38,982 nt of DNA, from assembly GCA_003165235.1 (NCBI GenBank), contig PLSV01000162.1, positions 1 to 38,982 of the forward strand, in the 5' to 3' direction. The DNA comes from Syntrophobacteraceae bacterium. Lineage in GTDB: Bacteria; Desulfobacterota; Syntrophobacteria; Syntrophobacterales; Syntrophobacteraceae. The notes beneath the pieces are model-generated. The model made no database searches, had not been told where the DNA came from, and saw nothing but the letters and a program-made list of their open reading frames with translations. Shown piece by piece: positions 1 through 38,982 of this stretch (positions are counted from its first letter, which is position 1; each line of letters starts with the position of its first letter). The position numbers were made by a program, and so were the translations under genes.

Positions 1-2
1 TT

Positions 3-89
3 TTTGTCAGCGCCGGCGTTCTGTTTGCCGTGGGTATGTTCACCCGCGGGAAGCAGGCGGTCCATGCAGAGGAAGGTCCCGGCGTTTAG
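3..89 (+). CDS. C-terminal tail of a small membrane protein (partial, 5' end outside window)
   Basis: The frame is open from the window edge and ends at a TAG at 87-89. It encodes about 28 residues: a hydrophobic stretch (FVSAGVLFAVGMF) followed by a Gly/Lys/Arg turn and a short polar tail. This resembles the layout of the small membrane protein at 4446-4697 (hydrophobic segment, then basic GRRRN, then an acidic tail). If it is a homologue, the window opens at the end of another copy of the envelope-protein module seen at 3634-4697. The fragment is too short for a firm call; it could be a chance open frame. Confidence 0.35.
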   Translation, partial: FVSAGVLFAVGMFTRGKQAVHAEEGPGV

Positions 90-189
90 TAAAGGACGGT
101 GAGCTGCGCCAGGCCTAGGGAGGGACCAGACCATGCTCTTGTCCACGTATCCCTCCCTCTCCGGCACGGTTTTCACTTCTGCTTCGAAA

Positions 190-240
190 AGGCCTGGTGG
201 GCTGCGCTCCGCTTGCGCCTGGCGCCCCACCTACGGTCCT
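190..240. repeat. short GC-rich palindromic intergenic element
   Basis: The arms GGTGGG (196-201) and CCCACC (226-231) face each other around a core alternating GCGCTCCGC and GCGCCTGGCGC, so the stretch can fold into a hairpin. It lies in the 284-bp gap before the first complete gene. The rest of that gap shows no convincing gene; the small open frame through it reads across the palindrome and has no homology I recognise. Confidence 0.4.
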
Positions 241-373
241 TTTCACCGTTTAGGGCAGCCCGCAGGGACATGAAATGCTGCGGTGAACGCTTGCAAAAAG
301 GACTTATTTTACGTATTTAAGCGAATCAGGATAGAGGTTGAATGATTCGGCCAAACAGGGAGAGAGGAATCGA

Positions 374-1357
374 TTGATAAAGCGCAACGTCGTTATAGGA
401 TTTGGATTAGTTCTTCTGGTTATCGGCCTAGCAGGCTTGGCCCTTTTGCAGACAGAGGTGGTTTACCAGCCGGCGTCCAAAGGTCAGACCGGCTTGCTCG
501 ATGTAAACCCGCAAGTCCCCTCTCAGGAAGGTTCCAGGGGTCAGGCAGGCCTCAAGCTAAGGCAGCTTCCTGAGCCTGCGGACAGCATCAAACAGACTCT
601 TGAACCAGGGAGTCAAACCGGGCAGGTCCCGGCGCCTCGATCCGGGGAGGGACCCCGGACGCCCCGCCCCGCCGTCCTCGCCGGGGATGCTTCCGGGACG
701 ATAAATCAACGCTCGGAGGGAAATGGATCTGGCGGGCACGGACTAACGTCCGGAGACCTGGCGACTCAACAAAAGGCGAATCCGGTCCCGCAGGCGGTTA
801 AAGGCGGTGAACAGGCCCAGAAGGCGCCACAGGGGACAGCAGGACCTGGCGCCGGGACGGCCCGAGATCCATCGCCTGCCGTGAGCAAAGCGCCGCGTCG
901 CCCGTCACCCGAAGCGTTACAGCCGGTGGTGATCAGCTTCCATTTCGATCCGGCGGAAAAGCGCGAAATCGATGTGGCGCAGGTGCATTTCGGTGATACT
1001 ATAAGCGTGAGAGTGCGGCGCTTAGGGCAAGCGAACCTGGGGATCCATCTCGCTTTCGCTGTTCCGAATACTTTCGAGACCCGCGTGTGGCGCGAGTGGA
1101 GCACCGGGTCCGGACGGACGTTTGTCGCCCCGATACAGGACAAAGACCGGATCGCGTTGACGGCTGACAGGGATTTTGGAGTCGCCCTGACAAGGAAGCT
1201 CGATTCAAAGGAAGGCGCCGTTTTGAAGCTTGGGGCCGATTACCCTCACGGCCGGGCGGTTCAATCTCCACGCCCCTCGAGGCAGGGCGGCTATGACATC
1301 GAGATGAAAATATATCCAGGCAATCGTTGGAAGATAAAACCCAGGGGTCTTGTGTGA
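374..1357 (+). CDS. membrane-anchored proline/glycine-rich envelope protein, paralogue of 3634-4464; function unknown
   Basis: About 327 residues. An N-terminal transmembrane helix (VVIGFGLVLLVIGLAGLALL) is followed by roughly 160 residues rich in Gly, Pro, Gln and Ala that are probably disordered. A C-terminal domain then runs from PVVISFHFDP to KIYPGNRWKI. The topology is one anchor, a flexible stalk and a folded extracytoplasmic domain. The same anchor and end domain recur in the gene at 3634. I place the start at TTG 374 because it aligns with the GTG start of the paralogue and follows a strong GGAGAGAGGA ribosome-binding site; an in-frame TTG at 338 would add 12 residues without a clear site. 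The next gene starts directly after its stop, so they are probably co-transcribed. I do not recognise the family. Confidence 0.75.
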   Translation: MIKRNVVIGFGLVLLVIGLAGLALLQTEVVYQPASKGQTGLLDVNPQVPSQEGSRGQAGLKLRQLPEPADSIKQTLEPGSQTGQVPAPRSGEGPRTPRPAVLAGDASGTINQRSEGNGSGGHGLTSGDLATQQKANPVPQAVKGGEQAQKAPQGTAGPGAGTARDPSPAVSKAPRRPSPEALQPVVISFHFDPAEKREIDVAQVHFGDTISVRVRRLGQANLGIHLAFAVPNTFETRVWREWSTGSGRTFVAPIQDKDRIALTADRDFGVALTRKLDSKEGAVLKLGADYPHGRAVQSPRPSRQGGYDIEMKIYPGNRWKIKPRGLV

Positions 1358-3358
1358 ATGGGGGTTGAAAAGATGTATTCCGGGGGCTTCAGGTTGAAAA
1401 TTGCGGCAACGGTGACGGCGGTCTCAGTGCTGCTGTGGGCGGCCGGCGCGATCGCCGGAGTTAATGAAGATTTGAGCCAGGCGGCAATGCGTGGCGATAT
1501 GGCTGCGGTCCAGCGACTGATCGGCAGGGGGGCCAAGGTCAATGGCAAAGACAAGTCGGGCTGGACTGCGCTGATGCTCGCATGCCAGAGCGGCAAGATC
1601 GAGGCGGTGAGGGCCCTGATTGACAGGGGGGCCGATGTCAAAGCCGCCAACAGCAGGGGCATAAACCCATTGATGATTGCCTCCGAAAACGGGTACGGCG
1701 ACATCGTCAAAGTTCTGCTGGACAAGGGGGCTGAGGTCAATGCAGCCAACATGGACGACTGGACCGCGTTGTCAGCAGCCTCCTGGGGCGGCTATAAAGA
1801 GGTCGTGGAAGCGCTGATCGCCGGAGGGGCGGATGTTAACGCCAAGAACAGCGGCGACGGCGCTACTGCGTTGACGACTGCCTCCTTCAGGGGCCACGCA
1901 GGGGTCGTGCAGGCGCTGCTCGCCAATGGGGCCAACGTCAATGTGAAAGACAGGGAAGGATCGACCGCCTTGATGCTTGCCTCACAATATGGCCACCCCG
2001 ACGTCGTGCAGGCCCTGTTCGCCGCAAAGGAGATCGAGATCGACGCCAAGGACGACCACGGCGACAGCGCTTTGACGCTTGCCTCCCGGTACGGCCACCT
2101 AGATACGCATGCCTCCCGGTATGGCCACCTGGAGATCGTGCAGGCGCTTCTTGACAAGGGGGCCGATGTCAATTCGAGGGCCAATAACGGCGCAACCCCG
2201 CTGATCTTTGCCTGCATGAAGGGCTATGCCAGGATTGTGGAAGCGCTGCTCGCCGGGGGCTCCGATGTCAATGCGGAGGCCAATGACGGCCAAACCGCGC
2301 TGATGGCGGCCTCCCAGAACAGCAGCCTGGAGGTCGTGCAGGCGCTCCTCGCCAAAGGGGCCAAGGCCTCTGCGGCTAACAGGGACGGCTACACCCCGCT
2401 TATTATTGCCTGCGAGGACGGCCACCTCGATATCGCCGAAGCGCTGATCGAGGGAGGGGCCGAGATCGACGCAAAAGAGAAGGAGGGCTACACCGCGCTC
2501 ATGTTCGCATGCCAGGCCGGTCACCGGGACGTGGTCACGCTGCTGCTCGGCAAGGGGGCAGCGGTCAATGCCAAAAGGAACGACGACCGGACCGCGTTGA
2601 TGGCCGCTTCCATGAATGACGATCGCGATATCGTCGAAGCGCTGCTTGACAAGGGGGCCGAGGTCAATGCCAGGGCGAACGACGGTGAAACCGCGCTGAT
2701 GGTCGCCTCCGGAAACGGCAACCTCCAGGTCGTGCTGGCGCTTCTTGACAGGGGTGCTGAGGTCCCCGCCCGGATGAATGAAGGTTTCACCGCCCTGATG
2801 ATCGCTTCCATGCAGGGCTTCCCGGATGTCGTAAAGGCGCTGTTCGACAGAGGCGCTGAAGTCAATTCCCCCAAGGAGGACGGAGCGACCCCGCTGATGC
2901 TTGCCACCCCGGATGGCCACCGGGCGGCCGTGGAATTGCTGCTCGCCAAGGGGGCGCAAGTAAATGTAAAGGACAATAACGGCATTACCACCCTGATGCT
3001 CGCCTCCCGAAACGGCCGCGCCGAGATAGTTCAGGCGCTGCTGGCGAAAGGGGCCGAGGTCAACGCCAAAGACAAGGACGGCGCAGCAGCGTTGCAGCAT
3101 GCTTCCATGTATGGCCACGTGGAGGTAGTGCGGTTGCTGCTCGCAAAAAAGGCCGACGTCAACGCCATGGACAACAAAGGCCAAACAGCCCTGATGCTTG
3201 CCGCAAAGGACGGCTATACCGGAGTCGTGAAGCTGCTGCTCGCAAAGAAGGCCCTCGCCAATGCGAAAGACAAAAACGGCCGGACCGCCTTGTTGCTTGC
3301 CTCCCAGGGCGGCCACCGCCAAGTTAAAAAACTGCTCCTGAGAGCGGGAGCAAAATAG
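1358..3358 (+). CDS. exported ankyrin-repeat protein (about 19 repeats)
   Basis: 666 residues. An N-terminal signal peptide (basic start, hydrophobic core around AVSVLLWAAGAIA) is followed almost entirely by 33-residue ankyrin repeats of the TALMLAS-GH-VVQALL-KGA-VN type. About 19 can be counted to the C-terminus, with no other domain visible. Ankyrin arrays bind proteins; the partner is unknown. With the signal peptide it should act in the periplasm or outside the cell. ATG 1358 directly follows the upstream stop; ATG 1373, behind GGGGG, is an equally good start and keeps the signal peptide. One repeat carries an extra 10 residues (see 2081-2140). Its position between two paralogous envelope proteins suggests a joint role (inference). 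Confidence 0.9.
   Translation: MGVEKMYSGGFRLKIAATVTAVSVLLWAAGAIAGVNEDLSQAAMRGDMAAVQRLIGRGAKVNGKDKSGWTALMLACQSGKIEAVRALIDRGADVKAANSRGINPLMIASENGYGDIVKVLLDKGAEVNAANMDDWTALSAASWGGYKEVVEALIAGGADVNAKNSGDGATALTTASFRGHAGVVQALLANGANVNVKDREGSTALMLASQYGHPDVVQALFAAKEIEIDAKDDHGDSALTLASRYGHLDTHASRYGHLEIVQALLDKGADVNSRANNGATPLIFACMKGYARIVEALLAGGSDVNAEANDGQTALMAASQNSSLEVVQALLAKGAKASAANRDGYTPLIIACEDGHLDIAEALIEGGAEIDAKEKEGYTALMFACQAGHRDVVTLLLGKGAAVNAKRNDDRTALMAASMNDDRDIVEALLDKGAEVNARANDGETALMVASGNGNLQVVLALLDRGAEVPARMNEGFTALMIASMQGFPDVVKALFDRGAEVNSPKEDGATPLMLATPDGHRAAVELLLAKGAQVNVKDNNGITTLMLASRNGRAEIVQALLAKGAEVNAKDKDGAAALQHASMYGHVEVVRLLLAKKADVNAMDNKGQTALMLAAKDGYTGVVKLLLAKKALANAKDKNGRTALLLASQGGHRQVKKLLLRAGAK
2081..2140 (+). 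repeat. 30-bp in-frame tandem duplication inside the ankyrin array
   Basis: Two adjacent 30-bp units, 2081-2110 and 2111-2140, both begin GCCTCCCGGT and continue with ACGGCCACCT or ATGGCCACCT. They encode ASRYGHLDTH and ASRYGHLEIV. The first 20 bases differ at one position, which points to a recent event. The duplication adds 10 residues to one 33-residue repeat and breaks its register. Confidence 0.85.
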
Positions 3359-3633
3359 AAGAGCGGCAATTCAGGAAGGCGGGAAGCATGGAGCAGCCAT
3401 AGGCGTAACCTGGGTTGCCGGCGCCGGCGATATGGTTTACTGCGATTCCAACATGAACGGTTCGTCACTGGAGCGCGAGGAGGCGGCAGACAGACTTTTG
3501 TTGACCTGTTGATTTTCACTTACCGCTTCCCGCGCCTTTTCTTGTCGACTAAAATAGTCGGGCAACCGTCTAAGCGTTCAAATAAACAAGGATTCAATCT
3601 TTTCGATAACTTTTCCTGGAGGGGAGGACTAAC

Positions 3634-4464
3634 GTGATAAACCGCAGGGCCATTATCGGCATTGGAACGGTTATTCTTGTCATTGGCGTTACAGGTCTGG
3701 GTCTTTTGCAGACCGGGGTGACTCAGCCCACCAAAGAGGAAACACTCGAACCGGCGCCGGCAGCCAGCCAACAAAGCCAGGCCCCGGTGGACCAAACTTC
3801 GCCGGCTGCTGTACCGACCTCTCAACCCGGGGTGGAACCCGGGACCAAAACCAGCCCGGCAGACCTCAAGGAGAGCGCCGGTCAGGGACAGCAACCCCCA
3901 TCCGGAGACGTTGCGGCCGAAAAACCGGTCCCAGTCCCGCAGGTAGGCGAAGGCGAGCGCCGTTATCCGAAGCAGGAGCAAAAGGAGCAAGTTGGGAAAC
4001 ACCGGCCCCCCCTGTTTCAGATGCGGAGCGAGATCTCGCAGGACGATAAGACAACTCGAAAGCCAAAATTCAATGAGAAGCGAAAGCATGCCCACCACAA
4101 ATCAAAATCGGAGCGCTACGCGAGCAAGACGCATCCGGCTCACCGCGCGCAGCCTGTTGTGATCAGGTTCAATTTCGATCCGGGGCGGCATCGCGGACTT
4201 AATGTGGCGCAGGTGCATGCGGGTGATAAAATAAGGGTGAACGTGCGGCGTGTCGGACAGGTGGAGAGCAGGGTTCACTTCACTCTTTCGAGGAATATCA
4301 ACTCACAGCAGGGCGCCGTTTTAAAGCTTGAGACGATGTACTCGTTGTATCACCCGGTCATGTACTCGACTGACCGGGGCTACTATGTAGTCGAGGTGAA
4401 AATCTATCCTGGTAACCGGTGGAACATCATGCCGAGGAGTTATGTATGGCCCGATTCTGTCTGA
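3634..4464 (+). CDS. membrane-anchored proline-rich envelope protein, paralogue of 374-1357; function unknown
   Basis: 276 residues starting at GTG 3634 behind GGAGGGGAGGA, one of the strongest ribosome-binding sites here. An N-terminal helix (IIGIGTVILVIGVTGLGLL) is followed by a Pro/Gln/Ala-rich linker and a Lys/His/Arg-rich stretch (residues about 145-170). The C-terminal domain (PVVIRFNFDP to VKIYPGNRWNI) matches the upstream paralogue. Relative to that copy it lacks about 44 residues in the middle of the end domain, between IHL/VHF and the shared GAVLKL. The 275 bp before it hold no gene I can support, only a short CGACTA/TAGTCG hairpin at 3546-3560. The next small gene overlaps its 3' end, suggesting translational coupling. 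Family not recognised. Confidence 0.75.
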   Translation: MINRRAIIGIGTVILVIGVTGLGLLQTGVTQPTKEETLEPAPAASQQSQAPVDQTSPAAVPTSQPGVEPGTKTSPADLKESAGQGQQPPSGDVAAEKPVPVPQVGEGERRYPKQEQKEQVGKHRPPLFQMRSEISQDDKTTRKPKFNEKRKHAHHKSKSERYASKTHPAHRAQPVVIRFNFDPGRHRGLNVAQVHAGDKIRVNVRRVGQVESRVHFTLSRNINSQQGAVLKLETMYSLYHPVMYSTDRGYYVVEVKIYPGNRWNIMPRSYVWPDSV

Positions 4465-4697
4465 CCCTCTTATTTTCGGCTACCTCTGTGGTTGGCTTAG
4501 GCCTGGTGCTGTATGCAATCATGGCCGGGCGCCGCCGAAATCGCGAGTCCGTCGACGAGGAGAGTGTCGCAGTCGGTTTTTCCGACTCTGCGGGGGAACC
4601 TGGCGGGGTCCTCGATCTCGATATCGGTCATGAAGGTCTAAAGCACAAGGAAAAAGAGCCTTTCGACCCGGATAAGCACAAACCGGAGCCTATCTGA
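4446..4697 (+). CDS. small single-pass membrane protein, function unknown
   Basis: 83 residues from ATG 4446, which follows GAGGAG at 4434-4439 and overlaps the end of the upstream gene by 19 bp. An upstream in-frame ATG at 4419 is less likely because it lies deeper in that gene and lacks such a site. Residues about 4-26 form a hydrophobic helix ending in a basic GRRRNR stop-transfer. The remainder is acidic and charged (EKEPFDPDKHKPEP), presumably cytoplasmic. The fragment at 3-89 may be a homologue, so envelope protein plus small membrane protein could be a repeated two-gene unit. Confidence 0.6.
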   Translation: MARFCLTLLFSATSVVGLGLVLYAIMAGRRRNRESVDEESVAVGFSDSAGEPGGVLDLDIGHEGLKHKEKEPFDPDKHKPEPI

Positions 4698-4725
4698 GGC
4701 CGGAAGAGACTTCCCCTGAAAACGT

Positions 4726-4806
4726 CCACGCGAAGACGCGGGGGCGCGGTGAGGCGAAATATGGCCCAATTTTTCGTATTGCTTGCCTGCTCCGCGGTTT
4801 CGCGTG
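4726..4806. repeat. octad-type inverted-arm element, degenerate (GACGCGGG type)
   Basis: The left side reads CACGCGAAGACGCGGGGG and the right side ends CCGCGGTTTCGCGTGAG. The outer CACGCGAA and TTCGCGTG are exact inverted repeats. It lies between the convergent small membrane protein gene and the EamA transporter gene, and resembles the better-preserved elements at 8687 and 25290. Confidence 0.4.
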
Positions 4807-4811
4807 AGACA

Positions 4812-5753
4812 TCAATTCCTAAAACTGTAATTCGTTACGTAGACCCCGCTGAGAATCAGGACTGCTCCCAAGGCCAGTGAAATGTCGATGGTCTCGTGCA
4901 GGAGCAGAAAGCCCAGAATCGCCGAACTGATTGGAACGATATTGATAAAGACCCCTGCCCTGGCAGGCCCCAGAGCAAGTATGCCCTCGTAATACCAGGT
5001 GAATCCCAGAGCCGACCCGAAGAAGCCGAGGTAGAGGATTGCAAGCCAGAAGGAGGAGGAAAAGGCTGTGATTTGTGACGGAAGTCCTTCGTAAAGGGCG
5101 GGCGCGAGCAGACATACGGTACCCATTACGCAGGAGCAGGTCACCGCCGCCAGGGGCGACACATTCCTCATGGCCTTTTTGCCCAGCAGGGAATAGGACA
5201 CCCAGCTTGCAACACCCCCCAGGATGTAAAGCTCTCCACCCCCCAGCCTGCCTTGCAACAGCGCCGCAAGAGAGCCTTTCGAAATGACTGCCGCCGCCCC
5301 GGCGAAAGAAATGAAAATCCCTCCCGCTCTGGCGAGGCCAAGCTTTTCCTTGAGGAGCAGCGCAGAAAAAAGCGCGATGAAAGCGGGATTTGCGGCGATA
5401 ATGAAGGAGGCGCGGCCGGCGGTGACCGTCTTGAGGCCGGAGAAAAAGAAGGCGTTATAGGCAAAAACACCCGTGAGGCCCATCAGGAGCAGTAAAAAGA
5501 ATTTACCCGGCGCGAAGAGCACCCTTGCGTCCGTCCTGCCGTTCGATCTCAGTACGAAAATGAGAAGAAAAATGGATGCGACAACAAATCTGAGGAAGGC
5601 GGCCGAAAAGGGGCCGGCCTCACGGGAGGCTATACGTCCGGCGACAAAGGTCCCGCCCCAGAACACAGCCATAAGGACCAGCTTCAAATAGATGAGCGTG
5701 CGGGGTTTGTCCGCCGCGTGAATACAGCGGTTCACCACGAAGAATTCCACCAC
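4812..5753 (-). CDS. EamA/DMT-family membrane transporter (permease)
   Basis: Up to 313 residues with about ten hydrophobic helices in two similar halves, as in the 10-TM drug/metabolite transporter superfamily. The first helix carries the typical VFWGGTFVAGRIA; a second-half signature is LGFTWYYEGILALGPARAGVFINIVPI. Members export amino acids, metabolites or drugs; the substrate cannot be read here. The start is uncertain. GTG 5753 lies inside repeat-like DNA and the first 20 or so residues are not family-like, so translation may begin further in, near the LKLVLMAVFWGG segment. Gene ends convergently with the upstream + strand cluster. Confidence 0.85.
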   Translation of the reverse strand: MVEFFVVNRCIHAADKPRTLIYLKLVLMAVFWGGTFVAGRIASREAGPFSAAFLRFVVASIFLLIFVLRSNGRTDARVLFAPGKFFLLLLMGLTGVFAYNAFFFSGLKTVTAGRASFIIAANPAFIALFSALLLKEKLGLARAGGIFISFAGAAAVISKGSLAALLQGRLGGGELYILGGVASWVSYSLLGKKAMRNVSPLAAVTCSCVMGTVCLLAPALYEGLPSQITAFSSSFWLAILYLGFFGSALGFTWYYEGILALGPARAGVFINIVPISSAILGFLLLHETIDISLALGAVLILSGVYVTNYSFRN

Positions 5754-5890
5754 AGAGGTGCAGAGAAAAGACAGATGGGGGGAAGGGGAGATGGGGCGGC
5801 GAGGTGAGGGTTTTGTCTCCGTGTCACAGTGTCTCCGTCTCCCTGCGTCATCGTGTCTCTCCTCTGTGACCTGTATCTCTGTGAAGGCAT
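5751..5890. repeat. octad-type inverted-arm element between serC and the EamA gene
   Basis: The right half is a run of degenerate 8-bp units such as GTCTCCGT, GTCACAGT, GTCTCCGT, GTCATCGT and GTCTCTCC. The left half has the purine-rich counterpart (CACAGAGGTGCAGAGA, then GGGGAAGGGGAGATGGGG). The ends CACAGAG and CTCTGTG are inverted. It fills most of the gap after serC and runs into the proposed GTG start of the transporter. Confidence 0.6.
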
Positions 5891-5910
5891 TCGTCCAGTC
5901 TTATGAGCGT

Positions 5911-6996
5911 TTATCCGTGCTTTGCGGCAAAATATTTCATGTAATCGACAAGCGCCCTGACCGCCTCGAGGGTAACCGCATTATAGATGGACGTCCTCAA
6001 GCCGCCGACCGAACGGTGCCCTTTCAACCCGGACAATCCGGCTTCAACCGCCCCTGCGAGAAATTCTTTCTCCAACTCGGCCTCAGGCAGCAGGAAGGTG
6101 ACGTTCATGCGGGAGCGCGAATCCGGTCTGGCCGTTCCCCGATAAAAGTCCTGACCGTCAATAAAATCGTAGAGCATCCCGGCCTTCTCGTCGTTTATCT
6201 TCTCCATGAGGTCCAGACCTCCGACGGTCTGTTCAATCCACTTGAGCACCAGTTCGCATACGTAGATACAAAAGCAGGGCGGTGTGTTGTAGAGCGATTT
6301 ATTTTCAGAATAGGTCGTGTATTTGAGCATCGTTGGAAGTTCTTTGGGAACTCTTTCCAGCATGTCCCGGCGAATAATGACCAGGGTAACCCCCGCAGGA
6401 CCGATGTTTTTCTGCGCCCCTGCGTAAATCAGCCCGAAGGGGCGCGGATCGAACCTTCGGCTGAATATGTCTGAGGACATGTCGCTGATCAGAGGAGCAG
6501 CGCCCGGGCCCGGGAAACTTCTCCACTGGGTGCCTCGGATAGTGTTGTTCGAGGTTATGTGCAGATAGGATGCATCCTGATTGAGAGGGACCTTTTCAGG
6601 AATAAAGGTGAACTCCATCTCCTGGGAGGTTGCGACCACACGCACCTCTTTGCCCAATGCGCGGGCTTCCTTTATTGCCCTGGTCGACCAGGTCCCGGTA
6701 TTCACGTAATCGACGGGCTTGCCGGCAACCGCAAGGTTCATCGGAACCATGGAGAATTGGAGGCTGGCGCCTCCCTGAATGAAAAGGACCTCATAGCTGT
6801 CGTCGAGGCCGAGCAGGCGCCGGACCCGCTGAATGGCGCTTTCGAGAACGTTCTCAAAACTCTTGGACCGATGGCTTATTTCCAGCACCGACATGCCTGA
6901 GCCTTGAAAATCGAGCATTTCCACCTTCACCTGCTCGAGCACAACGAGGGGCAGGGCAGCCGGTCCGGGATTGAAGTTGAAGACTCGTTGGGTCAT
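5911..6996 (-). CDS. serC: phosphoserine aminotransferase
   Basis: 361 residues, the usual length for SerC, a class V PLP-dependent aminotransferase. It converts 3-phosphohydroxypyruvate and glutamate to phosphoserine in serine synthesis, and can also act in pyridoxal phosphate synthesis. Recognisable features are FNFNPGPAALP at the N-terminus, EISHRS, GGASLQF, NTGTWS, SNNTIRGTQW, SDMSSD and the PLP lysine K196 in YAGAQKNIGPAG. The C-terminus has the GHRSVGGLRTSIYNA substrate-binding stretch. A GAGGAGAA ribosome-binding site precedes ATG 6996. It is divergent from the aminopeptidase gene. No serA or serB is in the window. Confidence 0.96.
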   Translation of the reverse strand: MTQRVFNFNPGPAALPLVVLEQVKVEMLDFQGSGMSVLEISHRSKSFENVLESAIQRVRRLLGLDDSYEVLFIQGGASLQFSMVPMNLAVAGKPVDYVNTGTWSTRAIKEARALGKEVRVVATSQEMEFTFIPEKVPLNQDASYLHITSNNTIRGTQWRSFPGPGAAPLISDMSSDIFSRRFDPRPFGLIYAGAQKNIGPAGVTLVIIRRDMLERVPKELPTMLKYTTYSENKSLYNTPPCFCIYVCELVLKWIEQTVGGLDLMEKINDEKAGMLYDFIDGQDFYRGTARPDSRSRMNVTFLLPEAELEKEFLAGAVEAGLSGLKGHRSVGGLRTSIYNAVTLEAVRALVDYMKYFAAKHG

Positions 6997-7051
6997 AGGT
7001 CATTCTCCTCTATCGCTGAATAGTAAAAGGGTGAACAGAACTTGAAACTTT

Positions 7052-7101
7052 TACCTATCCCCGGATGCTTTTTTTTGTCAATTTCTTTCTCGAATTATTA
7101 T
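7052..7101. promoter_or_regulatory. putative divergent promoter region between serC and pepA
   Basis: On the - strand a perfect -35 TTGACA (7076-7081) is followed after 18 bp by TAGGTA, pointing to serC. On the + strand TTGTCA (7075-7080) is followed after 15 bp by TATTAT (7096-7101), pointing to pepA. The two -35 boxes overlap, so the promoters may compete. Spacings are not ideal. Confidence 0.3.
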
Positions 7102-7157
7102 TTTTAAGTAGGATCGAAAAGTTGATATGGAGATCGATATCAGGTATTGGAATACGC

Positions 7158-8690
7158 ATGCAGATTGAATGGCGAATTGCTCCCCGTAATGAGTGGCGGG
7201 CCGATGCCCTGGTCTTCTTTGTTTTCGAGAAGTCCAACGAATATCTTCCGGGCTTGAGGGGATTTCTGGAAGATGTTGGAAAGTGGCTCGCTGTGTCCGC
7301 TGCGTTGCCCGACTTTCAAGGCAAGCCCTCTGAGGTGGCCGTCGTTTATGCGCCTGCCTGTGACGCGGGGGTCCAGCGCGTCATACTTGCGGGTCTGGGC
7401 CCGGCGGAAAAGTTCGAAATCGAAAAGCTGAAAAACGCCGCCGCGTTCGCTCTGAGAAAGTGCCGCGACATGGGCATAAATAAGCCGGGGATTCCAGTAT
7501 CGGCCCTCGAAGGGTTCCCCTGCGAGTCGTCTTCATGCACCATAGAGAGTCTGCTGCGAGAGGGTCTGACCGGCGCGATGGCCGGGCTTCATCGTTTCAA
7601 TGCGATGAAGACCAAAAACTCGGATGTCCCGCAAAGCACCGAGTCCATTCTGCTTGTTTGCGACGCCGAACCGGGCCCCGTCCTGCGGGAAACTGCCGCC
7701 CTGGCCCAGGCTGAAGTCGCCGGGATCGTGCTCGCCAGAGACCTGACCATATCTCCGGCCAACCGTGTGACTCCCGGATTTATTGCCGAAACAGCATCCG
7801 AAATTGCCGCAAAATACGGGTTCCAAATCGAAATAATCGACCTGGATTCGGCGCGATCCATGGGCATGGGGGTCTTTGACGCAGTCGCCAAAGGCAGCTC
7901 CGAACCCGCTTTTGTCATCGTCCTGGATCATGCGCCGCCCGGGACCGAAAACGATCCTCCGATTGTTTTCATCGGCAAGGGCATCACCTTCGACACGGGA
8001 GGCATTTCGCTCAAACCCAGAGATAAGCTGGAAGAAATGAAGCAGGACATGGCTGGGGCCGCATCCGTTTTGGGCGCCTTCGAGGCGATCGGCCGCACCG
8101 GTCTTGTGAGGCGAGTGGCGGGCATACTGCCCTGCACGGAAAATATGCCCGGCGGACGGGCCTATAAGCCCGGAGACGTTTTCCGCTCCTATTCGGGGCA
8201 GACGGTCGAAATCATAAGCACCGACGCTGAAGGCAGGCTGGTGCTCTGTGATGCGCTGGCCTACGCCGCCGACCGTTTCAAACCCGCGCTCATGGTCGAT
8301 ATCGCCACCCTTACAGGGGCGAGCATCATCGCTCTTGGCAGGGATGTCGCCGCAGTTTTGGGCAACTGCGAAGGGCTGGTCCGCTCCATTCAGCAGATCG
8401 GAGCCTCAATTGGGGAAAGATTCTGGCCGCTGCCTCTGTGGGACTCTTACTTCGAGGCTTTGAAGAGCGATGTGGCCGACATGAAAAACGTTGGGGACCG
8501 CAGCGCCGGGGCGATCATCGGGGCAATGTTTCTCAAACAGTTCGTACCCAAGGAAATCCCCTGGGCGCACCTCGATATTGCCGGCGCCGCATGGACCGAC
8601 AAAGACACCGGCTTTTCTCCAAAGGGGGCAACCGGCTTCGGGGTAAGGACCCTTTTTGAAATCGCGCGCAGATGGACCGGTAAAGATTGA
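7158..8690 (+). CDS. pepA: leucyl aminopeptidase (M17 family)
   Basis: 510 residues from ATG 7158; upstream in-frame starts would add a Phe/Leu-rich stretch encoded by the promoter region and are unlikely. The N-terminal regulatory domain covers about residues 1-170, and the catalytic two-metal M17 domain follows. Seen in it are the metal and catalytic residues in GKGITFDTGG (K274, D279), DMAGAA, and the M17 signature STDAEGRL at 354-361, where the family usually has NTDAEGRL. The enzyme removes N-terminal amino acids from peptides in the cytoplasm. Its TGA stop is formed by the first bases of the repeat element downstream. Confidence 0.95.
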   Translation: MQIEWRIAPRNEWRADALVFFVFEKSNEYLPGLRGFLEDVGKWLAVSAALPDFQGKPSEVAVVYAPACDAGVQRVILAGLGPAEKFEIEKLKNAAAFALRKCRDMGINKPGIPVSALEGFPCESSSCTIESLLREGLTGAMAGLHRFNAMKTKNSDVPQSTESILLVCDAEPGPVLRETAALAQAEVAGIVLARDLTISPANRVTPGFIAETASEIAAKYGFQIEIIDLDSARSMGMGVFDAVAKGSSEPAFVIVLDHAPPGTENDPPIVFIGKGITFDTGGISLKPRDKLEEMKQDMAGAASVLGAFEAIGRTGLVRRVAGILPCTENMPGGRAYKPGDVFRSYSGQTVEIISTDAEGRLVLCDALAYAADRFKPALMVDIATLTGASIIALGRDVAAVLGNCEGLVRSIQQIGASIGERFWPLPLWDSYFEALKSDVADMKNVGDRSAGAIIGAMFLKQFVPKEIPWAHLDIAGAAWTDKDTGFSPKGATGFGVRTLFEIARRWTGKD

Positions 8691-8935
8691 CGCGGGGACG
8701 CGGGGAAGGGGTGACGCGGGGAGAAAAAGACTGACGCGGAGACGCGGTCAGGTGAGGGCGCTCAGCGGATACACCACTGATCGGGATGGCTGAGCATTTG
8801 GATTAACTTGCCTTGTATGCCTTCGTATTGCTTGTCGAGCTTATCGGCATCAGGGATCGCCTGCATTTGATCACCGGGCCTCCCCTTCTCCCCATCTCTC
8901 CCTCCCCGCGTCACTCTCTCCCGTCCTCTGTCACC
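8687..8935. repeat. octad-type inverted-arm element between convergent pepA and gspD
   Basis: The left arm (8687-8757) consists of GACGCGGG-type octads: GACGCGGGGACGCGGGG, then GACGCGGAGACGCGG. The right arm (about 8878-8933) has pyrimidine counterparts, including CCCCGCGTCAC, CCCATCTCTCCC and GTCCTCTGTCAC. The core contains AGCGGATACACCACT (8764-8778), found again in the element at 25290. The TGA stops of both flanking convergent genes lie at its outer edges. It spans the whole 240-bp gap. Confidence 0.75.
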
Positions 8936-11402
8936 GCCCTACTTGCTGCTTCAAGTTATTGAGTTTCTGGAGGAGTTCAATGGGCGCTTCCGAACCTCTT
9001 TGGTTGATTACGTGCGGAGTAATCGCCACCAGGAGTTCGGTACGCGCCAGATTGGTATTCCTGGCGGAGAAAAGAGGCGAGAGCAGGGGTATGTCCTGGA
9101 GATAGGGGATTCCAGTTTTTCCGACTGTGTTCGATGAGTCGATTATTCCGCCGATTACCACCGTTGAGCCGTTCTGGGCAAGAAGAGTGGTCTTTATGTT
9201 CCTCTCGGTGAAAGTCGGCGCGGTATTCCCGGCGCCGACAGTAACGCTCGCGCCGGTCCGTCGAATCGTCTGTTCCAATTCGAGCCTGACCAGGCCTCCA
9301 GCATTTATGTGCGGAGTGATGTTGAGGATGACGCCGGTTTCCTCGTACTGGATCGTGCTGAAAATGTCGGACCCCGTGACGGAGCCGGTAACTGAACCAG
9401 TCGGAATCGGTGTTCTTCCGCCAACGCTAATGGTTGCCTCCTTGTTGTCGGTCGCCAGCAGCGTTGGTGTGGAAAGCACGTTAATGGTGGTCTTGTCGGC
9501 CAGAGCGCTCAAAAGCACCGCGAGGTTCTGTGAATTGGCGACCCATCCGAGGCCGAGCCCTGAGCCTGCCACACTCCCGATATTAAGGGGAAATTGGCCG
9601 GTAGCGGCCGCGGGCGAGGTGCCGCCGGATGTGTTGGTAGTTGTGGTCGCCGTATTGGACAGTCCACCGAAAGAAAGGCTGTAACCGGCGTTAGTGCTGG
9701 GATGACTCTGAAAATAATATTGCAGCCCGTAGCTGAAGTCCTTGGTCAACTGCACTTCGGCGACCAACACCTCAATCAAAACGGCCCTGGGGAGAATATC
9801 GAGGGTTTCGATCGTCTTTTTTATCTTTCCATAATCGACCGCGTTTGCCCGGATGACAATTGCGTTATTGACCTCGTCGGGAATTATCATCACCTCACCG
9901 GTAAATATCCCACCGGGCTTCCCTGGCGCGCCTGCTCCCGCCGCACCCGCGCCGGTGCTGCCTCCCACGGCGCCGGTAGCGCTCGAGGTCCGGGAAGACG
10001 TGCTACCATACGAACTTCCGGAAACCCCACCCGTGCCGCCCGTGGCTGACCCGGTCCCCCCGCCGAGGGAACTGCCGCCGCCAAATGAGCTGCTGCCGCC
10101 GCCGCCGAATGAACTGCCGCCGCCGCCGAAATTAGACGAACCGAAGGAGCTGCGGGTTGCGGAGCGCCCGGACGGCACAAGCTGCTGTCCCATCCCTCCG
10201 CCGCCTCCAATCCCGAGCACCGAGCCCACGATCTGGGCAATGTCTCGCGCCAGGCCGTTCTGGACGAAGTACACATAGATTTCCTGCTGATTCCCTAACC
10301 CGTGCACATCCAGGGCCTGTATCCATTGCCGCGCCGATTTGAGCAGTTCGGGGTTCTGAGCCATCACCAGCACGCCCTTGAAGTTGTTCAGAGGTATAAG
10401 CGCCAGGCTGGTCTTGATGGCGCTATCCTTGAACCCGCCAAGCTTGCTCATGAGAGATTCCATCCCCTGAACGGCGTCCTGGGGAGCTATCGAGGTAACG
10501 GGAACGATCTCCATGCTGACTTCTTGAAGAACATTTATATCAATCGTCTTGAGAAGATTGACAAGGACGCGGGCGTTATCGGTATCTTCAGCAAAGATAA
10601 GGCTGTTGGTAAGCGACTCGGCAATGACCTTTCTTCCGGGGGTCAGAAAAGGGGTGATCAGGCTGATCGCCTGCTTGGGATCCATGAATCGGAGCCGGTA
10701 GATTACTATGAGCGGCCTTGTGCCCTTTTCGTCTTCCAGCATTTGCGCATTAGCCACAGGAAGACCGCCGCCTCCCGCCTTCTGGGCAAGCTGAATGAAA
10801 TAAAACCCTTTCTTGGGGATGATGCTAATCCCATTTGCTTCATAGGCCCTCGCCACCATCTGAAGGAGCTCGTCGTTTTCAAACTCACCCTCGATATACA
10901 TGCTGATCCGGCCCTGAAGGGTCTGGTCCATCACGTAATTGAGCTTCAACTGATCGCTGAATATCTGGTTGGTGACCTCGGCAATATCGGCCTTCTCGAA
11001 ATTAAGGACGATTCGCTGCCTTTCCTTCTGCGCAGACCCGGGCGATCCGGCTGGAACTTCCTGGGTTAAAGGGCTTAAGAGTCCCGTCTGGACTGGGGAA
11101 ATCACGGACTTGATTGGTGGCTTTTTTCCCGGCGGCTTGGTTTTGCCTCCGAGGGCAATTGTTTTCGAAACCGCCCCCTGGTCATCCTTGGCCTGCGTCT
11201 CCTCTGAGAATTTATCAGCAGGGGCAGCCTTGGACGAATCGATTTCACCCGGCATCGCAGCAGAAGCGCCTTCAGGGGCCGGCGCCATTGGCTGGGCGGG
11301 TTGTGGCTGCGACATCCGTCCGACCGGTCTCTGCGGTGAAGATTGGCATGAAACAGAGATAATCACCAGTATTACTGCGAGAATGGACTGGCGTATTCTC
11401 AT
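8931..11402 (-). CDS. gspD: type II secretion system secretin GspD (lipoprotein)
   Basis: 823 residues. The lipoprotein signal ends at C19 (ISVSC). After a Pro/Ala/Gln/Lys-rich linker come the periplasmic N0 (from about 130) and N1-N3 domains, with typical segments such as VIYRLRFMDPKQA and DEVNNAIVIRA. The C-terminal secretin barrel carries LLATDNKEATISVGG and the signature IPYLQDIPLLSPLF. It forms the multimeric outer-membrane pore for folded exoproteins. Between the ring domains, about residues 395-500, lies a long Gly/Ser/Thr-rich insert with repeated FGGGGSS units. The gene is last in the operon rather than near the start as in classical gsp clusters, and it may have its own promoter upstream. 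Confidence 0.95.
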   Translation of the reverse strand: MRIRQSILAVILVIISVSCQSSPQRPVGRMSQPQPAQPMAPAPEGASAAMPGEIDSSKAAPADKFSEETQAKDDQGAVSKTIALGGKTKPPGKKPPIKSVISPVQTGLLSPLTQEVPAGSPGSAQKERQRIVLNFEKADIAEVTNQIFSDQLKLNYVMDQTLQGRISMYIEGEFENDELLQMVARAYEANGISIIPKKGFYFIQLAQKAGGGGLPVANAQMLEDEKGTRPLIVIYRLRFMDPKQAISLITPFLTPGRKVIAESLTNSLIFAEDTDNARVLVNLLKTIDINVLQEVSMEIVPVTSIAPQDAVQGMESLMSKLGGFKDSAIKTSLALIPLNNFKGVLVMAQNPELLKSARQWIQALDVHGLGNQQEIYVYFVQNGLARDIAQIVGSVLGIGGGGGMGQQLVPSGRSATRSSFGSSNFGGGGSSFGGGGSSSFGGGSSLGGGTGSATGGTGGVSGSSYGSTSSRTSSATGAVGGSTGAGAAGAGAPGKPGGIFTGEVMIIPDEVNNAIVIRANAVDYGKIKKTIETLDILPRAVLIEVLVAEVQLTKDFSYGLQYYFQSHPSTNAGYSLSFGGLSNTATTTTNTSGGTSPAAATGQFPLNIGSVAGSGLGLGWVANSQNLAVLLSALADKTTINVLSTPTLLATDNKEATISVGGRTPIPTGSVTGSVTGSDIFSTIQYEETGVILNITPHINAGGLVRLELEQTIRRTGASVTVGAGNTAPTFTERNIKTTLLAQNGSTVVIGGIIDSSNTVGKTGIPYLQDIPLLSPLFSARNTNLARTELLVAITPHVINQRGSEAPIELLQKLNNLKQQVGR

Positions 11403-11454
11403 CTAAAGACCCCCCCAGGCAGAGAACTACGGACTGGCGCTTTCAAGCAGAACG

Positions 11455-11483
11455 ATACTATATCACAATCGATGAATCGGCAA
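11455..11483 (-). promoter_or_regulatory. putative sigma-70-type promoter for gspD
   Basis: On the - strand TTGCCG (11478-11483) is separated by exactly 17 bp from TAGTAT (11455-11460). It lies in the 179-bp gap between gspM and gspD, with transcription expected to begin about 45 bp before the gspD ATG. It would let the secretin be expressed independently of the upstream operon. Prediction only. Confidence 0.4.
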
Positions 11484-11581
11484 CATGATAACAAGCCCGA
11501 AGAAGGAAGCATTGAAAGTGGCAGTGAAACGAAAAGCTTTTTTAGCTCATGTCGATCCGGAAACACAGGATGGACGCTACA

Positions 11582-12178
11582 TCAGGATTTTTCTCCTTTT
11601 TCCATGAGCGCTGCAAGAATAACGTTCACGACAAGGTCAGGTCCTTTGGCTCTTTGTATTTTTTGTATATTGATTTCCTGCACCAGGATGGCGAACTCAG
11701 AATTCTTGACCCTGGAGAGAAAATAGTGCAGCCCATCGACATTGGTCATGAGATTGAATCTGAGATGCACTTCCTGGTAAAGACCGTACTCTTTGCTGGC
11801 AAGCACCTGGTAGGTTTTGATGTCCAGCTTCTGCCCGTCAGCCCTGCCCTTTGATGAAAGCAGGTCTCCCAGCGAAGCGGCGAGCTGGTACGGGTCGGTC
11901 CCCCGGAAGAGCTTTTTTTGCATCTCCCTGAGATCTCCCTCATGCTTTGCGAGGTTGTCCTGAATGCTTTGGCTCTGTTTGAGCTTTTGATTGTATTTGG
12001 CAATGAGTTCCTGCTGCTGTTTGATTCTTGCATCAAACACCTCTTTCTGGGCCGCTATCGGCGCAATCAGGATAAGATAGGCTGCCGCCAGGGCCACCGC
12101 CACGGTGGCTGAAGCCGCTATCGCCCATCTGTGTTTCCCGATATCCGAGATTCTGATCTCCGGAAATTTGACTTTCAT
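11582..12178 (-). CDS. gspM: type II secretion system inner-membrane protein GspM
   Basis: 198 residues. After a short cytoplasmic N-terminus comes one transmembrane helix (residues about 22-42). A coiled-coil-prone stretch rich in Gln, Lys and Glu follows (residues about 45-90), then a small periplasmic ferredoxin-like domain. This is the architecture of GspM/PilO-type proteins, which pair with GspL in the inner-membrane platform. Sequence similarity within this family is weak, so the call leans on topology and on the four-base ATGA-type overlap with gspL. A 179-bp gap separates it from gspD. Confidence 0.85.
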   Translation of the reverse strand: MKVKFPEIRISDIGKHRWAIAASATVAVALAAAYLILIAPIAAQKEVFDARIKQQQELIAKYNQKLKQSQSIQDNLAKHEGDLREMQKKLFRGTDPYQLAASLGDLLSSKGRADGQKLDIKTYQVLASKEYGLYQEVHLRFNLMTNVDGLHYFLSRVKNSEFAILVQEINIQKIQRAKGPDLVVNVILAALMEKGEKS

Positions 12179-13719
12179 TGCGCGCTCTCCTCGGGGACCT
12201 GCTCACCAGCGGCTTCCCCCTCTTGAGGCGTCTCACCGACCTCCTGCTCTTCAACCGGGGGGGGAGAGCCTCCAAGCAGTTCTTTTTTGGCGACGGGCGC
12301 CTCGGCAGTCGGACTCTCGCTCAAGACCCCACCGGGTGTTTCCGGCGGCAGCGCTTCGAAACTTTTCTTCAGCTTCTCCATATCCAATTGAAGCTGGACG
12401 TTAAACCTCTCCAAGTCGGTCCCGGGGTCTCGAGTTACCGGAGAAGCGAATTTGACGTCGTTAAGCCCCTCGGTTTTCGACAGCTCGGCGAGATACTTGA
12501 GCGCCGATTTGCTTTCGCCCCTGATAATGAGCTGTCCTTGGCGGAGTGAGAGATAATTGAGCCAGGTATCATCAGGAGTGAGCTGGGTAAGGAAGCTCAG
12601 AAGCTCCAGGAGTTGATAGTCTTCCCCTTTGAACTGAGACAGTGTTTTCTGATCTTCCTGAAACTTCGTAATACGCGTCTGGATCTGTTCGATGGGTTTC
12701 CACTGCGTTTCGAGCTGATGGATTTGAACTTTGAGGCGATTGCTGGTCTGAACCATATTCGCGGTCGAGTGCGACTGATAGAGGCCATAGATGGCGAAAA
12801 TGAAAATGAGCGCTGCCAGAGGCGCGGCAATTCGAGGAATCTGCCATGGTTTTAACAGAATTTCGGAATCGAAAGTGTGAATGGCGTCCTGTTTGAGCAG
12901 GCGGCGAAGCCAACTGATGACTAAAGACTCAGTGACCTCCTGCACCTTAACCGGCAACCCTGCCTTCCCCCAGATTGCTGCCGGAGCTTCGGCAGAATTG
13001 CTCTCCCCAGGCGCGCAGACAAGATGGATGTGCGGCTCGCACTCCTCGTTGCCGCTGCATTTGAGCTTTTCGCTAAAGAGTTTCAGGCCCTGGAAAGACT
13101 TGCCAACCAACGCGGAATCCAAAAAGGCGCCCCGGTAGAAGCGATGTACTTCAAGATTCTCGTCATCCAGACCGCGCACAATGATCTCGCACTCTTCTCC
13201 CCCGTCAGCGATCAGCGGCAGCAAAGCTGCAAACGACAGCGCGCTCGGCGCCACGGCGAAGGTATGGAAAAGCGTTCCATTGAGCGCCTGGTTCAGTTTG
13301 TCGTAAATCTCCCTTTGAATGGAGAAAACGGGGACCGAAACATGCTGGTTCAACGCAACCGGCGGTCCGGAAAAATGCAGGGTCCTGTCGTGCTCCTGAA
13401 AGATGTTTTCCTGCCAGTCGAAGTTGATCGCATCATCGAGTTGGTCCATAATCGACAGGGGATAGTGTTCACTGTGGACGGAATAGAAAACGCTCGACAC
13501 CATCGCCAGCAGGGCGCTTCCTTTCCTGCCTTTCGGCTTGAGGTTCAGATATTGGAGATGATCGAAAACCGATTCACCCTTAGGGACACGGCATTGCTCG
13601 GCGACTCCGATTTCCCACGACCTCCAGTGCCTATGCGCATGCAGGACCTCTATCCTCATAGGTTCCACATAGACAACATGCAGGTTGGTCGGTCTGTATC
13701 TGATTATGCTTTTTAGCAT
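12175..13719 (-). CDS. gspL: type II secretion system protein GspL
   Basis: 514 residues. A cytoplasmic actin-like N-terminal region (about 1-290) contains the surface that binds GspE in known systems. One transmembrane helix (APLAALIFIFAIYGLYQ) follows, then a PilN/GspL-like periplasmic domain with a coiled segment and LTQLTPDDTWLNYLSLRQGQLIIRG-type strands. An unusual acidic, Pro/Glu/Gly-rich tail of about 65 residues ends the protein; most GspL proteins stop at the periplasmic domain. GspL links the cytoplasmic ATPase to the pseudopilus assembly platform. It starts 34 bp after gspK and overlaps gspM by four bases. Confidence 0.9.
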   Translation of the reverse strand: MLKSIIRYRPTNLHVVYVEPMRIEVLHAHRHWRSWEIGVAEQCRVPKGESVFDHLQYLNLKPKGRKGSALLAMVSSVFYSVHSEHYPLSIMDQLDDAINFDWQENIFQEHDRTLHFSGPPVALNQHVSVPVFSIQREIYDKLNQALNGTLFHTFAVAPSALSFAALLPLIADGGEECEIIVRGLDDENLEVHRFYRGAFLDSALVGKSFQGLKLFSEKLKCSGNEECEPHIHLVCAPGESNSAEAPAAIWGKAGLPVKVQEVTESLVISWLRRLLKQDAIHTFDSEILLKPWQIPRIAAPLAALIFIFAIYGLYQSHSTANMVQTSNRLKVQIHQLETQWKPIEQIQTRITKFQEDQKTLSQFKGEDYQLLELLSFLTQLTPDDTWLNYLSLRQGQLIIRGESKSALKYLAELSKTEGLNDVKFASPVTRDPGTDLERFNVQLQLDMEKLKKSFEALPPETPGGVLSESPTAEAPVAKKELLGGSPPPVEEQEVGETPQEGEAAGEQVPEESAQ

Positions 13720-13753
13720 AACTGATCCTTGTGAAGGGAATTGAAGGCTCTGC

Positions 13754-14737
13754 CTACATCACCTTCCTGCTCAATATCTGGTAAGGTTTTTCGCCTATGC
13801 TAACGAAGCGCACCGTTAGCCAGATACCCACGCTCGGGGGCCCGTTCGCCGATTTCCCAAACGAAAGAATGCGATAGAGGCCTCCCGGTTTCCATGAAGT
13901 CAATTTGAGCACGGACTCCTGTTGCTCTTCATTGTCCAGAGGCAAGTTTACATTGCCGCCGTATATGGTCAATAGGCTGAAAAGAGAATTCCTGGCCGGA
14001 ATTACAATATCCTGAAAAACTTCGGGGGTCTCGCGCATCCTTTCATCTATTCCCCGATCGTAGCCGTAGAAAAGCTGATGGCTGACGCCAGGGACCAGCA
14101 GCAACTGATCCAGGCCGGTGAGCGGGCCATTGAACGGGATGTAGTTAAGGCCCGCCTTGATATATTCATTTTTTTCCATCCCTTGAGGCCGGGTGATATC
14201 GTCTGCATCGATAAAATCGAGTATCCTGTCCGCCAGCATTTCCGAAGTCATTTCATCTGCGCCGGCTCTTTGAAGCACCTGCCTGAGTTGAACCTCCTGG
14301 ACCGAGTTGACGTTTACCTTGATCTCTTCTGATTCGATAATCACAACGGCGATGCCGCTCTTATACTCGACTATGCGGGGCCGCCCATCGGGCTGCCAGT
14401 TAAGATCGGCGGTTTGGTCCATGTGCAGAGGAGGCGCCTGGCCCATCCGCGCCAGGGCTTCATAGCATCCCCCAATGGCAAGATAGAGGGCCTGGGAGTC
14501 TCGTATCGAGTGAATCCGGTCCTCTCCCATCAGGCGGGTCTGAGCGCTTATCTGGAATGCAAACCACATGATAAGGGCGCAACACCACAGAACGGCGATA
14601 AGCACAACACCCCTTACAGAGGACAGAGTACGGAGGACAGAGTACGGAGGACAGAGGATGGAGGACGGAGAGCGTATATTCGTCTTCTGTCTTCCGTCTT
14701 CCGTCTTCCGTCTTAAGCTTCGGGCGATATTATTCAT
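13754..14737 (-). CDS. gspK: type II secretion minor pseudopilin GspK, with repeat-derived leader
   Basis: 327 residues from ATG 14737, which overlaps the gspJ stop as ATGA; a longer frame to 14863 would lie inside gspJ and is rejected. Downstream of the N-terminal helix (RGVVLIAVLWCCALIMWF) lies the large globular GspK domain, with an SAM-like helical part (EMLADRILDFIDADD). GspK caps the pseudopilus tip with GspI and GspJ. The leader before the cleavage site G43 is about 43 residues instead of the usual short one. Residues about 8-41 are encoded by the heptad repeat element at 14616-14715, flanked by MNNIARS and RGVVL. Cleavage would remove this segment, so the mature protein is probably normal. 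Confidence 0.9.
   Translation of the reverse strand: MNNIARSLRRKTEDGRQKTNIRSPSSILCPPYSVLRTLSSVRGVVLIAVLWCCALIMWFAFQISAQTRLMGEDRIHSIRDSQALYLAIGGCYEALARMGQAPPLHMDQTADLNWQPDGRPRIVEYKSGIAVVIIESEEIKVNVNSVQEVQLRQVLQRAGADEMTSEMLADRILDFIDADDITRPQGMEKNEYIKAGLNYIPFNGPLTGLDQLLLVPGVSHQLFYGYDRGIDERMRETPEVFQDIVIPARNSLFSLLTIYGGNVNLPLDNEEQQESVLKLTSWKPGGLYRILSFGKSANGPPSVGIWLTVRFVSIGEKPYQILSRKVM
14616..14715. repeat. heptad-type inverted-arm element inside gspK coding sequence
   Basis: On the + strand the left arm is a run of 7-bp units: ACAGAGG, ACAGAGT, ACGGAGG, ACAGAGT, ACGGAGG, ACAGAGG, ATGGAGG, ACGGAGA. After a core around GCGTATATTC, the right arm has GTCTTCT, GTCTTCC, GTCTTCC, GTCTTCC, GTCTTAA. The arms are near reverse complements of each other. 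The element keeps the gspK reading frame open. Confidence 0.85.
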
Positions 14738-15426
14738 TGGTTTAAGCCAGTGTTCAGGCCAACTCCTCCGGCACCCGGGAGCGACGCCTTTGGAACCTCG
14801 ATCGAGAATAAACCGTTCACCATGCACACCCGGGCATGAACCATCGAATCGTTCCCTCTCCACCTCAGAAGGACTTCCACGGGCAATTCTTCCACTTTAT
14901 CCCAGGCTTTTAAAAACTCCCTGGAATCCTTGCCTGCATAGGCCAGAACGAATTCGGGAAACTCAACCCCATAAGCACGAATTCTTGTCTCTTTTTCGCT
15001 GGAAGCCCGGCCGGCGAGAAACCTCTCGATGAAATCCACATGATAGGGGTCCAGCAGAAGCTCGGAATAGTTGAGCACCCTGGAGTTTGGATCATACGTG
15101 TAACGGGCGACTACCGGCACGCCCTGTGAGATGGCCTTTACGGAGTGAGTGGTTACAAAAGCAATCGAGTTCGATTGCCCGGCAAACAGGGGATGCACGC
15201 TATCCTTGAACTTGATGGGCTTTGGATCGCATTCGGCCAGTTGGCGATTGAGCAGATCGGCCAACTGGAAAGTATGGTCCGGCTTTTGATTCTGAGTGCT
15301 CTGCCAAACGCGCAGCGCAAACGAAAAACAAACCGAGAGAATGCCGACCACGAGCGCAGAGATAGCCGTGGCCAGGATCAGCTCGATCAGCGTGAAGCCG
15401 GTTTTGTCCCAGCGTTTAAGCTTCAC
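14734..15426 (-). CDS. gspJ: type II secretion minor pseudopilin GspJ
   Basis: 230 residues from GTG 15426, chosen because AGGAG precedes it at good spacing and it gives a short leader, MKLKRWDKTG, before the cleavage motif FTLIE. An earlier in-frame GTG at 15510 would translate a repeat element and is rejected. The N-terminal pseudopilin helix (FTLIELILATAISALVVGIL) is followed by a GspJ-type beta-rich domain. It is part of the pseudopilus tip complex with GspI and GspK in the periplasm. It overlaps gspK by four bases and is separated from gspI by 96 bp holding a palindrome. Confidence 0.88.
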   Translation of the reverse strand: MKLKRWDKTGFTLIELILATAISALVVGILSVCFSFALRVWQSTQNQKPDHTFQLADLLNRQLAECDPKPIKFKDSVHPLFAGQSNSIAFVTTHSVKAISQGVPVVARYTYDPNSRVLNYSELLLDPYHVDFIERFLAGRASSEKETRIRAYGVEFPEFVLAYAGKDSREFLKAWDKVEELPVEVLLRWRGNDSMVHARVCMVNGLFSIEVPKASLPGAGGVGLNTGLNQ

Positions 15427-15439
15427 CGTGTCTCCTAAA

Positions 15440-15476
15440 AATCCCCCATGCCCCCCTTTTCCTAAAGGGGGGATAC
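15440..15476. repeat. C-run/G-run palindrome upstream of gspJ
   Basis: CCCCCCTTT (15451-15459) and AAAGGGGGG (15464-15472) form a perfect 9-bp stem with a 4-base loop. An adjacent AATCCCCCATG adds a further C-run. In one frame it reads as the peptide PPLGKGGHGGF, a short repetitive word I have the impression of seeing in spurious proteins of other genomes. In gspJ orientation the hairpin lies just before the AGGAG ribosome-binding site, so it could affect translation of gspJ. Confidence 0.65.
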
Positions 15477-15522
15477 TTCCGGCATCGGGCGCCCGGCATG
15501 TATCAACCACGCTGTGCTCCGT

Positions 15523-15903
15523 TCACCGCATCGGATCTTTGTTGGGAATTATTATACTAAAATCCATACTTGCGGACCTGTAGTATAGCATCACACGGTA
15601 TAATCGGCCGGATTGGCCTCCGCCCACGCTTTCTTGCTCAAGTTGGACCGGAAGCAGGTAAACACCCACCTCAGGAGATCCCTCAAGTTCGCCCAGGCTC
15701 ACAAACCCGTCCATCGCTTTTACCGGATCGGCCAGAATGACCTGTGCGGCGGACTCCAATATGGGCTGGATATAAGACTTTTCCTTCAAATTGACCCTAT
15801 AGCGAAGGCATTCGGAGATGAGCCCCATCGTCGCGCCTATAATCAAAGCGCCGATACCCAGGCTGACCATCATCTCAATGAGCGTGAATCCGCGTTGCCG
15901 CAT
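15523..15903 (-). CDS. gspI: type II secretion minor pseudopilin, GspI-like
   Basis: 126 residues from ATG 15903, giving the short leader MRQRG before FTLIEMMVSLGIGALIIGA, typical of prepilins processed by GspO. A GTG at 15993, next to the gspH stop, is in frame but would translate the octad repeat at 15905-15990 as a 30-residue leader extension; no good ribosome-binding site separates the two options clearly. The rest is a small beta-rich domain. Assignment to GspI rests on operon position (H-I-J-K) and size more than on conserved residues. In known systems GspI nucleates the tip complex. Confidence 0.8.
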   Translation of the reverse strand: MRQRGFTLIEMMVSLGIGALIIGATMGLISECLRYRVNLKEKSYIQPILESAAQVILADPVKAMDGFVSLGELEGSPEVGVYLLPVQLEQESVGGGQSGRLYRVMLYYRSASMDFSIIIPNKDPMR

Positions 15904-15904
15904 T

Positions 15905-15990
15905 AAAGACTGAGGGGGGAGGGGGAGAGGCTCTGGTCTCCGCGTCTCCGCGCCGCCGTGTCGGGCTTTTTGTCTCCGCGTCTGTTGTCT
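15905..15990. repeat. octad-type element in the gspH-gspI gap
   Basis: The sequence contains GTCTCCGC, GTCTCCGC, then GCCGCCGTGTCGGG and another GTCTCCGCGTCTG, preceded by the purine-rich GAGGGGGGAGGGGGAGAGG. These match the right-arm octads of the elements at 8687 and 5751. The left arm is poorly preserved. It begins right beside the gspI ATG and reaches the gspH stop. Confidence 0.6.
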
Positions 15991-15996
15991 CACCCG

Positions 15997-16524
15997 TCAC
16001 TTAATCCTCTTGAGGCTCAAGTTTCCAAACAGTGGATTTATAAAGATGTGGTAGGTGCGCTCGTGATCGAAGACAACTTCAAAATCATTTCCGACGAGGC
16101 TGCCGTCGGGATGAAAAACTATCAGGAAATCGCCGGTTTCCGACTCCTTCTGTAGATTCTCAGAAAATATTTCGGCATTCAGAGGTATGGGCTGCCTGGG
16201 TGGATTGTCAGACCCGTAAACCCGCGTGGCCCCATTCAGTCTGAATGCGATCGGGCGTCCGCAATTCATGGCGAAAAGGCGGCTCCTTTCTACTGACTCC
16301 GTGAATTGCTGAAGAAAATCGCTGTCTTCAATCTGTTTCCAGTTAGAGCCGACCCTTGGGACAACCACTGCCAAAGTAACCGAAATGACCACCAGTACAA
16401 CGATCATTTCAATCAGGGTAAAACCGGGAACGCAGATCCGAGGACGGAGGACGGAAGCCGGAATCTTCAGATCTCCGAGTTCCGTTCTGCGTTCTGCGTT
16501 CTCCGTTCTCCGATATTCCGTCAT
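15997..16524 (-). CDS. gspH: type II secretion minor pseudopilin, GspH-like, with repeat-derived leader
   Basis: 175 residues. The mature part starts after G34 with FTLIEMIVVLVVISVTLAVVVPRV, the pseudopilin helix. A GspH-type beta domain with FAMNCGRPIAFRLNG and FHPDGSL follows. The 33-residue leader before the cleavage site is encoded by the heptad repeat at 16436-16533. The only ATG available in this frame (16524) also comes from its GTCATCC units. Without the element there is no start codon before the prepilin motif except a CTG, so repeat-derived DNA now appears to supply the gene start. It follows gspF by 11 bp. Confidence 0.82.
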   Translation of the reverse strand: MTEYRRTENAERRTELGDLKIPASVLRPRICVPGFTLIEMIVVLVVISVTLAVVVPRVGSNWKQIEDSDFLQQFTESVERSRLFAMNCGRPIAFRLNGATRVYGSDNPPRQPIPLNAEIFSENLQKESETGDFLIVFHPDGSLVGNDFEVVFDHERTYHIFINPLFGNLSLKRIK

Positions 16525-16533
16525 CCGTCATCC
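16436..16533. repeat. heptad-type inverted-arm element covering the gspH start
   Basis: Plus-strand units include GGACGGA, GGACGGA on the left, then GTTCTGC, GTTCTGC, GTTCTCC, GTTCTCC and GTCATCC, GTCATCC on the right, with a core near GAATCTTCAGATCTCC. It is the same type as the element in gspK (14616) and that at 38655. Its right edge abuts the gspF stop codon. Confidence 0.8.
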
Positions 16534-16535
16534 GT

Positions 16536-17723
16536 CTAGAATTTGATGTCGTTGATTCCAAAGATGGCTGAAAACATGCTGATTACAATCAGGGCGATAA
16601 GTCCGCCTGTGAACAAGATTACCAGGGGCTCCATGAGGGTCATGATCCTCTGAAGCATCCTGTGAAGTTCTTTTTCAAAATATTCCGATAGAGAGAGCAG
16701 GCCGGCTCCGAGGTTACCCTGCTCTTCGGATATGCGCAACATTGTTCCCAATCGCGGCGGAAAAGCGGATTGGGAGCGAAAAAAATTGCTCATCGAGCGC
16801 CCGACTTTTATTTCCTGGTGCAGAGGCGCTATCGACTCCCTTAGAACGGTATTCATTATCAGTTCCTGACCGAGGTTGAGCGCCTTCAGAAGGGGGACCC
16901 CCGACTCGAGCATTGTTCCAAGGGTTCGGCAGAAGCGGGTGAGTTCGCTGTGCAGGATCAAATAACGCGAAAATGGGAACCAGAACAGGCATTTATCCAT
17001 AAATCTTCTTACATTTGGCTGGCGAAGAAGGTATTTGCCGCCCCAGAAGCCCAATACAACGGCTATCGGAACCAGCCATCCGAACTCTTTGAGCCATGCG
17101 CCGATATTGACCATCACCTGGGTGATGAAGGGGACTTTCTGATTGAGGTCGTGAAAGATTTGCGCAAATTTAGGAATGACATAGACCAGCAGGACCACCA
17201 TCGAAACCAGAGAGGTCCCAAGCAGGATAACAGGGTAGATCATCGATGAAATCATTGCCTGTCGAAATTCGCGCCGCTGCTCAAGGTACTGGGCTAGGCG
17301 CTTGAGGATAGGCCCGAGCGCGCCGCTTGCTTCGCCTGCCCTTATCATGTGATCCGACAGGGAGCCGAATACATCTCGATATTGACTCAGGGCGCCAGAA
17401 AGATCGTTTCCGCCCTGAACGCTTTCAAACAACTCCTGCACCATGCGCTGGAAACGTTTGTTAGTCTGATTGCTGCTTATCAGGCTAAGGGCGCGGTCAA
17501 GCGGCAAGCCTGCAACAAGAAGGTCGGAGAGATCGAAAAAAAAACGGATGATATGCTCTTCTGGAACCCGCCGCTTACTCCGGCTTTTAACGGCCTTGAT
17601 TTTGACTGGAAAAAGCCTGCCCGCCTTGAGCTTCCTGGCGGCGTCCAGTTCCGAGAGCGCTTCGGTCACTCCCCGGTGTATCGCCCCACTGGCATCCCGC
17701 GCCTGGTATTGGAAAAAACTCAT
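16536..17723 (-). CDS. gspF: type II secretion inner-membrane platform protein GspF
   Basis: 395 residues, the usual length. The N-terminus FFQYQARDASGAIHRG is typical. Two homologous cytoplasmic helical T2SSF domains (about 65-185 and 270-390) are each followed by membrane segments, including VVLLVYVIPKF and ILFTGGLIALIVISMF. Family residues include GLPLDRAL and GVPLLKALNLG at domain starts and RAGEASGALG and RISEEQGNLG later. GspF is the polytopic core of the assembly platform next to GspE. Its ATG follows an ACGGAG site lying beside the heptad element in the gspE-gspF gap. Confidence 0.95.
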   Translation of the reverse strand: MSFFQYQARDASGAIHRGVTEALSELDAARKLKAGRLFPVKIKAVKSRSKRRVPEEHIIRFFFDLSDLLVAGLPLDRALSLISSNQTNKRFQRMVQELFESVQGGNDLSGALSQYRDVFGSLSDHMIRAGEASGALGPILKRLAQYLEQRREFRQAMISSMIYPVILLGTSLVSMVVLLVYVIPKFAQIFHDLNQKVPFITQVMVNIGAWLKEFGWLVPIAVVLGFWGGKYLLRQPNVRRFMDKCLFWFPFSRYLILHSELTRFCRTLGTMLESGVPLLKALNLGQELIMNTVLRESIAPLHQEIKVGRSMSNFFRSQSAFPPRLGTMLRISEEQGNLGAGLLSLSEYFEKELHRMLQRIMTLMEPLVILFTGGLIALIVISMFSAIFGINDIKF

Positions 17724-17732
17724 ATAAACTCC

Positions 17733-17816
17733 GTGATTAGTGAATAGTGATTAGTGATTAGCACGTCATCCGCCATTGACCATCCACCATTCACCATTCA
17801 CCATTCACTATTCACT
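17733..17816. repeat. heptad-type inverted-arm element between gspE and gspF (AGTGATT type)
   Basis: The left arm has GTGATTA, GTGAATA, GTGATTA, GTGATTA (17734-17761). The core is CACGTCATCCG. The right arm has ACCATTC, ACCATTC, ACCATTC, ACTATTC, ACTAT (about 17786-17818). Period is seven throughout, and the right arm is close to the reverse complement of the left. It fills almost all of the gap; the gspE TGA stop abuts its right edge. The same type recurs at 36704. Confidence 0.85.
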
Positions 17817-17819
17817 ATC

Positions 17820-19517
17820 TCAAACCGACAGGCTTGTCACCCTCAGGACCTCGGAAAGGCTCGTCATCCCTTCGACCACTTTTTGGAATCCGTGGTGGGC
17901 CAGTTGCCGATAACCGAGTTCAAACGCTATACGGGCAATGGTTCCGGCGTCATTGCCCGCGACAATGGCCGATTTTACGGACTCGTTGACCGGCAGAACC
18001 TCAAAAATTGCCTGCCTGCCTCTATAGCCGGTATATCCGCACCTCTCGCACCCCTTGTTCCGATAGAGGGTAAGGCTGGGTGGCAGATCGTGCAGTAGTT
18101 CGCCGATTCGGTTCCTGTCCCCTTCACGGGCCGAGTATTCCATTTTGCAGTGAGGGCACAGCACTCGGATAAGACGCTGGGCCATGATCGAGAGAAGCGA
18201 ATCGGCCATCAGGAAGGACTCGATGCCGATGTCTCGAAGGCGCGTAATCGCCCCGGGGGCGTCGTTGGTGTGAAGCGTCGAGAGGACTAAATGTCCGGTC
18301 AGGGCAGATTCGATGGCTATATCGGCAGTCTCCTTGTCACGAATTTCACCTATCAGCAAAACGTCCGGGTCCTGTCGAACGAGAGAGCGCAAGGCATTGG
18401 CGAATGTCAGGCCAATCTGCGGTCTTACCTGGACCTGGTTTATTCCGTTTATCTGGTATTCTACCGGATCTTCGACCGTGATGATCTTGCGCGTAACCGT
18501 ATTGAGCTTTTTCAGCACGCCGTACAAGGTAGTTGTCTTGCCCGACCCGGTCGGTCCGGTGACCAGGATCATCCCGTACGGACGCTCGATCAGATTCCCT
18601 ACATAATCAAGGTCTTTACGATGCATCCCCAGGTTGGTGAGATCATACTCAACGCTTTCCTGCGCAAGGAGCCTCAGGACCACACTCTCCCCATAGATGG
18701 TCGGAACGCTCGAGACACGAATGTCCACCTCCCGATTTCCAAACCTTATTTTGATCTTGCCGTCCTGGGGCAGGCGGCGTTCGGCTATGTTAAGGTTGGC
18801 CATAAGCTTGAGCCTGCTTACGATGGCTGACTGCATGGCCTTCTGAGGCTGGTCAAGATCGAAAAGCACGCCGTCCACCCGGCATCGTACCTGAAAGGAG
18901 CGCTCGAAAGGCTCGAAATGTATGTCCGAGGCGCGCATATCGAGCGCTCTGGAGATCAGCACGTTTACCAGCCGTACAATAGGCGCCTCCTGGGCCAACC
19001 CCTTGAGGTGCTCCAGGTCTTCCTCAAAACCGTCCGCACCGATGGTGATCCCATCCCTGGACTGTTGTTCGGCCTCGCGGGCCGCCGTTCCGTAAAGCCG
19101 GTCGATAGCCGTACGGATTTCCTCGCGCTGCCCTATGCAAAGGCTAAGTTCCATTCCGCCAAAATAGCTGGCAATAATATTGAGAATCGGCAGGTTCAGG
19201 GGATTATTCACCACGACCCGCACCCGTCCGCTTTCCACTTGAATAGGCAAAACAGCGTGCTTGCGCAGGAAAAACATTGAAACGCCTTCCAGAAGCACGG
19301 GCTTTTCCGGAAAGTCTTCGCGCTCAAGCATAGGAATGCCCAGATGCCCGGCCATAACGCGAAGGATGCGGCCTTCATCGGTAACCGCGATGTTTTCGAA
19401 AGCATCTATCAACGGAAGGCATTCGACGAAAACGGATTGCTGCAGAAGCCGTTTGTGCTCTTCAGGCAGATTGAATTCCTGCTGAAACGCATCCAGAAGG
19501 GAAATTGTTTCTTCCAA
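17820..19517 (-). CDS. gspE: type II secretion ATPase GspE
   Basis: 565 residues from TTG 19517, which sits six bases behind GGAGGA. GTG 19535 would add six residues and place that ribosome-binding site inside the gene. An N-terminal GspE/PilB domain (about 30-145) is followed by the secretion ATPase domain. This has Walker A GPTGSGKT (321-328), an Asp box near VEDPVEY, Walker B DVLLIGEI (385-392), a His box LSTLHTNDA, and a tetracysteine zinc site C454, C457, C490, C493. It drives pseudopilus assembly from the cytoplasm, bound to GspL and GspF. It is the first gene of the operon. Confidence 0.95.
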   Translation of the reverse strand: MEETISLLDAFQQEFNLPEEHKRLLQQSVFVECLPLIDAFENIAVTDEGRILRVMAGHLGIPMLEREDFPEKPVLLEGVSMFFLRKHAVLPIQVESGRVRVVVNNPLNLPILNIIASYFGGMELSLCIGQREEIRTAIDRLYGTAAREAEQQSRDGITIGADGFEEDLEHLKGLAQEAPIVRLVNVLISRALDMRASDIHFEPFERSFQVRCRVDGVLFDLDQPQKAMQSAIVSRLKLMANLNIAERRLPQDGKIKIRFGNREVDIRVSSVPTIYGESVVLRLLAQESVEYDLTNLGMHRKDLDYVGNLIERPYGMILVTGPTGSGKTTTLYGVLKKLNTVTRKIITVEDPVEYQINGINQVQVRPQIGLTFANALRSLVRQDPDVLLIGEIRDKETADIAIESALTGHLVLSTLHTNDAPGAITRLRDIGIESFLMADSLLSIMAQRLIRVLCPHCKMEYSAREGDRNRIGELLHDLPPSLTLYRNKGCERCGYTGYRGRQAIFEVLPVNESVKSAIVAGNDAGTIARIAFELGYRQLAHHGFQKVVEGMTSLSEVLRVTSLSV

Positions 19518-19533
19518 GGAATGTCCTCCAGGC

Positions 19534-19648
19534 ACAAATTGCGGAATTCAGGAATTCTGGAATTGCATCACCCTAAATCCCTCGAAATTCCTCAATTCTC
19601 TTTTAATTCCTCAATCCATCAATCCATCAATTCCTCAATTCGCTTTTA
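19534..19648. repeat. octad-type inverted-arm element upstream of gspE (AATTCC type)
   Basis: The left side reads GGAATTCA, GGAATTCT, GGAATTGC. The right side reads AATTCCTC, then AATTCCTC, AATCCATC, AATCCATC, AATTCCTC, AATTCG, all with an 8-bp period. It begins next to the gspE start and occupies the first third of the 389-bp gap to the Mrp gene. The remainder of the gap has no gene I can support, only the putative promoter at 19786. Confidence 0.8.
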
Positions 19649-19785
19649 ATAGCGCCAATGGTAGCAATATCCACCGGAAAAGTAAACGATCCCGGCGAAA
19701 GGACTGTTGTTCCCGGCGCAGAAGAGTTTAAAATGAATCATAATAAGGCGCAGAGGGGACTTTTCGGGCCGCCGATACCCTGGAG

Positions 19786-19814
19786 TTGACTTCGTCGAAG
19801 ATAACTTTTAGTGT
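19786..19814 (+). promoter_or_regulatory. putative sigma-70-type promoter for the Mrp ATPase gene
   Basis: TTGACT (19786-19791) and TAGTGT (19809-19814) are separated by 17 bp. Transcription would begin near 19821, leaving a leader of about 85 bases before ATG 19907. Prediction from consensus only. Confidence 0.4.
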
Positions 19815-19906
19815 AGCGAGTTTCCATTTTGCGCAAGCCGGAGCGTCCCGCAATGCCCGGAGTCTTTTTTTCGACATCCGATATCCAGTAAAGGAGCGGT
19901 TTTACC

Positions 19907-20767
19907 ATGAAATGCGATCGAAAATCGTGCGCAGACTGCCCAAGCGCGGCGCAAAAGAGGTCTAAAGAGGACCTCATCGAGTGCAGGCTCTCGCGCATCA
20001 GGAACAAAGTGTTGGTAATGAGCGGCAAGGGAGGAGTGGGCAAAAGCAGTATCGCCAGTTACCTGGCGCTGGCGCTGGCGCAGAAGGGATACCAGGTTGG
20101 ACTTCTGGACATCGACCTGCACGGACCCTCCATTGCGAGGATGTTTGGCCTGAATGGGCCTCTTAACATCACTGCCGAACGCGAAATCGTCCCGCACGAA
20201 TACAGCCCCAATCTGAAAATTGTCTCCATTGAATCTATGCTGGAGGACACCGATTCCGCAATAATCTGGCGGGGTCCTTTAAAGCACGGTGTAATACAGC
20301 AGTTCTTGGCCGATTGCAGGTGGGAGGATCTCGATTTTCTGGTGCTCGATGCGCCCCCGGGCACGGGAGATGAGGTCCTGAGCATTTCCAGGTTCATTTC
20401 CGATGCTAAGGCCCTGATAGTCACCACCCCCCAGGAAGTGGCGCTTGCCGACGTAAGAAAATCCATAAACTTTTGCCACAAGGTGGGGATGGAGATTCTG
20501 GGGCTTGTCGAGAACATGTCCGGACTTTTCTGCCCGCATTGCAACCGGTTTATTCCCATTTTCCAGACGGGCGGCGGCCGCAAGACTTCCGTTGCGATGA
20601 AGGTGGATTTTCTTGGGGAATTGCCCTTCGATCCCGAAGTGGTGGCTGGGGGAGACCGCGGGAACCCGGTGCTCAATGGGGGCGCAGATACGCCCTTTGT
20701 AAGGGCGGTCTGGGAATTCGTAGAAGCTGTGTTGGAAAACCTGGGTGAAAAGGTCAAGGGGATTTAG
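19907..20767 (+). CDS. Mrp/NBP35-family iron-sulfur cluster carrier ATPase
   Basis: 286 residues. The N-terminal cysteines C3, C8 and C11 recall the extra cluster-binding tail of NBP35-type members. The deviant Walker A SGKGGVGKSS (39-48), the switch around DIDLHGPSIA, and DAPPGTGDE are family marks. The carrier motif CPHC (209, 212) is present and binds a bridging 4Fe-4S cluster in dimers. The protein is expected to deliver Fe-S clusters in the cytoplasm. AAGGAG precedes the ATG at a slightly long spacing. The TAG stop lies in a GGGATT/CCTCAATTCC repeat fragment shared in style with 19534. The transketolase gene follows by 37 bp. Confidence 0.93.
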   Translation: MKCDRKSCADCPSAAQKRSKEDLIECRLSRIRNKVLVMSGKGGVGKSSIASYLALALAQKGYQVGLLDIDLHGPSIARMFGLNGPLNITAEREIVPHEYSPNLKIVSIESMLEDTDSAIIWRGPLKHGVIQQFLADCRWEDLDFLVLDAPPGTGDEVLSISRFISDAKALIVTTPQEVALADVRKSINFCHKVGMEILGLVENMSGLFCPHCNRFIPIFQTGGGRKTSVAMKVDFLGELPFDPEVVAGGDRGNPVLNGGADTPFVRAVWEFVEAVLENLGEKVKGI

Positions 20768-20791
20768 GGATTCCTCAATTCCTCGGTGTGT
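20764..20791. repeat. fragment of an AATTCC-type octad element
   Basis: GGGATTCCTCAATTCCTCGG contains two ATTCCTC units of the type seen at 19534. It overlaps the Mrp stop codon and fills the gap before the transketolase ribosome-binding site. It is too short to show an opposite arm. Confidence 0.4.
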
Positions 20792-20804
20792 GGAGGACGA
20801 CGCA

Positions 20805-22754
20805 ATGTTTAAGATTTCGCTGGATCAGGCTGCTTTGAGCGAGGAGCAGAAAAGAACTTTGAGTGAGATGTGGCTGCGCTGCATGCGCCGCATCATAGTA
20901 AGCACCACCCTTGCCGGGAGCGGCCACCCCGGCGGTTCAATGTCCTCGCTTCACCTTCTTCTGATGCTCTACAGCACCATCTCGCACGATCCCTGCGACC
21001 CTTGCTGGCAGGGGCGTGACCGGCTGATCGTAAGCATGGGTCACATCAGTCCGGGTGTTTACAGTGTGCTGAGCGAGTTCGGCTATCTGAACGAAGATAA
21101 TTTCTGTATGGAGTACCGGCGCGCCGGGTCGGCTTTTACCGGGCATGTCGAATCGTGTGTTCCGGGTATCGAATGGAATACCGGGGTCCTGGGACAGGGT
21201 CTTTCAGCAGGGACCGGAATGGCGCTGGGGTTAAAACTCCAGGGGAAAAGCAACAGGGTCTTCGTTCTCATGGGGGACGGCGAACAGCAAAAAGGACAAA
21301 TCTCCGAAGCGCGCCGATTCGCCGTAAAATTTGGCCTCAACAACATCGGGGTCCTCATAGACCGCAACTACCTCCAGATCTGTGGAAGCACCAACTCGGT
21401 AATGCCCCAGGAAATCAGGGCCGACTATGCGGCAGCTCACTGGAACGTGGTCTATATCGAAGACGGCCATGATTTCGAGCAGATTTTTCAAGCGCTTCGA
21501 AGCGTTTACCTCTACGAGGCCGGGGACCCGCGCTTTCCGTCTGCGATCATCGCCCGGACCATAATGGGTAAGGGCGTCCCGTTCATGGAAAACAAGGCGA
21601 AGTACCACGGCTCCACCCTCAATGAATCAGAGGCCGCGAAAGCCCTCGAAGGGCTTGGACTCGACAACCCCATAGCTGAACTCAAGGAAAAGCGGCGCGC
21701 CTGCCTTGTGTTTCAGAACCATTTTTCGAGAGAGCCCGTTTATCCCCTCATCGAGACCGGCGCCCCCAGGACTTACGGCCCCGAAATTATCACCGATAAC
21801 AGGTCCGCCTATGGGTCCGCCCTCGAGGACCTGGCCAGGCTCAACAACTCCGGGACTGTCCCCAGGGTTATCGGCTTTAGCTGCGACCTGGAAGGCTCAG
21901 TGAAGATGGACGGGCTACACAGGGTTTCGGGCAACGCCTTCTTTGAATCCGGCATCCAGGAACACCACGCCGCAACCGCATCGGGAGCGATCAGCAGGGA
22001 GGGCTTCGCCACCTTCTTCAGCACTTTCGGGATTTTCGGAGTCACGGAAGTCTTCAACCAACTGAGGTTGAACGACATCAACACTTCAAACCTCAAGCTG
22101 GTATGCACGCACCTTGGACTCGACGTCGGAGAGGACGGCCAGACACACCAGTGCATCGACTATATCGGATTGCTCCAGAACCTGTTCGGCTTTTCCATAT
22201 TCATGCCGGCCGATCCGAACCAAACCGACAGGATCATCAGGTATGTGGCCGAGCGGCCCGGCAACTTCTTTGTTGGAATGGGCCGATCAAAACTCCCCAC
22301 AATCCTTGACGAATCTGGCCGGCCTGCGTTCGCCGGCGATTACCGTTTTTCACCCGCCGTGGCCGACTGGCTCAGGCATGGTGACCAGGCGGCCATACTC
22401 GCCTACGGTTCTCCGATTCACGAAGCGGTGAAGGCCGGCGAAGAGCTGGCCAAAAATCACGGTATCCGGGCGGCCGTACTCAATTTCGCCTCGATCAAGC
22501 CGATGGACATCAACGCAATCCGCCAGGCAGCCAAAACGGGCCTCATCGTGACTGCCGAGGACCATCATATCGATACCGGTCTTGGATCTCTGGTCGCCAT
22601 AATTCTGGCCGAAAATTCTCTTCCGTGCAGGCTGGTGCGGCTTGGGGTAAAAAGATACGGCTTTTCCGGAAAACCCGAAGAACTCTACAGCTCAGAGGGG
22701 ATCAACCGGGAAGGGATTGTGAAAGCCGTTTTGCAAGCGAGCGTGACGAAGTAG
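20805..22754 (+). CDS. transketolase
   Basis: 649 residues from ATG 20805, behind TGGAGGA; the frame extends to 20745 but that part reads the preceding gene end and repeat. It has the full transketolase layout in one chain. The TPP-binding domain carries GSGHPGGSMS (H41), GDGEQQKGQ (157-160 start) and the following Asn region. The pyrimidine-binding domain follows with SGIQEHHAAT, then the C-terminal domain. The enzyme moves two-carbon ketol units between sugar phosphates in the non-oxidative pentose phosphate pathway. The sequence differs visibly from the classical E. coli TktA type, so a related TPP enzyme of the same fold is possible. Confidence 0.88.
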   Translation: MFKISLDQAALSEEQKRTLSEMWLRCMRRIIVSTTLAGSGHPGGSMSSLHLLLMLYSTISHDPCDPCWQGRDRLIVSMGHISPGVYSVLSEFGYLNEDNFCMEYRRAGSAFTGHVESCVPGIEWNTGVLGQGLSAGTGMALGLKLQGKSNRVFVLMGDGEQQKGQISEARRFAVKFGLNNIGVLIDRNYLQICGSTNSVMPQEIRADYAAAHWNVVYIEDGHDFEQIFQALRSVYLYEAGDPRFPSAIIARTIMGKGVPFMENKAKYHGSTLNESEAAKALEGLGLDNPIAELKEKRRACLVFQNHFSREPVYPLIETGAPRTYGPEIITDNRSAYGSALEDLARLNNSGTVPRVIGFSCDLEGSVKMDGLHRVSGNAFFESGIQEHHAATASGAISREGFATFFSTFGIFGVTEVFNQLRLNDINTSNLKLVCTHLGLDVGEDGQTHQCIDYIGLLQNLFGFSIFMPADPNQTDRIIRYVAERPGNFFVGMGRSKLPTILDESGRPAFAGDYRFSPAVADWLRHGDQAAILAYGSPIHEAVKAGEELAKNHGIRAAVLNFASIKPMDINAIRQAAKTGLIVTAEDHHIDTGLGSLVAIILAENSLPCRLVRLGVKRYGFSGKPEELYSSEGINREGIVKAVLQASVTK

Positions 22755-22775
22755 ACGTTTCTCTCCTTCTCCGCT

Positions 22776-23351
22776 TTACGGCATGCTTTCCAACCAAAGA
22801 TTAGCAAGATCGATTTCTATCTCCTGAAACGGCTCCGCCCGTATTTTCTCGTTTTTCGCAAAAGCGTCCAACAAAACCCAGCGGCCCGACTCCAGCTTGA
22901 AGACTTCCAGAGTCTGCAGGGCCGGGTCGATCAGCCAGGTGTATGGCACGAGATGCCGGGCAAAAAGGCGCATTTTGAGAATTCTGACATTCTGAGCGGT
23001 ATTAGCGGAGAGAATCTCACAGATCCAATCCGGGGATATCATAAAGCGATGCTCTTCTGGAAGGGTGGTCAGTCTTCCTTTTCTCCAGCCAGCCAGGTCG
23101 GGGACTACGATATCTCTGTCGCCGAAATGAATCTCCGGTTCATCATATATGATCCATCCGCCCGGTCCACCTCCTTCACCAAATTGGTAAGGCGCGCTTA
23201 CCCTGCTTCCCAGCGCTGAAGCGGCGTGAACATGCCGTCTGGCAGGCCGGGGGGTGACGATGAGCTCACCGTCAATGATCTCTCCTGTCATATTTTCCGG
23301 AATGCTGTAGAGATCGTCACAGGTTGCCTTCTTTCTTGCCGCCTCCGGCAT
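22776..23351 (-). CDS. Uma2 family (DUF820) PD-(D/E)XK nuclease-like protein, copy 1
   Basis: 191 residues from ATG 23351, directly behind AGAAGGAGGAAG; the frame upstream of it is not coding-like. The Uma2 fold marks are the early GEIIDGELIV strand pair, EPEIHFGDRDIVVPDLAGWRKGR (acidic residues plus the Lys/Arg), SPDWICEIL and the late TWLIDPALQTLEVF. These match a restriction-endonuclease-like core, though biochemical function of the family is poorly defined. It is a tandem paralogue of the next gene upstream; the first 36 residues differ at only three positions, while the rest is much more diverged. Confidence 0.85.
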   Translation of the reverse strand: MPEAARKKATCDDLYSIPENMTGEIIDGELIVTPRPARRHVHAASALGSRVSAPYQFGEGGGPGGWIIYDEPEIHFGDRDIVVPDLAGWRKGRLTTLPEEHRFMISPDWICEILSANTAQNVRILKMRLFARHLVPYTWLIDPALQTLEVFKLESGRWVLLDAFAKNEKIRAEPFQEIEIDLANLWLESMP

Positions 23352-23469
23352 TGTCTTCCTCCTTCTCTTGGGAATTCTACCAGGGGAAGTGATATATAAA
23401 ATGCTGGAACTAAACAGAAGGCAACCTTGTTGGGTCGGCCAAAAAATACTAACGCGAGGTTCCTTCCAC

Positions 23470-24051
23470 CTAGCTGTTTGAGGCCACACCATCCAGCCAC
23501 AAAACGCTTAGATCAATCTCTATCTCCTGAAATGGTTCGGCGCGCACCTTGTAGTCTTCGGAAAACGCGCCCAGCAGCACCCATCTGCCGGATTCGAGCC
23601 GAAAGATTTCCAGGGTCTTAGCAAGGGGATCAATCAGCCATGAATGTTGTACTCCATGTTGGCCGTAGAGAGCCATCTTTTTGACTCTGTCTAACCGAAG
23701 AGTACCCGGTGAGAGCACTTCGCAGATCCAATCCGGGGTGATCGAAATCCAATTTGTCTGTTTCACTCCCGCAAACCGTTCCTTTCGCCACCCAGCCAGA
23801 TCGGGAACCAGGATACTCTCTCCGAACTTGATTTCAGGTTCATCCAGTATCACCCATCCCCCAGGACCTCCGCTGCGGCCATGGTAATAGGGAGGGACAA
23901 GTTCTGCTCCTAAGCATGAGGAAGCAAGGGAGTGCTCCAATGACGGCCTTGGGATAACAATCAATTCACCGTCAATGATCTCTCCTGTCATATTTTCCGG
24001 AATGCTGTAGAGATCGTCGTAGGTTGCCTTCTTTTTTGCCGCCTCCGGCAT
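23470..24051 (-). CDS. Uma2 family (DUF820) PD-(D/E)XK nuclease-like protein, copy 2
   Basis: 193 residues from ATG 24051 behind AAGGAG. Same layout as copy 1: GEIIDGELIV, EPEIKFGESILVPDLAGWRK, TPDWICEVLSPGT and SWLIDPLAKTLEIF. The VLSP segment is the usual family form, where copy 1 has ILSA. The upstream regions of the two genes also resemble each other (GAATTCTAC motif before the ribosome-binding site), so the duplication included the 5' flank. The 118-bp gap between copies holds no other gene. Role unknown; multiple copies per genome are common for this family. Confidence 0.85.
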   Translation of the reverse strand: MPEAAKKKATYDDLYSIPENMTGEIIDGELIVIPRPSLEHSLASSCLGAELVPPYYHGRSGGPGGWVILDEPEIKFGESILVPDLAGWRKERFAGVKQTNWISITPDWICEVLSPGTLRLDRVKKMALYGQHGVQHSWLIDPLAKTLEIFRLESGRWVLLGAFSEDYKVRAEPFQEIEIDLSVLWLDGVASNS

Positions 24052-24104
24052 TGTCTCACTCCTTCCCCTGAGAATTCTACTAAAGGTCCTTCAAAAAAGC
24101 CAAA

Positions 24105-24992
24105 TCAAACCTTCCCCGCCTCTCCCCGTCCCCCCGCATCTGTCTTCACCGCAAGGGCGCACAAATGGGCTTCTAAAGAAGTCAGCGCCTGTTCCATGAA
24201 GTAGTCGCTGAACGGGTTTCGATCTTCCGGCAAAACGTGTGAGAAAAGAGCCGGCAGGACGGGCCGCACAGGCGTCACGAGCGCCCCCAGAGCGCGGGTT
24301 GGCGGAAGGGACAGCAGACGGTCCCTTTTGCGGCCCAACATCCTGCTTACAAACAGCCGGAGAAGAAAATTCTGGCACAGGCAGCATTTGACAATCCGTC
24401 TGTCGGAAACCCCTGCGCTCAGTCCCGTAAATTCGAGGAACCGGCGATAGCAGGATGCGATCTCGATAAGCCGGCCCGGGTCTCTTTTGAAGTCCTCCAG
24501 AAGTTCATCGTATCTTTGCGGCGTGGGTGATCCGGCCAGCCAGAGGGCTTCAAGCTCTGATTCGAGCAACCGATGGCATTCGATCTCAGAAAGTCTTTTT
24601 ACCCCGATGTAATCCCTCACATGGCGGGCGCGGCTCAACTCGTTTATTACCGGATGCCAGAGCGCATCGACCAGAAAATGGCAGGCGAAGCCAAGCCCCC
24701 ACGGGACTGTGCTTGCGTGGGCGGTTTTAAGCGGCGAAGAGGTTTGGTCAATCCAGTCGGAAATGATGGAAATTCCTTCCCGGTCCATGAGATCGTGCAG
24801 CGCATTGCCCAGAGAGGACAACGAAAAGGAAGGCAAATCGTAGAAAAAGATGTCAGGAGAAATAGCCCCGATAAAAAACGCCGGGGATCGCGGGCAGGTG
24901 GGCGGGCTGTGGATTTCATCCGGCGACAGGCTGCCGGCGCATCTGTTCAGGAGCTCATCGGCCAGGTAGAGATGGAAACGCTCTTTGGGCAT
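24105..24992 (-). CDS. zinc-dependent phospholipase C-like protein
   Basis: 295 residues. The N-terminal half has features of the zinc-dependent phospholipase C family: GAISPDIFFYDLP, a following ALHDLM histidine/aspartate, and GLGFACHFLVDALWHP with spaced His and Asp residues that could bind metal. No signal peptide is visible, so it would be cytoplasmic. Bacterial members of this family are widespread and mostly uncharacterised, so catalytic activity should not be assumed. No strong ribosome-binding site precedes ATG 24992. It follows the small lipoprotein gene by 30 bp in the same direction. Confidence 0.7.
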   Translation of the reverse strand: MPKERFHLYLADELLNRCAGSLSPDEIHSPPTCPRSPAFFIGAISPDIFFYDLPSFSLSSLGNALHDLMDREGISIISDWIDQTSSPLKTAHASTVPWGLGFACHFLVDALWHPVINELSRARHVRDYIGVKRLSEIECHRLLESELEALWLAGSPTPQRYDELLEDFKRDPGRLIEIASCYRRFLEFTGLSAGVSDRRIVKCCLCQNFLLRLFVSRMLGRKRDRLLSLPPTRALGALVTPVRPVLPALFSHVLPEDRNPFSDYFMEQALTSLEAHLCALAVKTDAGGRGEAGKV

Positions 24993-25022
24993 AGTTGCAA
25001 GGCCTGTGCGGGATCAAAGAAC

Positions 25023-25277
25023 TCACTTAATCCTATTCGGGTCCCCTACGGCTTCATCGATGGCTTTGGTCCGGTCGTCTCCCAATGTTTGAGCCGCTCG
25101 GGCCTTGTCGATCGGCTTTTTTCCAAAATCCCGGATGCTCTCCGTGGCCTGTTGAGTGGCCGGTTTGGAGTCTTTTCCTTCCTTTTGCGCATCCTTTGCT
25201 TTTGAACAGGAGCAAAAAGCCAGCAGAGCGATGCTCAACACCGAAACGGCCAAAGTGCGAATTCCCCCGACAATCAT
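25023..25277 (-). CDS. small lipoprotein, function unknown
   Basis: 84 residues from ATG 25277, which lies eight bases after GGGAG; a GTG at 25286 would add three residues. A hydrophobic signal (TLAVSVLSIALLAF) ends at two cysteines in CSCSK, consistent with a lipobox. The mature part is Lys/Asp/Ala/Gln-rich and probably helical, with ESIRDFGKKPIDKARAAQTLGDD. No known domain recognised. It is downstream of the octad element at 25290 and upstream of the phospholipase-like gene. Confidence 0.65.
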   Translation of the reverse strand: MIVGGIRTLAVSVLSIALLAFCSCSKAKDAQKEGKDSKPATQQATESIRDFGKKPIDKARAAQTLGDDRTKAIDEAVGDPNRIK

Positions 25278-25289
25278 GTGAATCACTCC

Positions 25290-25425
25290 CGATGAGACTG
25301 ACGCCGTGACGCGGAGATACGGGGATACGGAGACTTGAGGGCATTAGCGGATACACCACTCACTTGATCTCCCCCTCTCCTTGTCACCCCTTCACCGCGT
25401 CCCTACATCCCCGCGTCATCTTCCA
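25290..25425. repeat. octad-type inverted-arm element (GACGCGGG type) at the end of the 25403-25948 gene
   Basis: Left arm: GACGCCGTGACGCGGAGATACGG then GGATACGGAGAC. Right arm: CCCTTCACCGCGTCCC and CCCCGCGTCATC. The core contains AGCGGATACACCACT (25346-25360), identical to the core of the element at 8687, preceded in both by GAGGGC. The last codons and the stop of the adjacent gene are formed by the right arm. Confidence 0.75.
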
Positions 25426-25948
25426 TGTCACAGAAAATTTTTACGGCTTCGGGAATCAGCTTTCGAATGAATGACTGCCGGTCACCTTCAAACTCGGCTA
25501 CATATTCTTCGTAGAGCGGGTGAGCGCTGGAAAGGGCGGGTGTGTTATACCTGACTGCCGAATACTGTTCCTGGAAGGTCTCGATGAGGTCGACCAGGGG
25601 GACCTGCAGAAAGGGGTAATCATCGAGCCAGCCCAGCCGGTACATTGCCTCGAAGCGCACGAGGTCGAGCAGGAAGAGCGTAATGTCGGTCACATTCAAT
25701 TTAGATTCGCTGTCGAGGAAATGGAACCGGGGAGCGAGGCCAAGTCCCTTGATTCCCATAATCAACTCGTATAAGGCCGAGGATGAATCCTCCCCCCCCA
25801 GGACCAGGTGCTTGATTACCGGATTACCAAGCCCGCGGACGGAGGTATTGTAGTCAAACGAAATCCCGAACCGGCGCCCCCATGGACTGAATCCCTTCTT
25901 GGCGGCAATGCGCCGCCTGCATTCGCTGATGAAGAGTAAGCTGCCCAT
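25403..25948 (-). CDS. conserved-looking protein of unknown function downstream of AMMECR1/MEMO genes
   Basis: 181 residues; I do not recognise the family. It has no signal peptide or membrane segment. It mixes helical parts (ALYELIMGIKGLG, TDITLFLLDLVRFEAMYRLG) with acidic stretches (YEEYVAEFEGDR), and looks like a soluble cytoplasmic protein. It starts 18 bp after the AMMECR1-like gene, so it probably belongs to the same operon. The final residues DDAGM and the stop codon are encoded by the octad repeat that begins there, so the natural C-terminus may have been slightly altered. Confidence 0.65.
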   Translation of the reverse strand: MGSLLFISECRRRIAAKKGFSPWGRRFGISFDYNTSVRGLGNPVIKHLVLGGEDSSSALYELIMGIKGLGLAPRFHFLDSESKLNVTDITLFLLDLVRFEAMYRLGWLDDYPFLQVPLVDLIETFQEQYSAVRYNTPALSSAHPLYEEYVAEFEGDRQSFIRKLIPEAVKIFCDMEDDAGM

Positions 25949-25966
25949 TTAAACCCCCGAAACGAT

Positions 25967-26548
25967 TCAAAAAACATCCGCTGAAAATACAAATAGCTCA
26001 ACGTCTTTGTCTTTCCAGGCTTCTTCAGGGAGTCCGGCCTTGTGACAGGTCCACTTGAGAAGCTGTTCCCGGTTCCAGTTGTGTTCGGTTGCAACCTGCG
26101 GCAAAAGAAGGCCGGACCGGACTCCTCTGCGAATTAAGAGTCCATGTTTTCCAATTTCGATTTCCGAGGGGTCGGCGATCCGCTGTATCGGGGTCAGGAC
26201 GGATATTTCTATGTCGATCTTGTCAAGTTCATCGCGGGCGAGTGCGCAAAATCGGGGGTCCCCGAAAGCGGCTTCAACCGCCATTCTCTCGATGGTTTCC
26301 CAAAGCGGGGCGCGGGCCTCGATCATTCCGATGCACCCGCGAAGGTCATTGCCCTTGTGGATGCAGACGAAAGCCCCCCCCGGCTCTTTGAGCCTGGGGG
26401 CATCCACCGCAATATCGGACATGGCTTCACCCAGGCAGCGGCAGCGGATCGCATGAAAAGCCACTTCACGAAGCTTTTCCTTTTCTTCGGCGCTCAATCC
26501 CAGATTCACCCCCGTTTTGCGGGGATTAGAGCTTTGGTGATTCTTCAT
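25967..26548 (-). CDS. amrA: AmmeMemoRadiSam system protein A (AMMECR1 domain)
   Basis: 193 residues from ATG 26548, eight bases behind GGAG; the frame upstream of it lies inside the MEMO-like gene. The AMMECR1 domain is recognised by FVCIHKGNDLRGCIGMIEA (strongly conserved LRGCIG), AAFGDPRF, the IEISVLTP segment and a C-terminal EEAWKDKDVELFVF. In the named three-part AmmeMemoRadiSam systems this protein occurs with a MEMO homologue and a radical SAM enzyme. The gene overlaps the MEMO-like gene by 23 bp, which supports co-expression. No radical SAM gene is in the window. Molecular role in bacteria is not settled. Confidence 0.92.
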   Translation of the reverse strand: MKNHQSSNPRKTGVNLGLSAEEKEKLREVAFHAIRCRCLGEAMSDIAVDAPRLKEPGGAFVCIHKGNDLRGCIGMIEARAPLWETIERMAVEAAFGDPRFCALARDELDKIDIEISVLTPIQRIADPSEIEIGKHGLLIRRGVRSGLLLPQVATEHNWNREQLLKWTCHKAGLPEEAWKDKDVELFVFSADVF

Positions 26549-27383
26549 TTTTGGCGCTCCGGTAAATTGCGGCCGCGACATACCCGACAACCCCGGACCT
26601 GTCGCCGGTCACATCACCCGAATTAGCGTAGTTGAGCACTTTGCATCGGTCAGCGCCGAGCTTTTTGGCTGCAAGCATCAGGGTAATCAACGGCCCCGCC
26701 CCGCAAGCCTGGGTCCTCTGATTTTCCACTTCAGCGGCGAGCCCCTGCGGATCGAAACAGTTCAGCCGCTCCAGGCAGACCCCGTCCAGCAGCATCGCTT
26801 TTTCGTAGGGATAGTAATGCGACAGATCGCTGCTCGCGATAATCAATACCCGCTTGTTGCTGCAGGCCTGCGCAATCGCCTCGGCCAGCTTGAGGCAAAA
26901 ATCGTAGCGCTGGGTCCCCATTATGACGGGCGTCAGACTGAAGGAGTCCAAAACGATCTGGAGGAAGGGAAGCTGGATTTCAAGGGAGTGCTCCCTGGAG
27001 TCGGCTTGCGGGACATAGTGAATGATAGCGGTGTTCTTATAGAGTTCATCGATCAGCTCTAGGTCCAGAGGGACAATGCCCAGGGGGGTGCGATATCCGC
27101 CCAGATTGTAGATGCTCGCTCCGGCGAAGCTTTCCTGGTGGCTGGGAGCGAGTATGAGCACCCGGTCAAAGCGACTCTTCAAAAGGAGCTTATAAGACCA
27201 GGCAGCTACGCTTCCCGAATAGATATACCCCGCATGTGGAACGACAAGACCGGTAAGTTCTCCCTCCAGATCGGAAGGGCGAACCCGGTCAAGATACCTG
27301 CCAAGCTCCTCTTTCAGCAGCGCACGATCGGCCGGGTACCAGGTCCCGGCAATTACCGACTCCCGAATTTTTTCGGCGCTCAT
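26526..27383 (-). CDS. amrB: AmmeMemoRadiSam system protein B (MEMO-like)
   Basis: 285 residues from ATG 27383, five bases behind AGAGG. The MEMO fold, related to class III extradiol dioxygenases, shows AGTWYPAD at the N-terminus, VVPHAGYIYSG, LAPSH, REHSLEIQLPFLQ, ASSDLSHYYPYE and CGAGPLITLM. The histidines of the first two motifs and the cysteine of CGAGP correspond to the metal/active pocket of human MEMO1. Cytoplasmic; chemical function in bacteria unknown. The neighbouring AMMECR1 gene overlaps its 3' end. Confidence 0.93.
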   Translation of the reverse strand: MSAEKIRESVIAGTWYPADRALLKEELGRYLDRVRPSDLEGELTGLVVPHAGYIYSGSVAAWSYKLLLKSRFDRVLILAPSHQESFAGASIYNLGGYRTPLGIVPLDLELIDELYKNTAIIHYVPQADSREHSLEIQLPFLQIVLDSFSLTPVIMGTQRYDFCLKLAEAIAQACSNKRVLIIASSDLSHYYPYEKAMLLDGVCLERLNCFDPQGLAAEVENQRTQACGAGPLITLMLAAKKLGADRCKVLNYANSGDVTGDRSGVVGYVAAAIYRSAKNEESPKL

Positions 27384-27476
27384 GTTTGCCTTTGCCTCTT
27401 TTTGATTGCCCACCGCAGTGCTCGGCGTCAGTTCGGGGCAACTACCCACAATGCCCTGCAGTGAATGCTCTGAGAG

Positions 27477-27941
27477 TTATTCGATCCTGGGCGACAGCGT
27501 CCACTTTATGAACCACCATTGGGCGTCCAGACCCTTGTCCAGGCAGACAATCCCCCCGTTCTGGAACTTGAAAATAAGCCTCTCAGCCGATCCGGTAATC
27601 AGAAAGCCGGTAAGCCGTTCCATGCAAGGCAAATGTCCTACGAGCATGAGATTATCGCCGGTTTTCAGCGTATTTGCAACTGCGGCGACATCATCGAGGG
27701 GATCAATGCCTGAAATCGGCTCGGCTTTGCTCATTTCCCCCTGAAGCGCCACGGCAAAGATTTCCGCTGTCTGCCGCGCTCTCTTCCTGCCACTGTGCCT
27801 TATAGCCGCAGGCCGCACACCGTAGCCTGCGGCGACCTCCGCTATGCGGTTTACATCTGCATAGCCTTCCTGAGACAGGCCCTGCTCGGGGTCCTGTTCT
27901 TTCGAGAGGCTTTTTCCATGCTGAACAAGGTAGAGCGCCAT
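27477..27941 (-). CDS. sixA: SixA-type phosphohistidine phosphatase
   Basis: 154 residues, the right size for SixA, a small member of the histidine phosphatase (phosphoglycerate mutase) superfamily. It begins ALYLVQHGKS, where the usual RHG/RHA catalytic motif has Gln for Arg before the catalytic His. Other marks are SGRKRARQTAEIFA (second Arg), and LMLVGHLPCMERL with the second catalytic His. E. coli SixA dephosphorylates a phosphohistidine in a phosphotransfer protein; the partner here is unknown. It lies 93 bp upstream of the MEMO-like gene and may share its transcript. Confidence 0.88.
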   Translation of the reverse strand: MALYLVQHGKSLSKEQDPEQGLSQEGYADVNRIAEVAAGYGVRPAAIRHSGRKRARQTAEIFAVALQGEMSKAEPISGIDPLDDVAAVANTLKTGDNLMLVGHLPCMERLTGFLITGSAERLIFKFQNGGIVCLDKGLDAQWWFIKWTLSPRIE

Positions 27942-28048
27942 ATTTTTCCTTCGTAAGGCGTATTAAAAAACTATTCGCAGCAAAGGCCCCGGATGTTTAA
28001 CTTTTAATAAGAATTATATCTTTGTCTGTCTGTTGAAAAGAGAAAGAA

Positions 28049-28231
28049 ATGGAGAACCCTCAGACGATCCAATACTGTAGCTTCGAAGGCGAGACCTATT
28101 GGGAAGACTTTGAAATCTGTGCGCTCCTGCGTTGCATGATTTGCAAAAAAGGCCAATGGGAAGACCGGGAAAGCTCCGGGCTCGCCGCTTTGTTAGGGCA
28201 GCCCTTTTGCAGGGGCATGCGCTCTATTTGA
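28049..28231 (+). CDS. possible small cysteine-rich protein
   Basis: 60 residues, starting at ATG 28049 behind AAAGAGAAAG. It contains five cysteines, including CMICKKGQW, and several acidic/aromatic residues (YWEDFEICALL). It overlaps the 3' end of the opposite-strand gene by eight bases and is the only candidate in the 282-bp gap between sixA and the tandem exported proteins. No homologue comes to mind. The spacing of cysteines could suit metal binding, but a chance frame is as likely. Confidence 0.3.
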   Translation: MENPQTIQYCSFEGETYWEDFEICALLRCMICKKGQWEDRESSGLAALLGQPFCRGMRSI

Positions 28232-28538
28232 GAGTCTTTATCGCCTCGACAGCATCCAGGTAAAGCTGGGCTTGAGCGGGAGACATAACCGGATGGCGGC
28301 CAGTCAACTGCAAATCGCCGTTGCTTCTAACTATTCCCAGAAACTGCCCTCCTTTGGGGAGTATGCTGTAGGCCCCTTCATCCACCTTTGCAAGCGTCCC
28401 GACTTCTTGCCCATCTGCATCGAGGATAGCCCATTTGCCATCCTCCTGGGCCTTGAGGGTGACTTCATCAGCCAGGCCAGTAGAGACAAAGCCCATCAAA
28501 AGAAGGGATAGACATATGAGAGCAAGCGCTTTTTTCAT
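28224..28538 (-). CDS. small exported protein, paralogue of 28584-28898; function unknown
   Basis: 104 residues with a clean signal peptide (MKKALALICLSLLLMGFVSTGLA, cut before DE). The mature 80 residues look beta-rich then helical: EDGKWAILDADGQEVGTLAKVDEG, YSILPKGGQFLGIVRSNGDLQL, and a C-terminal helix LYLDAVEAIKTLK. AGGAGG stands before the ATG. It is a tandem copy of the next gene, closely similar over the whole length including the 5' flank. The family is not recognised; it should be periplasmic or secreted. Confidence 0.75.
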   Translation of the reverse strand: MKKALALICLSLLLMGFVSTGLADEVTLKAQEDGKWAILDADGQEVGTLAKVDEGAYSILPKGGQFLGIVRSNGDLQLTGRHPVMSPAQAQLYLDAVEAIKTLK

Positions 28539-28583
28539 CTAAGCCTCCTAGAACTTGGATGAACAGGTAAAGGAGCATCCGCC

Positions 28584-28898
28584 CTATTTGAGCGTCTTTA
28601 TCGCCTCGAGCAAATCCAGGTAAAGCCGGATTTCAGAAGGAGAGACAACCGCATGGCGGACCAGCAACTGCAAGTCGCCGTTGCTTTTAATTACCCCCAT
28701 ATACTGCCCCCCTTTCGGCAATATGCTGTAGCCCCCTTCATCCACCTTTGCAAGCGTTCCGAGTTCCTGTCCCCCGGCATCGATGATAGCCCATTTGCCC
28801 TCCTCCAGAGGCTTGAGGGTGAGTTCACCGGCCAGGCTAACAGAGACAAAGCCCATCAAAAGAAGGGATAGACTTATGAGAGCAAGCGCCTTTTTCAT
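28584..28898 (-). CDS. small exported protein, paralogue of 28224-28538; function unknown
   Basis: 104 residues, exactly the same length as its neighbour, with a near-identical signal peptide and the conserved GTLAKVDEG and YSILPKGGQ stretches. Differences cluster at the signal cleavage site, the first mature residues and the stretch LVRHAVVSPSEIRLYLDLLEAIKTLK. The upstream GGGAGG and the following bases match those of the other copy, so the duplication unit included the ribosome-binding site. The two genes are 45 bp apart and probably form one transcript. The domain appears to be a single small fold without cysteines in the mature part. Confidence 0.75.
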   Translation of the reverse strand: MKKALALISLSLLLMGFVSVSLAGELTLKPLEEGKWAIIDAGGQELGTLAKVDEGGYSILPKGGQYMGVIKSNGDLQLLVRHAVVSPSEIRLYLDLLEAIKTLK

Positions 28899-28958
28899 CT
28901 AAGCCTCCCAGGACCAAGGTAAAGAGGTGAATCCGTGAATTGATTTCTTCCCGTTAAC

Positions 28959-29633
28959 CTACCCACCTTCTTTCATTGCTTGACAATGGTGCTTTATATT
29001 CACTCCCTTGACCATAAAAATCACGCTTTCAGCAATATTGGTCGCCTGGTCGGCGGCCCGTTCGAGACATCGGGCGGCTATAATGGTCTCGACCGCCCTT
29101 TGCACGGCAGGAGCCTCGTTGGTCATATAGTCGAGAGCATCCTTGAGAATGCGGTAATTGAGAGAGTCGGCAAGATCGTCCATTTTGCAGACATCCGTGG
29201 CGATGTCGGCATTCTGGTTCACAAAAGAAGATATTACAGCGCGGAGCATGTCAAGGGCGGTATCGCCCAGTTCCTCGATGGAGAGATTACGGGGAAGAGG
29301 CGGGCGCCTGTTCAGGACCAGGGCCCTTTGGGCGATGTTTACGGCCTGATCCCCTATGCGCTCGAGTTCCACCGCGATCCGCAAGGCGCCGATTATGAAT
29401 CGCAAATCCCGCGCCATAGGCTGGTCGAGAGCGAGAAGTCTGAGCGCGTGACGGTCCACTTCCACTTCCAGCATATCGATTTCCCGGTCCCCGTCCAACA
29501 CTGTTTTGGCCAAGTCGTCGTCCCTTTCCACCAGGGCCATTATGGCGTTTTCCAGGGCTTTTTCGGCCAGGGTCGCCATCTGGAGGATTGTCATCTTGAG
29601 CTGTTCCAGATCGGAGTGGAATCTGTTTTCCAT
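28959..29633 (-). CDS. phoU: PhoU-type phosphate signalling regulator
   Basis: 224 residues, the standard PhoU length. Two three-helix PhoU repeats carry the characteristic metal-binding E/D-rich motifs: MEVEVDRHALRLLALDQPMARDLR with ELERIGDQAVNIAQRA in the first, and AARCLERAADQATNIAESVIFM in the second. PhoU links the Pst phosphate transporter to the PhoR kinase and limits phosphate uptake. No pstSCAB or phoBR genes are visible here, which is unusual because phoU normally ends a pst operon. ATG 29633 follows GGGAG. The protein is cytoplasmic and membrane-associated in known cases. Confidence 0.93.
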   Translation of the reverse strand: MENRFHSDLEQLKMTILQMATLAEKALENAIMALVERDDDLAKTVLDGDREIDMLEVEVDRHALRLLALDQPMARDLRFIIGALRIAVELERIGDQAVNIAQRALVLNRRPPLPRNLSIEELGDTALDMLRAVISSFVNQNADIATDVCKMDDLADSLNYRILKDALDYMTNEAPAVQRAVETIIAARCLERAADQATNIAESVIFMVKGVNIKHHCQAMKEGG

Positions 29634-30141
29634 TTGTCAACAACTCCCGGGGGGCCCCCATTAGTTCGAGAGCGGGGTCTTGTGTCCCAGAGTGATGGAT
29701 TTTTACTTCTTGTCCCCTGACTCGTGACTCTCAACCGGGAAGGCTCGCCCGTTTTCAGGCAATCCACATGTCAAATCGCAGGCTTCGATACAGATATCAA
29801 TGAATCTCGGACCGGTTTGGATTCTAATCTCAAAAAATAAGCGGATTCAACACAAATCTTAATAATCACTAAAAATAATACCCACCCCAAAACGAATTGA
29901 GGCGCCAGCCATCGTATCCCAAATTCCTGAATCCCGGAATCCCATTTTCGATGTACTTTAGGGGACGATTCTGGTATTGAAGAACCCCGGAATTGATTGA
30001 TTTATACCAGGCCTCCCGCGAACGCCCGGCGCGCCGGATAGATGTGTCGTGCAGTCGGCCTGCCCGCTACGCGCTCTCACGACGCAGAGTGGTTATTTTT
30101 TTCGGTGGGGCGCCATATAAGCTATCATACGAGGAGGATTT
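29634..30141. other. 508-bp intergenic region without a supported gene
   Basis: It contains a CCGGGGGGCCCCC-like palindrome near 29648, an AT-rich stretch (29810-29880), and an AATTCC-type octad fragment around 29921-29943 with a GGAATTGATTG counterpart near 29992. A 19-base word beginning AGGCCTCCC at 30009-30027 recurs at 32079. The rest shows no gene, tRNA or terminator that I can support. Confidence 0.5.
30009..30027. repeat. 19-bp dispersed repeat, copy 1
   Basis: AGGCCTCCCGCGAACGCCC occurs here and exactly again at 32079-32097. Each copy heads a GC-rich hairpin-prone stretch upstream of a + strand gene. Here the sequence following is CGGCGCGCCGG, itself palindromic. Confidence 0.65.
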
Positions 30142-30429
30142 ATGCCCAGAAGTTTCATTATCGTGTTTTCAGCTCTTTTTTTGATCTTTGTCTTTTCACC
30201 GTTTGCGCCCACCAAAACCACCTCAGCAGCTCAGGAAGAGATGATAGTCGGCGCCGTGGTCAAGCACGGGAAGGTGTTCGTGATCGAGACCGATGAAGGC
30301 GATTACATCGCCAAGGGCAAGGACCTGTCCAAAATGGAAGGCAAAATGGTCGAAGTCACCGGCACGATAAGTGAAAGTGACAAAGGCGACACGATCGAAG
30401 TAAAATCGGTTGAAGAGATCGAGGAATAA
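30142..30429 (+). CDS. small exported OB-fold-like protein, function unknown
   Basis: 95 residues, with ATG 30142 four bases behind GAGGAGG. The signal peptide (IIVFSALFLIFVFSPFAP) should be cut after SAA. The mature 65 residues alternate beta strands and charged turns: VVKHGKVFVIETDEGDYIAKGKDLSKMEGKMVEVTGTISE, then DTIEVKSVEEIEE. This pattern resembles small single-domain OB-fold periplasmic proteins. I infer the fold only and assign no function. It ends 34 bp from the convergent flavoprotein gene. Confidence 0.7.
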   Translation: MPRSFIIVFSALFLIFVFSPFAPTKTTSAAQEEMIVGAVVKHGKVFVIETDEGDYIAKGKDLSKMEGKMVEVTGTISESDKGDTIEVKSVEEIEE

Positions 30430-30463
30430 ATCCGTCGAACCTTGAATAAACATCCGCGATTTC

Positions 30464-31387
30464 TTATGCCCGGGCAGCCCCTGTCCGCGCCCGGCGTGCG
30501 TATGTCGCCGCCTCCAACCCGGCTACGCACCCATCGCCCACCGCCTTGGCTATCTGCCATGGGGGACCGCAGATGTCTCCTGCAGCATAAAGCCCCGGCA
30601 CATTGGTTTCCTGCTTTTTATTGGCCGCCACGAAGCGCATTGTATCGCTGTCGAGCGCAACCCCAAGACCCGATGCAAGCTCTATTGCGCCCTTGGCCCC
30701 CAGTTCGATGAAAACTCCGCTGGTTTTTATTTCTGTCCCATTGTCGAGCAAAACGGCCCGGACCTCACTGTCTCCAAGAATGCGCCTCACCTGACGACCA
30801 ATATGGACTTCTATTCTGCTGCTCTCGATCTGATAACGAAGATGCTCCGATATTTCCAGAGCGTCGCAAACCAGATGGGTTTCGCCGGCGATAAGCAGCA
30901 TCTTCAGGGCGCCGGAAGCGGCAGCGCTGCCATTGCCTACGACGGTGACCACCTGATTGCGGTAAAAATTGGCATCGCAATCCACGCAGTAGCTGACCCC
31001 TTTGCCGAGCAGTTCCTTTTCCCCCGGGACGTTCAGGCGGTTGCGCGATACTCCCATGGCGAGAATTATCGCCCAGGTAAGCAGGGAATCTCCCGATTCG
31101 AGCCGGACGCTGAATCGGCCGCTCCCCTCCTGCTCGAGGTGAAGAACGTCCTGGTCGAGGAGGACCGCCCCGAACTTTTTCGCCTGATTTTTTCCTGCCT
31201 CAAGGATCGCCTCCCCTGAAACCGTCTCATCCATGCAGCAGTAATTTTCGATGTGAGCCTTATACAGAGCGCTGCTCTGCACTCTTCCCAAAACCGCCAC
31301 CCTGGCCCTGGTCCTGGCGGCATGCACGGCTGCCTGCAACCCGGCGGGGCCGCTGCCCAGAATTACAACGTCAAATTCCGTCTCCAC
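30464..31387 (-). CDS. thioredoxin reductase-like FAD/NAD(P)-dependent oxidoreductase
   Basis: 307 residues from GTG 31387, five bases after AGGAG; an ATG at 31402 encodes that site and has none itself. The FAD-binding motif GSGPAG follows DVVIL near the N-terminus. A central NAD(P) domain has VVGNGSAAASGA, and the C-terminal FAD motif is YAAGDICGPP. The redox pair CVDCD (C134, C137 with this start) replaces the usual CATCDG of thioredoxin reductases. The second-dinucleotide motif lacks the GxGxxA/G form with typical NADPH arginines clearly visible, so cofactor is uncertain. It could be a ferredoxin- or thiol-linked relative. No thioredoxin gene is adjacent. Confidence 0.85.
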   Translation of the reverse strand: METEFDVVILGSGPAGLQAAVHAARTRARVAVLGRVQSSALYKAHIENYCCMDETVSGEAILEAGKNQAKKFGAVLLDQDVLHLEQEGSGRFSVRLESGDSLLTWAIILAMGVSRNRLNVPGEKELLGKGVSYCVDCDANFYRNQVVTVVGNGSAAASGALKMLLIAGETHLVCDALEISEHLRYQIESSRIEVHIGRQVRRILGDSEVRAVLLDNGTEIKTSGVFIELGAKGAIELASGLGVALDSDTMRFVAANKKQETNVPGLYAAGDICGPPWQIAKAVGDGCVAGLEAATYARRARTGAARA

Positions 31388-31457
31388 CACTTCTCCTTTC
31401 ATTCATGAGCACTGCTGCCTGCTTCAGTTCGGGACGCGATTTTTTATCGTTTGCCGA

Positions 31458-31486
31458 TTGTCCTATGCCGCCCGAGAATGTATTGT
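31458..31486 (+). promoter_or_regulatory. putative promoter for the Nudix hydrolase gene
   Basis: TTGTCC (31458-31463) and TATTGT (31481-31486) are separated by 17 bp in the divergent gap between the flavoprotein and Nudix genes. Transcription would begin about 100 bases before the Nudix ATG. Consensus-based prediction. Confidence 0.3.
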
Positions 31487-31591
31487 AATATTTGATAGCA
31501 AAAGGTTCAACCGGGGCGACTCGCCTCGTCGTGGGCCTTGCTTGCCAGCCGGAGCGTTGGGTCCTGTTTAAAGGAGACCTGTAGTGGCTCT

Positions 31592-31987
31592 ATGATGGTT
31601 ACTGCGGCCCTGATATCATTGCAGGGGCGGCTCTTTGTGGCGCAGCGGCCGCCCTGGAAAAAATTCGGACTCCTGTGGGAATTTCCGGGAGGCAAGGTGG
31701 AACCCGGAGAAGGTCTCGAACAGTCGCTCGTTCGTGAAATAAAGGAAGAACTGTGCCTGGATATACGCGTGCGCGGCCTGTTCAGGAAAATCTCCCTACA
31801 GGAGCCGGACTTTGCAATCGACCTCCACGCATACTGGTGCGTAATCTGCGGGGGAACATTGCGCCTCATTGAGCATATTGCGTTCATGTGGGCGAACTTA
31901 TCCGAACTGAAACAAATCGATTTCACTCAAGCAGACCGACTTTTGATCCCATTTCTGGAAAGCCTTCCGGGGTTTCCCGATTTCTAG
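31592..31987 (+). CDS. Nudix hydrolase, MutT-like
   Basis: 131 residues from ATG 31592 (31595 also possible); upstream in-frame starts encode the leader region. The Nudix box is complete: GGKVEPGEGLEQSLVREIKEEL, with the Glu residues that bind Mg. The preceding VAQRPPWKKFGLLWEFPGG is typical of MutT/8-oxo-dGTP and related (deoxy)nucleoside triphosphate pyrophosphohydrolases. The protein likely cleans nucleotide pools in the cytoplasm; the exact substrate cannot be told. AAGGAG lies 15 bases before the ATG, a long spacing. Confidence 0.88.
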   Translation: MMVTAALISLQGRLFVAQRPPWKKFGLLWEFPGGKVEPGEGLEQSLVREIKEELCLDIRVRGLFRKISLQEPDFAIDLHAYWCVICGGTLRLIEHIAFMWANLSELKQIDFTQADRLLIPFLESLPGFPDF

Positions 31988-32078
31988 CGCATTAAATCCA
32001 CGGTCCCTGCCGATATTCTATTGTCTGAAAAACGTATGTAGATTATTAAATAGGGTTTTATATGTTTATAGAATTTGG

Positions 32079-32170
32079 AGGCCTCCCGCGAACGCCCCGT
32101 CTCGCGGAGCGTCGAGAATGGCGGCGGTCGGCTTTCCGCGCTCCGCGAGGCGCCTTCCGCCTAAAGGCGG
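32079..32170. repeat. dispersed 19-bp repeat copy 2 with perfect hairpin, upstream of resB
   Basis: It starts with the same 19-base word as at 30009. CTCGCGGAGCG (32101-32111) and CGCTCCGCGAG (32139-32149) then form a perfect 11-bp inverted repeat. A second small hairpin, CCGCC/GGCGG with loop TAAA, follows at 32157-32170. No T-run follows either stem on the + strand, so this is not a typical terminator. It lies 90 bp before resB in a 269-bp gap that holds no supported gene. Confidence 0.65.
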
Positions 32171-32256
32171 TAAATTGAATGACCAGATTATCGCAAAGTG
32201 TTCAGGACATGGTGAAGGGTTGTATATAAGTCTGTCATACAAGGACAAAATATAGA

Positions 32257-33642
32257 ATGTCGAAAGAAAAAAGCGCCCCCGCCGGCGCCCTGGGCCTGCT
32301 ATCATCCCTGAAGCTTACGCTGGTTCTTTTTTTTGCCCTGGCGGCCGCGTCGGTAATAGGGACCCTTCTGCCCCAGGAGATAAGCCTTCCCGAACTCAGA
32401 GATCATTTTAGTCCGGCGACGGCCTTTTTGATAAACTTTTTGGCGCTCAACAATCTCTACCATTCCATGTGGTTCAGGATTTTGCTCCTGTTGCTGTGCG
32501 CAAATCTTGTCTCCTGCACGATAGAGAGGCTCCCGAAGACGATCCGCCTGATTCGAAGGTTTGAAGCTCCCTTCGATTCGCAGAAGCTGTCCAAGTTCGG
32601 CGCCAGCAGCTCGATTGCCTCCGCGCTCCCCTTCGAGCAGACGCAATCTGTTGTGGAAAGCGCTGTGAGCGAAACTTTCGGCCGGATGTTCCGGATGGAA
32701 TCGGGGCGGGTGGGCGAGCCCGGTCCCTTTTGCGCCGTAAGTGAAACGGGACGATGGAGCAGGCTGATGGTCTACGGGGTCCATCTGAGCGTGCTGATAG
32801 TTCTGGTTGGCGCCCTGGCGGGGTCTTACCTGGGGTTCAAGGGCGTCATGAACCTCACTGAGGGCGAAACTTCGGATAAAGTGATGCTCGCAGAAGGCGA
32901 AAGCGTTCGGGAGCTTCCTTTCGAGGTCCGGTGCGATAAGTTCGAGGTCTCTTTCTACGATACGGGCGCGCCGAAGGAGTTTCGATCCGATCTGGCCATA
33001 ATCGACAAGGGAAGGGAAGTCCTCAAAGAATCCGTTGTTGTCAACGATCCCCTGACCTATCGAGGGATCACTTTTTACCAGGCTTCCTACGGGAACTCTC
33101 TGAAGGAGGCCGAAATGGAGCTCACCGATCCTGACTCAGGCAAGAAGATCGCAATGACCCTGCCGTTCCGTCAGCCTTTAACCATTCCCGGCACGGACGA
33201 TCAGCTCATGATAGCCGACTATCGGGAGGAGCTGATGCGAGTCGGGCAGGCAATTGAACTGGTCTACGGAAAACCGGGACGGCCATCTTCCGTCCAGTGG
33301 ATTCTGGCCGACCGGCCTTATCACGGGAACAGGATCGAAAATTACCTGGTCCGGGTCACTCGAATCGATAAAGCAAGGTTTACCGGGCTCCAGGTCAAAA
33401 AAGACCCCGGGATCTGGCTGGTGTGGGCCGGTTTTACGCTGATGACCCTGGCCATAGGCCTGACGTTTTATTCGAGCCACAGGAAACTATGGGTCTGCAT
33501 CGAACCGGATAAAAAGAAGAATAAAACGATTGTCACCCTTGCCGGAAGAGCGAGCCGCAATGCGCAGGCATTCGAAGAAAAGTTCGAAGCGCTGTGCGCG
33601 GGACTGGAAAACCGGTTGAAAAATTCCACTGCCCCCCGTTAG
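32257..33642 (+). CDS. resB: cytochrome c biogenesis protein ResB (System II)
   Basis: 461 residues. Three N-terminal transmembrane segments (about residues 12-35, 68-90, 168-192) are followed by a large periplasmic domain rich in beta strands (about 195-380). A final helix (WLVWAGFTLMTLAIGLTFY) and a charged cytoplasmic tail complete the ResB layout. Family segments seen are LLSSLKLTLVLFFALAAASVIGTLLPQ at the start, VNDPLTYRGITFYQASYG and VKKDPGIWLVWAG. ResB and its partner move haem across the membrane and attach it to apocytochrome c. The partner gene follows after 35 bp. AAGGA stands before the ATG. Confidence 0.93.
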   Translation: MSKEKSAPAGALGLLSSLKLTLVLFFALAAASVIGTLLPQEISLPELRDHFSPATAFLINFLALNNLYHSMWFRILLLLLCANLVSCTIERLPKTIRLIRRFEAPFDSQKLSKFGASSSIASALPFEQTQSVVESAVSETFGRMFRMESGRVGEPGPFCAVSETGRWSRLMVYGVHLSVLIVLVGALAGSYLGFKGVMNLTEGETSDKVMLAEGESVRELPFEVRCDKFEVSFYDTGAPKEFRSDLAIIDKGREVLKESVVVNDPLTYRGITFYQASYGNSLKEAEMELTDPDSGKKIAMTLPFRQPLTIPGTDDQLMIADYREELMRVGQAIELVYGKPGRPSSVQWILADRPYHGNRIENYLVRVTRIDKARFTGLQVKKDPGIWLVWAGFTLMTLAIGLTFYSSHRKLWVCIEPDKKKNKTIVTLAGRASRNAQAFEEKFEALCAGLENRLKNSTAPR

Positions 33643-33677
33643 AAAAGAGGGCGCAAAACAGATTAAAAGGGTACTGA

Positions 33678-34526
33678 ATGACCAGTTCTCTTCTGCTCAG
33701 CCTGACTACTTTCGCCTATCTTCTGTGTACGGTCCTGTACCTGGCCGGAACGATCTTTCGTTTCAAGCCTCTGCTTGGCGCCGGCGCGATTGCGGGCGCT
33801 GCGACCCTGCTGATGCAGACGGCGGGCATCGGCCTGCGCTGGGTGGAATCCTACCGGATGGGCTACGGGCATGCGCCGCTTTCCAACATGTACGAATCGC
33901 TCGTTTTTGCCTCCTGGGCTATAATGATTATCTACCTCGTATTCGAATGGCGCATCAAGCAACGGGCACTTGGGGTCTTTCCGGCGCTGTTCGCCTTTCT
34001 GGCAATGGCGTACGCCTCTTTTTCAAAAGACGTCGACTCAAAGATTCAGCCGCTGGTGCCCGCACTCAAGAGCAACTGGCTCATAGCTCACGTAATGACC
34101 TGTTTTCTCGGCTACGCCGCATTTACGGTATCTTTCGGGCTTAGTTTGCTCTACCTTATAAGGAAAAGATTTCCCGAAAATCCGAATCCCCACGGCGGCG
34201 TTGTCGCTTTTTTGCCAGGCGCTTCCCAGCTTGAGTGGTTCAATTACCAACTGGTGCTGTTCGGGTTTTTGTGGCTTTCAGTCGGAATAATAACGGGCTC
34301 CATCTGGGCCAATTCGGCCTGGGGCGCCTACTGGAGCTGGGACCCCAAGGAAACATGGTCCCTGATAACCTGGATCATATACGCCGCCCTGCTCCACGCG
34401 CGCAATCTGCAGGGCTGGAAGGGAGAAAGAGTTGCCTGGCTCTCAATGATCGGTTTTGGGTGTGTTCTATTTACATATTTTGGGGTAAACTTCCTTTTAA
34501 GCGGGTTGCATAGTTACGCAAGATAA
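33678..34526 (+). CDS. ccsB: c-type cytochrome biogenesis protein CcsB/CcsA (ResC type)
   Basis: 282 residues, with about eight transmembrane helices. The haem-handling motif is clear: WGAYWSWDPKETWSLITW, the WWD-type signature of this family. Histidines that ligate haem are present in YGHAPLSNMYES, LIAHVMTCFLGYAAF and FLLSGLHSYA. It pairs with ResB as the System II haem channel and cytochrome c synthetase. Naming varies; TIGR-style annotation calls this type CcsB, plastid naming calls it CcsA. It leads directly into tatA, 15 bp downstream, suggesting one envelope-biogenesis operon. Confidence 0.93.
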   Translation: MTSSLLLSLTTFAYLLCTVLYLAGTIFRFKPLLGAGAIAGAATLLMQTAGIGLRWVESYRMGYGHAPLSNMYESLVFASWAIMIIYLVFEWRIKQRALGVFPALFAFLAMAYASFSKDVDSKIQPLVPALKSNWLIAHVMTCFLGYAAFTVSFGLSLLYLIRKRFPENPNPHGGVVAFLPGASQLEWFNYQLVLFGFLWLSVGIITGSIWANSAWGAYWSWDPKETWSLITWIIYAALLHARNLQGWKGERVAWLSMIGFGCVLFTYFGVNFLLSGLHSYAR

Positions 34527-34541
34527 ACTCTGGAGGATCTC

Positions 34542-34751
34542 ATGCTGAATATGACCGAAATACTGCTTTTGCTTCTTGGTGTTGTCATTCTGGTGGGCGG
34601 CAAGAAACTGCCCGAACTCGGAAGTGGCCTGGGGAAAGGGATCAGTGAATTTAAAAAAGCCATAGGCGGTGACAAACCGGAAGAAGAGCAGAAGCAGATC
34701 AAGGAAGGCGAAACTACGCCGGCGGATACAAAACCGGGTGAGCCTAAATGA
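34542..34751 (+). CDS. tatA: Sec-independent protein translocase TatA
   Basis: 69 residues. A short N-terminal membrane helix (EILLLLLGVVILVGG) is followed by the hinge KKLPELGSGLGKGISEFKKA and a charged, Pro/Glu/Lys-rich tail. This is the standard TatA/E pattern, including the FKK end of the amphipathic helix. TatA forms the channel that moves folded proteins across the inner membrane. GGAGG lies before the ATG. It is directly upstream of tatB and tatC. Confidence 0.92.
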   Translation: MLNMTEILLLLLGVVILVGGKKLPELGSGLGKGISEFKKAIGGDKPEEEQKQIKEGETTPADTKPGEPK

Positions 34752-34790
34752 GGGATACCGGGTCCAAAGAAGCATATCGGGGAGTAGTAC

Positions 34791-35225
34791 ATGTTTGGCA
34801 TAGGGTTTGAGCATCTCCTTGTGATCATGGTTGTCGTCCTTTTGGTGGTCGGACCCGACAAGCTGCCCGATGTCGCCAGAGCCCTGGGGCGCGGCTTCGC
34901 CGAGTTCAAAAGAACGATGGACGATTTGAAGAATACAATGGACCAGGACGACACGGTCCGCGGGCTAAAAGAGGAATTCCGTTCCGCCCAGCGGGAAGTG
35001 AATCTGAAAAGACATTTCGCTAAGAGCCTCATCATGGATCAGGGGAACGAAATCAAGACGCAGGTCTATGATGAACCAAAGAAAGCATTCGAAGCCGCCA
35101 TGGCTGGAAAAAGCGCAACAGAAGCCGCCGCAATCGAGCCCGGTGAGGGAGAAACTGCTGCAGCCGAAACCATTTCGCCCGATGCAGGCAAACCGGAACC
35201 GGGACCGGAACCGGAAAAGTCATAA
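34791..35225 (+). CDS. tatB: Sec-independent protein translocase TatB
   Basis: 144 residues. The N-terminal helix begins [34 protein letters not shown]; the Glu in the membrane helix start and the GPDKLP hinge distinguish TatB from TatA. A long amphipathic helix with [14 protein letters not shown] continues, then an Ala/Glu/Pro-rich tail. TatB works with TatC to bind twin-arginine signal peptides. GGGGAG precedes the ATG. The protein is longer than the TatA upstream, as expected. Confidence 0.92.
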
Positions 35226-35273
35226 GCCTTGAACGACCTGTAAGACTTATTCTTTGTTAATTGGAATAGCTAA

Positions 35274-36035
35274 ATGTCCGACGAAGAAAGCAAGATGCCC
35301 CTGTTTCAGCATCTGGAGGAACTGCGAACCAGGGTATTGATTTGCTGCCTGGCCGTAGCGATAGGGTTTGTCATCTCCTATTTTTTCAGCAGCAGGATTT
35401 TCGAGATCCTTATGAGGCCCTGGATCAACGCAATGCCTGCAGGGCTGCCTGCCAAGCTGATCTACACCGCCCCCCATGAGGCTTTTTTCGTATATATGAA
35501 GCTCTCCTTTATCGCGGGGACACTTCTTTCCGCTCCGGTAATACTGTGGCAGATATGGAAATTTATTGCTCCCGGCCTGTATGAAAATGAAAAGAAGTAC
35601 ATGCTGCCGGTTATTTTATGTTCGTGCTTCTGTTTTGCTTCCGGCGTTCTGTTTGGGTATTTCGTGGTCATCCCGGTGGCGTTCAAGTTCTTTGCCTCCT
35701 TCGCATCCGAATACATAACCCCCATGTTGCGCACCACGGAGTATCTGTCGTTCGCCAATAAAATGCTTTTGTGCTTCGGCATTGCATTTCAAATGCCCGT
35801 ATTCGCCTTCTTTCTTGCGAAGATGGGCGTGCTCAGCGCAGGCTTTTTGAAACGCAAGCGCAAGTGGGCGATAGTGCTGATTTTTGTCGCCGCTGCGGTG
35901 CTTACCCCCAGTCCCGACGTCGTATCCCAACTGTTAATGGCCGCACCGCTCCTTGTCCTCTATGAAGCGAGCGTGTGGATCGTCCATTTCTTCGGGGGAA
36001 AACCCTTTAAGGCTGCTCAAGAAGCAGGTAAGTAG
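35274..36035 (+). CDS. tatC: Sec-independent protein translocase TatC
   Basis: 253 residues with six predicted transmembrane helices. Conserved marks are MPLFQHLEELRTRV at the N-terminus (the HLEELR acidic residue involved in signal recognition), the periplasmic-loop motif P-FFVYMKLSF, IAPGLYENEKKY and the late LTPSPDVVSQ-MAAPLLVLYE. It is the receptor for twin-arginine precursors. Its stop is immediately followed by the rdgB ATG, with no gap. Together with the cytochrome c genes it suggests co-expression of two pathways serving periplasmic redox proteins. Confidence 0.96.
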   Translation: MSDEESKMPLFQHLEELRTRVLICCLAVAIGFVISYFFSSRIFEILMRPWINAMPAGLPAKLIYTAPHEAFFVYMKLSFIAGTLLSAPVILWQIWKFIAPGLYENEKKYMLPVILCSCFCFASGVLFGYFVVIPVAFKFFASFASEYITPMLRTTEYLSFANKMLLCFGIAFQMPVFAFFLAKMGVLSAGFLKRKRKWAIVLIFVAAAVLTPSPDVVSQLLMAAPLLVLYEASVWIVHFFGGKPFKAAQEAGK

Positions 36036-36707
36036 ATGTCCATCCCCTGCGCCGGTCCGATCCTGGTGATCGCGACGAAAAACAGAGGAAAATCTGCGGA
36101 GATTAAAAGCGCGCTAAAAGATTTTCCGGTCCTGCTCAAGGACTTGAACGATTTCGGCCAGGTTGCCGAGCCGGTCGAAGACGGCGTGACCTTCGAGGAA
36201 AACGCATACAAGAAAGCGAGCTTTACTGCCAGGGTCCTCGGTCTGCCTGCACTGGCAGACGATTCCGGGCTCGAGGCGCAGGCTCTGGCAGGCGCTCCCG
36301 GTATTCATTCCGCCCGTTATGCGGGGCCTGGGGCAACCGATTCAGACAATAACGCAAAACTTTTGAAAGCGCTCTCGGGCAAAACAAACCGCAAAGCCCG
36401 GTTTTGCTGCGTACTCTCCCTGGCTGTGCCTTCCGGCGCCGCCCTGACCTATGAAGCCTTCTGTGAAGGGCTGATTCTTGACTCAGCGCGTGGCGACAAC
36501 GGGTTCGGCTACGACCCGCTTTTCCTCTATCCTGCGATGGGCAAGACTTTCGCCGAAATGAGCGCTGAGCAGAAGTTAAACGTATCCCATAGAGGGCTCG
36601 CGCTGCGCGAACTCAAAACCGAGTTCGAAAAGGTCCTCCGGTGGCTCGAACTCAGAAGGAAAGAAGAGGACCTGCGGCGAGGGGCGCACGATATGTGCTG
36701 CGAATAG
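36036..36707 (+). CDS. rdgB: XTP/dITP diphosphatase (RdgB/HAM1 family)
   Basis: 223 residues. It has the HAM1 signature: LVIATKNRGKSAEIK at the N-terminus, EDGVTFEENAYKKA, ALADDSGLEAQALAGAPGIHSARYAG, GDNGFGYDPLFL, and MSAEQKLNVSHRG. It hydrolyses non-canonical purine triphosphates (XTP, dITP, ITP) to the monophosphates. The ATG directly follows the tatC stop. The last residues (RRGAHDMCCE) are not family-like and the TAG stop is supplied by the heptad element starting there. A modest C-terminal extension is therefore possible. Confidence 0.94.
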   Translation: MSIPCAGPILVIATKNRGKSAEIKSALKDFPVLLKDLNDFGQVAEPVEDGVTFEENAYKKASFTARVLGLPALADDSGLEAQALAGAPGIHSARYAGPGATDSDNNAKLLKALSGKTNRKARFCCVLSLAVPSGAALTYEAFCEGLILDSARGDNGFGYDPLFLYPAMGKTFAEMSAEQKLNVSHRGLALRELKTEFEKVLRWLELRRKEEDLRRGAHDMCCE

Positions 36708-36798
36708 TGATTAGTGAATGGTGATTAGTGAATAGCCGCCCACCTGCCATTAATCGCTCATCACCATTCACTACTCACCATTCACTATTCACTAATCA
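36704..36798. repeat. heptad-type inverted-arm element between convergent rdgB and the Spy-like gene (AGTGATT type)
   Basis: Left arm: AATAGTGATTAGTGAATGG, then TGATTAGTGAATAG, in 7-bp units. Right arm: ACCATTC, ACTACTC, ACCATTC, ACTATTC, ACTAATC. The core, about 25 bp, reads CCGCCCACCTGCC and then ATTAATCGC. Both flanking stop codons (rdgB TAG; TGA of the gene at 36796) are made of element bases. It is the same type as 17733. Confidence 0.85.
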
Positions 36799-37218
36799 TT
36801 GTTGCGGCAACCCATGCCAGTTTTTATAGAGGGTTTTCATCCGCTGGTACCGTTCGTATCCGAGCAGCTTTCTCACTTCCAGCGAGTAGCTGAACCGGGT
36901 TGCGGCCAGAAGGGTCCGGGTGCTTTCCAGTTTTGTCATCTTGGTGAGTGCGGATGTTTCGTTCAGGTGTTCCTGATCGATCGTCTTTAAGAGTTCGGCT
37001 TTCTCAGCTTCCATTTGCGTCTTAAGTTCGGCAAGCCTGTTGCGGTTATAATCGAAGAGCTTGTCCAGCTCGTCTTTCTCCTTATCGGTAATACTCAACT
37101 GGTCCGCAAAATAGGGCAGATGCCACCACCTTCCCGGAGGGACCTCCTTTGCCCGGCAAATCGCCGGAAAAAGAAGCACCACTATCGCGGCCAGTAACGC
37201 CAGTGACTTGTTAAGCAT
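36796..37218 (-). CDS. Spy/CpxP-like periplasmic protein (heavy-metal-sensor type)
   Basis: 140 residues from ATG 37218, which overlaps the anti-sigma stop by eight bases; upstream ATGs lie inside that gene. The signal peptide (KSLALLAAIVVLLFPAICRA) is followed by a mostly helical, charged protein: LSITDKEKDELDKLFDYNRNRLAELKTQMEAEKAELLKTID, then a second long helix. This LTxxQ-like helical-hairpin style belongs to the Spy/CpxP/ZraP/CnrX group of periplasmic chaperones and metal sensors. In some operons such proteins control an anti-sigma factor. The position here, third behind sigma and anti-sigma genes, fits that role (inference). Confidence 0.7.
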   Translation of the reverse strand: MLNKSLALLAAIVVLLFPAICRAKEVPPGRWWHLPYFADQLSITDKEKDELDKLFDYNRNRLAELKTQMEAEKAELLKTIDQEHLNETSALTKMTKLESTRTLLAATRFSYSLEVRKLLGYERYQRMKTLYKNWHGLPQQ

Positions 37219-37723
37219 TTCGCGATCCGCCATCATGGGCCACACTATCGTCATTCATCGCGCCAGGGGTCTGGATGTCCCTTTCGTCATCACCCGGGTC
37301 CTCGATCACATAGAGGCCGGGCAGAGGGTTATCCTCGAGTTTTTCAATTTCAGTCATGAACTTTTCGTCCTGCAGCATCTCCCGGTAGACCGCATCCTGC
37401 GTATAGAGCCTGTCCCTATTAAGCGTCAAAGGGCTCATAAGAAGGGCCATGATCGACGCCAAAGCCACGCCCATGCTGAATGCAGGACGGATTCTCCACA
37501 CCGGTCTCAATACGCCGGCGCTCTTTTCGGAGATCCTCGGCTTCCTGAAATCCAAAGGCGCCTCGGCGCGTGAGATTTGTCCGAAACGTGCAAGCCTGCC
37601 TTGAAGCGCTTCCTTTTGAGCGCGGCAGCCGGGGCACTCGAACAGATGGCGGCGCAGTGCTCCATCGAGGCCTCTTTCGTCTGTCACGGCCTCTATAATC
37701 TGTTTTTCATCAAGATGGCTCAT
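37211..37723 (-). CDS. membrane anti-sigma factor with zinc-finger-type motif
   Basis: 170 residues from ATG 37723, six bases behind AGGTGA; it overlaps the sigma gene end by 14 bp. The N-terminal region has HLFECPGC, the HxxxCxxC zinc site of ZAS-type anti-sigma factors. One transmembrane helix follows (FSMGVALASIMALLMSP), and the remaining residues would be periplasmic, ending in an acidic Asp/Glu-rich tail. It should bind and hold the ECF sigma factor encoded upstream. The downstream Spy-like gene overlaps its 3' end, so three gene products are likely made in coordinated amounts. Confidence 0.82.
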   Translation of the reverse strand: MSHLDEKQIIEAVTDERGLDGALRRHLFECPGCRAQKEALQGRLARFGQISRAEAPLDFRKPRISEKSAGVLRPVWRIRPAFSMGVALASIMALLMSPLTLNRDRLYTQDAVYREMLQDEKFMTEIEKLEDNPLPGLYVIEDPGDDERDIQTPGAMNDDSVAHDGGSRNA

Positions 37724-38357
37724 CTTTTTCACCTGGCCATTCTCCTTGCAAGAAATCGCTCAGGGCCGAATCCTGTTTGAATTTTGCTATCGCGCGGTAG
37801 AGGTGCGTCTTGATCGCGCTCTCACTCCTTTTTAGCGTCAGAGCTATTTCCCTGAGATTGAGATCATCGACGAACCTCAGGAAAAAAACCTCTCTTTCCA
37901 TCCGGGAAAATCGCTTCGATAACTGCCCGACGTGCGACCAGAATTCCTTTCGAATCACAATGTCAAGCGCCCCCGGATTGCGGTGCGTCTCAACGTCCGC
38001 CACATCGGTCTGCTCCCTGTGCTCGGTTATGCCCAGAAAAGCCAGAAACTTGTTTTTCCGGTGAAAATCGTGCACCCGGTTTAGCGCTATTTTGTAAAGC
38101 CACGGCCGGAACCTGTCCGAATCCTTGAGCTGAGGCAGGTATTTGAACGCAGCCATGAAGATATCCTGCGTCAAGTCCTCGGCATCGAACCTGGACCGGG
38201 TACGGAAAAACACCAGGCGGAAAATCTCGTCCTGATGGAGCGCCATCAGCCTTTCGAAGGCATCCCTGTCTCCCCCCCTGGCCTGTTCCACAAGCTCCGG
38301 AACCTGAGCGGCCTGAGTGGAGGCAACGCTGAGTTCAAGATCTTCCGTAGTATTCAT
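37710..38357 (-). CDS. ECF-type RNA polymerase sigma factor
   Basis: 215 residues. Region 2 includes FRLVFFRTRSRFDAEDLTQDIFMAAFKYLP and RFRPWLYKIALNRVHDFHRK. Region 4 includes MEREVFFLRFVDDLNLREIALTLKRSESAIKTHLYRAIAKFK, a helix-turn-helix for the -35 element. Regions 1.1 and 3 are absent, as in ECF factors. It is first in a three-gene operon with an anti-sigma factor and a periplasmic Spy-like protein, which suggests response to an envelope signal. A weak possible promoter upstream on the - strand is TTGAAA (38426-38431) and TAGAAT (38405-38410), with a short 15-bp spacer. Confidence 0.93.
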   Translation of the reverse strand: MNTTEDLELSVASTQAAQVPELVEQARGGDRDAFERLMALHQDEIFRLVFFRTRSRFDAEDLTQDIFMAAFKYLPQLKDSDRFRPWLYKIALNRVHDFHRKNKFLAFLGITEHREQTDVADVETHRNPGALDIVIRKEFWSHVGQLSKRFSRMEREVFFLRFVDDLNLREIALTLKRSESAIKTHLYRAIAKFKQDSALSDFLQGEWPGEKDEPS

Positions 38358-38982
38358 CCTGAATAGAACACACCCTGTCGCCTATGAGATCTTATCTCCC
38401 CTGTATTCTATTCATTATGATCTACTTTCAATAGTTATCAAACAGCCAAATCCAGGTAAACGGCTTTTCATTTTCATTAAAGATAACGAACGAGGCGCGG
38501 AATTAGTTTACAAATCACTGTTTTTTTATTCAAAACGGGAAACGGGCGAAACGCGCGAATGTATACGAGCCGCCGAATTGAGACTGGTCTATCCTGCCGG
38601 GACGTGATTATCTTGATCATAGACGGAATCCCGGGCGCCGCCTGCAGGGAGCAGGAAGCAAAAAGTGAACAGAGGACAGAGGCCAGAGGACGCAGGGCAG
38701 AACCGGAGGATTTCCGATGTCCGTCATCCGACCTCCGTCGAGCAGTGAACAGCAAGAAATAACTCCTCTTGGTTCTATCGCTACGCGAGGAAAGGTGAAG
38801 GGTGAAGAGTGAGGAGGGTCTGGTTTCACGCGAAGCCCGATCGTGGACGGGTCAAGGTGAGACGCGAAGGGCCGAGGGCAGGAAGCAGGGCGGGGCCATT
38901 GCTGAAGTTAGCGGCATTGGGCCTGACCCTGTACGCGAAATATTCTCTTTTATACTAATTTGCGCTCAAGTTGAAGCAACCG
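38358..38982. other. 625-bp region without a supported gene
   Basis: It is AT-rich next to the sigma gene (38360-38540) and otherwise holds repeat-like DNA: a heptad element at 38655-38756 and GGTGAAG/AGTGAGG heptad-like words at 38793-38814. The open frames across it read through these repeats and are not convincing. The last bases (TTTATACTAATTT) are AT-rich and could belong to a promoter for a gene outside the window. Confidence 0.5.
38655..38756. repeat. heptad-type inverted-arm element (ACAGAGG type), degenerate
   Basis: Left units include GTGAACA, GAGGACA, GAGGCCA, GAGGACG; the right side has GTCCGTC, ATCCGAC, CTCCGTC. The outer GTGAACAG and GCAGTGAAC are direct rather than inverted copies. 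It is less regular than the elements in gspK and gspH but has the same purine/pyrimidine arm layout. Confidence 0.5.

Follow-up and report, generated by a model that had tools for sequence, protein, structure and literature searches.

The window analyzed here, a stretch of 38,982 nucleotides from a Syntrophobacteraceae bacterium, starts at base 1 of its contig, and the sequence 5' of its first complete gene is therefore cut by the contig end. The source genome is 7.07 Mb in 424 contigs (97.8% complete, 8.9% contamination), and the relatives with named records are metagenome-assembled genomes. At the start of the window lie two genes for paralogous stalked membrane proteins, a gene for an exported ankyrin-repeat protein between them, and a gene for a small membrane protein that overlaps the second stalk gene (Table 1). 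The best start of the first stalk gene is a TTG preceded by GGAGAGAGGAA; the TTG at 338 is less good. A sequence-only reading of the locus had proposed small membrane proteins after the second stalk gene and probably before the first. The former is present; before the first stalk gene there is only a weakly hydrophobic frame of 28 residues, truncated by the contig end and lacking the tail conserved in the small-protein family. Convergent genes follow downstream, named from their translations as an EamA-type transporter, serC, a leucyl aminopeptidase and a type II secretion-like cluster. Promoter and terminator scans of the locus gave chance-level results only. Elsewhere in the window, positions 28224-28898 hold a tandem pair of near-alike exported proteins of 104 residues.

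Table 1. Features at the 5' end of the window, with positions, strand and evidence.
Feature	Position	Strand	Evidence
Open frame truncated by contig start, possibly 3' end of another small membrane gene	3..89	+	ORF, tail comparison, hydrophobicity
Stalk1: N-terminal membrane helix, ~156-aa Pro/Gly/Gln-rich spacer, long end domain	374..1357	+	ORF, RBS, family alignment, profile E 4.9e-58, topology
Stalk1 end domain, long type, predicted jelly-roll	923..1354	+	AlphaFold2, fold comparison
Ankyrin-repeat protein, exported, 18-19 repeats	1358..3358 (alternative start 1373)	+	Pfam, repeat pattern, TGAATG junction
Stalk2: membrane helix, ~145-aa spacer, short end domain	3634..4464	+	ORF, alignment, tree, topology
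Stalk2 end domain, short type	4153..4461	+	AlphaFold2, clade support
AGGAG, likely ribosome-binding site of small gene, within stalk2 PRS codons	4435..4439	+	Sequence, conservation in relatives, codon counts
Small one-helix membrane protein, stalk partner, 19-base overlap with stalk2	4446..4697	+	Profile A4, junctions

Both stalk proteins consist of one N-terminal membrane helix, a low-complexity spacer of Pro, Gly, Ser, Ala and Gln, and an end domain that starts at PVVI. They share 29% identity overall (E ~2e-26) and 49% where their end domains align, a likeness that, judged from the alignment, is not due to chance, and the proposal of two real paralogues with a membrane anchor, a Pro-rich stalk and a related end domain thus holds. 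That the end domain closes in YPGNRW was borne out only as to the motif, which is present in both copies; KIKPRGLV and NIMPRSYVWPDSV follow it, so that it is not the protein terminus. The membrane helix is strongly hydrophobic in both stalks, positive charge lies N-terminal to it in 13/13 family members, and almost nothing of the stalk is left for a cytoplasmic part. The spacer measures 112-156 residues in all members. Its composition differs among them, some spacers being Pro/Gly/Gln-rich and others highly charged; that its length is kept and its sequence is not would suit a spacer that sets a distance.

The end domains are of two kinds, a long type of 144 residues (stalk1) and a short type of about 98-103 residues (stalk2) that lacks about 45 central residues. 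Short types form a single clade that includes stalk2 (support 100/97), and the most distant members (those of G012, G015 and G234) have long heads, so the short type is probably derived. Neither kind matched anything in Pfam, NCBIfam or PDB sequences, and the end-domain profile reached only chance level against PDB sequences (best E 0.25). The view that this domain lies outside recognized families is accordingly upheld by the profile search, in which it was absent from every family library searched. Against libraries of defense and phage families, the stalks and the small protein gave nothing more than weak low-complexity matches, and the ankyrin protein matched generic ankyrin families only.

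AlphaFold2 predictions of the long head from 10 sequences gave a beta sandwich (mean pLDDT 79, pTM 0.78); for the short head the best model had a mean pLDDT of 77.5 and the remaining four 48-58. The GOLD domain of p24 proteins (5azx, 5azw) was the top-ranked structural match to both heads. For the long head this was p24delta1 (Z 8.0 over 92 residues, rmsd 2.7), with LecA (Z 7.1, 93 residues, rmsd 2.8), accessory domains of M60-type metallopeptidases and picornavirus capsids within about one Z unit; for the short head no match rose above background, GOLD itself reaching Z 6.0 over 71 residues. The GOLD domain differs from the heads in sequence (10-13% identity), its Z score lies at the background for a common fold, and the Pfam matches found at E 1 for 12 members include no GOLD model. 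In p24 proteins the domain is N-terminal and the helix C-terminal, the opposite of the order in the stalks. LecA (PA-IL) and other jelly-roll lectin-like domains have a beta-sandwich arrangement like that of the modeled long head but no sequence similarity to the heads. Picornavirus jelly-roll capsids, the top Foldseek matches (TM ~0.4), were set aside as sharing a common fold rather than kinship. The models thus suggest that the end domain is a jelly-roll, often a binding fold, and, with fold matches at the common-fold background, say no more than that.

The conserved unit is a stalk gene followed by a small-protein gene that overlaps or abuts it at the stop/start junction. The small-protein profile found exactly one gene in each of the 9 stalk-bearing genomes of the genus (the window genome included), always at a stalk stop codon; none in the genus lies apart from a stalk. 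Weaker matches came from G012, where the gene again follows the stalk, and from G013 (E 0.008), a genome without a stalk, where the match is probably due to chance; in G012, G015 and G234 a membrane ORF lies directly after the stalk. In the source genome it is stalk2 whose stop is overlapped by a gene of the small family, and at stalk1 the ankyrin gene occupies that slot. The small protein has one helix and a conserved tail of about 50 residues (..GHEGL.H..KE.FDP..H.PE.I), which by charge is more likely cytoplasmic than not; the charge pattern is weak in several members, the net charge after the helix being 0 to -3 in G002, G003, G005, G008, G010 and G012. CcmD was considered as an identity for this protein and rejected, as 1/10 members matched TIGR04391, at 17.4 bits against a cut-off of 24. 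The small protein is likewise tiny and single-helixed but differs from CcmD in its conserved 50-residue tail and in having no heme exporter genes adjacent.

Most stalk genes end in ATGA or GTGA, in which the stop and the start of the small gene overlap; a start displaced by a few bases is seen in G010, stalk2 and G012. An AGGAG lies about six bases upstream of the small-gene start, inside the codons of a near-invariant PRS tail of the stalk. In counts that take the related sequences as they stand and ignore kinship, the Arg codon of this motif is AGG in 12/12 stalks of the Syntrophobacteraceae family, whereas AGG makes up 22% of Arg codons in the rest of these genes; AGT or AGC follows it in 11/12, compared with 32% AGY among the other Ser codons. 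This codon preference suggests that the tail motif probably serves in part as the ribosome-binding site of the gene that follows. Stalk1 is the sole family stalk with GGT after AGG, that is PRG instead of PRS, and the distant G234 stalk uses CGG as its Arg codon.

The end-domain profile detected members in 11/39 genomes of the order, which belong to a single family and three genera; the same 11 were found among 56 genomes of the class, and a 395-genome sample of the phylum added one distant member, G234 (E 1.6e-24). Neither IMG/VR contigs nor PLSDB plasmids yielded a member of the family. Each of eight relatives in the genus and of the two other genera carries one stalk gene, none with an adjacent ankyrin gene, while G001 and G006 gave no stalk match, the PF03601 gene of G006 sitting at a contig end, where a stalk gene may have been cut off. 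The locus of G005 is syntenic with the window (secretin-like gene, aminopeptidase, serC, EamA) and has one long stalk and a small gene, and no ankyrin gene. The ankyrin gene between two stalks is, on these comparisons, particular to the source genome among the genomes compared. An undescribed family of stalked envelope proteins with a linked small membrane protein, as the sequence-only reading had it, is confirmed in that no library matched it and the pair is kept across relatives. As far as sequence comparison goes, the stalk family is real, and the partner conserved with it is the small membrane protein rather than the ankyrin array.

The genes adjoining the pair vary between genomes, and context therefore points to no pathway. 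Short-type pairs at L022:9507-13177, L023:10083-13393 and L024:9371-12848 are followed by a gene read as a secreted kumamolisin-like peptidase with a pro-domain. Upstream of the short-type stalk in G004, G007 and G009 lies a gene for a PF03601-type membrane protein (tested with Pfam in G007 only); this gene was not found in the source genome, so the origin of stalk2 is untraceable by synteny. Convergent to the pair in G012 (L030:6997-7551) and G015 (L031:8301-8936) are genes for similar single-helix proteins of an unassigned family, of which the former had no match in the source genome or other sampled genomes.

The reading we favor, with a confidence only somewhat better than even, is a two-gene envelope unit in which a stalk and a translationally coupled small protein form an inner-membrane complex with a periplasmic binding head and a cytoplasmic tail. 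We infer that the N-terminal helix would anchor the stalk N-in in the inner membrane, the spacer holding the jelly-roll head in the periplasm, where it would most likely bind a ligand or some other part of the envelope. The partner gene, starting within or at the stalk stop, would be made by coupled translation and would add, through its single helix, a cytoplasmic tail. The two proteins may then associate in a fixed ratio, linking or reporting between a periplasmic ligand and the cytoplasm; since the stalk has almost no cytoplasmic part and the partner has a conserved tail, a joint complex would be the simplest reading. The source genome holds two stalks, one with a long and one with a short head, and in it the partner slot of the former is taken by an exported ankyrin gene.

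That gene encodes 19 stretches matching PF00023 (18 repeats by pattern, one irregular) behind a hydrophobic N-terminus ending in AIA that reads like a signal peptide, in agreement with the proposed exported protein of about 19 ankyrin repeats between the stalks. In its irregular repeat (window 2075-2133), 30 bases are duplicated in tandem (copies at 2075 and 2105, 90% identical), which adds about 10 residues. Ankyrin proteins are reported to be required for catalase in Pseudomonas and Campylobacter (PMC7567364). AnkB of Pseudomonas aeruginosa, a periplasmic ankyrin protein, is described as an exported ankyrin array like the one encoded here (PMC7567364 and its references); the present protein differs in having 18-19 repeats and no recognized catalase neighbor.

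The ankyrin gene may well be an unrelated passenger behind stalk1 that has replaced the small partner and acts elsewhere, for example on heme proteins as AnkB-like proteins do, a possibility we hold to be real but rather less than even. Ankyrin paralogues are dispersed in the source genome, and an exported one, C32, shares the N-terminal pattern (AIAEVNEDFFEAAKRGD vs AIAGVNEDLSQAAMRGD) and stands alone among unrelated genes (L081:3820-4584); moreover, stalk1 alone has lost the PRS codons that hold the ribosome site of the small gene, and the catalase requirement in other bacteria would offer such a protein a role. The tight TGAATG junction, in which the ankyrin start directly abuts the stalk1 stop, instead suggests co-translation with stalk1, and no catalase gene was recognized beside the ankyrin gene or among the translated genes of the window, whose upstream side is cut by the contig end. 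Such a passenger would be compatible with the two-gene explanation of the stalk pair.

The junction and the signal-peptide-like start also indicate that the ankyrin protein is probably co-expressed with stalk1 and reaches the same compartment as the heads, as would be expected if all four genes formed one envelope system in which the array, a lineage-specific recruit to the operon, binds the heads in the periplasm. We regard this as unlikely: no ankyrin gene lies beside any stalk of the relatives, the best matches elsewhere are arrays that share 36-57% identity with part of the protein, and the nearest exported paralogue of the source genome is the solitary C32. The neighborhood survey found the gene order not kept, with no relative's stalk having an ankyrin neighbor or a second stalk, and so did not sustain the ankyrin protein as part of a module; that the array binds the heads, or works with the stalks at all, is a guess.

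Broader still, the pair could represent a new class of two-subunit trans-envelope device. Its periplasmic jelly-roll head would sit on a spacer whose length is kept, and the gene slot of its coupled second subunit could take different effectors: a small protein with a cytoplasmic tail, an exported ankyrin array or, next to a DNA-transfer ATPase, a coiled-coil protein. We offer this as speculation, less probable again than a four-gene system. The last of these effectors refers to G234, where L072:7415-11941 encodes in order a distant stalk with a highly charged spacer, a 265-residue membrane protein, a TraD/TrwB-like coupling ATPase (PF10412, 2.2e-11) and Replic_Relax, on a plasmid-like contig that also has ParA/ParB-like genes and a Rep3 initiator. 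This single case would fit an anchoring role for the pair. It also invites the reading that the two proteins form the membrane portion of a motor whose ATPase the chromosomal copies have lost or never had; we consider this quite improbable, as it is one case, neither PLSDB nor the rest of the sampled phylum holds a match to the second protein of G234, and no coupling ATPase was recognized near other stalk loci.

The sequence-only reading had likened the topology to that of energy- or signal-transducing stalk proteins. A TonB- or TolA-like energy-transducing role is the least credible of all: the general layout is alike (N-in helix; a spacer that is Pro-rich in TonB and Ala/Lys/Glu-rich in TolA, Pro-rich or charged here; C-terminal periplasmic domain), but the stalks differ in their modeled jelly-roll head and overlapping small partner gene, Pfam gave no TonB or TolA domain, whether the two stalks were searched at E 10 or 12 end domains at E 1, the 19-residue membrane helix contains His in 0/13 members, and no ExbB/ExbD or TolQ/TolR was recognized on reading the stalk neighborhoods, though such partners may be unlinked. 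TIGR02794 reached E 0.13 on G015, within its charged spacer; G234 has HH just after the helix; and the VIA-align lists for the heads, which may miss such folds, contained none like TonB or TolA, the short-head model being the weaker of the two.

The Syntrophobacteraceae thus possess an uncharacterized protein pair defined by a clear genetic signature, in which a C-terminal codon motif closes one protein and starts the next. The eye-catching ankyrin neighbor lies outside this conserved unit, and the natural replacement of the second gene behind stalk1 makes ideas about the second slot testable.
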